In this document: positions 1-64,000 of the stretch, piece by piece | Layout: every line of letters starts with the position of its first letter | Position numbering within the stretch: the first letter of the stretch is position 1 | Assembly (NCBI RefSeq): GCF_029257255.1 | Contig: NZ_JARICI010000014.1 | Location: 31,765 to 95,764, forward strand | Direction of reading: 5' to 3' | Length of the DNA stretch: 64,000 nucleotides | DNA from: Sporosarcina sp. | GTDB lineage: Bacteria; Bacillota; Bacilli; Bacillales_A; Planococcaceae | The notes under the pieces: generated by a model | Database searches by the model: none | Told to the model about the DNA's origin: nothing | Seen by the model: the letters and a program-made list of their open reading frames with translations, nothing else | Program-made: the position numbers and the translations under genes

Positions 1-1508
1 AGGGTCTTAAAGGAGAACGGATTCGTGTAGAGGCTGATGTACGCGTGGATAAAGAGCAGTGTGTCATCATAGGGTTACCTGATCTGAGTATTAAAGAGTC
101 AAAGGAGCGAGTGTTGAGTTGTCTGCATCAAATGAATTTTGATTTGTCGATGAAAAAGGTCACGATTCACCTCTCGCCTGCAGATATGCGGAAAAGCGGC
201 ACGGGATTCGACGGAGCGATGCTGCTGGCAGTTTATCAAGAGCTGTCGGACGAGCCGTTGCTGCTCACGGATGATATATGTATTATTGCTTCACTTTCAC
301 TGCATGGTGAATTGGTGCCGTTTCACGGGATATTGCCAGCAATTCAACAGGCGCTGAAGCTCGGGTTTAAATGCATTTATCTTCCGCCGGTTGATGTTTC
401 GTTTCTTCACTATACAAAAGGAGTGGAATTGATTCCGTTGCCGACTGTGAAAACATTGATTGACCATCTTCGCGGCCAGACATCCTTACTGATTGAATCT
501 TCTTTGAGCCCACTAATTGAGGAAGCAGGGTCACAGGAGGAGATGCCAGAAATAGAATTTTCCACTATTCGCGGTCAGCAGCAGGCAAAACGTGCATTGG
601 AGATTGCAGCGGCTGGAGGTCATCATACGCTGCTGGTTGGTCCGCCAGGTTGCGGGAAGAGTATGCTTGCAAGTGCATTTTCTTCAATTCTGCCTGATAT
701 GACTCAAGAAGACGCGCTTGAAGTTTACAGTCTCTTTCATCTTGCCCGGGAGAAGCAAGGACTGTCGTTGCGGCCACCGTATCGCCAGCCGCATCATTCC
801 TCTTCTGCCATTTCATTGATTGGAGGTGGAACGTATCCTAAGCCCGGAGAAATCTCTTTGGCACACCACGGCATTCTGTTTTTGGACGAGCTGGGCGAGT
901 TTTCCCGTAAGACGCTTGATATGCTGCGGCAGCCTATGGAAAGGGGCGAGGTGACGATCAGCCGGGTGAAGCAAACGGTCAGCTATCCTTCTTCTTTTCT
1001 ATTCATTGCAGCGACGAATCCCTGCCCGTGTGGATATTTTGGTTCTCATGAACGCTATTGTACCTGCTCACCAAAACAAGTCCGCAACTATCAGCTGAAA
1101 GTGTCTGGACCGATTCTTGACCGCCTGGACTTTGTGCTGTCACTGAAAAGCAGCGGCCTGCAGGAAAATGCATCATTGGAAACTTCTGCCGATATTAAAG
1201 AAAGAGTGCGCGGAGCAAGATTGTTACAGAAGGAACGCTATGGCAGGCACTTTCTAAACGGCTCTGTTTCTTTTCAGCTGTTGGATAGCCTGGCAGAGAT
1301 GTCTTCGGATCAGAGGAAATTGGTCAGCAATGTATGTTTTTCACAGAAGTGGAGCAACCGAACGCAGGTAAAGTTAATCCGCATTGCAAGAACGCTTTCA
1401 GATCTGCAGGGAAGCAGAGAAATGACTGATTCAGCTATTGCTGAAGCAATCAGCTGGAAGCGGATGCCGACCGGGCTTCAGGAACAAGTTTTTTCAGGAG
1501 GTGAATGA
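1..1508 (+). CDS. comM: YifB/ComM family Mg-chelatase-like AAA+ ATPase (5' end outside window)
   Basis: Walker A GPPGCGKSMLA, Mg-chelatase motifs (HHSSSAISLIGGG, FLDELGEF, AATNPCPCGY). Frame is open upstream of the predicted GTG at 45 (GLKGERIRVEADVRVDKEQC...), so the gene is truncated by the window edge. Confidence 0.93.
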   Translation, partial: GLKGERIRVEADVRVDKEQCVIIGLPDLSIKESKERVLSCLHQMNFDLSMKKVTIHLSPADMRKSGTGFDGAMLLAVYQELSDEPLLLTDDICIIASLSLHGELVPFHGILPAIQQALKLGFKCIYLPPVDVSFLHYTKGVELIPLPTVKTLIDHLRGQTSLLIESSLSPLIEEAGSQEEMPEIEFSTIRGQQQAKRALEIAAAGGHHTLLVGPPGCGKSMLASAFSSILPDMTQEDALEVYSLFHLAREKQGLSLRPPYRQPHHSSSAISLIGGGTYPKPGEISLAHHGILFLDELGEFSRKTLDMLRQPMERGEVTISRVKQTVSYPSSFLFIAATNPCPCGYFGSHERYCTCSPKQVRNYQLKVSGPILDRLDFVLSLKSSGLQENASLETSADIKERVRGARLLQKERYGRHFLNGSVSFQLLDSLAEMSSDQRKLVSNVCFSQKWSNRTQVKLIRIARTLSDLQGSREMTDSAIAEAISWKRMPTGLQEQVFSGGE

Positions 1509-2113
1509 AATTGCCGAGAAGAAAGCGTGATTGGCGGCCGAATGTATACTACCACGTTGTTATGCGTGGCAATAATCGACATTATATATTTAAGACGGAT
1601 GAGGATATGTATCACTTAATACGTATCATCAGCCAGGCTTTACAAGATTTCCGCTTTTCCGTCGCAGCATTTTGTATCATGTCTAATCATTATCATCTTC
1701 TTATTCAATCAGAAGATGAACTGGCAAGAATTATGCGGCAGATCAACCGAAGATACAGTGATTACTATTGCAAACGCTATCGCTATGTCGGAACTATCTA
1801 TCAGCAGCGCTATTTTTCCAAATCAGCTGAAGATCCACACAGCCTTCTCTATATCAGCCGCTACATCCACAGAAATCCTATTGAAACAAATACCCCTATG
1901 GTAACAGACCTTGCTGACTATTACTTCAGTTCATTTCCCGTATATGCCCAAAAGCGCCCAGCAACAGATTTACCTTTTCTTAAAACAGGTATGCTTCCTG
2001 AGCTACTTCCTCCGCCAATGGAGAAGTCAGCAGATGCCTATGTGAAATTTTGTATGGATGAGCAAGTTGATGGGATTTTTGGGGATGAATTTTGTGGCAG
2101 GCAGTTGGAATAG
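1505..2113 (+). CDS. REP-associated tyrosine transposase (RAYT / Y1_Tnp, IS200-like)
   Basis: RPNVYYHVVMRGNNRHYIFKTDED...FCIMSNHYHLLIQ (HUH motif as HYH)...YISRYIHRNPIE; overlaps comM stop by 4 nt (ATGA). Confidence 0.9.
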   Translation: MKLPRRKRDWRPNVYYHVVMRGNNRHYIFKTDEDMYHLIRIISQALQDFRFSVAAFCIMSNHYHLLIQSEDELARIMRQINRRYSDYYCKRYRYVGTIYQQRYFSKSAEDPHSLLYISRYIHRNPIETNTPMVTDLADYYFSSFPVYAQKRPATDLPFLKTGMLPELLPPPMEKSADAYVKFCMDEQVDGIFGDEFCGRQLE

Positions 2114-2195
2114 ATGCCGAATTGTACGGGGACCTGGTACTCCATTCAAATTAGGGTAGACAAATAATATTTTTCAAGTAGTATGAACAGTATGT

Positions 2196-3257
2196 ATGAA
2201 CTATAAAAGGAGAGAAACTAATATGAGGAAAATACTATTACTACTTTATTCAGCAGTAATTACTATCGCACTAGTAGTTACATCATCCATACCTGTTTCT
2301 GCTGTTGAGCGTTCACAAGACAATGTATTTAGTGATGTAACAGAATACAATTTTTATTATGATATCATCAATAATATGGCCAGTAAAGGTATCATTAATG
2401 GCTATCAAGATGGAACGTTTAAGCCGCACGTAAAAATTACACGTAAACATGCGGCAGCATTGATTAGTCGGTTACAAGGAGATTCGTTGCCAACTACCTA
2501 TGAATTCTATGAATTTAAAGATATGCCGAAAAGTAATCCAAGCTTTGATGATGTGAAAAAGTTACAGCAAGCTGGTTTATTTATGCCAGACAGTAGGGGA
2601 AACTTTAATCCGAATAAAGCATTAACAAGAGCAGAAATGGCAAGAATTTTAGTGGTTGCTTTCGATTTAAAAGTGAAAGCGAAATACGACTTTAAAGATG
2701 TACCTCCAAGCCATCCTTATAAGGATGATATTCGGGCTTTGTATTCCAATGGTGTAACAACTGGAGATAAAGGTAATTTTAAGCCGGAAGAAGATCTATC
2801 TAGGGAACACTATGCTGTATTTATGCACAGAGCGATGAACTTAGATATTAACCATATAGCCAGACCCATTTGGATAAATCCGGTTAGTTACCATGATATC
2901 CCGGCCGAAGATGTACCAAGACCACCGGGATATGTGGCGAAAGTACATGAGAAAAATAATAAGGAACAACTTTATAAGCTAGTAAATGCCATGTTAAAAG
3001 AAAAGAAATTGGGTGGATATGTTACAGGAATGGGTTTACGCGGAACAATGGGTGTTGATGACGATAATCAACAGTTTTTTGAAAATAGGGCAAAGATGAT
3101 AAACGTAACTTCAGAAGAATTTGTTAAGATACTAGACTGGACCATTAAAACAGGGGAAATATATGATGGCACATTATTCTTTATTTATTACGATTATATT
3201 AGTGGAGGATTTAAAATGGCGGGTGCTAACAATATAAAGGAAGTTACAGGTAAATAG
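2196..3257 (+). CDS. S-layer homology (SLH) domain secreted protein
   Basis: Signal peptide (likely start at second Met, MRKILLLLYSAV) then three SLH-like modules (FSDVTEYNFYYDIINNMASKGIINGYQDGTFKPHVKITRKHAAALI...). Confidence 0.85.
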   Translation: MNYKRRETNMRKILLLLYSAVITIALVVTSSIPVSAVERSQDNVFSDVTEYNFYYDIINNMASKGIINGYQDGTFKPHVKITRKHAAALISRLQGDSLPTTYEFYEFKDMPKSNPSFDDVKKLQQAGLFMPDSRGNFNPNKALTRAEMARILVVAFDLKVKAKYDFKDVPPSHPYKDDIRALYSNGVTTGDKGNFKPEEDLSREHYAVFMHRAMNLDINHIARPIWINPVSYHDIPAEDVPRPPGYVAKVHEKNNKEQLYKLVNAMLKEKKLGGYVTGMGLRGTMGVDDDNQQFFENRAKMINVTSEEFVKILDWTIKTGEIYDGTLFFIYYDYISGGFKMAGANNIKEVTGK

Positions 3258-3332
3258 TTCGGCCAATTGAGTGGGGAATTTGAGCTGTTTAGCGGAACTA
3301 GTACAAGATCCAGCACAATTAAAAAACTAGCA

Positions 3333-3374
3333 TGAGTCTTCTGATCGAGAAATCGGTCAGGAGTCTTTTTTTCA
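3333..3374 (+). terminator. Intrinsic terminator with CTGATCGA-GAAA-TCGGTCAG hairpin
   Basis: 8-bp stem (one wobble) with GAAA loop followed by CTTTTTTT. Confidence 0.75.
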
Positions 3375-3500
3375 TTTGTTACTAAATACCGAATACACCA
3401 GGTCCTCTCGCAATTAAATATACTATCTAAAAAAAACGAAAAGAAGGAAAATTTGAATACAAAGTAGTTTATAAAATTACTATTTTAGTTAGAGCACAGC

Positions 3501-3755
3501 TTTTACAACGTCGGTACCTTCATTAAAACAGGTTACGAATTCTCATTCTTCGAAACGAACAAAACCGGAGTGCGGTCGGTAATATGTTAAAAGCTCACAA
3601 ATCAGGAATGTCGCTCGACGATTTCATAGCAGATGCTAACAATGCTATAGAATCTGGAAAAGTCGTATTTGCAAGAGACCACTCTTACGGAATATCCATC
3701 AAATACGGAACTTACAACGCGAAGCCATTTCCAATCATCCTGATGATACACTGAA
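3501..3755 (+). pseudogene. Frameshifted C-terminal remnant of an SLH-protein paralogue
   Basis: Translations FYNVGTFIKTGYEFSFFETNKTGVRSV / GNMLKAHKSGMSLDDFIADANNAIESGKVVFARDHSYGISIKYG resemble the C-terminus of the 2196-3257 protein (MLKEKKL...VTSEEFVKILDWTIKTGEIYDGTLFFIYYDYISGG); no start codon and a frame change are needed. Confidence 0.5.
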
Positions 3756-3908
3756 TGCAGGCACCGCGTTCCCACACAATTAGGACCTGGTGTTTGATTT
3801 GACGACAGTATAAGGCAATAGTTTCTGAATAGGAGCCGTTCCAGTTGTTGATTTTTTGAAAAAAGGAGTTCTTATTACCCATATCTGTGGTATGATAAGT
3901 AAAAAGGA

Positions 3909-5219
3909 GTGAGTTTTATGTATAAGCGATTATTACTATCCATGATTACTTTGTTTGCACTAGCTCTGCTTATTGTCCCAACAGTAAATGCGGCATCGTT
4001 TAAGGATGTACCCTACAACCATAGTAATTATGGGAACATCAATTATTTAGTTGACTTGCAGATTATTAAAGGATATGAGGACGGAACATTCGGCCCTAAT
4101 AATCCGGTAACTAACCGGCAGGCTGCTGTGATGTTGGTGCGTGCGCTGGGATTGACTGAAGGGGCAACGGTTCATCCGGGGTATCAGGACGTACCTGAAA
4201 AAGATGGAGCGTACAGGGAAATAGCGATTGCCGCAAATGCTGGACTATTTCCTGTAGGCGGGCACTTTAATCCCGGCAGTTATATTACCCGGGAATCAAT
4301 GGCACGGGCTTTGACGAATGCATTTGATCTGAAAGGAAATAAAAAAACAGACTTTACGGATGTAACTGCTTCATATTGGGCATACGCATACATAGACAGT
4401 TTAGCGGCAAATCAGATTACTACAGGCTTCAGTGACGGTTCTTTTAAGCCGAAGCAGTCTGTAACACGTTCACATTTCGCATCATTCTTAGTCCGCGCAA
4501 TAGACCCGTCCAAGAGACCGGGAGAAGTCAATAAGCCGCTTGTCTGGTCAGGCAACTGGGAAAGAACTATACACAATGAAAAGGGATATCTTACAATTGA
4601 AAGTGTTCGTAATAACTCCTTTGAATTTTCTTTGACTGCTAGCAGTGGAACAAGAGCAGGTTTTATCGAAGGAAAAGCATTGATTTCCGGTAATAAAGCG
4701 AAATTCTCTACGACTGAATACGGTGAGTTGTGTAAGCTGGAGATGACACTTTCAGAACAAAAATTACAGATTACACAAAGTCCGGGCTGTTCTATTCATG
4801 GTGGGGCAGGAGTATCATTCGGCGGCGAATATCTAAATGATACTGAAATTTCGAAATTCCCGCCAAAAGACCTGAGCTCTCTTGAAATTGTATCGTCTGA
4901 TTTAGATATGAAAATAAAGAGACTAACTGGTGAAGATTATGCCGTAATTGTAGAAAGTATGCACATTGTAAGCGGTGATTATAACATAGGTGATATCTGG
5001 GGGAAGCAAGGGTTTTTACGTGGCATGTATTGGGATGTAAACAGCGTAATCGGATGGAACCCGAAAGGCCATTTATATGTGGCAACTGTTGTAGGGGATA
5101 TGAGAATTAAGTTTTATACTGATGATCCGTCATACAAGAATTCTATCCCTGGTTTTATCCAGGATTGGTATGAAAGTTTTGAAGATTATTCGATAGAAAA
5201 TGTGTATAAACATCTTTAA
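3909..5219 (+). CDS. SLH-domain secreted protein
   Basis: Signal peptide ending VNAA; SLH modules SFKDVPYNHSNYGNINYLVDLQIIKGYEDGTFGPNNPVTNRQAAVMLVRAL, TDFTDVTASYWAYAYIDSLAANQITTGFSDGSFKPKQSVTRSHFASFLVRA. Confidence 0.85.
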   Translation: MSFMYKRLLLSMITLFALALLIVPTVNAASFKDVPYNHSNYGNINYLVDLQIIKGYEDGTFGPNNPVTNRQAAVMLVRALGLTEGATVHPGYQDVPEKDGAYREIAIAANAGLFPVGGHFNPGSYITRESMARALTNAFDLKGNKKTDFTDVTASYWAYAYIDSLAANQITTGFSDGSFKPKQSVTRSHFASFLVRAIDPSKRPGEVNKPLVWSGNWERTIHNEKGYLTIESVRNNSFEFSLTASSGTRAGFIEGKALISGNKAKFSTTEYGELCKLEMTLSEQKLQITQSPGCSIHGGAGVSFGGEYLNDTEISKFPPKDLSSLEIVSSDLDMKIKRLTGEDYAVIVESMHIVSGDYNIGDIWGKQGFLRGMYWDVNSVIGWNPKGHLYVATVVGDMRIKFYTDDPSYKNSIPGFIQDWYESFEDYSIENVYKHL

Positions 5220-5299
5220 TCAAGATGTATGTAAAACACCACCTGGCTGCCAAACAATTTAAATTCAATTCTTAAAACGGAGCTTGGGACGAAATAAAG

Positions 5300-5340
5300 G
5301 GCCTTTTGATCGGGAAATTGATCAAGAGGCTCTTTTTCTG
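5300..5340 (+). terminator. Intrinsic terminator (TTGATCgggaaattGATCAA family)
   Basis: GCCTTTTGATC...GATCAAGAGGC followed by TCTTTTTC. Confidence 0.7.
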
Positions 5341-5476
5341 TTTGTTAAATTATGTTCGTGCTGATACCAAGTACTAAGTGAATTATTACTGATAGCTACG
5401 GCTATATACTTACCAATATAAATGCGGATACGCTGAAAATATGATACGATAACCCCTATTACAATGATAGAAAGGA

Positions 5477-5938
5477 TTGATTAATTTGGGTAAATTCAGG
5501 ATTCTTAGTATGGTCTTATTTATGAGTATACTCTTAATTGGCTGTGCTTCTGATAATCAAAAATATGAAGAGAAAAATGATGAATTGGAGGAAGGTTCGA
5601 CTGAGCAGGTGACACCAGAATCGAAAGACGAGAAGGAAAAATCAAATGAAAAAGATGAGAAGAAATCAGATGAATCAGGAACGACAGAGTTATCTGTGGA
5701 AAAAGAAACAGCTGATGAAATTGCTAAAGATGATAATGTAGAGGATGCAATTATTCAGCTGGAAACGGTTGGAGAGAATGAATATGTGAATGCACATATA
5801 AAATTTAAGGAAGTTGTCAAAGGCGAGGAAACAGCAGAAGAATACGCTGATCAACTCAAAGAACAATATCCTGATCGTATAGTCGATATTATTTTAAGCA
5901 GGAACGGTGATGTGTTGTATCAAGGAGTATTTGAATAA
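5477..5938 (+). CDS. Lipoprotein, paralogue of 11836-12294
   Basis: Lipobox LLIGCAS; acidic linker; C-terminal domain TTELSVEKETADEIAKDDNVEDAIIQLETVGENEYVNAHIKFKE. Likely TTG start at 5486. Confidence 0.75.
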   Translation: MINLGKFRILSMVLFMSILLIGCASDNQKYEEKNDELEEGSTEQVTPESKDEKEKSNEKDEKKSDESGTTELSVEKETADEIAKDDNVEDAIIQLETVGENEYVNAHIKFKEVVKGEETAEEYADQLKEQYPDRIVDIILSRNGDVLYQGVFE

Positions 5939-6003
5939 AAATCAAAAAATAATAGATTCCTGTGAAGTGCAAAATCCGCACGCTATTCCGACTAATTAAA
6001 GAG

Positions 6004-6050
6004 GAGAGTCTTCTGATCGAGAAATCGGTCGGGGGATTCTTTTTTTTCTA
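6004..6050 (+). terminator. Intrinsic terminator, GATCGA-GAAA-TCGGTC family
   Basis: GAGAGTCTTCTGATCGAGAAATCGGTCGGGGGATTCTTTTTTTT downstream of lipoprotein. Confidence 0.7.
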
Positions 6051-6674
6051 CGTAACTTCTTCATTTATAATGACAGAGAAAAAATGAACAATAAGATTGG
6101 GGGCGATTTCTCAGCAAAGTGATATACAGTCAGAACGAACATACAAATATTTCTTTCATGGAATTTGATAGAATTTGACCGCAAGTGGAGTAGTTACGTT
6201 ATACGCAGTAATAATTAGCAAACAGTTTTCGTTTAATCAGCAGCCCACCATTCACTTGAATGATGGGCTCAATAGGTTAAAGAAAAAGAGAGTCTATGCC
6301 AAACCGTTTCATTAAGCTAACATGACATAGGCACCGTAAAGAGTTTCTTGATCTGTTATAAAAACCTTAATATCAGACGGCAGCATCAATAATTGACAAT
6401 ACATAAAACCGATGGACGCCAAGTTAACATAGGCGTAGTTTTGTGCTGTTATCCATTGTAATAATCCTAATAGTAGTTCAGAAGAATTTATAGAGTTTAT
6501 GTATGAAGCAAATATTTTCAATAGATAGAGTGCTGTAAAAAAACATATGAAAACTATGTTGTGAATTAAAATAGTAGGCACAGAAATATTTCTACATTAT
6601 TTATGAATATGCTGGTTCTAAAGAATGTACCATGTTCCGATATAATGGATTGAAAACCAGTAGAAAATTAAGAG

Positions 6675-6713
6675 AAGGGTACTTGGCAGTCGATTGTCAA
6701 GTACCCTTTTTTA
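6675..6713 (+). terminator. Intrinsic terminator / stable hairpin
   Basis: GGGTACTTGgcagtcgattgtCAAGTACCC followed by TTTTTT. Confidence 0.7.
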
Positions 6714-7050
6714 TACTATTTTATAATTAAATATTCAAGGCTAACCAACCATATTACTAGTATTACCGCTAAAGATAAATTTAAACTTGATTCGTGAAAC
6801 TGTGAAGAATGTCATTGAAATGTATTCTTTTTATACTTTCTGTAATATTGACGAATAAGCTCCATACTTTATGTAATTACTTTACGTAATTTGAAAAACA
6901 ATGAAGTATAATAATTCTACCTATCAAATATCAGGACTTTACACCTCGAGCGTCTAGTAATTTAGAATCTAAAAAGTGCTTTATCCTCTATAAGTAATTA
7001 CTCATGTACTTTATACTAGTAAGAAATATAAGTATAAAGGAGAGTTATGA

Positions 7051-8328
7051 ATGAAAAAAATGTTTTTATCAGTTTTATTACTATTTACGTTTTCCATACA
7101 AAGTATGAACGTTGCTGACGCTTCTTCACCTACAGACTGGTGGTCAGAAAATGAAGCAGAATTAAGTCCTTATGTATATTCTTATTTATTAGATCATGCA
7201 GGATTTTCCGCCTATATATATGCTGACACTAAAGCTGATCTCAGCATGCAAGTTAATGGGGAATTTACTGTAAAAGAAAAGTACAAAAACTTCATTGTAG
7301 GAGAATATGATGAACGATCAACAAATATTCTCGTTACAAGTGATGGACTTGTTGTATCTTATTCACCTAAAGTTTCAGCGGGAGCAATTTTTCCGGAAAA
7401 TAAATCAACAAAGAATCTGCACTTTCGTGAACTTCAGCGAGCCGTCAAACAATTTGTCGGACCTACTATTGAAAAGGCAAGTTACATTAACTTTTCAAGT
7501 TTAGACAGCAACAAAGCATTAAGCATGTATCGTTATTGGAGTGAGTTGACTATACCCTATCAAACCAGTATTCAATCTGTTGTTTTAAATGATTTATATA
7601 CTGATGGATTTGAAGATTATGAATTCACATCCATTTCCTTGTTGCCAGCAGTCTTCGAGTCTGGAAAGACGCACAATGTTGAATGGAAGGGTAATAGCGG
7701 CAGGGGCAATTTCTATATTGATGGAATTGAGCTATTAACAAAGCGAACTAGCCAAATGAGTATTTTTTATACAAGCAATGAAAATATACGAGTAGATGAA
7801 ATAGAAAATATTCAGTTTTACAATTTATCTAATCGTTTTACTCCAGTGATCAGCGATATGAAAACTAGTCACGGAGCACATAGTGAAGTAATTTGGGCAA
7901 TTAAAAAAGGCTTGATTCGCGGTTATGAAGGTGGATCATTCAAGCCTGAAAGTACATTAACAGAAGGACAATTTGTTTCAGTTCTGTCCAAATACTTCAA
8001 CTTAAATACGTCATTGGATAAGAATTCAACTGTTTTTAATCTTGAAGGCGCTTATATTGCTTTGAAAAAGTATAACTTTCCTTTGAACGGTTATAAAAAT
8101 AAAGATGCTCGCAGTAATCCGATTTCAAGAGGGACTGTTGCACAAGTCCTGTCTATGAGCCAAGGAGGACCAAAAGATCTTAACGGTGCTTATAATTTCC
8201 TAGCAGAGCATCAATTAACTAATGCAACATCACTGTCATCCTATAATGCTTCATCCAGTCTGAAAAGATCGCATATATCATCTTTCTTTAAACGGATGGA
8301 CTCAGCAAAACTAACTGAACTTAAATAA
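7051..8328 (+). CDS. Secreted protein with a degenerate C-terminal SLH module
   Basis: Signal peptide MKKMFLSVLLLFTFSIQSMNVADAS; SLH-like SEVIWAIKKGLIRGYEGGSFKPESTLTEGQFVSVLSKYF. Confidence 0.75.
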   Translation: MKKMFLSVLLLFTFSIQSMNVADASSPTDWWSENEAELSPYVYSYLLDHAGFSAYIYADTKADLSMQVNGEFTVKEKYKNFIVGEYDERSTNILVTSDGLVVSYSPKVSAGAIFPENKSTKNLHFRELQRAVKQFVGPTIEKASYINFSSLDSNKALSMYRYWSELTIPYQTSIQSVVLNDLYTDGFEDYEFTSISLLPAVFESGKTHNVEWKGNSGRGNFYIDGIELLTKRTSQMSIFYTSNENIRVDEIENIQFYNLSNRFTPVISDMKTSHGAHSEVIWAIKKGLIRGYEGGSFKPESTLTEGQFVSVLSKYFNLNTSLDKNSTVFNLEGAYIALKKYNFPLNGYKNKDARSNPISRGTVAQVLSMSQGGPKDLNGAYNFLAEHQLTNATSLSSYNASSSLKRSHISSFFKRMDSAKLTELK

Positions 8329-8820
8329 GAAGTTCTGATGTATTCTGGCGAGTATTGTCTGCATCTAAATGAATCATATTATGAGATACCTAAATTTATA
8401 GTATTGATTCAAATCAGATTATATCGTCCATGATCCAGGTGATAGTCTATATGTATGAACGTTCAAATGAGCAGTATTCTATTCATGTGAATCAAGTGGC
8501 TGTGATAAGTGGAATGGATTTTGAGATGGATGATAATACGTTAGTCAGTTGTTCATTGAAAAGGATATCAACAATAAATAGGAGAAGTATCTTAGCATTT
8601 TACAGTAGAATCTTGTGAAGAGGCCTAATTTATTTTTACGTGCAGATGTATATATGAAAAATGATATGCAGTAGCTCATTATTTCTCGTAATAACTGTAC
8701 GGTGGTGATTTGGCAGGTATGTACTATTACGCACAGTAGAATTGCTCTAGTCTGACATCTTTATTATAAACTGCAAGACAAAGAATGCTGGAGCATCCGT
8801 AAATACTAGTTTTATAAGCA

Positions 8821-8858
8821 AACAATCCAGCCGGAGAATATCCCGGCTGGATTGTTTA
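8821..8858 (-). terminator. Intrinsic terminator of S41 peptidase gene
   Basis: CAATCCAGCCGGagaatatcCCGGCTGGATTG inverted repeat with flanking T/A run. Confidence 0.75.
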
Positions 8859-8863
8859 GTATA

Positions 8864-10240
8864 TTAATTTCTAACAGTTACGTTTACATAAACACCCTGT
8901 TTCAATGGCTTTGACTGCAAGTTTTTCCAAGTGGGATGTATAACTAAAGTATAGGAAGCCCCGGGTTTTAAAGATTGTACTGGCTTTACTGTAATTGTTG
9001 ACTGGTTTGTTCTTTCTACTGTAATTGCTTGTGCTTTTCCACCTAATTCAATAAGCTGTACAGCATCTTTTACCAAATCTGACTGCATCGGCATATTCAT
9101 TTCTACACGAAAAGTCTTGGTGACTGGTACATTTTCCAATGCAGGCAATTTCTTATAGCCTGGTAATCGATTAATGAGCTGCTGTTTATGTGCAGCTTGA
9201 AGTTCTTCTCCTTCATCTGTCACCACGTCAGGAGCTACGCCCACTTGGTCGATTGTTCTTGCCCCGGGAGTAAGAAAGCGGGCAATGGTCATTTTCAACA
9301 CGCTGTCATCTGAAAGTTGGTACATAGTTTGCATTGTGCCTTTTCCATAAGTAGTTTGACCAAACAGCGTAGCAGCTTTGCGTTCTTTCACAGAGCCGGC
9401 TACCATTTCTGATGCGCTAGCGCTGTAGCCATTAACGAGCAATGCAACAGGTGCTTGAAATTGGTGTGGCTGTTTGATGACTGGGAAGGTTTCCGTCTTA
9501 TCCCGTGACCTCAGTTGAAATGCCTGCTTCATTTGAGGAAATAAACCCATCACTTGCTGGGCAGCTCCGACATACCCGCCACCATTATCGCGTAAATCTA
9601 AGATCCAGCTGTCAGCATTGGGCATTTGCTGAATAGCCTTTTGTATATTCAGTGCTGCATCGTTCGAAAAGCTATGCAGACGAATATAGCCTATATTGCC
9701 ACCGAGCATCCTACTTTCCACGTTCACAAGCTGTATTTCTTGCCGCTTCAATACTTTTTTGAATGTATCTGCGGAAGGGCGTACGAGTGTTAAAGTAACT
9801 GACGTATCAGCCGGCCCGCTAATAAAAGGAATGGCGGCTTGCACAGATTTTCCTGCGAGTGAATCACCATTCGCATGCGTAATGATATCACCTGCTAAAA
9901 TTCCCGCCTGCTCAGCAGGTGCACCCGGCACAACTGAGAGAATCTGAACTCCCAGCTCATGCTCTTCCAATACTACGCCGATACCGACAATGCGTTGCTC
10001 AATGCCATTCATAAATTGTTCGAATTCATTTTTTGTCATATAGACTGTGTAAGGATCCAATTCTTTTAGAATTTCGGAGACCTCTGGTTTATTCAGCACG
10101 TCTTCCGGAACTGAATCTACGTAATCAGTAGTGATCAGCTGACGGACTTCTTTTAGTACATCAGGATTGGCAAAAGTAGGTGCCGGTAATAAGAATAGAG
10201 CTAATGATAGAAATAGCAATGCGTGTAATTTATTTTTCAT
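8864..10240 (-). CDS. S41 family (C-terminal processing) peptidase with PDZ and C-terminal SbsA_Ig/Big_5-like domain
   Basis: PDZ (GIGVVLEEHELGVQILSVVPGAPAEQAGILAGDIITHANG), S41 core (LDLRDNGGGYVGAAQQV, LLVNGYSASASEMVAGSVKERKAATLFGQTTYGKGTMQ). Start reset to MKNKLHALLF behind a GGAGAC RBS; ORF track starts at 10303. Confidence 0.85.
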   Translation of the reverse strand: MKNKLHALLFLSLALFLLPAPTFANPDVLKEVRQLITTDYVDSVPEDVLNKPEVSEILKELDPYTVYMTKNEFEQFMNGIEQRIVGIGVVLEEHELGVQILSVVPGAPAEQAGILAGDIITHANGDSLAGKSVQAAIPFISGPADTSVTLTLVRPSADTFKKVLKRQEIQLVNVESRMLGGNIGYIRLHSFSNDAALNIQKAIQQMPNADSWILDLRDNGGGYVGAAQQVMGLFPQMKQAFQLRSRDKTETFPVIKQPHQFQAPVALLVNGYSASASEMVAGSVKERKAATLFGQTTYGKGTMQTMYQLSDDSVLKMTIARFLTPGARTIDQVGVAPDVVTDEGEELQAAHKQQLINRLPGYKKLPALENVPVTKTFRVEMNMPMQSDLVKDAVQLIELGGKAQAITVERTNQSTITVKPVQSLKPGASYTLVIHPTWKNLQSKPLKQGVYVNVTVRN

Positions 10241-10377
10241 AGCACAGTCTCCTAAAGACAATTTTGATTTAAGAGTGGAACAAAAAATATTTAGTAAAAA
10301 CAATCGTAGTCTGCTGTCAGGCTAAGATTGTCAACGTAATTTCACTAATACTATGATGTTAGTTTCCTAGTAAAATC

Positions 10378-11070
10378 TTATTTAATTGAATCAATTACAA
10401 AATCAGGTTCTTCGGAGGGTTCAGGTATTACAGGTGTATCTGGTGACTTAACTTTTTCACTTCTGGTGACAAATGATGCAAGCTGGCTGCGGGTAACCAA
10501 TTCGCCTGGAGAGTATGTTGTCGGTGTAGTGCCTGTTGTGATATTAAGAATCCGCAATGATTCAACATAAGGGGCGAACCATTGCTTACTCGACACATCT
10601 GTAAATGGCGACATTGCATTTTTATCGGCTTCTTCAAAATTAAATCCTTTGATAATCATTTTTGACATATGGGCTCTTGTCATGGATTGATTCGGTTTAA
10701 AAGTCTGATCTTCATAGCCACTGATTACCCCGGCTTCTACTAAAGCAGCAATATGTCCATAGTATTGGTGAGCAGTTGAAATATCTATAAATCCCGGATT
10801 TTTCACTTTTTGAGTATCCAGCTGTAAAACGTTTGCTATGATTTTTGCTGCCTGTCCGCGTGTCACGTTTGCTGCAGGGCGGAAGGTGCCGTCTGGATAA
10901 CCGCTGATATATCCTCTTGAAGATAAACTGATAACGGCCTCGTAATATGCTCTGTGTTTTGGTACATCTGTAAATTCGATGCTTTTGCTTTGTACGTATC
11001 CAATAGACGATACGGATATAACGCTGACTATAAGTACAACAACGAGTGATTTAATTAATTTACTTTTCAT
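10378..11070 (-). CDS. SLH-domain secreted protein, paralogue of 12686-13363
   Basis: Three SLH modules (EFTDVPKHRAYYEAVISLSSRGYISGYPDGTFRPAANVTRGQAAKIIANVL...), C-terminus DFVIDSIK. Confidence 0.88.
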   Translation of the reverse strand: MKSKLIKSLVVVLIVSVISVSSIGYVQSKSIEFTDVPKHRAYYEAVISLSSRGYISGYPDGTFRPAANVTRGQAAKIIANVLQLDTQKVKNPGFIDISTAHQYYGHIAALVEAGVISGYEDQTFKPNQSMTRAHMSKMIIKGFNFEEADKNAMSPFTDVSSKQWFAPYVESLRILNITTGTTPTTYSPGELVTRSQLASFVTRSEKVKSPDTPVIPEPSEEPDFVIDSIK

Positions 11071-11340
11071 GTTCGTATACTCCTTTTCTATTTATCCATA
11101 GTTAATAATATCATAGAATCTTTGCCTCTCAACAAAATATTGGTGTTATTTACCAAATTGATTGGGGGCGATAGAATTTTTGCGTGAAGTGATTAATAGT
11201 TAATTAGAAATTATAAGGCAGATACAGAATATCTTGTTACTATCCAACTGGAATCATAAGTACAACTGGATCGACATTTCGTGATAATGTGCAATTGTCC
11301 TTTCAAACTGTGAAGAAGCTTATAATGAGGACTTCACACA

Positions 11341-11374
11341 GAACTGTGTCTGAATTGTGTGGCACACAGGCACC
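11341..11374 (+). repeat. REP-like element copy
   Basis: GAACTGTGTCTGAATTGTGTGGCACACAGGCACC; next 16 nt contain a local duplication (caggcaccacccacta x2). Confidence 0.65.
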
Positions 11375-11394
11375 ACCCACTACAGGCACCACCC

Positions 11395-11565
11395 ACTAGC
11401 GTCTGCAGGTCTGACAGCGTTCTCGCAATGCGGATTAATTTCACTTGTGTTCGGTTGCTCCACTTTTCCGCAAAGCACACCTCGCTGATCAAAGACCGCT
11501 GAATCATAGACATGCCAGCAAGCTTATCCAATAGCTGAAATGGAACGGTTCCGTTCATCCTTTTA
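11395..11565 (-). pseudogene. comM/yifB C-terminal fragment
   Basis: MNGTVPFQLLDKLAGMSMIQRSLISEVCFAEKWSNRTQVKLIRIARTLSDLQ aligns to LNGSVSFQLLDSLAEMSSDQRKLVSNVCFSQKWSNRTQVKLIRIARTLSDLQ of the comM at 1-1508. Confidence 0.8.
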
Positions 11566-11611
11566 GTTCATTTCCAATCTACGCTGGACAGCAGCCGTCT
11601 GCTGATTTTGC

Positions 11612-11720
11612 TTTCCCCGCTACCGATACACTTCCCACAGTTTTTCCTCCACCCATGAAGAAAACTATAAAGGCATATGTCGAAAATTGTCTGGCTGAAT
11701 TAAAGGAAGGTACGTTGTAG
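11612..11720 (+). pseudogene. RAYT transposase C-terminal fragment
   Basis: FPATDTLPTVFPPPMKKTIKAYVENCLAELKEG resembles RPATD(LPFLKTGM)LPELLPPPMEKSADAYVKFCMDEQ of the 1505-2113 RAYT. Confidence 0.55.
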
Positions 11721-11844
11721 AACGTTGAGGTATTTAGTAGTCTTACTAGAATTGTTTCTGAATTGTGGGGGACTTGGTGCCTGTATTTCCTTCCCAAACA
11801 TGTTACACTAACACCTATCACAAATTCAGAAAGGATTGATTCGG

Positions 11845-12294
11845 ATGGGGAAACTAAAGATTCTAAGTATGGGCCTATTTCTGAGCATACTGTTAATAGG
11901 CTGTTCGGCTAATGATCAAAAAGATGAGGGAACAAATGATAAACCTGCAGACGATTCGACAGAGCAGGTGAAACCAGAGAAGCAGGATGATGCAGACAAA
12001 CCAGATGAAGAAGCAGAGCAGTCAGATGCATCAGGAACGACAGAGCTATCTGTAGAAAAAGAGACAGCGGATGAAATTTCTAAAGACGAAAATGTAGAAG
12101 ATGCGATTATTCAGCTGGAGACGGTTGGAGAGAATAAATATGTCAATGCACATATTAAATTCAAAGAATTTGTAAAAGGTGAGGAAACAGCTAAAGGGTA
12201 TGCTGATCAGCTAAAAGAGAAATATCCCGAACGTACGGTGGATATAATTTTGAGCAGAGATGGCGATGTGTTGTATCAAGACACGTTTAAATAA
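11845..12294 (+). CDS. Lipoprotein, paralogue of 5477-5938
   Basis: Lipobox LLIGCSA; C-terminal domain nearly identical to 5477-5938 (TTELSVEKETADEISKDENVEDAIIQLETVGENKYVNAHIKFKE). ORF track start 11836; ATG at 11845 better placed behind AAAGGA. Confidence 0.78.
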   Translation: MGKLKILSMGLFLSILLIGCSANDQKDEGTNDKPADDSTEQVKPEKQDDADKPDEEAEQSDASGTTELSVEKETADEISKDENVEDAIIQLETVGENKYVNAHIKFKEFVKGEETAKGYADQLKEKYPERTVDIILSRDGDVLYQDTFK

Positions 12295-12394
12295 GTGCTA
12301 GGCTATTTAGTAGGTTTTTTCTAAGTATTGATGCCTGAGCATTATGAAATGTTTATAATGCTCAAATAGTGTGTTAGGATATTGAAAGATGGAG

Positions 12395-12434
12395 AGAGTC
12401 CTTTGATCGAGAAATCGGTCAAGGGGCTTTTCTC
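12395..12434 (+). terminator. Intrinsic terminator, TTGATCGA-GAAA-TCGGTCAA
   Basis: Perfectly conserved loop region with copies at 3.3 and 6.0 kb. Confidence 0.7.
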
Positions 12435-12626
12435 TTGCTTTAGAAAAGTTGGCACTTGATATAGTATTGTAATTTGTAAATGTAGATTTCTGAAAAAACT
12501 TATCTGGTAAAGTTAATGTTTCGAAATAAGATGTTGTATACATTCCATGTCGGTGGTTGTAAATCACGCCGTTGAACATGGTACGGTGAGCAGTTACTAG
12601 AAAAATGAGTTAAATTAAATAAAAAC

Positions 12627-12663
12627 ACAAAAACCGCCTTGGTCCAAGAACCAAGGCGGTTTG
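12627..12663 (-). terminator. Intrinsic terminator of SLH gene
   Basis: AAACCGCCTTGGTtccaagAACCAAGGCGGTTT. Confidence 0.8.
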
Positions 12664-12685
12664 ATTATATTATTTGAGAATCAAA

Positions 12686-13363
12686 CTACTCAATCGAATC
12701 TACAACGAAATCCGGATCAGTTGGTACTGAAGGTGATGAAATAGCACTTTCACTTCTAGTTACAAATGCAGCTAATTGGCTGCGTGTCACGAACTGGCTT
12801 GGTGAAAATGTTGTTGGTGTTGTACCTGTTGTAATATTGTTTATACGTAAAGACTCCACATAAGGAGCAAACCAATGTTTTTTGGTAACGTCGGTAAATG
12901 GTGAAGATACGTTTTGACTCGCTTCCTTAAAACCGAACCCTTTAATAATCATTTTAGACATATGAGCTCTTGTCATCTGTTCTCCTGGTTTAAATGTCTG
13001 ATCTTCAAAACCGGAAATTACACCCGCTTCAACTAAAGCGGCAATATAGCCGTAATACTGATGTGCCGTAGAAATGTCTTTAAATCCTGGATTTTTCACG
13101 TTTTTCACATCAAGTTTTAAGACATTTGCTATAATTTTTGTTGCTTGGCCACGTGTTACATTTGCACCCGGTTTAAACGTACCATCTGGAAATCCACTGA
13201 TGTAACCACGGGAAGCTAAACTGTTTACCGCATCATAGTAAGGTTTACTTTGAGGAACATCTGTAAATTGGACATTTTTACTCTGTGCGCTTCCTATTGA
13301 AGAAGTGGACATAACGCCAATAAACAGAATAGCGGTGATAGATTTTAATAACTTGCTTTTCAT
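12686..13363 (-). CDS. SLH-domain secreted protein, paralogue of 10378-11070
   Basis: Three SLH modules; C-terminus DFVVDSIE. Confidence 0.88.
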   Translation of the reverse strand: MKSKLLKSITAILFIGVMSTSSIGSAQSKNVQFTDVPQSKPYYDAVNSLASRGYISGFPDGTFKPGANVTRGQATKIIANVLKLDVKNVKNPGFKDISTAHQYYGYIAALVEAGVISGFEDQTFKPGEQMTRAHMSKMIIKGFGFKEASQNVSSPFTDVTKKHWFAPYVESLRINNITTGTTPTTFSPSQFVTRSQLAAFVTRSESAISSPSVPTDPDFVVDSIE

Positions 13364-13591
13364 ACTCGTAAAACACCCTTTCTACTTTTCTACTCCTATA
13401 TTAGCATATACTAAAGACGGGATGTATGTAGGAATAACTTATTTTTCTATATGGGTAATTTAGCTAAATAAATGCATCACGCTGCCGATATAACTAGGGG
13501 GACTGAAATGGGTTATATTGTGATATTTGGAATTATAGAAAGTTTCTCATGAAAAAGTCTACTTATTTTGTACAGAAAAGGAGAGAAACAG

Positions 13592-16500
13592 ATGAAATCA
13601 GCGGGCAGTCAAAAGCAATGGTGGAAAACAATCCTTTATCCACTTTTAGCGGCAATTATCATTTTCTCAACGACTATGCCAGGTTTGGCAATGGCGATTG
13701 GCGGCGGAGAGACACAAGTCAATATTACGACCAAGGTAGGACTAGGACCAGATCCTAAAATTATTACAGAGCAAAAGATTAAAGATGCTTCAACAGGTAT
13801 AGAAGTTGAATTAAAACTGACAGATGAAAAATGGGCGAGTGACGTATTATCAAAGAAACAGCTTATATTGGATGGCATGAGTGCTGATATAGAAACTTCC
13901 GTTTGGAATAAGTATAAAAAAGACATCTATATTAAAGAGAAGGACGGTGACATAGAGGATAGCACTCGAGAAACCTTAACGTTGGTTCTACCGAATAATC
14001 CAACTACAGAATATAAAATATCAGGCAACCAAAAAATCACTATCAATCTCTCTCCTAGCCTGATTGAGAATTGGCCTGGAACAGTACAATCTGCAGAATT
14101 TATCATTCATGCAACACCTCGCATTTCACTGGGGGGGAGCATTACGAATGGTACTACTTTAGAAGATCTGCAAAAAGGCGGAAAAATGATTGAAATTTCT
14201 TTGTTAAATGCAACTTGGGATGAAGCGAAAATATCTCAAATTACCTATTTTAATGAATTTTTAAAAAGTTTTACAGATGGAAGTGGACAGTGGGATGTCG
14301 CCGATAAATTAAAGAACACTGACCCGAACAAAGTCGTTTCTTATTCGGACGATATGCGAACTTTAAAACTTAAACTACCAGCTTATTCTGATATTAGTCA
14401 TGTTGGGAAGGCTTTTTTTCAATTAAATAAAAGTAGTTTAAATCCAGACACTACATTCTATATTATTGATAAAGTGAATATTAACGGTTATGTAGATATG
14501 GTAGGCGGTGAAGAATTAACTGATCATAATATTGATGGTACCGATATAAAGTTTGGTATAAGTAACGTTGGAACACCTTCACTAGTTGTCGACCCTATAG
14601 ATACCACTTTCAGAGAAGATCAGTTAAAAGCGGATCAAAACACGCTTAAGTTAACGTTGAATAACGCGAAGTGGGATATTGGGACACCTCAAAAGAAGTT
14701 AGTATTAATCGACTCCCTTTCGACGAAGGATCAGCCTGAAGAGTGGGAGAAAGTAAAGAAAGCTTTAATTACAACAATTAATGAATCAGGTAATTGGGGG
14801 GTTAGCCCAGTAGATAACAAAAGTACGTTAACAATTACCTATCCGGCGATAGAAAGTTCTTACTCACTGACAAAAGATCAAGTGATTACATTGAAAGTAC
14901 CACATCAAATTCTAGAGAGTGATGTAAACCTAGCGGATGCGAAGTTTACAGTTGCAGCACAACCTAAAATGTTGATTTCTGGAACCGCAACATCCATGAC
15001 GCCAATTGATTTCTCGAAGGGCGGCAAAACCATCATCTTAACATTGGTGAAAGCGGAGTGGAAAGGTAACATTGCTACAAATACTACGGCAAGAGAAAGT
15101 TTACTAGATGCATTCACTTGGCCAAACGCAGAAGTGGGTAATGCTGTAAAAGCGCGAGGTAGTGTAAAACGCACAAATGATAAAACAGTAGTAATCACTT
15201 TACCTAGCATATCGGAGAAAGTTTTGAATAAGATTCAGTTTACTCCTAGTACTTCACAATTAGAAGTTGTTCCAAGTGGTGCAGGAGCTCTTGTCGTCAA
15301 TCCACTTGATGCTATCCTAATAGAAAGTGTCAATACAGATATACCGACAGTGTCCGGTACGATAAAAGACAATACTAATGAATTTGATATTGTAACAGGT
15401 GGTAAAGTAGTCACGTTAACATTGAAAAATGATGCGTGGGCAAAGAATCTTAATCCTGCCGCAATTACTATCACCGGAAACGGAAAAACTATTAATCTTT
15501 CAGGTGCGACCGTTGAGCGCAAAAGTGACACAGTAATCAATTTGAAATTGCCGGCACAAACTAGTTTTGGGCTTGCAGAAGACACTGCGTTTAAAATAGA
15601 TATTCCGGCAAGTTTGCTTACTGCATCAATTAATTCTATTCCTGTTCCATCTGCATTCACAGTGGCAGCTGTAAAAGCGGACTTTTCAGGAACAGCCAGT
15701 AAGGGCATTGATGCTCAAGAAGTGCAAAAAGGTGGAAAAACCATTGTCATTACGCTGAAAAATGCGGAATTTAAGCCGGATGCAAAACCAACATTTAATC
15801 AGATCTTTGGAACCGGCAACGTATGGTCTTCAATTGGCGTTATTCCAGACGCTACGATCAGTAAAAATAAAATGACTATTAAATTGCCTGCTTTGCCTAA
15901 CTATAGTCCAACCGCTACAAATCAGTATGATGTTAAAGTGCCTAACTCGATCATTAAAGATGCACCTGGCATAGGTGAGAAAAAAGCTGGTGAGCTATCA
16001 CTCGGTGCGATAGTCAGTGCAACAATAAGTGGAACTTTAACCGAAAAGAATATTCAAAAAGGTGGAAGTAGTATCCGGTTAACACTGAACTCACCTAAAT
16101 GGGATCCGGCTATTACGACAACTAAAGCGAAAAAGTCTGCTTTATTAAAAGGCTTTTCTGTTACAGACCAAACAAAAGAATGGTCACTTGCTGTATCTTC
16201 GATTGTAGATAAAGGGACTTTCAGTATTTCGGGAAGTACGCTAACGATTTTAATACCTGCTACACCAAACTATGCAATTGTTCGTGACCAAAAAGTGAAT
16301 GTTACGATACCGAAAAGTGTTTTAGTGGATTATAAGTATGATATACCGGCGAGCATGCTCACGGTGAAAGTACCAGAGATGTATGATAGTACGTTGACTT
16401 CGTTTTCGAATGAATTAAGCAATTTGACTAATATGATTAACACGCACGGCCTTGACGCGATTCGTGTGAAAGTTCCTGAGAAACACATTCACTCCATTAC

Positions 16501-16885
16501 AATGAATACTACTGAAATCAATAAGAAAAAGATTTCTACAATTGAGATTGAAACAAGCAATAAAGTGCAAAGCATCCAAGCTACTTTATCACCAGGAAAC
16601 GGTGAATTGGTGAAAAATGCCGATGGTTCGAATGTATTCACTTTTGTATATGATGAAGTATATGAAAACAGTACGTTGGAAATAGTAGCGAAGGTTTATG
16701 GTGAAACGAAGCCTGAAAAGGTGTATAAAAAAATTGCAAAAGGTAAAAAGGTAGAAACTGAAATCCCGAAAAATCCGCTTGATGGTTCATACTCACTTTA
16801 TACGATATTAACGGATAAATCCTTACTCACTAATATCTTGAAGTATTATACATTGGATGATTTGAAAATCGGGATATCGAATTAA
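13592..16885 (+). CDS. Large secreted/surface protein with about seven internal repeat modules
   Basis: Signal peptide (ILYPLLAAIIIFSTTMPGLAMA); recurring (K/T)GGK.I.(I/L)TL..A.W motif (LQKGGKMIEISLLNATW, FSKGGKTIILTLVKAEW, VTGGKVVTLTLKNDAW, VQKGGKTIVITLKNAEF, IQKGGSSIRLTLNSPKW). Start at MKSAGSQ behind AAAGGAGA; ORF track starts at 13568. Confidence 0.8.
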   Translation: MKSAGSQKQWWKTILYPLLAAIIIFSTTMPGLAMAIGGGETQVNITTKVGLGPDPKIITEQKIKDASTGIEVELKLTDEKWASDVLSKKQLILDGMSADIETSVWNKYKKDIYIKEKDGDIEDSTRETLTLVLPNNPTTEYKISGNQKITINLSPSLIENWPGTVQSAEFIIHATPRISLGGSITNGTTLEDLQKGGKMIEISLLNATWDEAKISQITYFNEFLKSFTDGSGQWDVADKLKNTDPNKVVSYSDDMRTLKLKLPAYSDISHVGKAFFQLNKSSLNPDTTFYIIDKVNINGYVDMVGGEELTDHNIDGTDIKFGISNVGTPSLVVDPIDTTFREDQLKADQNTLKLTLNNAKWDIGTPQKKLVLIDSLSTKDQPEEWEKVKKALITTINESGNWGVSPVDNKSTLTITYPAIESSYSLTKDQVITLKVPHQILESDVNLADAKFTVAAQPKMLISGTATSMTPIDFSKGGKTIILTLVKAEWKGNIATNTTARESLLDAFTWPNAEVGNAVKARGSVKRTNDKTVVITLPSISEKVLNKIQFTPSTSQLEVVPSGAGALVVNPLDAILIESVNTDIPTVSGTIKDNTNEFDIVTGGKVVTLTLKNDAWAKNLNPAAITITGNGKTINLSGATVERKSDTVINLKLPAQTSFGLAEDTAFKIDIPASLLTASINSIPVPSAFTVAAVKADFSGTASKGIDAQEVQKGGKTIVITLKNAEFKPDAKPTFNQIFGTGNVWSSIGVIPDATISKNKMTIKLPALPNYSPTATNQYDVKVPNSIIKDAPGIGEKKAGELSLGAIVSATISGTLTEKNIQKGGSSIRLTLNSPKWDPAITTTKAKKSALLKGFSVTDQTKEWSLAVSSIVDKGTFSISGSTLTILIPATPNYAIVRDQKVNVTIPKSVLVDYKYDIPASMLTVKVPEMYDSTLTSFSNELSNLTNMINTHGLDAIRVKVPEKHIHSITMNTTEINKKKISTIEIETSNKVQSIQATLSPGNGELVKNADGSNVFTFVYDEVYENSTLEIVAKVYGETKPEKVYKKIAKGKKVETEIPKNPLDGSYSLYTILTDKSLLTNILKYYTLDDLKIGISN

Positions 16886-16900
16886 GGATGGTGACTTATA

Positions 16901-17521
16901 GTGAAATTGCATCAAAAATTCGCATTAACTTGGATGCTGGCATTGACTTTACTTATTGCGCTTGTCCCTACTGCATTCGCACAGACTTTTCCTTCTGAAC
17001 CGATAGAAAATCTGACAAAATCATGGAAGGTCAAGTTCAGTCAGCCGGTGGACCCGAATTCCGTAACAGCGAACAATATTTATATTTTAGATGGAAGTAA
17101 AAAAATTTCAACCAGCCTAAAACTATTAAACGGGGGATCTGTAGTGGAAATTACTCCTCTAACACCGTATGAACCGGGTAAATCGTATAAGCTGGAGGTA
17201 GCAGGCACGATGAAGTCTGCGACAGGCGGAATTATCCATTCTAAGACTACGAAGCTCTTTGATGTTTTGGATAACAAAGCTGCTATTCAATCCATTTGGC
17301 ATACATCGGAAACAGTTTTGAATCAGGATATTACTAATTTTAGAATTGTGACAAGGTCAGATGTTCACACTGTCAAAGTGAACGGGGTCGAATTGCCATT
17401 GACAGGCTGGAATGAATTTTCTCGTGGCTTTAACAATGTAAAGCCAGGTGCTTCCGTAACCATTAAGGCGTATGATAGCAATAAAAAAACTTTAGAAACA
17501 AAAATGTATAAGGTTGAATAA
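16901..17521 (+). CDS. Secreted SbsA_Ig/Big_5-like domain protein
   Basis: Signal peptide then KSWKVKFSQPVDPNSVTANNIYILDGSKKISTSLKLLNGGSVVEITPLTPYEPGKSYKLEVAGTMKS. Confidence 0.75.
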   Translation: MKLHQKFALTWMLALTLLIALVPTAFAQTFPSEPIENLTKSWKVKFSQPVDPNSVTANNIYILDGSKKISTSLKLLNGGSVVEITPLTPYEPGKSYKLEVAGTMKSATGGIIHSKTTKLFDVLDNKAAIQSIWHTSETVLNQDITNFRIVTRSDVHTVKVNGVELPLTGWNEFSRGFNNVKPGASVTIKAYDSNKKTLETKMYKVE

Positions 17522-17648
17522 CAGGTAATCGAACGGACTGAATGTCATTGAGTAATGATATGTAGTACAATTGCAGCCTTGATAAGCTAAGGCGATACAC
17601 AGAAAATAAGTAAGCTTTTTAAATGAGTTGCTATTGTGTTTGGTAGAG

Positions 17649-17691
17649 AATCCCCTAACCGACAGCTAGTTGGTTAGGGGATTTCTTTTAA
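17649..17691 (+). terminator. Intrinsic terminator
   Basis: AATCCCCTAACCgacagctagtTGGTTAGGGGATTTCTTTT. Confidence 0.8.
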
Positions 17692-17798
17692 ATTGCTGCC
17701 ATTCAATAAGTAAATATAATCAGCTACAAGTATGATGATTAGTTCAATTGGTGCGTGAAAGAATGGACGAACAAATCATAACTATGGGATCGTATGGA

Positions 17799-18052
17799 AG
17801 TTTAAAGTGTCGGGGCCAATCCTTGATCGCCTTGATTTTGTGTTGTCTTTGAAAAGCAGCGGTCTGCAGGAAGACATGTCCTCGGAAACTTCTGATTCTA
17901 TTAAAGAAAGAGTACGTCAGGCGAGACTTCTACAGACGGAACGGTACGGCAAGCGCTTTCTGAACGGAACGGTTCCATTTCAGCTACTGGACAAACTTAC
18001 TGGCATGTTTCTGCTACACTGGTCGCTGATTAGCGATCACATTATGGATTAG
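17799..18052 (+). pseudogene. comM/yifB fragment
   Basis: FKVSGPILDRLDFVLSLKSSGLQEDMSSETSDSIKERVRQARLLQTERYGKRFLNGTVPFQLLDKLTGM aligns to the comM central/C-terminal region. Confidence 0.85.
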
Positions 18053-18426
18053 GGATTTATATAATGCCAACGGGGTGATTTTAAGAGAGAATATAAAGAT
18101 GGATTTCACAATAATAAAATAGAGTAATCCATAGTTTCTAGATAGAATATGAAAAAAATGGGTTTTAATTGTAATATTCTTGCATTTGGTGTATTTTTTC
18201 TTATATCTTAACTAGTTTACACATGGCATCACTAGCGTCGCATATATAAGTTCGGAATGTTTCGTCTGCTTTTTTTCTGCCAACAAGTAAAAAAAGACAG
18301 GAAGATTTCATTTTTTTTATCTTATCTTTTGACTACTGTCACAGACACTAACAGAGTAATATTACGGTACGCTTTTTCCTTCGATTTTGCGAAGCCAGAT
18401 ATGTTGTAGACTTCCATAAGGATGCT

Positions 18427-18669
18427 TTATTGTCGACTAATCTGTATGTAGGTTCGCGTAAAATTGGGAGGCTGTTGAGCCAAGACATTCAGGAATTCGA
18501 CGATCATCACGATGTATACTTGACTATACACACCTTTCTGACGTTGGGCGTAGCACTTTTTGTTATTTAAATGTTGTTTCATGATGAATAATTCAACATC
18601 CCAGCGAGACTTGTACAATTCCGTGATTTTATCCATCTTTTCGTAGAAGCGCAGCTGACTTTGAAACAA
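18427..18669 (-). pseudogene. IS4-family DDE transposase fragment
   Basis: KITELYKSRWDVELFIMKQHLNNKKCYA...VYSQVYIVMIVEFLNVL resembles the Y-(2)-R-(3)-E-(6)-K region of IS4-type transposases. Confidence 0.65.
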
Positions 18670-18885
18670 GGAAGCTACTTCACGGTCTATGATTACGAAG
18701 CCAACTACAGAGTGCTGGTTGAGAGTACGACGAAAACGATCAAAGTAAAAGGTGGCACGTTCCGCAATGTCATCATTTTTCGATACCCGAACGGAGCTAG
18801 AGAATATTTGGCGAAGGGCATTGTTATTATTAAGAGTACGGACAGTAAAGGAACAGCTTATACTGAGTTGGTTTCTGTAAAATAA
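18661..18885 (+). pseudogene. 3' fragment of a hypothetical protein gene, truncated at the IS4 remnant
   Basis: 74-aa ORF beginning at the junction with the IS4 fragment; terminator follows at 18899. Confidence 0.45.
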
Positions 18886-18898
18886 GGGAAATGACCAT

Positions 18899-18938
18899 AA
18901 AAGCCCCTGCTGTTGATTGACAGCAGGGGCTTGTTTTG
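18899..18938. terminator. Bidirectional intrinsic terminator
   Basis: AAGCCCCTGCTGttgattgaCAGCAGGGGCTTGTTTT between convergent genes. Confidence 0.8.
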
Positions 18939-18953
18939 ATTCTTGAGTTATTT

Positions 18954-20051
18954 TTACTTAATCCAGAAGCTCATTTTAACAGAGTTCTTTAACTTTTTTC
19001 CATCCTGGCTGGAAATATCATTTCCGATATACAGAGTATACAAGCTGTTTGTTTTATAGGCCTGCAATGGTGTTACGATGATAGCTTGCTTATTAGCATC
19101 ATATGCCATTGCAGTTTCAATTAAGTTATTATTTGCATCGTATACAACGATAGATAGCTCAGACAATGTCTTCTCGTCCAGCTTTTGATTGAACTTGATG
19201 ACCCATTCTTTTGTTGTGAGTTTTTCTTCGCGTTCTTCTTTGATTTCAGCTTCATGATCGTTTTTAATCTTGTCCATGATGGAAGTCTGGATGCGCCCTA
19301 AGTCTTCAAGGGATGCAGCGAGTTTCATTTTCAGTTCTGCGATCCGGCCGGCACGCTCTTTAATCATAGCTGCGTCTGCTCCGGCTTCTGCCAGACGGTT
19401 AAGTTGTAATTCGACAGCGGCAAGACGTTTTTCTAACTCGCCAAACTTACCGACGTAATCATTGTATTCTTCTACTGCTTCTTCTAATTCTTCAGCTAAA
19501 TCTTCTTCCGCTTCAGCTTGATCTTCTGCTTCGTCGTCGTTTAGCATGCCTTCCTCAGAAGAACCATTGGTTTCATCAGACTTTTCAGCGTCTTCATTTT
19601 CTGACTTGTTAAATTCTGTACTGGCAGCAGGTTTTTCATCGATAGCTGTTTTAGGTGTAGTCTGCCCGGCTTCGCTATTTAACTGGCGCTGCTGTTTCTT
19701 TTCCTGATCATCTGATGAATCATCATCATCATCTTCATCTTCATCTAATTTAGCAAACTTGTGGTTATATTTATTGATTTTCTGTTCTATTTTTAGTAGC
19801 TGTTTATCGATTGACTTGAATTCTTTCTGAATCGCTTTTTCTTTTTTAGCCTGTTCTTTCTTTAAAGCTTCTTCTTTTTTGAGCTGTTCTTTTTTCTGAT
19901 CTTTATTCAATACTTGCTCATTCTGCTGATCTGCAGTAATGACTGGCTGCTGATCAGCCGGCTGTATTTCTGCGGCCAATGATGATTGACTGAAGATCAT
20001 ACTTGTAGTAAATAGAGCGGTAAAAATACCTAATTTATGTTGTAGACGCAT
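18954..20051 (-). CDS. Secreted coiled-coil protein with C-terminal SbsA_Ig-like domain
   Basis: Signal peptide ..SSLAAEI; long Lys/Glu/Asp-rich coiled coil; TTKEWVIKFNQKLDEKTLSELSIVVYDANNNLIETAMAYDANKQAIIVTPLQAYKTNSLYTLYIGNDI. Confidence 0.8.
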   Translation of the reverse strand: MRLQHKLGIFTALFTTSMIFSQSSLAAEIQPADQQPVITADQQNEQVLNKDQKKEQLKKEEALKKEQAKKEKAIQKEFKSIDKQLLKIEQKINKYNHKFAKLDEDEDDDDDSSDDQEKKQQRQLNSEAGQTTPKTAIDEKPAASTEFNKSENEDAEKSDETNGSSEEGMLNDDEAEDQAEAEEDLAEELEEAVEEYNDYVGKFGELEKRLAAVELQLNRLAEAGADAAMIKERAGRIAELKMKLAASLEDLGRIQTSIMDKIKNDHEAEIKEEREEKLTTKEWVIKFNQKLDEKTLSELSIVVYDANNNLIETAMAYDANKQAIIVTPLQAYKTNSLYTLYIGNDISSQDGKKLKNSVKMSFWIK

Positions 20052-20281
20052 GTCTGTTCCTCCTGTATTATGATCTATTACTCTCTTAAATCATACTCCT
20101 GCTTACTAGGAATATGCAAAAGAAAAAAGGATGACTTTTTAAGGTTAAAATAAATAATTCTCACAGTGAATAGTACATTCTTCCTTATTTACCTAGAGAG
20201 GATTACGAGTCCTGCAGATTGTTTGTGTATAAAGATTTCACAAGGGTGGATTGCTATTGCTTAGATTAATTCGTTGGTTTT

Positions 20282-20700
20282 CTAATGACTGAATACGTAT
20301 TTGTGCTGATCTACTTGTCTGTAATTCATCCTTTTGGCTAAAGAGAATACGTCGTTCTTCTTCATACTGTTTTTTAATCTCTGTGCGTAATAATCATTCC
20401 CGCCAGACAAGTCTGCTATTTTTCCATTCAGCACGGAAAGTTTTTTATTGAAATCATCCAGTGCTTCCTCATATTGGCGGTTCGTATAATTGCCAATGGG
20501 ATTCATCCTACTGATCTCTAATATCTTTTTATCAATAATGGATTGATTATTATGCCTTTCATACAAATAAGCGTCCTCCATTAATATATTTTCATAAGAA
20601 CGATACTTCAACTGCGCTTTTCGGTCTGCCAGGAGATATTCTTGCTCTTTCTGAATCTTCACAAGATCTTTTGTTACACAAGAGGTGGAAGCGAAAATGA
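20282..20700 (-). pseudogene. Possible decayed lipoprotein gene (5' end missing)
   Basis: Lipobox-like FASTSC followed by charged helical protein, but no start codon near the signal region; the ORF-track 5' extension runs through a terminator hairpin at ~20.8 kb. Confidence 0.35.
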
Positions 20701-21213
20701 TTACGGAAAAAATACCTTTGGATGAGTATTTGTGCAGGGGGATGGAGTTGATGACTGTTCCATCTTGAGCAGTTATAGAATACGAAAAGCTCTGCAGGTT
20801 ATGCAGAGCTTTTTGATTGTGAATGGTACCAGATACACACACAATTAAACATGGGCATTCTCTGTATCGTAGTGGTATGCATATAGTAAGAAAAGTCCGG
20901 GTGCAGTAAACAACCAGTCGATACTGCTGACATCGCATGAAGTATAGTCGGCCAGTCTTACGATAGTTTTGGCATAGGAGAAACTCCACTGTTAAATGCC
21001 GTCCAGTAGAGGAGAGTTGCTTTTTTATTCATGTAGAATAATCATCGCCTCACTAGCAACTGCCGCTGATGCGAAGAACATTCCTTAATTGAATCATATG
21101 TCTAACTAACTGGATATAACAGAAGGCCGCTGCGATGGATGAAGCTGTTTGCGCATTTCTAAGCCGTTCTCATCTTCAGTTTGGCAAGGCGAACGAGTAT
21201 TATGTATACCATC

Positions 21214-21765
21214 TTATCCATCATACTCCTCCGCCAACTCCTTCATTTCGATTTTCACCTGAAAGCCTTCAAATGCCATCAGGAGGCCGCCGACTTCTTC
21301 CCAGTTATATGGTTTACCGTCTATAATGACGAGCGGTGCTTCGCTGTCGGTTTCATTATAGGAAAGCACGCCTTTTAAGTGATGCTCTTTGACAGCAGTG
21401 TACGGCTGGCCGTTTGAATACTTTCCTGTTTTAAGATAAGTCTTCAATAGGCCTCTCTTGGTCTTTGCTTTCAACTTATCGAACAGTATGTGCTGATCGG
21501 CATCTAACTCTCCGTCCACTGCAAATTCATAGCCGTGCTCCCATCGTTCGCGGGCTGTCAGCAGAATTGCCGTTCCCATGAGCAGACGTTCCACTTCGAA
21601 AATACGCTGAGTATCATTTGTATCAGCAACGGAAAATGTATTAGGCAGCTCGGGCAGGTCTACGTCAAGTTTCTCCGCCATTATGGCATTATAGCAATCC
21701 ATGCAAAGTGGCTGTCCGTCGTACTGTACGTGCACCGCATCGATGCCGCAAATCGTACATTTCAT
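21214..21765 (-). CDS. Hypothetical protein with N-terminal zinc-ribbon-like CxxC...CxxC
   Basis: MKCTICGIDAVHVQYDGQPLCMDCYNAIMAEK; start moved from 21792. Confidence 0.65.
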   Translation of the reverse strand: MKCTICGIDAVHVQYDGQPLCMDCYNAIMAEKLDVDLPELPNTFSVADTNDTQRIFEVERLLMGTAILLTARERWEHGYEFAVDGELDADQHILFDKLKAKTKRGLLKTYLKTGKYSNGQPYTAVKEHHLKGVLSYNETDSEAPLVIIDGKPYNWEEVGGLLMAFEGFQVKIEMKELAEEYDG

Positions 21766-21972
21766 GTAAATCACTCCGTTTTTTATGTTCATTTTATCAC
21801 AACCGTTACTTTAATTTAATCATTCTCTCAAACTGGTTTTCCAGAAAGAATTGATATGTTTGCGTCCTGCATACTGCAAAGTCGATAATGAATTTTTTTA
21901 AATAATTGTGTAGAGACTTGTTTGAAATAGAATTTTAGAAACAGTGCTTATACTCATCAGAATCATCCAGTG

Positions 21973-22839
21973 TCAGGTCAAAGCAGGCTTCTTATTCTTC
22001 AAAAACATATAAAAAGAAGCACCGAAAATAATGAAATAGCCCAAGATGCTGTAAAGATCAGGCACTTGGCCAAGGAAAGAGAGGCCGAGCAGAGCGGTGA
22101 AGACGACCGTGAAGTAGTTGAATACTGAAATGTCCTTGGCGGGCGCAAATTTGTACGCGAGTGTGATACCGAACTGGCCGATGGTCGCAAATACCCCGCC
22201 GAGCAGTAAATACACTGTCTGCTGCATTGTCATCGGCTCATAGTTGTAGATGACGAACGGCAAAAGCACAACCGTCGTGAATCCTGAAAAGTAGAAGACG
22301 ACTGTATAAAACTGCTCCCGGTCGCCCAGTGCACGAAGCGCAGTATAGGCGGCGCCGGCAAAGACAGCGGACATTATTCCTGCTGCGTAGGGTACGATAT
22401 CGAGCGAAAATGAAGGCTTGATAATAAACAGCGTACCGAGAAACGCAGCGATGATGCTGTATATCTGGTACGGTTTCACAGTTTCCTTTAAAAAAATGGC
22501 TGCAAATATGATCGTGAAAAATGGACTCATTTTATTGAGCATATCTGCGTCTGCCATGACGAGATGATCGATTGCATAAAACAGCAGAATAATTCCGATC
22601 ATGCCGAGTGTCGACCGCAGCAGCAGGAGCGGCTGGTTTTCCCGTTTGCCAAAGAAACGTTCTTTGAAATGGAGTACGAAAAAGAAGGATATAATCATCG
22701 ACACGCCGTTCCGGAATATCGTTTTTTGTAGCGTTGGCACGTCGCCAGATAATTTAACGAACAGCGTCATGATAGAGAAGCCGAACGCAGAGAGTAAGAT
22801 GAGTAAAATCCCTTTATTTTGATTAGTCATAGTTGTCAC
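21973..22839 (-). CDS. DMT-superfamily (EamA) transporter
   Basis: Ten predicted TM segments, EamA-like repeats (LLLRSTLGMIGIILLFYAIDHLVMADADMLNKMSPFFTIIFAAIFLKE). Confidence 0.88.
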   Translation of the reverse strand: MTTMTNQNKGILLILLSAFGFSIMTLFVKLSGDVPTLQKTIFRNGVSMIISFFFVLHFKERFFGKRENQPLLLLRSTLGMIGIILLFYAIDHLVMADADMLNKMSPFFTIIFAAIFLKETVKPYQIYSIIAAFLGTLFIIKPSFSLDIVPYAAGIMSAVFAGAAYTALRALGDREQFYTVVFYFSGFTTVVLLPFVIYNYEPMTMQQTVYLLLGGVFATIGQFGITLAYKFAPAKDISVFNYFTVVFTALLGLSFLGQVPDLYSILGYFIIFGASFYMFLKNKKPALT

Positions 22840-23105
22840 CTGTCCTTATTGTGTCCGGTATGTATGATAGCATGAAGTGAAGAGTTTTTGTACCATCTTA
22901 CATAGCGTTAAGAGAAACCCTTCGAACGGACACTTACTATTGCTCAAACAGTAGATGTCAATGTCTTGAACTTACTCCATCCTGTGTTATTTGAAATTAG
23001 AAGCAAACATGTAATATTCAGGGTTTTCAACTCATAACCAATTTGAGAAGCAGTTGAACGGGCTTGTGTTTGGGAGATAAATGAAAATCTTCATTGATTT
23101 TGGGG

Positions 23106-23230
23106 CTTATTCCTTCGCATCCATCCTGCTAGCTATGCATCAGGAAGAAGTTCTAGAAGTCTATAGCCTGTATCATTTGGCTGAGCGAGCTTTAAAGATT
23201 AGCTACAGGATCCTCGAACAACCAGAATAG
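23106..23230 (+). pseudogene. comM/yifB internal fragment
   Basis: SFASILLAMHQEEVLEVYSLYHLAERALKISYRILEQPE aligns to SAFSSILPDMTQEDALEVYSLFHLAREKQGLSLRPPYRQP of comM. Confidence 0.7.
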
Positions 23231-23302
23231 GTAACATCCATTCACAAAATATGGCGATATAAATCGAAATGGAATAAAATTCATTTTCACTCACTATATC
23301 GA

Positions 23303-24010
23303 TTGAAAGTTCATTTTATAAGTTTACGAAAGCCTAATTCAATGTATTGCCGCCCAATAAGGAAAGGGAATTCAATATTTTATAAGGTGCTTTGTGCCAT
23401 TGTATTGCTGTTTACAACAATCGCACCTGCAAACGTTATGGCGAGTTTGCAGACTCAAAATGATTACAGTATTACGGTCTTCCCGGGAGCAGAGGGCAGA
23501 ACACTTACAAATGCTGAAGTGTACATGCGTACAGCTAATCGCGGATGGATAAATTTTAATCAAGTAATGGAAAATGGAAACATTCAACTGAAAACTAATA
23601 CGGAAGGTTTGCCTTCTACTTCTAAGGTATTGTTGAATATCCGTTATGTAGAGAATGAAAAACAGTATCAACTGATTGAAGAAGTGATACTGACAAAAGA
23701 ACAAAATCAGTTTACGATACCAAATTCGGAATCACTATACGTTCTTACTGAAAACAACTGCTCGGAAATTAAACGAACTGTCGCATTCGCTACTGTGCTA
23801 GTACCGTCATACACTTCTCCAATAACAGTCGATCCGAACAAAGACCTATCAGAAAATCAAGAATTGAAATTAGTAGCAAAGGTATCTGAAGGACAGTCTT
23901 CATCGCTTTCTAAGCCTGTTACGGTGAAATACAGCCCGGATGTTCCGGAAATTAAGGATCCTCTTTCGAAACGGCCGGAAATGACCGTAAAATCATGGCT
24001 TTTCGTCTGA
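23303..24010 (+). CDS. Secreted hypothetical protein
   Basis: Hydrophobic N-terminal segment FYKVLCAIVLLFTTIAPANVMA; beta-rich rest; start uncertain. Confidence 0.5.
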   Translation: MKVHFISLRKPNSMYCRPIRKGNSIFYKVLCAIVLLFTTIAPANVMASLQTQNDYSITVFPGAEGRTLTNAEVYMRTANRGWINFNQVMENGNIQLKTNTEGLPSTSKVLLNIRYVENEKQYQLIEEVILTKEQNQFTIPNSESLYVLTENNCSEIKRTVAFATVLVPSYTSPITVDPNKDLSENQELKLVAKVSEGQSSSLSKPVTVKYSPDVPEIKDPLSKRPEMTVKSWLFV

Positions 24011-24107
24011 TAAAAATCGAATCCTTCCCTCAGCTTCCTTGATGAATTTTTTCATCGTGCAGCGCTGCTGATGACGATACAGACTTCACGCCGTTGTCGG
24101 AATAGCG

Positions 24108-24155
24108 TGCGAACTAGATGGTGCGCAGGCACCCCTCGAACTATTGAAATGAAAG
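24108..24155 (+). repeat. Degenerate REP-like element
   Basis: GTTGTCGGAATAGCGTGCGAACTAGATGGTGCGCAGGCACCC. Confidence 0.45.
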
Positions 24156-24159
24156 GAAA

Positions 24160-24208
24160 GAAAGACTTCTGATCGATACAAATCAGAAGTCTTTCTTTCT
24201 TTTTTTAG
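24160..24208. terminator. Long perfect hairpin terminator
   Basis: AAAGAAAGACTTCTGATcgatacaaATCAGAAGTCTTTCTTT then T-run. Confidence 0.75.
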
Positions 24209-24214
24209 TTCGGT

Positions 24215-24253
24215 TGTCAGAATTGTGTCTGAATTGTGTGGCACACAGGCACC
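24215..24253 (+). repeat. REP-like element copy
   Basis: TGTCAGAATTGTGTCTGAATTGTGTGGCACACAGGCACC. Confidence 0.7.
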
Positions 24254-24393
24254 ACCAGGGTATTTCGACAAAAACTTTATGAACAATAAAGAATCAAAGA
24301 ACAGTAAATTCTTTACCGCCTAAATATTGTGTACGATTCATTTGTGATTATACTGAATATTGTACCAACACAATTACAGGGGGGGAATTAAAT

Positions 24394-25431
24394 ATGAAGC
24401 AAAAAAAGAATTTATTTTTAATTATTATGCTGTTGACTTTGGGAGCGATTTTAACAGCGTGTTCCAGTGGCGACGGGAAAGAAGCAGAAAAGCCTGCTGT
24501 TGGTGGAAGTGATGCTGCGGCAGGCGACTGGAAACCGACGAAGCCAATCGAGTTCATTGCTCCATCTGGTGCTGGCGGTGGGTGGGATACAACAGCTCGT
24601 GCCTCTTCAAAAGTTTTGGAAGAAGAGAAAATAGTTGAACAGCGTTTTGCGGTAGTGAATAAGCCGGGTGGCGGAGGAGCGATTGGCTGGTCTTATATTG
24701 ACAGCAAAGATACGGACGACCATCTGTTATTTGCAACATCGCCGCCGATTATGTTCGTTCCGTTGAATAATCAGTCGGACCTCGGTCATCAGGATTTTAC
24801 CCCGATTGCAGCACTTACTGCAGATTACGGTGCGTTTCTTGTGAAAGCGGATTCGCCATTTGACACAATGAATGATCTTGTGGAAGCGATGAAAAAAGAT
24901 CCGACTTCCATTTCAGTAGTGGGTACTTCTTCTCCGGGCAGTATGGATCACATGCAGTTCGTCAAAGCGGTCCATGCAGCAGGTGTTGATGCGAAGTCAG
25001 TCAAGTACGTATCCTCTCAAGATTCAGCTGGCATGACCATGCTGCTCGGCGGTCAGGTGGAAGTGTACTCTACAGATGTTGGTGAGGCAGTGGAGCAATA
25101 CAGAGCAGGCAATGTAAAAGTTCTTGCCGTGACTGCTGAAGAGCGGATTGAAGGAGATGTGGTTTCAGAGTTCCCAACATTAAAAGAACAAGATATCGAT
25201 GATTCATTCGTTATTTGGCGCGGTATTATGGGACCGAAAAACATGAGTAAAGAAGCAGCAGCCTTCTATGAAAACGCTTTAAAGGAAATGTCTGAAACGG
25301 AAGCCTGGAAAGCTGAACTTGAGCGTTACGGATGGGATGGTAACTGGATGGGCAGCGAAGAATTCAAATCGTTTCTGGATAAAGACTATGAATCTATAAA
25401 ATCTTTGATGGAAGAAATGGGACTCAGATAA
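24394..25431 (+). CDS. tctC: Tripartite tricarboxylate transporter substrate-binding lipoprotein (TctC)
   Basis: Lipobox LTACSS; PIEFIAPSGAGGGWDTTARA...NKPGGGGAIGWSYI typical of Bug/TctC. Confidence 0.93.
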   Translation: MKQKKNLFLIIMLLTLGAILTACSSGDGKEAEKPAVGGSDAAAGDWKPTKPIEFIAPSGAGGGWDTTARASSKVLEEEKIVEQRFAVVNKPGGGGAIGWSYIDSKDTDDHLLFATSPPIMFVPLNNQSDLGHQDFTPIAALTADYGAFLVKADSPFDTMNDLVEAMKKDPTSISVVGTSSPGSMDHMQFVKAVHAAGVDAKSVKYVSSQDSAGMTMLLGGQVEVYSTDVGEAVEQYRAGNVKVLAVTAEERIEGDVVSEFPTLKEQDIDDSFVIWRGIMGPKNMSKEAAAFYENALKEMSETEAWKAELERYGWDGNWMGSEEFKSFLDKDYESIKSLMEEMGLR

Positions 25432-25540
25432 GACAAGAACGATTAGATGAAGGATGGTCTTTCTCCATCCTTCATTTTTTAAATGAAGGCTTATACAACC
25501 TCCATGACGAAAAACTTCGCGTATAAAAAGGAGTGTATTT

Positions 25541-25999
25541 ATGTTACGGACAATGGATCGGAAAGTATCTTTGATCATTATGGCTTTGGCAATATTCTAT
25601 TTGATTTTGAGCTATCGTTTACCAAAGTTAGCCTTTACTAAAGTGGATGCAGATGTACTGCCTTTAGGATTGGGATATCTTTTGTTAGGGCTGGCGGTTA
25701 TTCTATTCATTCAAAACAAACCTGAGACGGAAGAGCAAAAGGAAAGGCGAAAGATAAAAAAGGAAGATCTCAACCTGTTGCTTGTGACGCTGGCTGCTCT
25801 TATTTTATATGTCTTTTGTTTAGAATTTTTAGGCTTTGTCATTACCACTATCGTGTTTCTTTCACTAACGATGAGAATGTACGGGTACATGAACTGGATG
25901 CGTAATATAATCGTGTCCTTCGTTTTTACTTTCGTTCTCTATCTTTCATTTAACTACTTATTGAAAATTTTTCTTCCGCAGGGAATTTTGCCATTTTAA
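25541..25999 (+). CDS. tctB: Tripartite tricarboxylate transporter small membrane subunit (TctB)
   Basis: Four TM, position between tctC and tctA. Confidence 0.85.
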   Translation: MLRTMDRKVSLIIMALAIFYLILSYRLPKLAFTKVDADVLPLGLGYLLLGLAVILFIQNKPETEEQKERRKIKKEDLNLLLVTLAALILYVFCLEFLGFVITTIVFLSLTMRMYGYMNWMRNIIVSFVFTFVLYLSFNYLLKIFLPQGILPF

Positions 26000-26018
26000 A
26001 AAGAGAGGAAGTTAACAG

Positions 26019-27524
26019 ATGAGTACAATCGACAGCATACTATATGGTTTTGAAGTAGCTCTTACTTGGCAGAATATCATGTTTGTCTTTATAGGAGTGC
26101 TGGCTGGTACTGTAATCGGCATGTTGCCCGGATTAGGTCCAATCAGTGCGATTGCAGTAATGATTCCATTAAGCTATGGCATGCCGGCTTCTTCGGCATT
26201 AATTTTAATGGCTGGTGTGTATTATGGAGCTATATTCGGAGGATCCACTTCATCCGTTTTGCTGAATGCACCGGGGATTGCATCAACAGTCGCCACTACG
26301 TTTGATGGCTATCCGCTCGCCAGGCAGGGAAAGGCGGGAAAGGCATTGGCCACAGCTGCAGTGGCCTCCTTTATCGGAGGTACGTTTGCAACAATCGGTC
26401 TTATGCTGGTTGCCCCGCAGTTATCCAAGGTGGCTCTGTCATTTGGCCCTTCTGAATATTTCGCACTGATGTTGCTGGGCTTGACTGCAATTGCTTCCCT
26501 GTCAGAGGGTTCCACTGTAAAGGCCTTTATTTCCGCTACTGTCGGAATTATGGTTGCCACAATTGGAATTGACAGTCAGACGGGTACACAGCGGTTTACA
26601 TTTGGAGCAACTAAACTACTAGACGGCATTGACTTCTTGGTCATTGCACTTGGTCTCTTTGCACTTGCCGAAGTCACCACGCTCATTATTAGCCGTAAGG
26701 AAAGCTTGTTCCAAAAAGGCAGCAATATTGGCAGTTTGAAGATTACAAAGGAAGAAGTTAAGGAAATGGCAGCTCCAGTTGGAAGACAATCGGTAATGGG
26801 TTTTTTCATTGGAGTTTTACCAGGTGCCGGAGCCACTATTGCTTCCTTCCTTGCCTACATCACTGAGAAAAAACTCTCGAAAAATCCCGATTCCTTTGGT
26901 AAAGGAAATATCGTCGGGGTGGCAGCTCCTGAATCAGCGAATAACGCGGCGGCAGGCGGATCATTCGTTCCATTGCTAACATTGGGTATTCCAGGATCAG
27001 GAACAACAGCCATTATGCTGGGGGCTTTGCTTGTAGTCGGTGTCCAGCCGGGACCTATGCTATTAACGGATCATCCCGATGTTTTCTGGGGTGTCATTGC
27101 GAGTATGTATATTGGGAATATCATGCTCCTTGTTTTGAACTTACCGTTAATTCCGTATTTAGCCAGAATTCTTTATATTCCAAAAGGGATGCTTATATCT
27201 TTAATATTGATTTTCTGTCTGGTCGGTGTTTATGGCGTCAACTTCAGCCAATTTGACTTATATGTCTTGATTATTTTTGGAGTAATCGGTTATTTAATGC
27301 GTATCCTTTCATTCCCGGCCGCTCCCTTTATATTGGCTTTCATCCTTGGTGGGATGATGGAGCAGTCGTTTCGACAGGCGTTGACTATTTCCAATGGCAA
27401 TCTCAGCATTTTTGTCGAGCGTCCTGTATCTCTGGCGCTGTTGCTGGTCGCATTAGCATCTTTGTTTGTTCCTCTCATTCTTGGGAAACTTACAAAACGT
27501 AAAAATGGTGCCAACGCTGCTTGA
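26019..27524 (+). CDS. tctA: Tripartite tricarboxylate transporter large membrane subunit (TctA)
   Basis: GMLPGLGPISAIAVMIPLSYGMPASSALILMAGVYYGAIFGGSTSSVLLNAPG is the TctA signature. Confidence 0.96.
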   Translation: MSTIDSILYGFEVALTWQNIMFVFIGVLAGTVIGMLPGLGPISAIAVMIPLSYGMPASSALILMAGVYYGAIFGGSTSSVLLNAPGIASTVATTFDGYPLARQGKAGKALATAAVASFIGGTFATIGLMLVAPQLSKVALSFGPSEYFALMLLGLTAIASLSEGSTVKAFISATVGIMVATIGIDSQTGTQRFTFGATKLLDGIDFLVIALGLFALAEVTTLIISRKESLFQKGSNIGSLKITKEEVKEMAAPVGRQSVMGFFIGVLPGAGATIASFLAYITEKKLSKNPDSFGKGNIVGVAAPESANNAAAGGSFVPLLTLGIPGSGTTAIMLGALLVVGVQPGPMLLTDHPDVFWGVIASMYIGNIMLLVLNLPLIPYLARILYIPKGMLISLILIFCLVGVYGVNFSQFDLYVLIIFGVIGYLMRILSFPAAPFILAFILGGMMEQSFRQALTISNGNLSIFVERPVSLALLLVALASLFVPLILGKLTKRKNGANAA

Positions 27525-27548
27525 TTTAGAATGGTGGAGGGGAGACAG

Positions 27549-27790
27549 ATGCCGCTTTCCGTTTCAATGAAGCTTAGACTTGGTTTAGTTCTTGCTCAAA
27601 TAGTCACAGATAACATCAAAGATATTTCTGAACAGACTAATATGCTCGCGCTGAATGCAGCGATTGAAGCTTCACGTGCAGGTGAAAGTGGAAATGGGTT
27701 TGCTGTTGTTGCCGAGGAGGTTGGAAGGCTAGCGGGACAAACTAAAACAGAACAGGCGGCAGGAAATACATCGCCTGTTCTGTTTCATTG
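27549..27790 (+). pseudogene. Internally deleted methyl-accepting chemotaxis protein (N-terminus joined to signalling tip)
   Basis: [14 protein letters not shown] joined directly to [51 protein letters not shown]; runs into a terminator. Confidence 0.65.
27745..27786. terminator. Bidirectional terminator between tct and citST-like operons
   Basis: AACAGAACAGGCGgcaggaaatacatCGCCTGTTCTGTT. Confidence 0.75.
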
Positions 27791-27807
27791 TTCAACATCT
27801 AAATGGA

Positions 27808-28491
27808 CTACACCTTGCGATAGAGGCGTTCCGGTCTACCAACTTGGCCGTATGCTAACTCCGCTGAAATGTCACCTAAAGACACCATGTATTCTAAGTA
27901 GCGGCGTGTCGTGGTCCGGCTCAGTCCGATTTGCTTTCCGAAGTTTTCGGCAGTTATTCCATCCAGGCTGAATGCAGATATTTTCTCTTGCACTTTCTGA
28001 AGAGTCAGTGGGTCGATGCCTTTGGGAATAATATGTTCTTGTTCACTGTTCTCGCGTACGCCTTGCAACAGCAGGTCAACACTTTCTTGCGTGATAGTAT
28101 CCGTTGTAATAAGCTGCCGTCTATATTCAGCGTACTTTCGCAATGTTGTCTCAAAACGGTCATATAAGAAGGGCTTAATGATATAATCGATGACACCTCC
28201 CCGGATGGCTTCTTGAACGGTCTCTACCTCCTGTGCTGCCGTGATCAGAATGATATCTACTTCTCTGAAATACTTGCGCAAATGCCAAAGAACGTCCAGC
28301 CCATTACCATCTGGGAAATAAACGTCCAGAAGAACTAGGTCCGGTTGCAGCTTCGGTAATTCTTGCATTGCTTCTTTCACAGTGGAAGTTATCCCGCATA
28401 CTTCAAAGCCATCTACTTTCTCAGTATATTTTTTATTTATATTGGCTACGCGAAAATCATCTTCTATAATCAGCACTCGAATCGTGTCCAT
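27808..28491 (-). CDS. CitT/DctR-type response regulator
   Basis: Receiver domain ([20 protein letters not shown]...[17 protein letters not shown]) plus C-terminal HTH ([21 protein letters not shown]). Confidence 0.92.
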
Positions 28492-30102
28492 TTAAACTCC
28501 TCCTTTTGGAATGACCACCAGGAAAGCGAGACCTCCCAGTTCACTTTCTGAAATAGTGATATAGCCATTCAAGTATTGCAGGGCCTGATCTACCAGGAAT
28601 AACCCATGCCCCCGGTCCGTCCCCTGTTTTGTACTGAAACCTCTAGTAAACAGCAAGTCTTGATCTTCCTCAGAAAGTCCATTTCCTGAATCTTCAATCT
28701 CAAAAATAAAATCATTACCCAAATCGGTCATGAACAGATGAACTTCCCTTTGTGAAGAGCCGGAATCAAGAATCGCTTCAAACGCATTATCTAACAGGTT
28801 ACCAAGAATTGTTACCAACTTTTCTCTTTGTATATGAGAGGGAAGATCCCTCAGGCTACTGTCCTTGTCTATAACGAAATCGACTTGTAGCTCATGTGCA
28901 CGATTATACTTACCGAGCAGGATGGCACTGATCAACTTGTCTGGTACAGCCTCAAGCAGAAATTGGATGAGATCCTGATAGTTATTAGCTTCTTTGTTAA
29001 TGATTTTCAATGCTTCCTGGTAGGATTCTAATTGAATCAGACCTGAAATAGTGTATAGTTTATTTGCGTATTCATGAGTTTGAGAGCGCAGTACGCCGGC
29101 ATATTGCTGCACTTGTGATAGCTCTCTCGACAATTGCTCGATATACGTTTTCTTCTGGAAACTGGCAACGACTCCGGTAATTTTTCCGTTTGCTCGAATA
29201 GGTACCCGACTGACGATAATTGGATTATTATTAATAATAATTTCTTGGTTGTAATGATTTTTGCCGTCCCGTAAAACATCCAATAATTTAGTCTCGGGCA
29301 ATAAATCCAGAATATGACTCTGTGCAATATAACTACTAGTATTAATATTCAATATTTTGTAAGCGGCTTCATTTATGGTCGAGATATACCCCTGATCATT
29401 GATTGCAATGATACCCTCATGTACGGATTCCAGAATCGCACTCCGTTCCTGAAAGAGTCTTCCTATTTGTTTAGGTTCAAGACCGAATATCGCCCGTTTT
29501 ACTTCTTTCGAAATTAGAAATGCACCAATGATGGAAACCCCGAGTAACAGGATGACAAACAAAATGATCTGGTTTTCATATTGCTGAGCAGTTTCGTGCA
29601 CTGCAGTGTTTAAGATCCCTACAGAGACAAGTCCCACAATCTCTCCATTGTTATCGAAGATTGGGACTTTCCCTCGAATAGAGGGTCCGAGCGTTCCTTC
29701 AGATTTAGATATGTAGGAGGTTCCTTCGTTCAGGGCAATGTAATTGTCCCCGCCTACCATCTTCTTTCCTATCTTATCTTCATTCGGATGAGAATAGCGT
29801 ATGCTCTCTTTGTTCCCAACTACGATAAATTCGGCACCTGATTTCAGGCGAATCTCATCTGCCAGAGGCTGGATGATTTCAGCAGGATTCTGTTCATTAA
29901 ACGCCGACTTTATTGAAGGAATGGAAGCAACTGCCTCCGCTACATTCAATGCACTTTTTCCAATCTGGGCCTCTACTGACTTGGTTAAAATAGAGTTGAA
30001 TGAAGTACCTAACACCGTAACCACTATGAGAAAAAGGCCCATGATTAATAATACTAACTTTGTTTGCAAAGTGAAATTATTTATGTGGTTCCATAATCGC
30101 AT
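28492..30102 (-). CDS. CitA/DcuS-type sensor histidine kinase
   Basis: Periplasmic PAS-like sensor, PAS, H-box region RSQTHEYANKLYTISGLIQL, HATPase (LGNLLDNAFEAI...GNGLSEEDQDLLFTRGFSTK). Confidence 0.93.
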   Translation of the reverse strand: MRLWNHINNFTLQTKLVLLIMGLFLIVVTVLGTSFNSILTKSVEAQIGKSALNVAEAVASIPSIKSAFNEQNPAEIIQPLADEIRLKSGAEFIVVGNKESIRYSHPNEDKIGKKMVGGDNYIALNEGTSYISKSEGTLGPSIRGKVPIFDNNGEIVGLVSVGILNTAVHETAQQYENQIILFVILLLGVSIIGAFLISKEVKRAIFGLEPKQIGRLFQERSAILESVHEGIIAINDQGYISTINEAAYKILNINTSSYIAQSHILDLLPETKLLDVLRDGKNHYNQEIIINNNPIIVSRVPIRANGKITGVVASFQKKTYIEQLSRELSQVQQYAGVLRSQTHEYANKLYTISGLIQLESYQEALKIINKEANNYQDLIQFLLEAVPDKLISAILLGKYNRAHELQVDFVIDKDSSLRDLPSHIQREKLVTILGNLLDNAFEAILDSGSSQREVHLFMTDLGNDFIFEIEDSGNGLSEEDQDLLFTRGFSTKQGTDRGHGLFLVDQALQYLNGYITISESELGGLAFLVVIPKGGV

Positions 30103-30391
30103 TCTTCACACCTGTTTTTCCATTTGATTTTAAATAAGTCATACTGCTCATGACAATGCAAAAGTGTCCCACGTTCTGTTGTTAACTTCTATTATGTCGT
30201 TAAATATCCAAATTTGCAATATAATCCCCACTTTTTTAACCGTTGCTATGTGTGGTGCGGTACTTTCTGTCCGTCTTTGTCAATAGTGGATTTTTCTATA
30301 ACTGCAGACTGATTGAGAAGAGGTTTTCAAAAATGCTGGCGAAGGACAGTGGATTTGCCCCTGGTTTAAAATAGGGAGATTTTGATGTTTA

Positions 30392-30431
30392 TTGACAGAA
30401 TAGTGTCCGAATTGTGTGGCACACAGGCACC
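30392..30431 (+). repeat. REP-like element copy
   Basis: TTGACAGAATAGTGTCCGAATTGTGTGGCACACAGGCACC. Confidence 0.65.
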
Positions 30432-30487
30432 TTCAGGACCATGTGCTCAAATAAACATAATGAAGTGTTCATTTTTGATCCCACCTA

Positions 30488-30517
30488 TTGACAACAAAAA
30501 ATCTTATCTGTTAAACT
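30488..30517 (+). promoter_or_regulatory. Putative rbs operon promoter
   Basis: -35 TTGACA (30488-30493), 18 bp spacer, -10-like TAAACT, immediately upstream of a large palindrome. Confidence 0.5.
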
Positions 30518-30519
30518 GT

Positions 30520-30559
30520 GTGTAACCGGTACCACAAAGTGATGTGGTACCGGTTACAC
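30520..30559. promoter_or_regulatory. Operator-like perfect inverted repeat upstream of rbsR
   Basis: GTGTAACCGGTACCACA-aagtga-TGTGGTACCGGTTACAC, 17-bp arms, perfect. Confidence 0.8.
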
Positions 30560-30584
30560 ATGTGTAGAATTGAAGGTGAAATAG

Positions 30585-31562
30585 TTGGCGAATATACGAG
30601 ATGTTGCTCAGAAGGCAGGAGTTTCAGTTGCGACTGTTTCACGCTATTTAAATAATAAGGGATATATTAGTGAAGAGGCAAAACGGGTGATATCAGCTGC
30701 TATACAAGAGCTGGATTATCGTCCAAGTCTGGTTGCCCGGTCGTTGAATACTAAGCAGGCTATGTTCATCGGATTGATTGTACCGGATATTGTGAATCCG
30801 TTCTTTCCCGAATTGGCGCGTGCTGTGGAAGACGTGGCGCTGGCATATGACTATACAATAGTACTTTGTAATTCAGATGAAAAGATTGAGAAAGAAATTC
30901 ATTATCTTAATACGCTTCAGCAAAAGTATGTCTCGGGATTCATCGTGGCCGCGAGTCAGGCAGATGCGTCGCATTATACGAATTTAAATGTACCGATTGT
31001 CGCGATTGACCGACGGATACATCCTTCCATACCGATTGTAGCAACGGATAACCGGGAAGGTGCCAGGATGGGCACGGAGCATTTATTGCAAAATGGCTGC
31101 CGCCGCCTTCTTTGTATGAAGGGTCCAGCAGGTTTAGGTCCGGCAGACGATCGGTTCTCAGGATTTATGGATGCGGTAGAAGGAAAAGATATAGAAATCG
31201 AGATTGTGGAATGTCCTTTTCAATTTGAAGCTTCAGAAGAGGTGGCACGGACTGTTCTCCGGCAGCGTTCAATTGACGGGATTTTCGCGAGCAGTGATAT
31301 ATCTGCAGCGGGAGCGATGAAAGCAGCCTATTCGCTGGGTATAACGGTTCCTGATCAGCTACAGATTGTGGGGTATGACGGAACGAAGCTTTCCAGTCAG
31401 TTGACACCGAGTTTGACGACGGTTGCACAGGACTTATACAGAATTGGTGCGCTGGCTTCCAGGATGGTCATTAAATTGATTGAGGGGCAGGAGCTCGAAG
31501 AACACGAAATCCAGATTCCAGCGGAGCTTGTTATTCGAGAAACGACAAGGAGTGGAGCATGA
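30585..31562 (+). CDS. rbsR: LacI-family ribose operon repressor
   Basis: HTH NIRDVAQKAGVSVATVSRYLNNKGYISEEA; heads rbs operon; TTG start. Confidence 0.92.
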   Translation: MANIRDVAQKAGVSVATVSRYLNNKGYISEEAKRVISAAIQELDYRPSLVARSLNTKQAMFIGLIVPDIVNPFFPELARAVEDVALAYDYTIVLCNSDEKIEKEIHYLNTLQQKYVSGFIVAASQADASHYTNLNVPIVAIDRRIHPSIPIVATDNREGARMGTEHLLQNGCRRLLCMKGPAGLGPADDRFSGFMDAVEGKDIEIEIVECPFQFEASEEVARTVLRQRSIDGIFASSDISAAGAMKAAYSLGITVPDQLQIVGYDGTKLSSQLTPSLTTVAQDLYRIGALASRMVIKLIEGQELEEHEIQIPAELVIRETTRSGA

Positions 31563-32449
31563 TGATAACGGTGATTGGCAGTGCCAATATGGACCTGGTT
31601 GTAGGGACGGATAATTTTCCTGCGCAGGGCGAGACGGTACTGGGAGATATTTTTGATACAGTTCCGGGCGGGAAAGGTGCAAACCAGGCAGTTGCAGCAG
31701 CCAGGCTTGGAAGCAGTGTACATATGATCAGCTGTGTAGGGGATGATATGTTTGGAAAGAGTATCGTGGAGAATCTGAAGAATAATCAGGTCGATTGCAC
31801 TGGCGTTGGCGTGGTGGATGGCGCTTCCGGTATCGCGAATATATTGCTGTCTGAAGGCGATAACCGGATCATTGTGGTGCCGGGTGCGAACTCATTGCTG
31901 ACGCCTGCTCATATCGATGCGATGGAAGACGTCATCAAGAAAAGCAGAGTGGTCATGTTTCAGTTGGAAATTCCGATTCCCACCGTTCTATATGCGTTGG
32001 AGAAGTGCCGCGAGTTTAATGTGCCCGTTTTATTGAATCCGGCACCTGCCCGGGGGTTCTCTATGGATATGATGCCGTTCTGTGCATATTTGACGCCCAA
32101 TGAAACGGAATGTGAACAAATTTTCGGTGTCGATATGGTGCAGGCGCTGGAGCAGTATCCAAATCGCCTGATTGTCACGCTCGGCAGTGAAGGGGCGCGT
32201 TATTTTGACGGCGAACGCCATATAGTTGTGGATGGATTCAAGACGACAGCGGTAGATACGACTGGAGCCGGTGATACGTTTAACGGTGCGTTTGCCCATG
32301 GCATTGCAACCGGAATGGATCTGGAGCAGGCGGTTCGTTATGGAAATGCTGCAGCTTCCCTGTCTGTAGAAAAGTTTGGCGCACAGGGTGGAATGCCAGC
32401 GGATCAAGAAGTCATAGAACGTCTGAAGGAAGGAAGCTCGGCACGATGA
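31559..32449 (+). CDS. rbsK: Ribokinase
   Basis: PfkB motifs PGGKGANQAVAAARLG and DTTGAGDTFNGAFA. Confidence 0.95.
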   Translation: MMITVIGSANMDLVVGTDNFPAQGETVLGDIFDTVPGGKGANQAVAAARLGSSVHMISCVGDDMFGKSIVENLKNNQVDCTGVGVVDGASGIANILLSEGDNRIIVVPGANSLLTPAHIDAMEDVIKKSRVVMFQLEIPIPTVLYALEKCREFNVPVLLNPAPARGFSMDMMPFCAYLTPNETECEQIFGVDMVQALEQYPNRLIVTLGSEGARYFDGERHIVVDGFKTTAVDTTGAGDTFNGAFAHGIATGMDLEQAVRYGNAAASLSVEKFGAQGGMPADQEVIERLKEGSSAR

Positions 32450-32835
32450 AGAAAAACGGCATGATCAATCGTGAAATTGCGGCGGTGCTTGCCCGGATGG
32501 GACATACCGACCAATTAACCATTGCGGACTGCGGTCTGCCAGTACCGGAAGGCGTACCTTGTATCGACTTATCCTATACACTCGGCAAGCCGGGATTCAC
32601 GGAGATTTTATTCGAAGTATTGAAAGACTTTGAAGTGGAGAAAATGATAATAGCTGAAGAAATAAAAGTGAAGAACCCTGACATATATGAAGAAATGAAA
32701 CGTTCGGGAAAACGGATGGAAGAGGTTTCCCATGAAGCGTTAAAAGAATTGACCAAACAGTCCAAGGCCATTATTCGTACAGGAGAAGCGACACCTTACG
32801 CGAATTGTATCTTGCAGTCAGGCGTCATATTCTGA
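32446..32835 (+). CDS. rbsD: D-ribose pyranase
   Basis: MKKNGMINREIAAVLARMGHTDQLTIADCGLPVPEG...; overlaps rbsK by ATGA. Confidence 0.95.
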   Translation: MKKNGMINREIAAVLARMGHTDQLTIADCGLPVPEGVPCIDLSYTLGKPGFTEILFEVLKDFEVEKMIIAEEIKVKNPDIYEEMKRSGKRMEEVSHEALKELTKQSKAIIRTGEATPYANCILQSGVIF

Positions 32836-32851
32836 AAGTGGGTGAGCAGAG

Positions 32852-34348
32852 ATGATTGCGATGAATGGAATTTCAAAGAGTTTTAATGGAAATAAAGTGT
32901 TGGAAGATGTGCAATTTGAAGTGAAACCAGGCGAAATTCATGCGCTCATGGGTGAGAATGGCGCAGGGAAGTCTACATTAATGAAGATTTTGACAGGCAT
33001 TTATTCTCGGGATTCTGGTGAAGTGTGGGTCAAAGGTGAAAAAGTGGAATTCAAGAACGCGAAGGAAGCGGAGGCTGCCGGCATCGCGGTCATTCATCAG
33101 GAGCTGAACATTTTACCGGATTTGACTGTGGCGGAGAATTTCTATTTGGGCAATGAGCAGACGTTCGGGAAGAGTGGGATCCTGAAAACGAAAGAAATGA
33201 ACCGGCAGGCAGAAGAGATTTTATCTAAATTAGGTTTAGATGTAGATGTTCGTACCGTCACTCGTGAGCTTTCTGTCGGGAAGCAGCAGATTATTGAAAT
33301 TGCGAAGGCTGTTTCATCCAAGGCAGAAGTGATTATTATGGATGAGCCGACTGCTGCCTTAACGGACCGGGAAATCGAGACGCTGTTTGCTACGGTGCGT
33401 TCATTGCAGGCGAAAGGTGTATCTTTCGTTTATATTTCGCATCGGATGGAAGAGATTTTTGCAATGTGTGATAGGATTACGATTTTGCGCGACGGTCAAT
33501 ATATCGGTGTGAAGAAAATTAAAGAAACCACATTTGAAGAGATTGTGCAGATGATGGTTGGACGGGAACTTGGAGAACGGTTTCCGAAGCGTAAGCACGA
33601 AATCGGCGAAGTCAAAATGAAAGTCGATGGCTTGGCGCGTGATGGCTTTTTTGAAGGAGTTTCCTTTGAAGTGCGTAAAGGTGAAATTGTAGGGATTGCA
33701 GGATTGATGGGTGCTGGCAGAACAGAAGTCATTGAATCGATTTTCGGTTACAAGAAACTGACTGCAGGTCATATTTTCATTGATGGAAAGCAGGTTTCCA
33801 TATCCAATCCATTACAGGCGAAAAAGCTGGGGATTGGATACGTCACGGAAGACCGGAAATCAGAAGGTTTGATTTTAGATTTCTCTGTTCGGGACAATAT
33901 GAGTCTGACGAATTTTGACCGTATTTCGAAGTCGGCGATTATCCGAAAGGGAAAAGAGAATGCGCTGTATGAATTGATGTCCAAACGACTTCGAGTGCGC
34001 ACATCGGGTCCTGAACAGCCCGTAAAATCATTGAGTGGCGGAAATCAGCAAAAAGTCGTCATATCAAAATGGTTGGGGATCGAACCGGATATTTTGTTTT
34101 TAGATGAACCGACGCGAGGGGTCGACGTCGGTGCGAAAAAAGAGATATACAATATTATCAATGAATTAGCTGAACGAGGAGTGGCAATTGTTATGATTTC
34201 GTCTGAATTGCCGGAAGTCATCGGTATGGCAGATCGGGTATTGGTCATGCATGAAGGGCATTTGATGGCCAATTTGCCGAAAGAGGATATGACCCAGGAA
34301 CGTATTATGCATTTTGCAACAGGAGGTGACAAAGTTGTCCAAGCCTAA
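32852..34348 (+). CDS. rbsA: Ribose ABC transporter ATP-binding protein
   Basis: Two ABC domains ([29 protein letters not shown]). Confidence 0.96.
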
Positions 34349-35276
34349 TATGAAGTCGTCGTTGCAAAAATTAGGTCCAGTGATTGGATTGCTTTTAATT
34401 GTCGTTATCATTTCTATTATGAGTCCAAGCTTTTTGACGTTGAATAACTTATTCAATGTGCTACGTCAAGTATCCATTAACGCGTTAATTGCGTTCGGGA
34501 TGACGTTTGTTATTTTGACAGGCGGTATTGATTTATCGGTCGGTTCTATTCTGGCGTTAACGGGCGCGGTGACAGCGGGTATGATGTCCAGCGGTATGGA
34601 TCCGCTGCTCGCGATGCTGCTCGGCGTATTACTCGGGGTTGTACTTGGTGCAATCAACGGATTGATTATTGCTAAAGGGAAAGTCGCTCCATTTATCGCA
34701 ACGCTTGCGACGATGACGATTTTTCGGGGGCTGACACTTGTTTATACGGAAGGCCGTCCCATTTCAGGACTTGGTGATTCTGCGATCTTTACGTTGCTTG
34801 GAAAGGGATACTTTTTCGGTATACCGGTTCCGGTCATTACGATGTCGATTACCTTCGCGGTACTGTATTTCATTTTGAAGAAAACAACATTTGGACGCCG
34901 CGTGTATGCAGTGGGTGGTAACGAGGAAGCATCCCGTTTATCTGGTATCAATGTGGATCGAATTAAGATTTACGTGTATTCATTGGCCGGTGGTTTGACT
35001 GCGGTCGCTTCGTTGATTTTGACATCACGTTTGAATTCAGCGCAGCCGACTGCGGGTAATATGTTTGAACTCGACGCCATTGCCGCTGTTGTTCTAGGCG
35101 GAACTAGCTTGACTGGCGGCCGGGGATGGATTGTCGGAACCTTAGTCGGTGCGTTGATTATCGGCGTGTTGAACAATGGACTGAATTTGATTGGCGTATC
35201 CTCTTTCTTCCAACAGGTCGTAAAGGGTGCAGTAATATTAATAGCGGTTCTCTTGGATCGTAAAAAAACAGCATAA
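34335..35276 (+). CDS. rbsC: Ribose ABC transporter permease
   Basis: BPD_transp_2 family; TTG start behind AGGAGGTGACAAAG; ORF track starts 34314. Confidence 0.95.
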
Positions 35277-35291
35277 GGAGATGTGAGAACA

Positions 35292-36224
35292 ATGAAGAAG
35301 ATGAAATGGGCGTTACTTATGGTTGTTGTATTGGTGCTAGCGGCTTGTTCTACCGAGCAGCCGGGTTCGGGGTCCTCGTCAGATGATAAAGGGGATGCAG
35401 GGAAAGACGGAGATAAGCAATTTAAAATCGGCCTTTCGGTTTCCACTTTGAATAACCCGTTTTTCGTTACGTTAAGTGAAGGAGCGAAAGAGCAAGCGAA
35501 AGAAACAGGCGCGGACCTTATCGTTGTTGACGCACAGGATGACGCGTCTAAACAGGCAAGTGACGTAGAGGATTTGATTCAGCAAGGTGTCGATTTATTG
35601 ATCATTAACCCGACAGATTCAGAGGCAGTTGTATCTGCAGTGGAATCTGCAAACAATGCGAATATCCCAGTGATTACAGTTGACCGCAGTGCAGAAGGTG
35701 GAGAAGTCGTTTCCCATATCGCCTCTGATAATAAAGCAGGCGGTGTATTGGCTGGAGAATATTTACTTGAGTTACTGGGCGACAATGCAAAAGTAGCTGA
35801 GCTAGAAGGAATCGCAGGATCATCTGCAGCACGTGACCGCGGACAAGGCTTTAACGATGCAGTCGATGGAAAAGTGGACGTGGTTGCAAAACAAACAGCG
35901 AACTTCAACCGTGCAGAAGGTTTGACGGTAATGGAAAATATCCTTCAGGCTAATCCTGACATTCAAGGCGTATTTGCTCACAATGATGAAATGGCGCTCG
36001 GTGCGTTGGAAGCGATCCAGTCTGCAGGAAAAGATCTTGTGGTCATCGGGTTTGACGCAACAGATGACGCGGTGAAATCAGTAAAAGACGGAAAGTTGGC
36101 AGCAACCATTGCACAGAAACCGGAAGAAATCGGTAAGAAAGCAATGGAAGCAGCAATTGCCACGTTGAATGGCGAAGATATAGAGGCGAATATTCCAGTT
36201 GATTTGGAATTGATTAAAGAGTAA
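35292..36224 (+). CDS. rbsB: Ribose ABC transporter substrate-binding lipoprotein
   Basis: Lipobox VLAACS; FKIGLSVSTLNNPFFVTLSEGAKEQA. Confidence 0.95.
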   Translation: MKKMKWALLMVVVLVLAACSTEQPGSGSSSDDKGDAGKDGDKQFKIGLSVSTLNNPFFVTLSEGAKEQAKETGADLIVVDAQDDASKQASDVEDLIQQGVDLLIINPTDSEAVVSAVESANNANIPVITVDRSAEGGEVVSHIASDNKAGGVLAGEYLLELLGDNAKVAELEGIAGSSAARDRGQGFNDAVDGKVDVVAKQTANFNRAEGLTVMENILQANPDIQGVFAHNDEMALGALEAIQSAGKDLVVIGFDATDDAVKSVKDGKLAATIAQKPEEIGKKAMEAAIATLNGEDIEANIPVDLELIKE

Positions 36225-36225
36225 A

Positions 36226-36269
36226 TGAAAAACCTGTACCCGTTTTGTTTTGGGTGCAGGTTTTTTTGT
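36226..36269 (+). terminator. rbs operon terminator
   Basis: AAAACCTGtaCCCgttttgttttGGGtgCAGGTTTTTTT. Confidence 0.8.
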
Positions 36270-36289
36270 GTGGGGGTGCTTTTTTTGGG

Positions 36290-36332
36290 GGTGCCTGTGT
36301 GCCACGCAATTCGGAAACTATTCAGACAACTC
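36290..36332 (-). repeat. REP-like element, inverted copy 5' of RAYT
   Basis: Reverse complement GTTGTCTGAATAGTTTCCGAATTGCGTGGCACACAGGCACC. Confidence 0.75.
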
Positions 36333-36503
36333 AATTTGGTTGAAAACTCATTTTTACTCTCTAAATGGTCTTGAAAATTGATTTTAATGACTGCGTGAAA
36401 GCATACCTATCAGATTTCTTCCTGCCTAAAATTCATTTTTCCTGTTTTGACAGGTTTCCGCTTTCTCTTTATGATGGGTCCAATATGGAGGAGGGGAGAG
36501 TTT

Positions 36504-37082
36504 TTGGTAAGAAAAAGAAACTGGCGGCCGAATGCCTATTACCACGTGATTATGCGAGGTAACAACCGAGAGAGTATTTTTAAGACACCGGAAGATATGT
36601 ATCATATGCTCCGGATTATCAGTCATGCCCACGAGAAGTTCCACTTTTCTATGGCTGCTTTTTGCATCATGACGAACCACTATCATTTTCTGATTAAGTC
36701 GGAAGATGAATTGTCGCGGATTATGAGTCATATCAATCGAAGATACAGTGATTATTATTCGAGGCGCTACAACCACGTGGGAAGGATTTATCAGCAACGG
36801 TATCACCCCATTTTGATCGAGAGTCCCCAAGGCGCTCTAGCCGTCAGCCGTTATATTCACCGAAATCCCATTAAAACAAAGCTACCTATGGTCAATGACC
36901 TCGCCGATTACCCATTCAGCTCCTTCCCCGTATACGCCAGCCGGCAAACTAATAAGTGGAGGTTTCTAGACACAAAAACATTGCTGTCGTATATGCATCC
37001 GCCGTCAGAAGGAACGATTCAAGAATACGCCGACTATTGCTTGGCAAAGTTAGCAAAAGATGAAGAAAAAGTACGAAGCTGA
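36504..37082 (+). CDS. REP-associated tyrosine transposase (RAYT)
   Basis: MVRKRNWRPNAYYHVIMRGNNRESIFKTPEDMYHMLRIISHAHEKFHFSMAAFCIMTNHYHFLIKSEDEL...; TTG start behind GGAGGGGAG; ORF track start 36447. Confidence 0.9.
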   Translation: MVRKRNWRPNAYYHVIMRGNNRESIFKTPEDMYHMLRIISHAHEKFHFSMAAFCIMTNHYHFLIKSEDELSRIMSHINRRYSDYYSRRYNHVGRIYQQRYHPILIESPQGALAVSRYIHRNPIKTKLPMVNDLADYPFSSFPVYASRQTNKWRFLDTKTLLSYMHPPSEGTIQEYADYCLAKLAKDEEKVRS

Positions 37083-37122
37083 TTGTCTGAATAGTGTTTG
37101 AGTTGTGTGGCGCACAGGCACC
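37081..37122 (+). repeat. REP-like element, direct copy 3' of RAYT
   Basis: GATTGTCTGAATAGTGTTTGAGTTGTGTGGCGCACAGGCACC. Confidence 0.75.
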
Positions 37123-37130
37123 AAAGAATG

Positions 37131-37168
37131 AAGCCTTCTGATCATCTAAGATCAGAAGGCTTTTCATC
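37131..37168. terminator. Perfect hairpin terminator between two REP-like copies
   Basis: AAGCCTTCTGATCatctaaGATCAGAAGGCTT. Confidence 0.75.
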
Positions 37169-37171
37169 TAT

Positions 37172-37210
37172 TGTTAGAATTGTGTCTGAATTGTGTGGCA
37201 CACAGGCACC
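37172..37210 (+). repeat. REP-like element copy
   Basis: TGTTAGAATTGTGTCTGAATTGTGTGGCACACAGGCACC. Confidence 0.75.
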
Positions 37211-37708
37211 TTAAAATTCTTCCCGGCCCATTTCGGTCAGTCGCTCCCGCAATTTCTTCAGCAAACGTTCTCGCCGTTTCTTGACGCCCGCTTTCGAAAT
37301 GCCAAAGAATTCAGCACAGAATGTTTGCGATCTTTTTTCTGTGTAGATCATCGATAGTAACTGCCGTTCCTCCAAATTCAGTGTATTTAACACGATATTC
37401 AGCGCTGGAAACACATCTTCTTCCATTGAATAGCCCTCTATCAATGCTAATGTTTGATCGTCGACCGGTGCATAGCGTTCGTTTAAGCGATTTTCCTTTT
37501 TCATCTCATCAAGCATAGCGCCGTAAATTGATCGATAAGCGAAAGGTGTGAAGTTCCCTTTGCTTTGGTCAAATCTGCTCCATGCCTGCCATAATGCAAT
37601 ACGCCCTGCCTGACGAAAATCTTCGAAATCACGGTAAATATGTAATTTTCGAATGATTGCTGAAATCATTGGCTCATACTGCTCTGATACATCGTCAAAG
37701 TTCTCCAT
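37211..37708 (-). CDS. Sigma-70-family (SigH/SigI-like small) RNA polymerase sigma factor
   Basis: Region 2-like DFEDFRQAGRIALWQAWSRFDQSKGNFTPFAYRSIYGAMLDEMKKENR and region 4-like HTH. Confidence 0.82.
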   Translation of the reverse strand: MENFDDVSEQYEPMISAIIRKLHIYRDFEDFRQAGRIALWQAWSRFDQSKGNFTPFAYRSIYGAMLDEMKKENRLNERYAPVDDQTLALIEGYSMEEDVFPALNIVLNTLNLEERQLLSMIYTEKRSQTFCAEFFGISKAGVKKRRERLLKKLRERLTEMGREEF

Positions 37709-38140
37709 TAATGCGACCTCTTCAGGCCGTGCACGACACATTGTATTCCCTGGGTGTCTTCATCATAGAGAGGGCAGATGAAAAATACGAAAGTCAGTAT
37801 GTTAATTTTGGCGTGTGTGAATCTGTTGGGGGAATGACGAGAGTAAGTATTCTGTAATAGTAGAAGTTTAGAAATTGTACTATTGCTTAAGATATATTTA
37901 TAGGGCTTATTTACCGACCAAATCTGTTCTAATTATGAAAAAAAAGAAAATTCTTGTATTTAGAAAATATTTTACCAAATAGATAGACTATTTAATTTAG
38001 TTAGGATATGATAGGTAAAATAGAAGGTTTAAAGTCGCAGTTTGAATTTTGTGAAATAATGAAAAAGAAATAGTAAAGGTGTCCGAAGTCGATCATAATG
38101 TGTGTTCATTTGTGGTCGGCTTTTCTTAATTATGTCCGTA

Positions 38141-38260
38141 AAGGAGGTGAGGGACATTGTATGTGAGCACAGAAAAAATCCCCGAGTGTTGAAAGTCGTC
38201 GCAGACTCACTCGGGGAAAGAAGACTGGAGTACACCAATCTTGTATTAGTATACTCCTTT
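38141..38260 (+). promoter_or_regulatory. Structured comK leader: SD, 11-codon ORF, two hairpins, T-run
   Basis: AAGGAGGTGA (38141-38150); TTG TAT GTG AGC ACA GAA AAA ATC CCC GAG TGT TGA (38157-38192); hairpin CCCCGAGTG...CACTCGGGG (38180-38216); hairpin GGAGTA...TACTCC followed by TTTTT (38227-38262). Confidence 0.6.
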
Positions 38261-38303
38261 TTAACAAAAATCGAAAGCCTTTGAGACAAAAGGAGGAAAT
38301 CAA

Positions 38304-38861
38304 ATGAAAATATCAAAAGAATTTATTGTTACAAAAGGCACGGCTGTTATCTATCCAGAATATACGGAGGAAGGGGTTTTGCAATCTGTCGCGATGGAAG
38401 GCAATGTTTTGAAACGTGTAAATCAAAAGCCGACTGAAGTAATAGATAGAAATCTTCGCTATTATGGTTCCAGCTTGCGAGGCGCAAAAGACAGCACAAA
38501 AGTCATTTTAGGTGATGTGTTTATGTCGCCTGTCGTAATAAATGAGCTGCTGAACATCTTTTTCTTTCCAAGCAAGTCACCGCATAAACCGGATTGTATC
38601 TGGTTCGCACTCTATCATATCCGAAGCTACATAGAGATTGACGCAAAACGGACGTGTGTTACGTTTATTAATGGAGCTAAATTCAAGGTGGATGTGAGCT
38701 ACTATTCATTCAACAGCCGTTACCAAACGGCCTGCAAATATAAAAACTTGATAGATGGAAGAACGAATCAATTGATGATAAATGAGATGAATCACTCGGC
38801 TACCTATCTAATTATGAAGGACAGGTCGAATCGAAACTTTGGTGTGAAAGAAGAGGAGTAA
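38304..38861 (+). CDS. comK: ComK-family competence transcription factor
   Basis: VIDRNLRYYGSSLRGAKDSTKVILGDVFMSPVVINELLNIFFFPSKSPHKPDCIWFALYHIRSY matches the ComK pattern (IVDRSCRFFGSSYAGRK...PIMVDPSNQIFLFPTLSSTRPQCGWISHVHV). Confidence 0.88.
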   Translation: MKISKEFIVTKGTAVIYPEYTEEGVLQSVAMEGNVLKRVNQKPTEVIDRNLRYYGSSLRGAKDSTKVILGDVFMSPVVINELLNIFFFPSKSPHKPDCIWFALYHIRSYIEIDAKRTCVTFINGAKFKVDVSYYSFNSRYQTACKYKNLIDGRTNQLMINEMNHSATYLIMKDRSNRNFGVKEEE

Positions 38862-39018
38862 TAAGTGCGGATAAGCGTATGGGATACTTGGATAGTCACT
38901 AGTAAATTATATGTAAAAAACTATTTACTTACACTGGATAATATTGTATATTTAGAACAATCAACTAGAGCAACACATCATCTTAGATACGTCTAAATAC
39001 ATTCCGAGGAGACTATTT

Positions 39019-39282
39019 ATGAAAAAGATCGTAAAATCTATGTTCATTTCCGCGTTCGCTATCACTCTTTTAGTAGCGCCTATTCAATCAACAGAAGCTG
39101 CCGCGGCTAAATATCAGAATTGTAAGGAGCTGAACAAGGCATATCCTGGCGGTGTCGCTAAGAATGCAAAAGTTCAAAATAAAGGCGGCAAAACAAAGTA
39201 CAAGCCAACTGTATCGCCAAGTCTTTACAATCTTCATACAGGAATGGATCGCGATAAAGATGGGATTGCTTGTGAACGATAG
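39019..39282 (+). CDS. Excalibur calcium-binding domain secreted protein
   Basis: Signal peptide; YQNCKELNKAYPGGVAKN...YNLHTGMDRDKDGIACER. Confidence 0.9.
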   Translation: MKKIVKSMFISAFAITLLVAPIQSTEAAAAKYQNCKELNKAYPGGVAKNAKVQNKGGKTKYKPTVSPSLYNLHTGMDRDKDGIACER

Positions 39283-39443
39283 AAGGAAAGTTGAACTCTT
39301 TAATCAGTGAAATGACTGGTTAAAGAGTTTTTTTATAACACTAAATTAAAGACTAGTAGGAAGTTATTTAAGAGAATTTTCCACTAACTCTATTATAATG
39401 TCTAAAAACCTGTATAATCGACAGCAAAAGGAGGTAACTGACT

Positions 39444-41117
39444 GTGAAATTTTTAAAACCACTTATCGCGACTAGTTTGGCAGCGCTCGTAGTAATGATC
39501 AGCTTCTCGCTGAATGCCGGAGCTGCGACAGTATGGCCACATGTTGACAATGTGGAGCCTACTAAGACATGGAAGATTTCATTTAATAAGCCTGTGGATC
39601 GGAAGACTGTTACTAATAAATCTATCTATATTACGGATTCGAAGGGTATTAAGCTTTCAAATGTAATTACCTTCAGTAATTCAGATGAAACGGTACAAAT
39701 CTTGCCGCCGTCAGGAAATTATCGTGCGGGAGAGACGTACACGATACATATTACGCCCGCTGTCGAAAATCGTGATGGCAAAGCGCTGAAAGAAGGCGTG
39801 ACGAAAACATTTACGATTGAGAAGGTTACATATGATTTGGCTAATGTGCAGACTGACGGGACGGTTTCGATTGTGCGGAAGTTTACTAGTTTTGAAGAAG
39901 CAGCCAGTCAGATGACGCAAAATCAGGCGGTATTGAAATCTGGAATGATTGTACATATGCCGTCCGGTTTAGTTTCTACGAAGTCCGCGAATGGAAGTTC
40001 ACTGACGATTCTTCATTCGGACAAGCTGTTAAAAAAGGAAGTTACGTATGTTGCGGCTGATACAGAGCTTCTGTATGTGAATTCAACTGATGCGTATGTA
40101 GAAGTAGAGCTGGCGGGGGTTAATTATTATATTACGCATGATAACAGCCGCTTGCTTCCTGGTCAGACAGTCAAAAAGCGTTCGTATTATTATACAGCGA
40201 ACGGCTCGCTCTTCCACTCGATTTATTCGCATAACGCGGGGAGTACAGGCGTTTATGAAGTCGGATTGGCACCACGATTCATGCAAGACGGCGTGCACTA
40301 TTACAGTACGGACGGCAGCCGTTTTACAAATGCAGCTGGGCAGCAAGTCGGCACGGCGCATCAATATTTCCAATACTTGCCGATGCGTAGCAAAACGCAA
40401 TATACGGCGGAAGAACTAGACGCTTATATTTTGGCAAGACTGCGACAATTGGAGCAGAATTCTTCAACTGCTATCTACAAAGATGCTTCTGTCAAAAGTA
40501 AATTGATTGGATTGGGTGCCGAATTAAAAAGAGTCGAGAAAGAATATCATGTCAATGCGCTGCATATTCTCGCACTTGCGCAGAATGAAAGTCAGTACGG
40601 CATGAGTGCCTATGCGCAGAAGTATAATAATATATTCGGGTTATATGTGACAGACGATAATCCTAGTAAAAAGGAATTTACAACGGTCAATCACAACATT
40701 GAAGAATTAGTCAACGTGTTTTTGAATCGAAACTACCTGCCGCCAACAGGTGGATATGCAAACGGGACAAACTTTGGCAATAAAGCAGTTGGCGTGAATG
40801 TGAAATATGCTTCCGATCCGTATTGGGGAGCAAAAAATGCGGGACATATGTACAGGATTGATCGGATGATGGGTGGCAGGGAGCTCGCCAATCAAGCTAA
40901 GATCGGTTTAACGAATATAAATGAAATTTCCTTGAAATTCCGTCGAGATCCAAGTACGAGTCAGCAATATGCGTACAGTTATCCTAAATCCGGCATGCCT
41001 ATGATTATTCTGGATGATCAATTAAAAGAAGCGCCATGGATTAAAGTGCGTTCAGATTATGTGCCGTATGATGAGTTGTTTGTACATGGGAGCTATGTAG
41101 GCCGTTTAGAATGGTAA
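39444..41117 (+). CDS. Secreted N-acetylglucosaminidase with N-terminal SbsA_Ig-like domain
   Basis: KTWKISFNKPVDRKTVTNKSIYITDSKGIKLSN (Ig-like); glucosaminidase region EYHVNALHILALAQNESQYGMSAYAQKYNNIFGLYVTDDNP. Confidence 0.85.
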   Translation: MKFLKPLIATSLAALVVMISFSLNAGAATVWPHVDNVEPTKTWKISFNKPVDRKTVTNKSIYITDSKGIKLSNVITFSNSDETVQILPPSGNYRAGETYTIHITPAVENRDGKALKEGVTKTFTIEKVTYDLANVQTDGTVSIVRKFTSFEEAASQMTQNQAVLKSGMIVHMPSGLVSTKSANGSSLTILHSDKLLKKEVTYVAADTELLYVNSTDAYVEVELAGVNYYITHDNSRLLPGQTVKKRSYYYTANGSLFHSIYSHNAGSTGVYEVGLAPRFMQDGVHYYSTDGSRFTNAAGQQVGTAHQYFQYLPMRSKTQYTAEELDAYILARLRQLEQNSSTAIYKDASVKSKLIGLGAELKRVEKEYHVNALHILALAQNESQYGMSAYAQKYNNIFGLYVTDDNPSKKEFTTVNHNIEELVNVFLNRNYLPPTGGYANGTNFGNKAVGVNVKYASDPYWGAKNAGHMYRIDRMMGGRELANQAKIGLTNINEISLKFRRDPSTSQQYAYSYPKSGMPMIILDDQLKEAPWIKVRSDYVPYDELFVHGSYVGRLEW

Positions 41118-41141
41118 AGTGAAAACGAGGAGACAGAAGCA

Positions 41142-41501
41142 ATGTCCAATGAAGAGATAGTAATAGAGATTGATAAAGTCACCTCAGGTAAAAATAATGT
41201 GATTTCATTTGAACGCAAAGGGAAGCAGATTGATCAGCCGCCTCTACGGTTAAAGGCTAATTCTGTTTCTTCGAAATACAAGTATCATCACCATTTTGAC
41301 CAGGCAGATTTAGCGCGGCTGCAGAATCAGTATCCATCAATTTATCCGAATCGTTACGAATCAGGTATTGACGACTGGGCAGCTGTGATGAAAACGGCTT
41401 TCCGTAAACTGATTGAGTCGGGACAGTTGGATCGGGCGTATAGGCTAGACGGACGTGATGTAGAAGTGAAATATGTCTGGATCACTGAAAATAAACACTA
41501 A
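41142..41501 (+). CDS. Hypothetical protein
   Basis: 119-aa ORF with RBS (GAGGAGA), directly downstream of glucosaminidase. Confidence 0.6.
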   Translation: MSNEEIVIEIDKVTSGKNNVISFERKGKQIDQPPLRLKANSVSSKYKYHHHFDQADLARLQNQYPSIYPNRYESGIDDWAAVMKTAFRKLIESGQLDRAYRLDGRDVEVKYVWITENKH

Positions 41502-42072
41502 CGGAGTGGTCATTGGACGTCAGAAATGATGTTCAATGACAGCTCTTTTTGCCAAATCGCCACTTTCCACATTGGAAAAACCGATAGAGCTGAATCGTTT
41601 CGAAGATTTATCCTCTTACGTGAAAGAAAGTACAGAACAATTTAAAGACGGTATGCAGCTACATTATACTGTTGAAAGTGAAAATGGTTTCAATGAAAGT
41701 ATTCATACTGCCGCATAAGAGCAGGCGCTGACTCGGCAAGTGAAAGAAATTGCATCAGACTGAAACAGGGTGTATTGGCTTCATTCGTCATTACCAATTA
41801 ATATCCGCTAAAGGATACCTTTAAAAGCTCTAAAACGGCTTTTGCGGTATCCTTTTTTTAATGAAGTCAATTGCATACCGGATCTGCTAGATTGAACTAG
41901 TTTAATATGAAAATACATTGAGTATTTATTCGCTCCATTCTGAATACATTTAATTAGTTCTAAAGTATCTATATGTAGTGACGAGTGGTGTCTTTATGTG
42001 TATAATTATTTTATTCCTAACTGATTTATTTGAACTAATCTACAGCGTTAGGCAAGAAAGAGGGATACATCG

Positions 42073-43767
42073 ATGAAGGCGAAAATTCGTTTTAAAAGTG
42101 TGAAAAGCAGACTATTGGCGGCTTTTACAGTCGTTATTTTATTAGTGGCTGGATTAGGTACTTATACCGTGATGTCATTAAAAACGGTAAACAATAAAAC
42201 AAAACAGATTATAGAGCATGACACTCAATTAATGGCAATTGAACTGAGGTTATCGTCTAATATGACCGGCCGCATGTCTGCTGTTCGAGCCTATCTCCTG
42301 TGGGGGGATGAGTCCTATAAGGATAGTTTTACCTACATGGCAGATCAGGTTTCGGAACTTCAAGAAGAAGCAAAAGCTATAGGGGTTTCAGAGGAATTTA
42401 ACGAGCTTTCAGAACGGACGCTGATATGGAGCAAGAAAATTACTCATGATGTTCTGAACGTATATGAAAGCGGTCAGAAGCGTGCTGCTATTCAGAATTT
42501 AGATAAATTATCTCTTGAAAGCAGAGAGTTGATAGAAGAATATAATCGTGTGGCAACAAACCGTGAAATAGAAACCGGGAAAAATGGAGCGAAAGTGATT
42601 GAAACCGGTAAAACGGCACTTTTGTGGACGATCGTTGTCACGCTATTGGTGGCAGTCATCAGTATAATAGCTGCGCTTATCACATCGAATGTTGTGACTA
42701 AGCCTATTCATCACGTGATGACACGAATGAAAATAATTGCGAATGGTGATTTGAGTCAAGAGCCTCTGGAAGTCAGGTCGCATGATGAAGTAGGTCAACT
42801 GGCAGAATCAATGAATGACATGAGCGCGAATATCCGGACAATGCTGAACGAAATTGACGGAGTATCCAGTTCTGTGTCAGGACACAGCGAAGAACTCACT
42901 CAATCTTCATCCGAAGTAAATACTGCCACGGCTCAAATTGCAGCGACGATGCAGGAACTGACTTCAGGTATTGAAAGTGAAGCGAATACAGCGAGCGAAC
43001 TTGCGGTGTATATGGAGGAGTTTACAGCCAAGGTAGAAGAGGCGAACCAGAAAGGTGAAGCGGTTAAGCATTCATCAGAAAACGTTCTGTCACAAACAAC
43101 AACAGGGGCAGAGTTGATGAAAACATCGTCTGAACAAATGAAGAAGATTGATGGCATTGTTCAAGATGCAGTGGTGAAAATTAAAGGATTGGATTTACAG
43201 ACTCAGGAAATATCCAAACTGGTCGTGGTCATCAAAGATATCGCCGATCAGACCAATTTATTGGCATTGAATGCGGCAATTGAAGCAGCACGGGCAGGCG
43301 AGCACGGCAAAGGATTTGCGGTTGTCGCTGATGAAGTTAGAAATCTGGCGGAACAAGTGGCGGTATCGGTTAAAGACATCACCGACATTGTCGGCAATAT
43401 TCAACTGGAATCAGGTAGTGTGGCGTCATCACTGGAGAGCGGTTATGCAGAAGTAGAAAAAGGAACAGTTCAGCTGCAGACGACGAGTCAGACATTTGCG
43501 GAGATCAGTGACTCGGTGAATGAAGTCGGAGAATTTATTACCGTTATGTCGACAAATCTTTCGGAAATATCAAATGGCAGTGAGAAAATGAGTAAGTCGA
43601 TCGAAGAGATTGCAGCCATTGCTGAAGAATCTGCGGCTGGCGTGGAACAAACATCCGCTGCTTCGCAACAGACCAGCAGCTCGATGGAAGAAGTCGCCGG
43701 AAGTTCCGCTCAATTAGCGCATCTGGCAGAGGATTTAAGTAAACTGGTTCGGAAGTTTACGTTATAA
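42073..43767 (+). CDS. Methyl-accepting chemotaxis protein
   Basis: 4HB sensor, HAMP, signalling tip [40 protein letters not shown]. Confidence 0.95.
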
Positions 43768-43796
43768 AGAAGAGCAAATGTTCATAGAGTATGAAA

Positions 43797-43833
43797 TGGC
43801 CCTGTTAACTATTATAGTTGCAGGGCTTTTTTG
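43797..43833 (+). terminator. MCP terminator
   Basis: GGCCCTGttaactattatagttgCAGGGCTTTTTT. Confidence 0.75.
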
Positions 43834-43840
43834 AATGAAC

Positions 43841-43880
43841 GGATAGTTTGGTGCGGTGGCGGATAGTTTGTACAATAGGA
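43841..43880. repeat. Two-unit ~20-bp repeat related to the 55.7 kb array core
   Basis: GGATAGTTTGGTGCGGTGGC / GGATAGTTTGTACAATAGGA. Confidence 0.5.
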
Positions 43881-43982
43881 TCCTACTTGTTCTTGATTTT
43901 ATTAAGAAGAAGAGAGATAAAATAAGTAACTAACTTCATCCTGAAACGTCTATAATGATGGAAAGAAGGGAGACACCCATTC

Positions 43983-44408
43983 ATGAAAATAATAAAAATT
44001 TTATTGACCCTAGTTATTGTGCTTGCAGCGGTCGGATACGGCATCTTCTATTTCGGCAGTAAACTCGCTGCAGATGAAGTGATGGGGCAAGTGGAAGCGG
44101 AGCTGGAAAGCACTGGCCAGCTGGATGCGATCAAGCAAGAAGTGAAAAATGATCCCGAACTGCAGTCGTTTATTGCAGAGGGAAGCACGATAGATGACCG
44201 GAATCTGCCGTTTAAAACCAAAGATCAGGCAGTACGCGTATTGATTAAAAAGTTCAGCGTCAGTGAACTGGCAGAACTACAGGGGAAAATGAAGAGTGGC
44301 ATGACATCGGATGAAAAGCAGGCGCTGCTTGCAAAGTATGAAAGTAGATTATCGGAAGACGAGTTGCTGGCATTGAAAGTTCTGGCTTATAAAGAATTTG
44401 GAAATTGA
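43983..44408 (+). CDS. Small membrane-anchored hypothetical protein
   Basis: N-terminal TM and acidic helical domain; RBS GAAGGGAG. Confidence 0.7.
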   Translation: MKIIKILLTLVIVLAAVGYGIFYFGSKLAADEVMGQVEAELESTGQLDAIKQEVKNDPELQSFIAEGSTIDDRNLPFKTKDQAVRVLIKKFSVSELAELQGKMKSGMTSDEKQALLAKYESRLSEDELLALKVLAYKEFGN

Positions 44409-44472
44409 ATTGTGAAAGGTCCTTGGCGATTTTACCTGCCTGGGACCTTTTTATGTTTCCTTAAAATGCTGT

Positions 44473-45129
44473 TTATTTAATATAAAACTTGAGCTCCATA
44501 CCCGACACCTGATCTTCATACAGGTCGTCATACATAGCATTACTCTCGTACGAAATTTCCTGTTCGCTTGCTCCGTCATGTGTAGAACGGACATCTTTTT
44601 CAACTTCTGCCATGACGCGCTGCTTCAGCAAATATTCCTGCATATACGGGAAGATTTCAATGTCGAACTGATTTTCCCCGAAGTCACTGACTAGTTTCTT
44701 AATATCAGGATTGGTGGAAATTTGTTCGTGAATATCTTCAACGGCTTCTTCTGTTTCTTCTGGCGGCACGAAGTAGTTTTTCTCTTTTGCCAATAATGCC
44801 ATCGCATGAACTTCAATCAATGACTGCAGCTGCACATTGACATTATCGTATTGTGCCGCCTGCGAATCCCAATAGTTATTGGTTTTTTCTATCTCGTTGC
44901 TATTCTTTACATCTTCACTGCGGTTTCGTTCAATAAAAATTTTCTGCATAAGCGCATAAAATTCCATTTCATTTTTTGTGAAAGTTTTGCCTTCTATTTC
45001 AATCACCTTGTCACTGTCAACTGACTCTTTTTCTGTAGCGACAGGTTCGTCTTTCTTTTTTTGCTGATCATCGGAGCAACCCGTCAGCAATAATAGAATG
45101 GTTAATGACAGGTAGAACCACTTTCTCAT
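44473..45129 (-). CDS. Lipoprotein with SurA-N-like helical domain
   Basis: Lipobox LLTGCSD; IEGKTFTKNEMEFYALMQK..., end of nos cluster. Confidence 0.7.
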   Translation of the reverse strand: MRKWFYLSLTILLLLTGCSDDQQKKKDEPVATEKESVDSDKVIEIEGKTFTKNEMEFYALMQKIFIERNRSEDVKNSNEIEKTNNYWDSQAAQYDNVNVQLQSLIEVHAMALLAKEKNYFVPPEETEEAVEDIHEQISTNPDIKKLVSDFGENQFDIEIFPYMQEYLLKQRVMAEVEKDVRSTHDGASEQEISYESNAMYDDLYEDQVSGMELKFYIK

Positions 45130-45135
45130 AATTCA

Positions 45136-45495
45136 TCATCTCTCTTTGACATCGAATGTAATGAGTTCTTCTGCTTTATCGTCAGCGGACTCGGCTTTCA
45201 CATCTGCAATCCACTCGCCGCCCATGGGAAGTTCCACTTCACCTGAGTATGTGCCGTCGCCGTTTTCTATCAAATTCGCCTGCAGATGACCGTGATCCAT
45301 CTTTGCCATCTCTAGATCCGCAGTCACCGTCAGCCCATTGACCGCTTCTCCATCTTTCGTAATCGACACAGTCATCTCAGATGGTGTGCCATGCTCATAG
45401 ATAGGCGTCTGTTCTAATTGGATTGACAAATTTGCAGAACCGCATCCTGTGAGTAACAGTAAAATTATAGCCAATAAAAAGCCGTGCTTTTTCAA
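45136..45495 (-). CDS. YtkA/FixH-like lipoprotein
   Basis: Lipobox LLTGCGS; Ig-like YtkA pattern (MTVSITKDGEAVNGLTVTADLEMAKMDHGHLQANLIENGDGTYSGEVELPMGGEWIADV). Confidence 0.78.
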   Translation of the reverse strand: MKKHGFLLAIILLLLTGCGSANLSIQLEQTPIYEHGTPSEMTVSITKDGEAVNGLTVTADLEMAKMDHGHLQANLIENGDGTYSGEVELPMGGEWIADVKAESADDKAEELITFDVKER

Positions 45496-46160
45496 TTCTG
45501 TCCCTCCTTCATATGCTCATTGATAAATTCATCCACTGTATACTTTGTGAGTGTACCGTCTTCTAAAAATGCGACATGCGTACATATTTGCTTGATTTCC
45601 GATAAGTGATGCGAAGCCATCAAGATTGTTTTATCTTTCAGCGCCGAAATAATTTGGAGTATTTCTTCGCGTCCAATCGGATCGAGTCCGCTCGTAGGCT
45701 CATCTAAAATAATGATATCTGTATCATAATATAGAATGAGTGCGAGCCCAAGCCGCTGAAGCATTCCCTTAGAATATGTTCCGATTGAATCATGCCGCGC
45801 TTCATACAAGGATACAGAATGAAGAATTCTTTCCATTTCCTCCGTATCTGGTTTCTTATCTGCCAATGAAGCGAAGAAGCGCATATTCTCCATACCGGTC
45901 AGGTGTGGATAGAGCTGGAATTTCTCAGGCAGATAGGCGACATTCTTTTTCCAATCCTGCTTTTTATTCGAAATACCGCCGAGTGATATGGTTCCCTGTT
46001 TTATTGGAAGCAGACCGAGCAGCAGTTTGATGAGTGTGGATTTTCCGGCACCGTTACGCCCGACAAGTGCACAGCGCTCGTTTTGTTCTATATGCAGATG
46101 AACATCCTGCAGTACTTCTTTCCGGAAATAAGCGTAGTTGAGCGCATCGATATTAATCAT
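45492..46160 (-). CDS. nosF: NosF-like ABC transporter ATP-binding protein
   Basis: Walker [13 protein letters not shown], signature TYSKGMLQRLGLA; in nos cluster; start moved to MINIDALNY. Confidence 0.88.
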   Translation of the reverse strand: MINIDALNYAYFRKEVLQDVHLHIEQNERCALVGRNGAGKSTLIKLLLGLLPIKQGTISLGGISNKKQDWKKNVAYLPEKFQLYPHLTGMENMRFFASLADKKPDTEEMERILHSVSLYEARHDSIGTYSKGMLQRLGLALILYYDTDIIILDEPTSGLDPIGREEILQIISALKDKTILMASHHLSEIKQICTHVAFLEDGTLTKYTVDEFINEHMKEGQN

Positions 46161-46950
46161 TGTATGTCCCTCCATTTCTGAAAGCTGCAGTCAGCAAGAA
46201 CAGGATGACCGGCCAAAGAACCGCATTCAGCAACAGGAACACATTCATATCCATGAAGACGAATTTCTCCATGATCCGGGACATCTGATCCAATGAAAAC
46301 AGGCCGAAACTGGTTTCCAGATAGAATCGCATCGTGTGCACTGGATCCAGGAAATAGAGCCAGGAGAAAAACCGGATATTTGCTGTTGTAACGATCGGCA
46401 GGAAATAAAGGAACATCAGATCATATAAAAACACGATGAAAAACCACACCAGAATATTCGCACCGACAAGCTGCATTTTCGTACTTGCTGCAGTTCCAAG
46501 CAAGATTCCGAGCTGATTGAAAATCAGCAGGAAAATAGCCATCACCAGTATGAAATACAGGAAGCTTAAGACGTGAAACTCTAGAAAAAACTTCATGAAA
46601 ATCGCCAGGATCAGATAAGAGCTCAGGAACAATCCAATGAGTACGAGCTGAATTGACAGCGACTTTTTAAAGAGGAAAGACCAGTGAGATTCTTTCTTCG
46701 TCAGTAATATCATCGACGTCTTCAGTTCTTTCTCCTGAAAAATGGAGAAAGAGGAAAGGAACATTGCAAATAACGGAAGCAAATAAATATTCATATCGAA
46801 TACCGATAAAAGCATCGCCTCAAACCCAAGATCAGCAGGGAAGTTACGGGCTTCAGCAATCAGGAACAGTGAAGCGAGAATCAGCACGATCATGCCAAGC
46901 CAAAGTCCTTTTCCGCGAGTCTGTTCTAAAAATTCTTTCCATATATACAT
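46153..46950 (-). CDS. nosY: NosY-like ABC permease
   Basis: Six TM, between nosF and nosD. Confidence 0.85.
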   Translation of the reverse strand: MYIWKEFLEQTRGKGLWLGMIVLILASLFLIAEARNFPADLGFEAMLLSVFDMNIYLLPLFAMFLSSFSIFQEKELKTSMILLTKKESHWSFLFKKSLSIQLVLIGLFLSSYLILAIFMKFFLEFHVLSFLYFILVMAIFLLIFNQLGILLGTAASTKMQLVGANILVWFFIVFLYDLMFLYFLPIVTTANIRFFSWLYFLDPVHTMRFYLETSFGLFSLDQMSRIMEKFVFMDMNVFLLLNAVLWPVILFLLTAAFRNGGTYND

Positions 46951-48254
46951 CAGTGCTTCACCATCCTTTTCCTGAAATAAAATGTTCCCCCGATCAGCGC
47001 TGCGGCAATAAGTCCTGCAATCGCTGTTAATCCGCGTCCCTGATATGTCTGCATCATCGGATATTTATCAAAGGCCATTACTTTTTGAGAAGCGAGCAGA
47101 CCATTCAGCTTCTCATAAATTAGAACAGCAGGGCTTGACAGGAACATATACGTCAGCTCATTTTCTTCCACCAACTTGTCGAGAGCAGAAGTGTATTCAA
47201 TCGGATCATCCCCGACGCCGTCGTTGTCCAAATCAATCAAAGGTGTGTCCCAGTGGTTCCCGACACCATTCTTGAACCATTCATTATTCGATTCGCCGCC
47301 AACTGTCAACGCATCGATGCGGTTTTTCCGGAAATGGTTCTTAAAGAATACATGTGCGGTGGAAGACGTCCACAGTTCGATGCCGATCTGATTTTGGAAA
47401 AAGTCGTTTCCTTCTATTGTATTACTTGTTGACTGCTCGAGGTAAAGTCCGCGTTGATTTAAATGAAATTCGTTGTTCAGCACATGGACATCGCGGCTTG
47501 TTTGGACGATCAGGCCAAATGAACGCGAACCCTGATTGAATGAAAACTTATTGTCTTCGAGTAAAATATGGTCAGAGTGCATGATTGCCGCACCTCCTGT
47601 GTTGCCGATGAAGCTGTTATTCTTGAATTCATTGAAATTGGAATACATATAATGCAGGCCGTATCGCGTTTCGGTCATCGTATTGCCCGTAATGACATTA
47701 TTATTTGAGTACTCCACGAAAATACCGTCCCGAGTTTTTTCAAAACGGCTGTCCTGAATGGTGTTATTACTGGACCGTGCGATCTGCACACCGTTTCCCT
47801 GATTACCGAGAGATTCTACACCATGGCCGATGACATGACTGTTTTTGATTAGCGTATCAGTAGTTTTATTCAAATAAATACCGTGATAGCTGTCTGAAAT
47901 CGTCAAGTTTTGAAGCGTCGTACCGTTTGCCATGACGCGAATTCCTGCATATTCTTCTTCGGAGCTCCGACTCATTCCGCTGCCTTCGATCTGCAGCTGG
48001 TCCAGTACAGTACTTTCACTTCTTATCTCAATGACATTGCCGGTATGGTCACCTTTGATGACGGTTTTACTTGAACCTTTTAAGGTCAAGGGTTTGCTGA
48101 TGACGACATTGCCTTCATACTCTTTGCCTTCTAGCTGAAGTGTGCCATCCGCGGGCGTTGCATTGATTAACTCCTGCAGCGAGTTTGCTGAAGCGGCTGC
48201 CGGCAGCATTACAACTGTGAAAATACCGAGAAATATAAGGGAAAGCTGCTTCAT
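46950..48254 (-). CDS. nosD: NosD copper-insertion/maturation protein (parallel beta-helix)
   Basis: Repeated CASH/beta-helix motifs (NTIQDSRFEKTRDGIFVEYSNNNVITGNTMTETRYGLHYMYSN). Confidence 0.93.
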   Translation of the reverse strand: MKQLSLIFLGIFTVVMLPAAASANSLQELINATPADGTLQLEGKEYEGNVVISKPLTLKGSSKTVIKGDHTGNVIEIRSESTVLDQLQIEGSGMSRSSEEEYAGIRVMANGTTLQNLTISDSYHGIYLNKTTDTLIKNSHVIGHGVESLGNQGNGVQIARSSNNTIQDSRFEKTRDGIFVEYSNNNVITGNTMTETRYGLHYMYSNFNEFKNNSFIGNTGGAAIMHSDHILLEDNKFSFNQGSRSFGLIVQTSRDVHVLNNEFHLNQRGLYLEQSTSNTIEGNDFFQNQIGIELWTSSTAHVFFKNHFRKNRIDALTVGGESNNEWFKNGVGNHWDTPLIDLDNDGVGDDPIEYTSALDKLVEENELTYMFLSSPAVLIYEKLNGLLASQKVMAFDKYPMMQTYQGRGLTAIAGLIAAALIGGTFYFRKRMVKH

Positions 48255-48817
48255 TTTCTCACCCTGTCATTCCACAGACAGTAAACCATTAACAGAAAAG
48301 CAATCGCGAGCATATAGCCGCCCCAGGTAAAATAACTGGTCGTAATAAAGTTTGCAATGACGTTATCACCGATGATCGGAGGAACGAAAGGTGCGAGCTC
48401 GATTGGTGCTTTCGGATCCAAATTAGTTCCAAAATCTTTCAGCCATCTTTTCATATCCCACAGCCCTGCAGCTCCTCCGATTGCAAAGATACCCAACAGT
48501 ACATATAGAAAGATCTTTCTTCGAAGCAATGCAACTAAGAGGGTAAGTACAGCTAAGCCTAGCACGAGATATGGCATTACTTTCAGTTCGGGGAAAGATT
48601 CGTTACTGAATTCTTTCATTCCGATATAGTGATTCAATCCGTTTACGATGTCAATGTCACCTGCAAGTGTTGTAGGATAGACGATAATATCAAGACCTTC
48701 AGGATATTGAGGGGCATAGAATTTCATTCCCCACCAGGGTACCAGCATTGTGAAGGCGATAATAAGGGAGCACGCAAGCAATATAATCATTGATTGTTTG
48801 GTAAGTCGTTGTTTCAT
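48251..48817 (-). CDS. Membrane protein of Gram-positive nos cluster
   Basis: Four TM; between nosZ and nosD as in Bacillus/Geobacillus-type nos loci. Confidence 0.75.
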   Translation of the reverse strand: MKQRLTKQSMIILLACSLIIAFTMLVPWWGMKFYAPQYPEGLDIIVYPTTLAGDIDIVNGLNHYIGMKEFSNESFPELKVMPYLVLGLAVLTLLVALLRRKIFLYVLLGIFAIGGAAGLWDMKRWLKDFGTNLDPKAPIELAPFVPPIIGDNVIANFITTSYFTWGGYMLAIAFLLMVYCLWNDRVRK

Positions 48818-48893
48818 GGTGCACCTCCTGAATCTTAAAAATGTGAAGAAAGGAAATGCCTCTCTTCACATTTTAAGTGCGGTATAACTCTTC

Positions 48894-50774
48894 TTACTTC
48901 GGTTCGACGAGCAGGTAACCGCTCATTTCCTGATGGAGTGCGGAACAGAAGTTTGTACAGTAGATAGGGTAGACGCCTGCTTTATCTGCAGTGAATTCCA
49001 GTGTGTTCGTCTGTCCCGGCTGTACCTCAAAGTTTAGATTATAGTCGTTGATTCCAAAACCATGTGTAATATCTTGATCCAAGTCAATGTTGGTCATATG
49101 GAAGAATACTTTGTCTCCCTGTTTAACGCTGACAGCATCCTGACGCTCTGCACTGGCATCGAAAATGAATTTCGAACGCATGGCGATTCCGTAAATGTGA
49201 ACTTCATTGCCTTTACGTTCAATTCTTGCATCTTCCTGCTTCCAGACAGAGTTCTCACGGTCTTCATCTTTTTCATAAACTTTAATCGGATTGATCTTAT
49301 CGCGGTGGATGATTTGCGCATAGTGCGGCTCAGGATCCACTGGAACAGCCATAATATGTTCCATTTTCTCACCGGAAATATCGATTAGATCCATTGATTC
49401 CGGATGTGAAGGTCCGACTGACAAGAAGTTATCCTTGGCAATTTTATTGAGCGCAACGAGCCATTTTCCGTCTGGTGATACAGTGTCACCTTCAGTTGCT
49501 GACGCGTGACCGGGGGAGAAGTAAGAAGGTGTACGGTCAATTACTTCGCCTGATTCAATATTCCATTTGACTACTTCAGATGAAATGAACATAGTATTGA
49601 ATGCATTTCCACGGTCGTCAAACTGCGTATGCAAAGGTCCGAGTGCTCCTGGAGGATCCACTTCTTTTTCCATGACATCTTCATAGCCTAAAACTGGAAT
49701 GCCGAAAGTCTCTTCTTTAAAGTTTTCTTTTTCAATTGCTTCGAATGCTTTCTCGAATGAAAATACAGTCATCATTGGAGCCAATTTACCGGCTGCAATG
49801 AAACGTGTACCATCAGGAGTTACGTCCACGCCGTGTGGTGACTTAGCAACAGGAACTGCGAAAATGGCACCTTTTACATCGCGCGGGTCAATCATAGTAG
49901 TCCCTTTGATGTCGTTTCCTGCACCTGCTTTCACCGCTTCCTCAAGCTTTTTCCAGTTCATCATGACGATATAGTCGCGGTCATGCTGAGATGCATTGAT
50001 TTCCTGGTTTGTTGTTGCAAATTCTGTGTTGTACGTTGTCATGACAATCCAGTCACTGGACATCTTTTTACCTGCGTCAGAAAGGTCATAAGACCAAGGT
50101 GGCAGGACAACCTGGTATGCCAGATCAAATTTCTTCTTTTCGCGGTCGAAAGTCGTCATGGATACGACACCTTTGTATTCTTCTTCGTATTTATCAAGTG
50201 GAGCATATTCGTCACCGAGCGGACGTGCGAATCTTGTCGGCAATGCAATGTACTCTGTGTTTTCCGTTACGAATACCCCTGCGTGCGGACCACCCATATT
50301 CGGCAGTGACATAATGTCCGTTGTATGGAAGTTACTCAAATCGACTGCAGCGACCCGGTTATTCCCTACGTCGTTGGCGAACAGGAATTCACCGTCATAA
50401 TCACCGGCGGTTTCTGAAATAGCAGGGTGGTGGAAATCTCCCCATGTGTAGCCGCCCAGCATTTCTTTCGTTTTATCATCATATCCGTAACCTGTAGCGG
50501 GATCTGGTGTAAACACCGGAACGGTACGGATTTTTCTCATCGATGGAACACCGTAGACAAATAGTTGTCCGGAGTGGCCCCCGGAAGCCATCATATAATA
50601 CTCGTCCAATTCTCCGTAGGGAACGAATACTTTCTCTGCTTTGGACTTATTGGAAGAAGCATTTTCTTCCCCTTTGTTTAAATCGGCAAAGAAGACAAAT
50701 GCGATGAGAAGACCCAGGGCGATTCCTAAAACGCCTGATATAATACGTGCTGTTGTTCTGTTCATAAACTTCAC
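48894..50774 (-). CDS. nosZ: Nitrous-oxide reductase, clade II type with N-terminal membrane anchor
   Basis: GDFHHPAISETAGDYDGEFLFANDVGNNRVAAVDL; CuA motif YCTNFCSALHQEMSGYL; N-terminal MNRTTARIISGVLGIALGLLIAFVFFADL with no twin-arginine signal. Confidence 0.96.
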   Translation of the reverse strand: MKFMNRTTARIISGVLGIALGLLIAFVFFADLNKGEENASSNKSKAEKVFVPYGELDEYYMMASGGHSGQLFVYGVPSMRKIRTVPVFTPDPATGYGYDDKTKEMLGGYTWGDFHHPAISETAGDYDGEFLFANDVGNNRVAAVDLSNFHTTDIMSLPNMGGPHAGVFVTENTEYIALPTRFARPLGDEYAPLDKYEEEYKGVVSMTTFDREKKKFDLAYQVVLPPWSYDLSDAGKKMSSDWIVMTTYNTEFATTNQEINASQHDRDYIVMMNWKKLEEAVKAGAGNDIKGTTMIDPRDVKGAIFAVPVAKSPHGVDVTPDGTRFIAAGKLAPMMTVFSFEKAFEAIEKENFKEETFGIPVLGYEDVMEKEVDPPGALGPLHTQFDDRGNAFNTMFISSEVVKWNIESGEVIDRTPSYFSPGHASATEGDTVSPDGKWLVALNKIAKDNFLSVGPSHPESMDLIDISGEKMEHIMAVPVDPEPHYAQIIHRDKINPIKVYEKDEDRENSVWKQEDARIERKGNEVHIYGIAMRSKFIFDASAERQDAVSVKQGDKVFFHMTNIDLDQDITHGFGINDYNLNFEVQPGQTNTLEFTADKAGVYPIYCTNFCSALHQEMSGYLLVEPK

Positions 50775-50783
50775 CTCATTTCA

Positions 50784-51212
50784 TTATTTTTCAGATGTTT
50801 TTTTCAAAAACTCGACAATTTGTTCCCGATCTTCGTCAGATAACGGATTTTCGGCAATGACTCCTGACATAACAGCGCTCGTCGGCTGTTGCAGGAATTC
50901 ATCCAGTTCAATGCCATGCTTGTCTTTCACATTGGCATAAGCATCGGATAAATCCGGACCTGTAGTTCCGCCTGTAATCCCGGCGTCGTTCACGGCGTGG
51001 CAGCCGATACAGCTGTTTGTTGTCAGCGGTTCAGCGCCTGAGGGAACAGAAGCTTCATCTTCCGATTCTGGTGTTTCTTCATTGGACTCAGCTGAATTGT
51101 TTTCCGTTGTCTGCTGAGTGGCCGGAGTTTTATCACTATCGTGAAAAAATAGATACCCCGCGCCAAAGGCAACTAAAAAAGCTACGGCAAAAATTAATAA
51201 ATTAGATCTCAT
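50784..51212 (-). CDS. nosC: Membrane-anchored c-type cytochrome
   Basis: Heme motif SCIGCH; TNSCIGCHAVNDAGITGGTTGPDLSDA; upstream of nosZ. Confidence 0.85.
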   Translation of the reverse strand: MRSNLLIFAVAFLVAFGAGYLFFHDSDKTPATQQTTENNSAESNEETPESEDEASVPSGAEPLTTNSCIGCHAVNDAGITGGTTGPDLSDAYANVKDKHGIELDEFLQQPTSAVMSGVIAENPLSDEDREQIVEFLKKTSEK

Positions 51213-51636
51213 ATATGTGAACCCTCCTTAAAAGAATGTTCAATCATCCACAAAAGGAAATGATTGTATAACCAGAGTTTAACAGAATTTCTTACGTAAA
51301 TGTAAAGAAATTGTGTGAAAATTATAGAAATCAAAAGATATAGGGAATTCCCCCATGAGTATGTGAGTTTTATGTGAACTTTTGAATATTCATCCTTTAC
51401 CGACGAAAGATGACAAATTATAAAAGGAAATATCCATTAATGAGTAATTAAATGGTAAAATAGTAGATAAAAAGCTCTTTTAATTTATTCTGAGTGGTGC
51501 TAGTCCTTTAAGCCTTACTCAATTATAATATTTTATTTTAAAATAAAGTTTTTTGTTATGAAAAACACTTCGTAATATTCTTAGTAATTAATAGATGAAA
51601 AGATTCTAAATGTAAAGGACTGTTGACAACTCAAGA

Positions 51637-51651
51637 TGAGAATGGTTATCA
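51637..51651. promoter_or_regulatory. Fur box
   Basis: TGAGAATGGTTATCA vs TGATAATNATTATCA, two mismatches. Confidence 0.75.
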
Positions 51652-51664
51652 TTGTTGGTGAGAT

Positions 51665-51679
51665 TGAAAATCATTCTCA
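51665..51679. promoter_or_regulatory. Fur box
   Basis: TGAAAATCATTCTCA vs TGATAATNATTATCA, two mismatches. Confidence 0.75.
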
Positions 51680-51726
51680 ATAAAAGCGTTAGGAATAGCG
51701 ATAATACATATTCAGGGGGAACTGCA

Positions 51727-52719
51727 TTGAAGAAGATTTGGATAGGTTTATTAATTGGGGTGCTGTCAGTTATGACGGCTTGTTCAGCAGATACGAAAGA
51801 GGATACATCTGAAAAAGTAAAAAACGAAACAGAGATTGATACAGAAGTGAAAGATGCGGAACGCCAGCCTGCTGAAGAAGGAGACGATGTCGATGAGAAG
51901 GAATTGGAAGAGTTGATCGAACAGTTTCCTGAAATGGTTCCGGAACGTTTGATTACGACATCTGTTCCGTTGGCAGAAATGCTGCAAATGCTGGATGTGA
52001 CGCCGGTTGGAGTGCCTACTTCGACGAATCCACTGCCAACAGAGTTTGATGCGATTGAGCGGATCGGTTCGCCGATGCAACCTGATTTGGAAGTTGTTAC
52101 GAAGCTTGAGCCTGATGCGATTTTAGGTGCAGAATCACTTCGTACGACGCTTGATAAGGCGCTTGAGGGTGTAGACTTGCCTGCTGCTTATCTGCCGACG
52201 GATTCATTTGAAGACTTGAAGTTGAGTTTTAAGGCATTGGGCACGTATTTCGGTAAAGAAGATCAAATGCATGAAGTGCTTGATCAGCTGGTTGCGAAAG
52301 AGCATGAACTGGTGAAACAGGGTGAAGGTAAGGAACTACCGACTGTGATGCTGATGATCGGAACATCGGATTCATTCATGGTGATGAATGATAAATCATA
52401 TGTTGGAAGTCTGATTGAACGTTTAGGTGCTGAGAATATTGCCACTTCAGTGCTGAAAGCAAAAGATACGTATTCACCGATTAACATGGAAGAAGTCGTA
52501 GTGGCGGATCCGGATATCATTTTGGTGCTGGCTTCTGGAGATCACGGGGCGTCTGAAGATATGTTCAAAAAAGAAGTTGAGAAGAATGAAACGTGGAAAC
52601 AGCTGTCTGCCTATAAAAACGACAATGTCCACATTTTAGACTATGAAGTATTCGGTGTGACGTCGATTAAAAATGCGGAGAAAGCATTGACGGAGATTTC
52701 TACTTATTTTTATGAGTAA
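51727..52719 (+). CDS. Iron/heme/siderophore ABC transporter substrate-binding lipoprotein
   Basis: Lipobox VMTACSA; periplasmic-binding FecB-like fold; TTG start behind AGGGGGA; ORF track start 51652 would overlap Fur box. Confidence 0.88.
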   Translation: MKKIWIGLLIGVLSVMTACSADTKEDTSEKVKNETEIDTEVKDAERQPAEEGDDVDEKELEELIEQFPEMVPERLITTSVPLAEMLQMLDVTPVGVPTSTNPLPTEFDAIERIGSPMQPDLEVVTKLEPDAILGAESLRTTLDKALEGVDLPAAYLPTDSFEDLKLSFKALGTYFGKEDQMHEVLDQLVAKEHELVKQGEGKELPTVMLMIGTSDSFMVMNDKSYVGSLIERLGAENIATSVLKAKDTYSPINMEEVVVADPDIILVLASGDHGASEDMFKKEVEKNETWKQLSAYKNDNVHILDYEVFGVTSIKNAEKALTEISTYFYE

Positions 52720-52737
52720 CAGAAGGGATTAATAGCA

Positions 52738-53724
52738 ATGACGAACTCTCGGAGCGGATTTACGGTAGGTGTTACGTTTGCGCTGGCGGTGATTGCAGGT
52801 ATTGTGGCAATCGGCTTAGGTAGTGTGACAGTTGCAGTTCCTGAAATTTTACAGACATTATTCAAATCCGCAGAGAGTGCGGTAAACGATACGATCATCT
52901 TGAATATCCGCCTGCCGCGCGTGTTGCTGGCGATGGTGATTGGTGCGAATATCGCGGTATCAGGTGCGATTTTGCAGGCAGTGATGGGCAATCCGCTCGC
53001 GGACCCGGGATTGACGGGTGTGACTAGTGGAGCCGCCGTTTGTGTACTGGCGATTATGCTGGCGATGCCGGAGTACACGCAGTTTATTCCGCTGGCGGCT
53101 TTCATTGGCGGGATGTTTGCTGCTACAGCTGTTTATGCACTGGCATGGCGGCGCAGCGGGATGTCGCCGATTACGATTATTCTCGCAGGTGTTGCGGTGA
53201 ACGCATTGTGCGGGGGAGTGGTCGGCTATTTGTCGATTATGTACAGTGACCGCCTTCCTTCTGCTGTTCAGTGGATGAACGGTAGTTTGGCTGCAAAAGG
53301 GAATGCCACTTTGGCAATGGTGCTCCCGTATTCGATTATCGGATGGATTTTATCGTTCTTCGCTATAAGGAAAGCAAACGTGATCCGGATGGGTGATCAG
53401 GTGGCAATGAATTTAGGAGAGAACGTCAACCGGATTCGTATTATGCTGTCGATTCTGGCGGTGTTTCTCGCAGCTGTTTCTGTGGCGGCGATTGGGATGA
53501 TTGGTTTTGTTGGATTAATTGTGCCGCATATGGCGCGGTTCCTCGTTGGTTCAAATTATAAGTTTTTACTGCCAATGAGTATGGCGCTTGGTGCATTGGT
53601 GTTATTGCTTGCCGATACAGGCGGGCGCACGCTGTTTGCACCGATGGACATTCCAGCAGGTATTTTGATGGCGGTCATTGGCGGCCCGTACTTCCTGTAT
53701 TTAATGAGAAGGAGTGTGTTGTAA
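52738..53724 (+). CDS. FecCD-family iron ABC transporter permease
   Basis: RLPRVLLAMVIGANIAVSGAILQAVMGNPLADPGLTGVTSGAA; GLIVPHMARFLVG. Confidence 0.95.
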   Translation: MTNSRSGFTVGVTFALAVIAGIVAIGLGSVTVAVPEILQTLFKSAESAVNDTIILNIRLPRVLLAMVIGANIAVSGAILQAVMGNPLADPGLTGVTSGAAVCVLAIMLAMPEYTQFIPLAAFIGGMFAATAVYALAWRRSGMSPITIILAGVAVNALCGGVVGYLSIMYSDRLPSAVQWMNGSLAAKGNATLAMVLPYSIIGWILSFFAIRKANVIRMGDQVAMNLGENVNRIRIMLSILAVFLAAVSVAAIGMIGFVGLIVPHMARFLVGSNYKFLLPMSMALGALVLLLADTGGRTLFAPMDIPAGILMAVIGGPYFLYLMRRSVL

Positions 53725-54504
53725 ATGTTTACAGTCGATTCGATATCCATTCGCTACGAACAGAAAACCATTATCCGCGACTTTTCATTTCAGGTGCAGG
53801 AAGGGGAAGTCGTATCGATTATCGGTCCGAACGGTTCGGGTAAGTCTACATTATTGAAAGCCGTGTCACGTCAGCTTCCTTATTTTGCAGGGAAAGTAGA
53901 ACTTGATGGTGTGAATTTGAAATCGATGAGTGCAAAACAGATTGCACGCAAAATGTGCATGCTTAGCCAGAAAAATCAGGCACCTGCGGATATGACGGTG
54001 TTTGATCTCGTATCGTACGGACGTTACCCACATAAGAAATGGTTTGAGAAACTGCGTGCGGATGATCATGAAATTATCGAATGGGCGATTGAGAAGACGC
54101 ATTTGACGGAATATAAGGAGCGCACGGTCGCATCGTTGTCGGGGGGAGAATCGCAGCGAGCCTGGATTGCGATGGCACTTGCGCAGCGGCCGAAAATTTT
54201 ATTACTGGATGAACCGACGACGTATCTCGATATTTCGCATCAGCATGAAGTGTTGGAATTGGTGCGTGAACTCAATCGTGATATGGGCATGACGGTGATG
54301 ATGGTACTGCATGATTTGAATCAGGCGTCCTACTACAGCGACCGAGTTGTTGTGGTGCAAGGCGGCGAAAAGGCGATGTACGGAACCCCTGGCCAAGTGA
54401 TGACGACGGATATGATCCGGCAGGTGTACCGAATGAATTCGGAAGTGCAATTTAGTGCGGCGGAACAAAAGCCTCGGATTCATTTGCTTCATACGGCACG
54501 ATAA
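53725..54504 (+). CDS. FecE/FhuC-type ABC ATP-binding protein
   Basis: GPNGSGKSTLLKAVSR, LSGGESQRAWIAMALAQ, DEPTTYLDI. Confidence 0.95.
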   Translation: MFTVDSISIRYEQKTIIRDFSFQVQEGEVVSIIGPNGSGKSTLLKAVSRQLPYFAGKVELDGVNLKSMSAKQIARKMCMLSQKNQAPADMTVFDLVSYGRYPHKKWFEKLRADDHEIIEWAIEKTHLTEYKERTVASLSGGESQRAWIAMALAQRPKILLLDEPTTYLDISHQHEVLELVRELNRDMGMTVMMVLHDLNQASYYSDRVVVVQGGEKAMYGTPGQVMTTDMIRQVYRMNSEVQFSAAEQKPRIHLLHTAR

Positions 54505-54522
54505 AATAGAGGAGGAATAAAT

Positions 54523-55038
54523 ATGACAAAAGAAATTGATTTGCAGAAGCATAAAGAAGGCTATTTGAAGTTTGTGGAAGAGCACAAGAATATGGTGCTG
54601 AATATGATCAATGAAGAGGGGCGTCCGTTTGCGAGCTGTGCGCCGTTCGTCAAGAAAGACGGTAAGTTTTACATTTACATCAGCCAAGTTGCCGAGCATT
54701 ACCGCCATCTGGAAAATAGCGAGTGGATTGACGCAATGATTATTGCGGATGAATCTGCAACACCGAATCCGTTCGGAACTGAGCGTGCACGCTGGGGCTG
54801 TCAGCCGAAAAATATCGGCAATGACGGACATGAGGAAATTTTTGACCTGTTCAATGAACGCTTTAATCCGAAGTTATTGGAAGTATTGCGCGGCCTGGAC
54901 TTTTCATTATTCGAATTAACGCCTGTGCAAGGGCGCTATGTAGTAGGATTTGGTCTGGCATTTGATGTGGATATCGACGGGGAAGTTTTCAATCATGTCG
55001 TGGTGGATAAGAAGAATAAACCGGGTGTGACGGCATGA
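54523..55038 (+). CDS. HugZ/HutZ-like pyridoxamine-5'-phosphate-oxidase-fold heme utilisation protein
   Basis: EGRPFASCAPFVKKDGKFYIYISQVAEHYRHLENSEWIDAMIIADES...FGTERARWGC. Confidence 0.82.
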   Translation: MTKEIDLQKHKEGYLKFVEEHKNMVLNMINEEGRPFASCAPFVKKDGKFYIYISQVAEHYRHLENSEWIDAMIIADESATPNPFGTERARWGCQPKNIGNDGHEEIFDLFNERFNPKLLEVLRGLDFSLFELTPVQGRYVVGFGLAFDVDIDGEVFNHVVVDKKNKPGVTA

Positions 55039-55439
55039 GTTTCGAAACGGCAGTGCCGGTTTGGAATGCGCTTCGCGAACGATTTACGAAGATGGCGGGC
55101 GGCTTGACGGAGCAGGAATTGAAGTTAAGTATTGGAGAAACTTCTATTGAATCACTGCTGTATCATACGGCAGAAGTGGAGTATATGTTTGCAGACTGGT
55201 ATCTTGGTAAGGCGATGCCTGCTGAATTGCCGAAAGCGGGTTCTCTCGAAGAACTTCTTGCGCTGCTCGATGCTTCGGATGCGAATTTGAAGGAGGCGCT
55301 TGCAGAGCTGACGGAAGAACAGTGGCATACGCCGGTTGAATCGAAAATGGGTGCGTCGACTCCTTTGGAAGTGGTCGGCAGATTGATGTACCATGCGGGA
55401 ATTCATGCAGGGCAGATTGCTTTGATTCGGAAGCAATAA
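55035..55439 (+). CDS. DinB-family protein
   Basis: SIESLLYHTAEVEYMFADWYLGK...GRLMYHAGIHAGQIALIRK (His positions). Confidence 0.78.
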   Translation: MSFETAVPVWNALRERFTKMAGGLTEQELKLSIGETSIESLLYHTAEVEYMFADWYLGKAMPAELPKAGSLEELLALLDASDANLKEALAELTEEQWHTPVESKMGASTPLEVVGRLMYHAGIHAGQIALIRKQ

Positions 55440-55540
55440 TGAAAGTGGAGCTGTTTGGCTGGTCATTGCAGGATGACTGGCTGGATGGCTTTTTTTTGTG
55501 TTGTTGCATTTGTGGTAGTTTGTGAAACTTTTGGGGTGGC

Positions 55541-55690
55541 TATGATCGCGGGCGGAGTGGTTATGAGCGAGTTTGCGGTGGGAATGAGCACATGCCGGGT
55601 GAGTATGAGCGCCTGCGGGGTAGGTATGATCACTTGGCGACGTGGTATGAGCGGTTGTGGGGGGGCTAATGAGCGAGCAGGTTGTTTTCT
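55541..55690. repeat. Degenerate 21-bp-period tandem array, core TATGA(G/T)C(G/A)
   Basis: Units at 55541, 55562, 55583, 55604, 55625, 55646 exactly 21 bp apart; a seventh at ~55668. Confidence 0.85.
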
Positions 55691-55698
55691 AACTATGA

Positions 55699-55845
55699 TT
55701 GGTTCGTTCGTAGCGTCGTTTGGTTCGAGTGAACGCTAGTTTGGAGCGCTGCTTGCAGAATAACGTGCGGTGGTGGGAATGATTGGCTCGTTTGCACTGC
55801 GTTTTGGTGCGGTGCAGCCGTACTTTGGCGCGTCAGCCAGCTCCC
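55699..55845. repeat. Degenerate 21-bp-period tandem array, core TTGGN(G/T)CG
   Basis: TTGG at 55699, 55720, 55741, (55762 degenerate), 55783, 55804, 55825. Confidence 0.75.
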
Positions 55846-55857
55846 TCTGCTGCAAAT

Positions 55858-55912
55858 GAAAAAAGCTGTGCCGGAAGTCAAATTGACCTCTGGCACAGCT
55901 TCAAATTTCATT
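55858..55912 (-). terminator. Terminator of opuAC-like gene
   Basis: AAGCTGTGCC...GGCACAGCTT. Confidence 0.75.
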
Positions 55913-55916
55913 AGAA

Positions 55917-56843
55917 TTATTCTTTCAAATCTTCAATTGAATCAATATCCATATAAGTCGGTACTACTAGACCGATTTTGACGTCTTCCATACTTACGCC
56001 TATATCATCCACTTTGTCACCGAACTTCTCCATGTATGTTGCGTGTGTGATTGGCAACCATCCTGCCAGCAATACGTCTGCACTGCCGTCAGCAACTGCT
56101 GTATACATAGGACCCGCTTCAACTTGTGACATTTCTACTTTATAGCCCAAGTCTTCCAATACAAGAGCGATCATGTTTGTGCTTGCAACTGTACTGTCCC
56201 AAGCTACATAGACGAATTTGATTTTGTCTCCGTCGACTTTTTCTACTCCTTCAGTCCACTCAGAAACTTTGTCTTCATTCGCATCGATCCAGTTTTGTGC
56301 TGCAACTTTTGGATCTTCGCCGTCGATGATCTCGACCATGATTTCAGCCATATCGTCCTCTGTCCAGTGGAAGTTGCTTAGAACTTGATACGCTTCCGGA
56401 AGATCTTCTTCTAATCCTAGACGTCCGATTGTGTGGATTTCTTCGGCACCGCCGTATGAACCTTCTGGATCGTCAAGATATTTCAGGTCGTACTTTGCGA
56501 ATTTCCAGTGTGGAGACCAGCCTGTTATGATGATTGGTTCTTCTTTGTCATACGCTTTTTTCAGTGCTGCTGTCATCGCTGCTCCTGAACCTGTAGTAAC
56601 GTCCCACTTTTCAAGATCGTAGTCTTCAAGTGCGCGCTCTGTTGCTTCCATGATGCCTGCACCTGGGTCAATCCCAGTAATTTTGTAGTCTACTGCTTTA
56701 CCGATAGATTCTGTTGACGCTGCTTTATCTCCGTCACCATCAGTTTTTGATGTATCTTCGTCTTTGTCGCCGCCACAAGCTGCAAGACCGACTGCTAATA
56801 ATGCAACTGAGCTGAATCCTAAAACTTTCTTTTTGAATGACAC
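55917..56843 (-). CDS. opuAC: Glycine betaine ABC transporter substrate-binding lipoprotein
   Basis: Lipobox GLAACGG; OpuAC fold (ITGIDPGAGIMEATERALEDY...IITGWSPHWKFAKYDLKYLDDP). Confidence 0.92.
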   Translation of the reverse strand: MSFKKKVLGFSSVALLAVGLAACGGDKDEDTSKTDGDGDKAASTESIGKAVDYKITGIDPGAGIMEATERALEDYDLEKWDVTTGSGAAMTAALKKAYDKEEPIIITGWSPHWKFAKYDLKYLDDPEGSYGGAEEIHTIGRLGLEEDLPEAYQVLSNFHWTEDDMAEIMVEIIDGEDPKVAAQNWIDANEDKVSEWTEGVEKVDGDKIKFVYVAWDSTVASTNMIALVLEDLGYKVEMSQVEAGPMYTAVADGSADVLLAGWLPITHATYMEKFGDKVDDIGVSMEDVKIGLVVPTYMDIDSIEDLKE

Positions 56844-57001
56844 GGTATAGTTCCTCCTTGTTTTGGTTGCAAGTGGATGAACGAGTGTGCGTTCAACGTT
56901 TTATGTAAGTACAACCTGTTTAATTGGTCGCTGTATTAGCGAACATTAATTAGTATAACTGTAATATGATTGTAATACAACCGTTTTACCTTTATTGTTT
57001 G

Positions 57002-57025
57002 TTCGTACAGTTTTTTCTGTACGAA
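57002..57025. promoter_or_regulatory. Operator-like inverted repeat upstream of opuAC
   Basis: TTCGTACAG-tttttt-CTGTACGAA, 9-bp perfect arms. Confidence 0.65.
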
Positions 57026-57074
57026 TGAATTGGGCTTTGAATCACTATGTAGGCAGTGTGGAATGTAAATCAAA

Positions 57075-57245
57075 GATGTGCTCTTAACGCTGCGCTTTTA
57101 CTTGCAAAAGCAGTACTTCGCAACGGCTTACGCTTCAGCCGGTACGCTTTCCGGAGGGCGTGGCTTAAGGCATCTTCATTTTTCCAGGGTCTCAAGGCGC
57201 ACGCTGATCCTCTCGGAGTCGACCGGCTTACGCTTCAATTCTCAG
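57075..57245. repeat. Degenerate Bacillaceae-type intergenic GC-rich repeat
   Basis: CTTACGCTTCAGCCGGTACGCTTTCCGGAGGGCGTGGCTTAAGGC...TCTCAAGGCGCACGCTGATCCTCTCGGAGTCGACCGGCTTACGCTTCA; resembles common ...CTTTCCGCGGG...GGTCTCA...GGAGTCG... elements. Confidence 0.5.
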
Positions 57246-57326
57246 GTGATATTTAGCTCATTCACTAAAAACCTCATGGCTAACTTATCTTTGTGAAAAA
57301 AATAAGCCAAAATAGAGTAATACCTA

Positions 57327-58250
57327 TTAATCCACCCGATCAAAGAATTCATTGGTTAAGTCGCCATTAATCCCGATAGCCGCTGCGCTGCCTGATCCTG
57401 CTGCTACGATTAGCTGGGAGGGGACGATGTTGGCGGAGTCTCCTGCTGCGTAAACGTTCCAGACGGTTGTTCGGCCATATTCGTCTGTGAGGATGCCACC
57501 GTATTGGTTGGGTTCGCAGCCTAGGTCTTCGGCGAAGTGGTTGGGGTGGCTCCAGAGGGGAGAGGAGAATGCGGCGGTTCGGTCTATGAGTGTGCCGTCT
57601 TCTAACCGGATGCTCTTTAGCTGGCCGTTTTCTCCTTCAAGACCGGAGATGATGTCGTCTACGATTTGAATGTTTTTAGCGTTTAGTTTCTTGCGTTCTT
57701 CCCCGGTGAGCTGACCTTCGCCGTTTGTAAATACAATGAGATCATGGCTCCAAGTGTAGACTTCGGCTGCCAGTTTGAAGACGTTTTTATCTGCAATAAC
57801 AGCGAGCGGCTGATCTCGAAATTCCCAGCCGTCGCAGTAAGGACAGCTAAAAATAGATGTTCCGTAGAAACGTTCGATTCCGGGAATGTTCGGCTGTTCG
57901 TCCTGCAAGCCGACTGCCAATAAAATTTTAAGGGTGCGAATGATCTTTCCGCTGGCTGTCATTAATTCATAATGTGTTTGATCGAGACGTTCAATAGATA
58001 CAATGCGTTCGTTGTGAAATTCGACGGACGGGTAGTTTGCGATTTCTTCATGTCCTAATCGTCTTAATTCGGCAGGTTGTATGCCATCCCTTGTTAAAAA
58101 TCCATGTGCTTCCCGTGTGACACGATTTCGTGCATGATTGTTGTCGAAGATGATGACTCTGCGCCTAGCTCGTCCCAGAACCAGTGCGGCGCTCAATCCG
58201 GCAGGTCCACCGCCAATAATCGCACATTCATAGAGCATATTGTCACTCAT
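57327..58250 (-). CDS. Thioredoxin-reductase-like NAD(P)/FAD oxidoreductase
   Basis: GGGPAGLSAALVLGRARRRV, CPYCDGWEF, NVYAAGDSA. Confidence 0.9.
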   Translation of the reverse strand: MSDNMLYECAIIGGGPAGLSAALVLGRARRRVIIFDNNHARNRVTREAHGFLTRDGIQPAELRRLGHEEIANYPSVEFHNERIVSIERLDQTHYELMTASGKIIRTLKILLAVGLQDEQPNIPGIERFYGTSIFSCPYCDGWEFRDQPLAVIADKNVFKLAAEVYTWSHDLIVFTNGEGQLTGEERKKLNAKNIQIVDDIISGLEGENGQLKSIRLEDGTLIDRTAAFSSPLWSHPNHFAEDLGCEPNQYGGILTDEYGRTTVWNVYAAGDSANIVPSQLIVAAGSGSAAAIGINGDLTNEFFDRVD

Positions 58251-58585
58251 TCCTTTTTATTGTCATTATAGTTCTATAACTTCCCGGTTTTTGCGATCAC
58301 AAACAAACCAGCAGGTTATTTTCTGCTAAAAGACTTTAGTTTATACATTTACCGAGATATCGCCAGTCAAATTGGCGAAAGTTGAAGACAGATTGGTTCC
58401 ATTTGTTGAAGAAATGGATAACTATGAAATTGAACTAGCTTTGAAAGTGTTGGCGAAAGACACAATTCAACAAGGGCAAAGAGGAGATTGTGTGCCGGAG
58501 ATGGATTGAAGTGAGTGGGAATCGTTGACATATCGTCGAGAGATTTTTCTTTATGGAAAATAAAAAACCGCGAAAGCCTAAGCTC

Positions 58586-59143
58586 TTACGGTCGTCGATC
58601 TTCTTGCCGATTCTCTTTTCTCGGTACCAAATCAAAAATGTCATGATCTTCAAATGCATCGACTAGCTGATCGAGCCATTCAAAATAGTCCTGCATATAG
58701 CGTAGTTTTTCTATGTCTGTTTCGACTGTCTCCTTGAATTCTTCTGTTATTGAAGGGTCATTCAGCAGCTTATTCAAATCATTAAGCGACTTGCGGACTG
58801 CTGTTTCATGCAGGGAGATGGACTGGCGCCACTTGATCGAGAACAGGTCGATGAAGCTTTGGTACCAGTCATCCTTTACTTTATATAAGTCTTTGCGGAC
58901 GCCCCGTTTCCACGCGCGTTCGACAAGCTTTAAATCGGATAGCGAGCGGACAGATGTGCTCATGCTGGTTTTGCTCATGCCGAGTTTTTCTGTCATTTCA
59001 TCAAGTGTCAACGGTTCGTCATTGAAGAACATCGTGCCGAATTGTCTGCCTGCTGAAGGTGTTAAACCGTATAAATGTATATTTTGAGCGATCGTTTCAA
59101 TGATTCGTTCACGGGATTTTTCGAGCTGCTCTTTACCTTCCAT
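58586..59143 (-). CDS. GbsR/OpcR-family MarR-like transcriptional regulator
   Basis: NIHLYGLTPSAGRQFGTMFFNDEPLTLDEMTEKLGMSKTSMSTSVRSLSDLKLVERAWKRGVRKDLYKV; divergent from opuAA; start at MEGKEQ behind GGAGG. Confidence 0.9.
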   Translation of the reverse strand: MEGKEQLEKSRERIIETIAQNIHLYGLTPSAGRQFGTMFFNDEPLTLDEMTEKLGMSKTSMSTSVRSLSDLKLVERAWKRGVRKDLYKVKDDWYQSFIDLFSIKWRQSISLHETAVRKSLNDLNKLLNDPSITEEFKETVETDIEKLRYMQDYFEWLDQLVDAFEDHDIFDLVPRKENRQEDRRP

Positions 59144-59239
59144 AGAGGGTACCTCCATTATCATAGTGGGGAAACACCTCCCCGAGTGCTAATATAGCTT
59201 ATTATATTTGCGGGAAAAAAGCAATGGAAAGGCAAAAGT

Positions 59240-59262
59240 TTAAACAGTTTTTACTGTACGTA
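59240..59262. promoter_or_regulatory. Second copy of the opu operator-like motif (gbsR-opuAA intergenic)
   Basis: TTAAACAG-ttttta-CTGTACGTA shares ACAGTTTTT(T/A)CTGTACG with 57002-57025. Confidence 0.6.
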
Positions 59263-59350
59263 CAATTAATTAAGATAAAACTGTTGTGTTACAAAACTAT
59301 TACGTCTATAATAGTAACGTTAACTTTAACGAAACCAGGGAGTTGTACAT

Positions 59351-60601
59351 ATGAACGAAAATGAAATGATAAAGAAAATTGAAGTGCATGGCACGACGAA
59401 GATTTTCGGAAAGAATAGTAGGCGAGCTTCTCACATGCTGAAAGAAGGCAAGTCGAAACAGGAAATATTGAAAGCGACAGGTGCAACAGTCGGCGTGAAG
59501 AACGCTACTTTTGATGTTTATGACGGAGAAATTTTTGTCATCATGGGCTTGTCGGGGAGCGGAAAGTCGACGCTTGTCCGCATGCTTAATCGCCTTATTG
59601 ATCCAACAATGGGGAAGATTCTGATCGACGGGAAAGATATTGTCGAAATGAATAAAGAGCAACTGCGTGAAGTTCGACGGAAGAAAATCGGCATGGTATT
59701 CCAGAACTTTGCATTATTCCCGCATAAGACGATTCAGGAAAATACGGAATACGGCTTGGAAATCCAAGGCATTGCGAAAGCAACCCGTCAAGAGAAAGCG
59801 AAAGAGTCATTACGTCTTGTAGGGCTTGCGGGATACGAAGAGCAATATCCGAATCAGTTGAGTGGCGGCATGCAGCAGCGTGTGGGACTGGCCCGTGCGC
59901 TTGCGAATGATCCGGACGTTCTGCTGATGGACGAGGCGTTCAGTGCGCTCGATCCTTTGATTCGAAAAGATATGCAGGATGAATTGTTGCAGTTGCATCA
60001 TGATATGGGGAAGACGATTATTTTCATTACGCACGATCTTGATGAAGCATTGCGTATCGGTGACCGTATTGCGCTGATGAAAGACGGCGATATCGTACAG
60101 ATCGGGACGCCGGAAGAGATTCTCATGAGTCCATCCAATGAATATGTTGAGCGTTTCGTAGAAGATGTCGATTTATCGAAGGTGCTGACAGCAGGACATA
60201 TTATGAAGAAAGCGGATACAGTACAGGTGGACCGGGGTGCACGTGTTGCATTGCGTCTCATGAAGAAATTAAGCATTTCATCTATTTATGTAGTCGATAA
60301 AGGAAGTCGTCTGCTCGGGGCAGTTACGGCGCAAGATGCTGTTGCTGCCACGGAAGAAGGTAAGACTCTGGAAGATGTACTCATTCGAGATATTACGAAA
60401 GTGTCAAATGATACAGTGCTGACTGACCTGTTTGACGCAGTTTCGACTGCAACGGTTCCGGTGGCGGTCGTGGATGAACGCGATCATCTGCAGGGCATTA
60501 TTATCCGCGGTGCGTTAATTGGCGCGCTTGCAGGGGACGGACAGTTTATCAATAATGATCCTGTACCGGCAGAAACGGAAGAGGTGAGCACACATGAGTA
60601 A
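59351..60601 (+). CDS. opuAA: Glycine betaine ABC transporter ATP-binding protein (with CBS domains)
   Basis: GLSGSGKSTLVRMLNRLIDPTMG, LSGGMQQRVGLARAL; C-terminal CBS pair. Confidence 0.95.
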   Translation: MNENEMIKKIEVHGTTKIFGKNSRRASHMLKEGKSKQEILKATGATVGVKNATFDVYDGEIFVIMGLSGSGKSTLVRMLNRLIDPTMGKILIDGKDIVEMNKEQLREVRRKKIGMVFQNFALFPHKTIQENTEYGLEIQGIAKATRQEKAKESLRLVGLAGYEEQYPNQLSGGMQQRVGLARALANDPDVLLMDEAFSALDPLIRKDMQDELLQLHHDMGKTIIFITHDLDEALRIGDRIALMKDGDIVQIGTPEEILMSPSNEYVERFVEDVDLSKVLTAGHIMKKADTVQVDRGARVALRLMKKLSISSIYVVDKGSRLLGAVTAQDAVAATEEGKTLEDVLIRDITKVSNDTVLTDLFDAVSTATVPVAVVDERDHLQGIIIRGALIGALAGDGQFINNDPVPAETEEVSTHE

Positions 60602-61439
60602 GTTACCAAGATTACCATTTGCAGACTGGATTGACGTGGGAGTAGACTGGCTCGTTGTGACGTTCGGTACTTTGTTTGACGGCATTTCTGATTTCTTAAA
60701 GGGAATTGTCGAAGGATTGGTTACGGGGATGGACTTCGTTCCGTCGATATTATTGGCAATTATTTTCGCAGTAATTGCGTATGTATTGTCGACGCGCGGT
60801 ATCGCGTTGTTTACATTGATTGGATTATTGTTTATTGATTACTTGGGTTATTGGTACCCGATGTTGCAAATGCTTGCGCTCGTGCTGGCATCTGTCGCAA
60901 TCGCATTGATTATCGGGATACCTTTAGGGATTTTAGGTTCACAGTCACCGACTTCGAAGAGAATTATCAATCCGATACTTGATTTGATGCAGACAATGCC
61001 GGCGTTCGTTTACTTGCTGCCTGCAATCTTCTTCTTTAATATCGGAGTCGTACCGGGAGTTGTCGCGTCCGTTATCTTCTCGATGCCGCCAACAATCCGA
61101 TTGACAATGCTTGGTATTGAGCAGGTGCCGAAAGATTTAATTGAAGCAACAGAAGCATTCGGTTCAAAAACTTCTCAGCGATTGCTGAAAGTACAGATTC
61201 CATTAGCAAAATCAACAATCATGGCGGGTGTAAACCAGAGTATCATGCTTTCATTATCGATGGTGGTGATCGCTTCAATGGTTGGTGCGCCGGGACTCGG
61301 TGAGGAAGTGTACCGTTCCGTGACGCAGCTGAAGACGGGTAAAGGTTTTGAAACAGGGTTGTCGATCGTTATTGTAGCGATTATCCTGGACCGCATTACA
61401 CAGTACGCAGGTACGCGTAAGAGGAAAATAGTGAAATAA
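60594..61439 (+). CDS. opuAB: Glycine betaine ABC transporter permease
   Basis: DLMQTMPAFVYLLPAIFFFNIGVVPGVVASVIFSMPPTIRLT. Confidence 0.95.
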   Translation: MSKLPRLPFADWIDVGVDWLVVTFGTLFDGISDFLKGIVEGLVTGMDFVPSILLAIIFAVIAYVLSTRGIALFTLIGLLFIDYLGYWYPMLQMLALVLASVAIALIIGIPLGILGSQSPTSKRIINPILDLMQTMPAFVYLLPAIFFFNIGVVPGVVASVIFSMPPTIRLTMLGIEQVPKDLIEATEAFGSKTSQRLLKVQIPLAKSTIMAGVNQSIMLSLSMVVIASMVGAPGLGEEVYRSVTQLKTGKGFETGLSIVIVAIILDRITQYAGTRKRKIVK

Positions 61440-61440
61440 A

Positions 61441-61493
61441 GACGGGACTGCTCCGGAAATCATGTTTTTGATTTTCTGGGCAGTCTTTTTTGT
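61441..61493 (+). terminator. opuAB terminator
   Basis: GACGGGACTGCTCCGGAAATC...GATTTTCTGGGCAGTCTTTTTT. Confidence 0.7.
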
Positions 61494-61498
61494 GTGGA

Positions 61499-61645
61499 TG
61501 ATCATAAAAAGTTGAGAAGCGCTCGTACAGCATGGCTGAGTGATCATAGCAGCAACAAACTCGATCATACAGCATGGCTGAGTGATCATGGCAGCAACAA
61601 ACTCGATCATACAGTCTGCCTGCGCGCTCATAAGGAAAGCAAATC
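61499..61645. repeat. Degenerate 21-bp-period array, core (C/T)G(A/C)TCATA = reverse complement of TATGA(G/T)C(G/A)
   Basis: Units at 61499, 61520, 61541, 61562, 61583, 61604, 61625, exactly 21 bp apart; 42-bp higher-order dimer duplicated. Confidence 0.85.
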
Positions 61646-61736
61646 ATACTTGCAAGCTCCCATGGAATCTAGTATAGTAAGTGTAATATTCTGAACATAC
61701 CAACTGGTTAGTATAAGAGAAGGGGAGTCATAGATC

Positions 61737-62945
61737 ATGAACTTTTCATATTCAGAGAAAGTAGAAAAACTGCAGGCACAGGTCAAGGAGTTTATGGAGG
61801 AATATATTTATCCGAATGAAAGTGTATTCCGCAAGCAGCAGGAAGAGCAGGAAGATCGCTGGAATAAAGTACCGCCAATTATAGAGGAATTGAAATCTAA
61901 GGCAAAAGAGAAGGGACTTTGGAATTTATTCCTTCCTGACGACAGTGGTGGAGCAGGACTGACAAATCTTGAGTACGCGCCGCTTTGTGAAATTATGGGA
62001 CGGTCATTTATGGCACCGGAAATCTTCAATTGCAATGCGCCGGATACCGGCAATATGGAAGTGCTGGCGCGTTATGGCACGGATGAGCAGAAAAAGCAGT
62101 GGCTGGAACCTTTATTGGAAGGGGAAATCCGTTCCGCGTTCGCGATGACGGAGAAGGATGTCGCTTCAAGTGACGCGACGAATATCGAATCGAGCATAGT
62201 ACGCGACGGCGATGAGTATATTCTGAACGGTCGCAAGTGGTGGACGTCAGGTGCTGGAGACCCGCGCTGTAAAATTATGATTTTCATGGGGAAGAGTGAT
62301 CCGGATGCTGCGAAACATGAACAGCAGTCTATGATTCTGGTGCCCATGGATGCGGAAGGCGTAACGGTTGAGCGCATGTTGCCGGTTTTCGGCTATGATG
62401 ACGCGCCACATGGCCACGCAGAAATTTTATTTGAAAATGTTCGGGTACCGGCTGAGAATATGCTGTGGGGTGAAGGGAAAGGATTTGCAATTGCGCAGGG
62501 ACGCCTTGGGCCTGGTCGTATTCACCACTGCATGCGACTGATCGGAGCGGCGGAACGTTCATTGGAATTAATGTGCAAACGGGTGCAGGAGCGCGAAGCA
62601 TTCGGTAAGAAAATTGCGGAACAGGGTGTTGTGCAGCAGTGGATTGCGGAATCACGAATGGATATTGAGCAAGCTCGTCTGCTGACATTAAAAGCAGCAT
62701 ACATGATGGATACTGTCGGCAATAAAGTAGCGAAAGCAGAAATTGCGATGATCAAAGTAGTCGCGCCAAATATGGCATTGCGAGTGATCGACCGCGCAAT
62801 TCAGGCATTTGGCGGAGCGGGTGTCAGCGAAGACTTCCCGTTGGCCTATATGTATGCAGGATCCAGAACGCTGCGAATTGCGGATGGGCCGGATGAAGTT
62901 CACGCAAGACAAATTGCGAGACTCGAATTAAAAAAATATCGGTAA
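61737..62945 (+). CDS. Acyl-CoA dehydrogenase family protein
   Basis: Full-length ACAD motifs ([62 protein letters not shown]). Confidence 0.94.
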
Positions 62946-62957
62946 AGAGGTGAGACG

Positions 62958-63728
62958 ATGAGTATTTTACATATGTTTTCATTGGAAGGAAAGACTGCGA
63001 TCGTCACTGGTGGAGGGCGTGGACTCGGTGCGCAGATTGCAGAAGCATATGCCGAAGCGGGAGCAAATGTCGTCATCTGCTCAAGAAATGCAGAAGCCTG
63101 TCAGGAAATGAGTGAAAAAATCAAGAGTATGGGAGTCGGATCACTCGCGGTAACATGCGACGTGACGAAACCTGTAGACGTGCAGAATGTGGTCTCTCAG
63201 ACAGTTGGACGGTTCGGCACAGTCGACATCCTCGTCAATAATAGCGGAGCGAGCTGGTCGGCACCAACAGAAGATATGCCGCTTGAAGCATGGAATAAGG
63301 TACTGGACGTCAACGTAACCGGCACATTTTTAATGAGCCAGGCAGCAGCGAAGGTCATGATCAAACAGAGAAGCGGCAAAATCATTAATATCGCCTCTAT
63401 CGCAGGCTTTGGCGGAACCCCGCCGTTCATGCAGACCATCGGCTACAACACAAGCAAAGGCGCCATCATGACAATGACCAAGGACATGGCAGTCAAATGG
63501 GGCCCTCATCAAATAAACATCAACGCCATAGCACCGGGCTTCTTCCCAACAAAAATGTCCAAAGTATTAATTGAACACGGCGAAAAAATGATCATGCAAA
63601 GCACCCCCCTTGGCAGACTAGGCAATGACTCCGATCTAAAAGGAGCAGCATTATTTCTAGCCTCCAGCGCTTCGAATTATATTACTGGAGATGTTTTGAA
63701 AGTAGACGGCGGTGCACATGCTTTTTGA
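62958..63728 (+). CDS. SDR-family oxidoreductase
   Basis: TGGGRGLG, NNSGAS, YNTSKGA, ITGDVLKVDGGAHAF. Confidence 0.94.
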   Translation: MSILHMFSLEGKTAIVTGGGRGLGAQIAEAYAEAGANVVICSRNAEACQEMSEKIKSMGVGSLAVTCDVTKPVDVQNVVSQTVGRFGTVDILVNNSGASWSAPTEDMPLEAWNKVLDVNVTGTFLMSQAAAKVMIKQRSGKIINIASIAGFGGTPPFMQTIGYNTSKGAIMTMTKDMAVKWGPHQININAIAPGFFPTKMSKVLIEHGEKMIMQSTPLGRLGNDSDLKGAALFLASSASNYITGDVLKVDGGAHAF

Positions 63729-64000
63729 TTTTTGTACTATATAGATGAAATTTTAGCAGAGGAATCATTATTACAGATTACTGGATTAGCAATATTATAT
63801 TCAAATTAATAGGTTTTAATCTGTGAGTAATGTTATTAAAGTAATCAATACTTGAGTTGCTTGGAGAGCAAGGCGGCGACTCCCTCTTGGAAATACGATA
63901 GTGACAAGGTTTATCGCGTTCTGAGTAAGACCAAAAAATATTTTTTTCGGATGTATCTGTAGTATGTGTTCCCTAAATATACATGACTTTACGTATTATG

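Follow-up and report, generated by a model that had tools for sequence, protein, structure and literature searches.

Arrays of a conserved 8-bp word at 20–21-bp spacing, candidate tandem protein-binding sites behind terminators in Sporosarcina and its relatives

The chromosome of a Sporosarcina strain carries dozens of intergenic tandem arrays in which an 8-bp core (class 1, TATGAKCR) and its spacing are constrained, the filler between cores changes in a neutral-like manner, a particular unit number is preferred, and both placement relative to genes and position between species are conserved. With about even confidence, we propose that these arrays are tandem sites at which a sequence-specific protein or complex binds DNA, phased on the helix and situated behind transcription terminators.

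Array loci in the window and the repeat class

The window, i.e., the whole 64,000-nucleotide stretch of DNA analysed, includes arrays near 55.5 kb and 61.5 kb. These were compared with G028, the closest relative found (taken as Sporosarcina cascadiensis A4), whose OpuAB is 98% identical. The main features are as follows:

55447..55492, plus strand: intrinsic terminator preceding the 55.5-kb arrays, from a terminator scan
55541..55688, plus strand: class-1 array of seven units, with one spacing of 22
55698..55844, plus strand: class-2 array with core WTTGGYKCG and a 21-bp period; of its seven positions, the fourth is degenerate
60594..61439, plus strand: gene for a ProW/OpuAB-like glycine betaine ABC permease, its 3' end facing the 61.5-kb array
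about 61446..61492, plus strand: intrinsic terminator of opuAB, by inspection, conserved in G028, its T-run abutting the last array unit
61486..61632, minus strand: class-1 array of seven 21-bp units, core TATGAKCR, with a seven-unit orthologue in G028 that matches it in place and orientation
61520..61603, minus strand: local duplication of a 42-bp dimer within that array, two copies with three substitutions, not in the G028 orthologue
61737..62945, plus strand: acyl-CoA dehydrogenase gene, downstream of the 61.5-kb array

The seven units at exact 21-bp spacing that a first-pass annotation had described near 61.5 kb were recovered, with cores on the minus strand at 61625, 61604, 61583, 61562, 61541, 61520, and 61499. 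On the plus strand these read (C/T)G(A/C)TCATA, and CGCTCGTA and TGATCATG are units with one mismatch. The duplicated dimer noted there is real: Tandem Repeats Finder reported 61526-61614 with a period of 42, 2.1 copies, and a 97% match, and the three substitutions between the copies were counted by inspection. Both loci do follow a terminator, as had been claimed; the one behind opuAB is clear to the eye and is missed by the terminator scanner owing to its loop limit. On the other side of this array, the region upstream of the acyl-CoA dehydrogenase gene (61650-61736) is well conserved in G028.

Overlooked in the earlier annotation was the class-2 array, which begins 10 bp past the class-1 array at 55.5 kb. 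Class 2 occurs in both the window genome and G028, where its arrays frequently adjoin those of class 1 and, if complete, have roughly six or seven units, and was found in 9 of the 250 genomes sampled from the order. The two classes also appear to be interchangeable: at one locus (L060:9450-9596), both the window genome and Sporosarcina sp. P13 have a class-1 array, while the matching intergenic site in G028 has a class-2 array (L211:1674-1800) and no class-1 array. Both cores include a G/T-ambiguous position followed by an invariant C and a purine, and this common KCR-type 3' half suggests a related recognition of the two classes. Given their common pitch, niche, and 3' half and the substitution of one for the other at L060, classes 1 and 2 may be bound by related proteins that do the same job.

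The suggestion that the arrays form a genuine repeat class, initially made from two loci, holds for many more. Across the 3.27-Mb window genome, the exact two-core 21-bp pattern had 97 matches compared to 0 for the reversed pattern, a control that is imperfect across taxa as it matches another array family in related genera. Scanning all periods from 12 to 33 over about 570 kb around arrays, read in stretches, yielded repeated 7-mers at 154 positions for a period of 21 and at ≤1 position for any other period. With relaxed chaining, these stretches contained 35 class-1 arrays of at least three units, 19 of which had exactly seven units and most others five or six. The arrays thus neither stand alone nor fall at random with respect to coding sequences: only 3 of 32 overlapped an open reading frame (ORF) of at least 100 aa by >30%, when about 26 would be expected at a coding density of 82%.

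Conservation of core, spacing, and position

We evaluated core and filler separately in nine orthologous pairs of seven-unit arrays between the window genome and G028. Core identity reached 0.97 at positions 2, 3, 4, 5, and 7, whereas the 13-bp filler was 0.53 identical in register and 0.31 out of register, against a four-fold synonymous identity of 0.59 over 14,707 sites; the spacing was barely altered. Taken together, this indicates that the arrays are homologous by descent and that their filler drifts roughly neutrally, while core and spacing are kept. Array positions also recur in more distant Sporosarcina, namely S. aquimarina, Sporosarcina sp. P13, and G008 (another related genome), where flanking proteins are 59–97% identical and relative orientation is mostly retained. 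For instance, G008 has an array next to its prsA-like gene, and P13 shares five loci.

Between non-orthologous loci, a weak likeness of fillers by unit index is present (0.46 vs 0.36 in G008), and G028 includes a recently dispersed subfamily of about 15 array copies, one of which spread as a unit whose limits coincide with those of the array (−2 to +153). Copying and purifying selection thus both act. At G028 loci L195, L198-L204, L211, L212, L214, and L218, a seven-unit array was seen inside a mosaic repeat of several hundred bp that has dispersed recently.

Unit number is preferred rather than fixed, the proportions below being affected in their exact values, and not in their main contrasts, by the partial choice of other-species loci for good array match. 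Exactly seven units were found in 44 of 52 G028 arrays and seven or eight in 16 of 19 G008 arrays; the spacing 21-20-20-20-20-21 occurred in nine arrays of that genome. Arrays in Sporosarcina sp. P13 are longer (4–27 units), some being long and homogeneous, and the Fictibacillus loci examined have 5–6 units. Arrays also occur in Planococcus, Bhargavaea, and Evansella, and a three-core pattern was matched in 57 of the 250 sampled genomes, spanning 7 of 19 genera. Across ten taxon sets, core-to-core spacing was 20–21 bp almost without exception, which is the signature of helical phasing. Several Sporosarcina genomes had no exact match to the core pattern, hence any function would not be essential to the genus. 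Two variants were noted along the way: G008 arrays (L261-L275) mostly have a TGTGAAGT leader ahead of the first unit, and those of Fictibacillus nanhaiensis (L098, L126, and L135, 5–6 units) have in common a conserved 3' tail, GTGTAACA..TATAAGAACACGTACCGT.

The first-pass proposal that arrays expand by slippage or recombination was upheld in part. It is consistent with the local 42-bp duplication and with the expanded P13 arrays, but the G028 orthologue has seven units without the dimer. Slippage or conversion must therefore have left the count unchanged at 61.5 kb, and slippage explains only the local duplication.

Placement and candidate function

Arrays are associated primarily with gene ends, with the caveat that gene calls were simple ORF calls, which affects exact proportions and not the main contrasts. 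In the window genome, 27 of 31 arrays are no more than about 330 bp from a gene 3' end, and many directly follow a terminator. Convergent gaps are enriched both here (12 of 34 vs 55 of 308 in the background, p = 0.02) and in G008 (12 of 18, p = 1.6e-5), and divergent gaps are under-represented. Neighbouring genes are functionally mixed, so that the special tie to osmoprotectant uptake suspected in the first-pass annotation does not generalize and an osmoprotectant regulon was rejected. Other arrays are preceded, for instance, by genes for a Snf2-type helicase, PrsA, a fructokinase-like kinase, ThiW, an SBP_bac_5 protein, a LysR regulator, an enoyl-CoA hydratase, a dicarboxylate symporter, or SHMT.

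A conserved word at conserved spacing within freely drifting filler suggests that some putative protein probably binds the arrays. The 20–21-bp period would bring every core onto one face of the helix, where about seven protomers (or dimers) could assemble side by side across about 143–147 bp, possibly cooperatively. Such a cooperative binding platform would be the simplest account of why the pitch is fixed, one unit number is favoured, and words are conserved amid drifting filler. Because arrays sit behind terminators, in convergent or tandem gaps and rarely in divergent ones, their likeliest role would be that of a post-terminator nucleoprotein barrier or insulator, either stopping read-through or serving as an anchor for topology or the nucleoid, and not that of a promoter operator. 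Unit number is not universal, however, as Fictibacillus and P13 show, and the dispersed G028 subfamily counts against the binding-site model in that it shows spread by copying.

This spread is what the main rival explanation accounts for, namely a dispersed repeat family (REP/BIME- or STAR-like) that is selfish or copied passively and whose core would be kept for the copying machinery, without host function. Alongside the G028 subfamily, in which the common unit can be array-sized, it is consistent with species-specific array versions, the same-index filler similarity in G008, and tandem array duplicates in that genome. It does not explain how positions have been conserved for so long with the cores undamaged: many arrays are ancient and were passed on vertically, and their cores persist although fillers have diverged to near the synonymous level. 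Moreover, neither inverted ends nor a linked transposase was seen at the array loci read, and plasmid, phage, and viral collections held essentially no similar arrays, which also led us to reject a plasmid or phage origin. Overall, we consider the selfish repeat unlikely, if still deserving serious weight.

The remaining alternatives each address part of the placement or structure of the arrays. Gyrase or a nucleoid protein might preferentially wrap DNA at these sites and relax positive supercoils between convergent genes, as in gyrase-binding BIMEs; this would suit the phasing, the convergent-gap enrichment, and the array length of about 14 helical turns when set against the gyrase wrap length. 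Yet the 8-bp core, which hardly varies, has a greater specificity than known gyrase sites, and the filler lacks a gyrase-like bending phase in its composition (no 10.5-bp pattern, with GC-rich positions 14–15 one turn from TATGA), making a topology element improbable. The location of arrays in 3' regions would also fit a read-through or antisense RNA with repeated protein-binding motifs, which we deem slightly less probable again: folding z-scores were scattered between −2.3 and +1.5 without a shared structure, no Rfam family was matched in the window, arrays occur on either strand with respect to neighbouring genes, and tolerance of 20–21-bp spacing fits DNA pitch rather than flexible RNA. 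Cores tend to lie on the strand opposite to the leading strand (21 of 31 arrays in the window genome and 26 of 40 in G008, i.e., 47 of 71; pooled p = 0.009), as a polar mark on the chromosome might, for example a barrier to replication forks or a sequence that orients segregation. A bias of only 2:1 led us to reject strict fork-barrier polarity, though, and may be secondary to gene orientation, and G008 arrays do not cluster near the terminus, so that a polar mark seems very improbable. Finally, the 42-bp dimer, the long homogeneous arrays of P13, and the equivalence of 21 bp to seven codons could evoke a neutral slippage VNTR or a decayed coding repeat (heptads YERxxxx/YDHxxxx). Stop codons nevertheless are as frequent as expected, or nearly so, in each of the three forward frames, and in most arrays the fillers vary from unit to unit around a constant core. 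The codons GAA, GAC, and TAC are almost never used within the core, and this avoidance of synonymous alternatives indicates a constraint on DNA letters, not amino acids. The nine-pair comparison of core and filler refutes this reading as a full explanation, and we give it next to no credence.

Relation to known repeats and operators

In CRISPR loci, 23–47-bp repeats alternate with unique spacers of about the same length and are accompanied by cas genes, whereas here an 8-bp core alternates with a 13-bp filler drifting roughly at the synonymous rate. In a simple VNTR the whole unit evolves alike and the count drifts, unlike the differing constraint on core and filler and the recurrence of seven units in G028. 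Plasmid iterons, such as the seven 22-bp direct repeats of R6K with a core like TGAG-N-G, are closer: they are also direct repeats about two helical turns apart in about seven copies, and the arrays fall within the 17–22-bp range of iteron tandem repeats. Iterons would thus make a good functional analogue for cooperative binding, but the arrays occupy dozens of chromosomal loci with diverged fillers, and neither a replication gene nor an origin was seen next to them; no Rep family was detected among the 3'-neighbour genes scanned, nor was a comparable plasmid record found. LytTR-type operators comprise two 9-bp direct repeats 12–13 bp apart upstream of promoters. Their repeats likewise recur at about 21–22 bp, but the arrays have about seven sites, a different consensus, and a location downstream of genes.

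The closest known kind is the STAR elements of Staphylococcus, which are also intergenic, dispersed direct repeats with a short conserved motif, variable spacers, and local expansion and contraction (PMC3532100). While the arrays similarly have several motif copies per dispersed intergenic locus, STAR elements are defined by a 14-bp GC-rich motif, T(G/A/T)TGTTG(G/T)GGCCC(C/A), in 1–7 copies with 40–44-bp spacers and no reported 20–21-bp helical pitch (PMC3532100), distinct from the TATGAKCR or WTTGGYKCG cores 20–21 bp apart described here. STAR locations also differ between species (PMC3532100), unlike the many arrays with common places across species. REP/BIME sequences resemble the arrays as dispersed extragenic repeats at 3' ends and proposed protein-binding platforms, but REPs are palindromes in alternating orientation, the associated repeats being tied to TnpA_REP/RAYT (PMC2817692, PMC8266576), whereas the arrays are non-palindromic direct units in one orientation at strict pitch. 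The TAACTGA heptamer repeats of Beggiatoaceae are also abundant intergenic direct repeats with a short core, yet in 7-bp units and mostly just upstream of start codons (PMC4679880).

No earlier description of the core or period was found among the open-access papers searched. The arrays could represent an undescribed chromosomal architecture system of Planococcaceae-type bacteria, a tentative proposal in which putative protein(s) would form fixed-size, roughly seven-member, helically phased complexes behind terminators, with two interchangeable site classes present in one genome; related genera have a further core, CGCGAGTATT, at this pitch. With their 20–21-bp pitch, count near seven, and near-neutral filler, the arrays are an unusually clear example of spaced DNA words under selection outside promoters, and they point to an unrecognised, putative DNA-binding complex at gene ends. 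Two classes and several species variants offer many natural replicates for the study of the space between bacterial transcription units, and such arrays are open to mis-annotation as short ORFs.

Through the reversed control pattern, two other genera of the family (L236-L240; G081, G166, G198, G132, and G275) were found by accident to have 21-bp-period arrays of the core CGCGAGTATT. It mirrors TATGAGCG, which may be coincidental.
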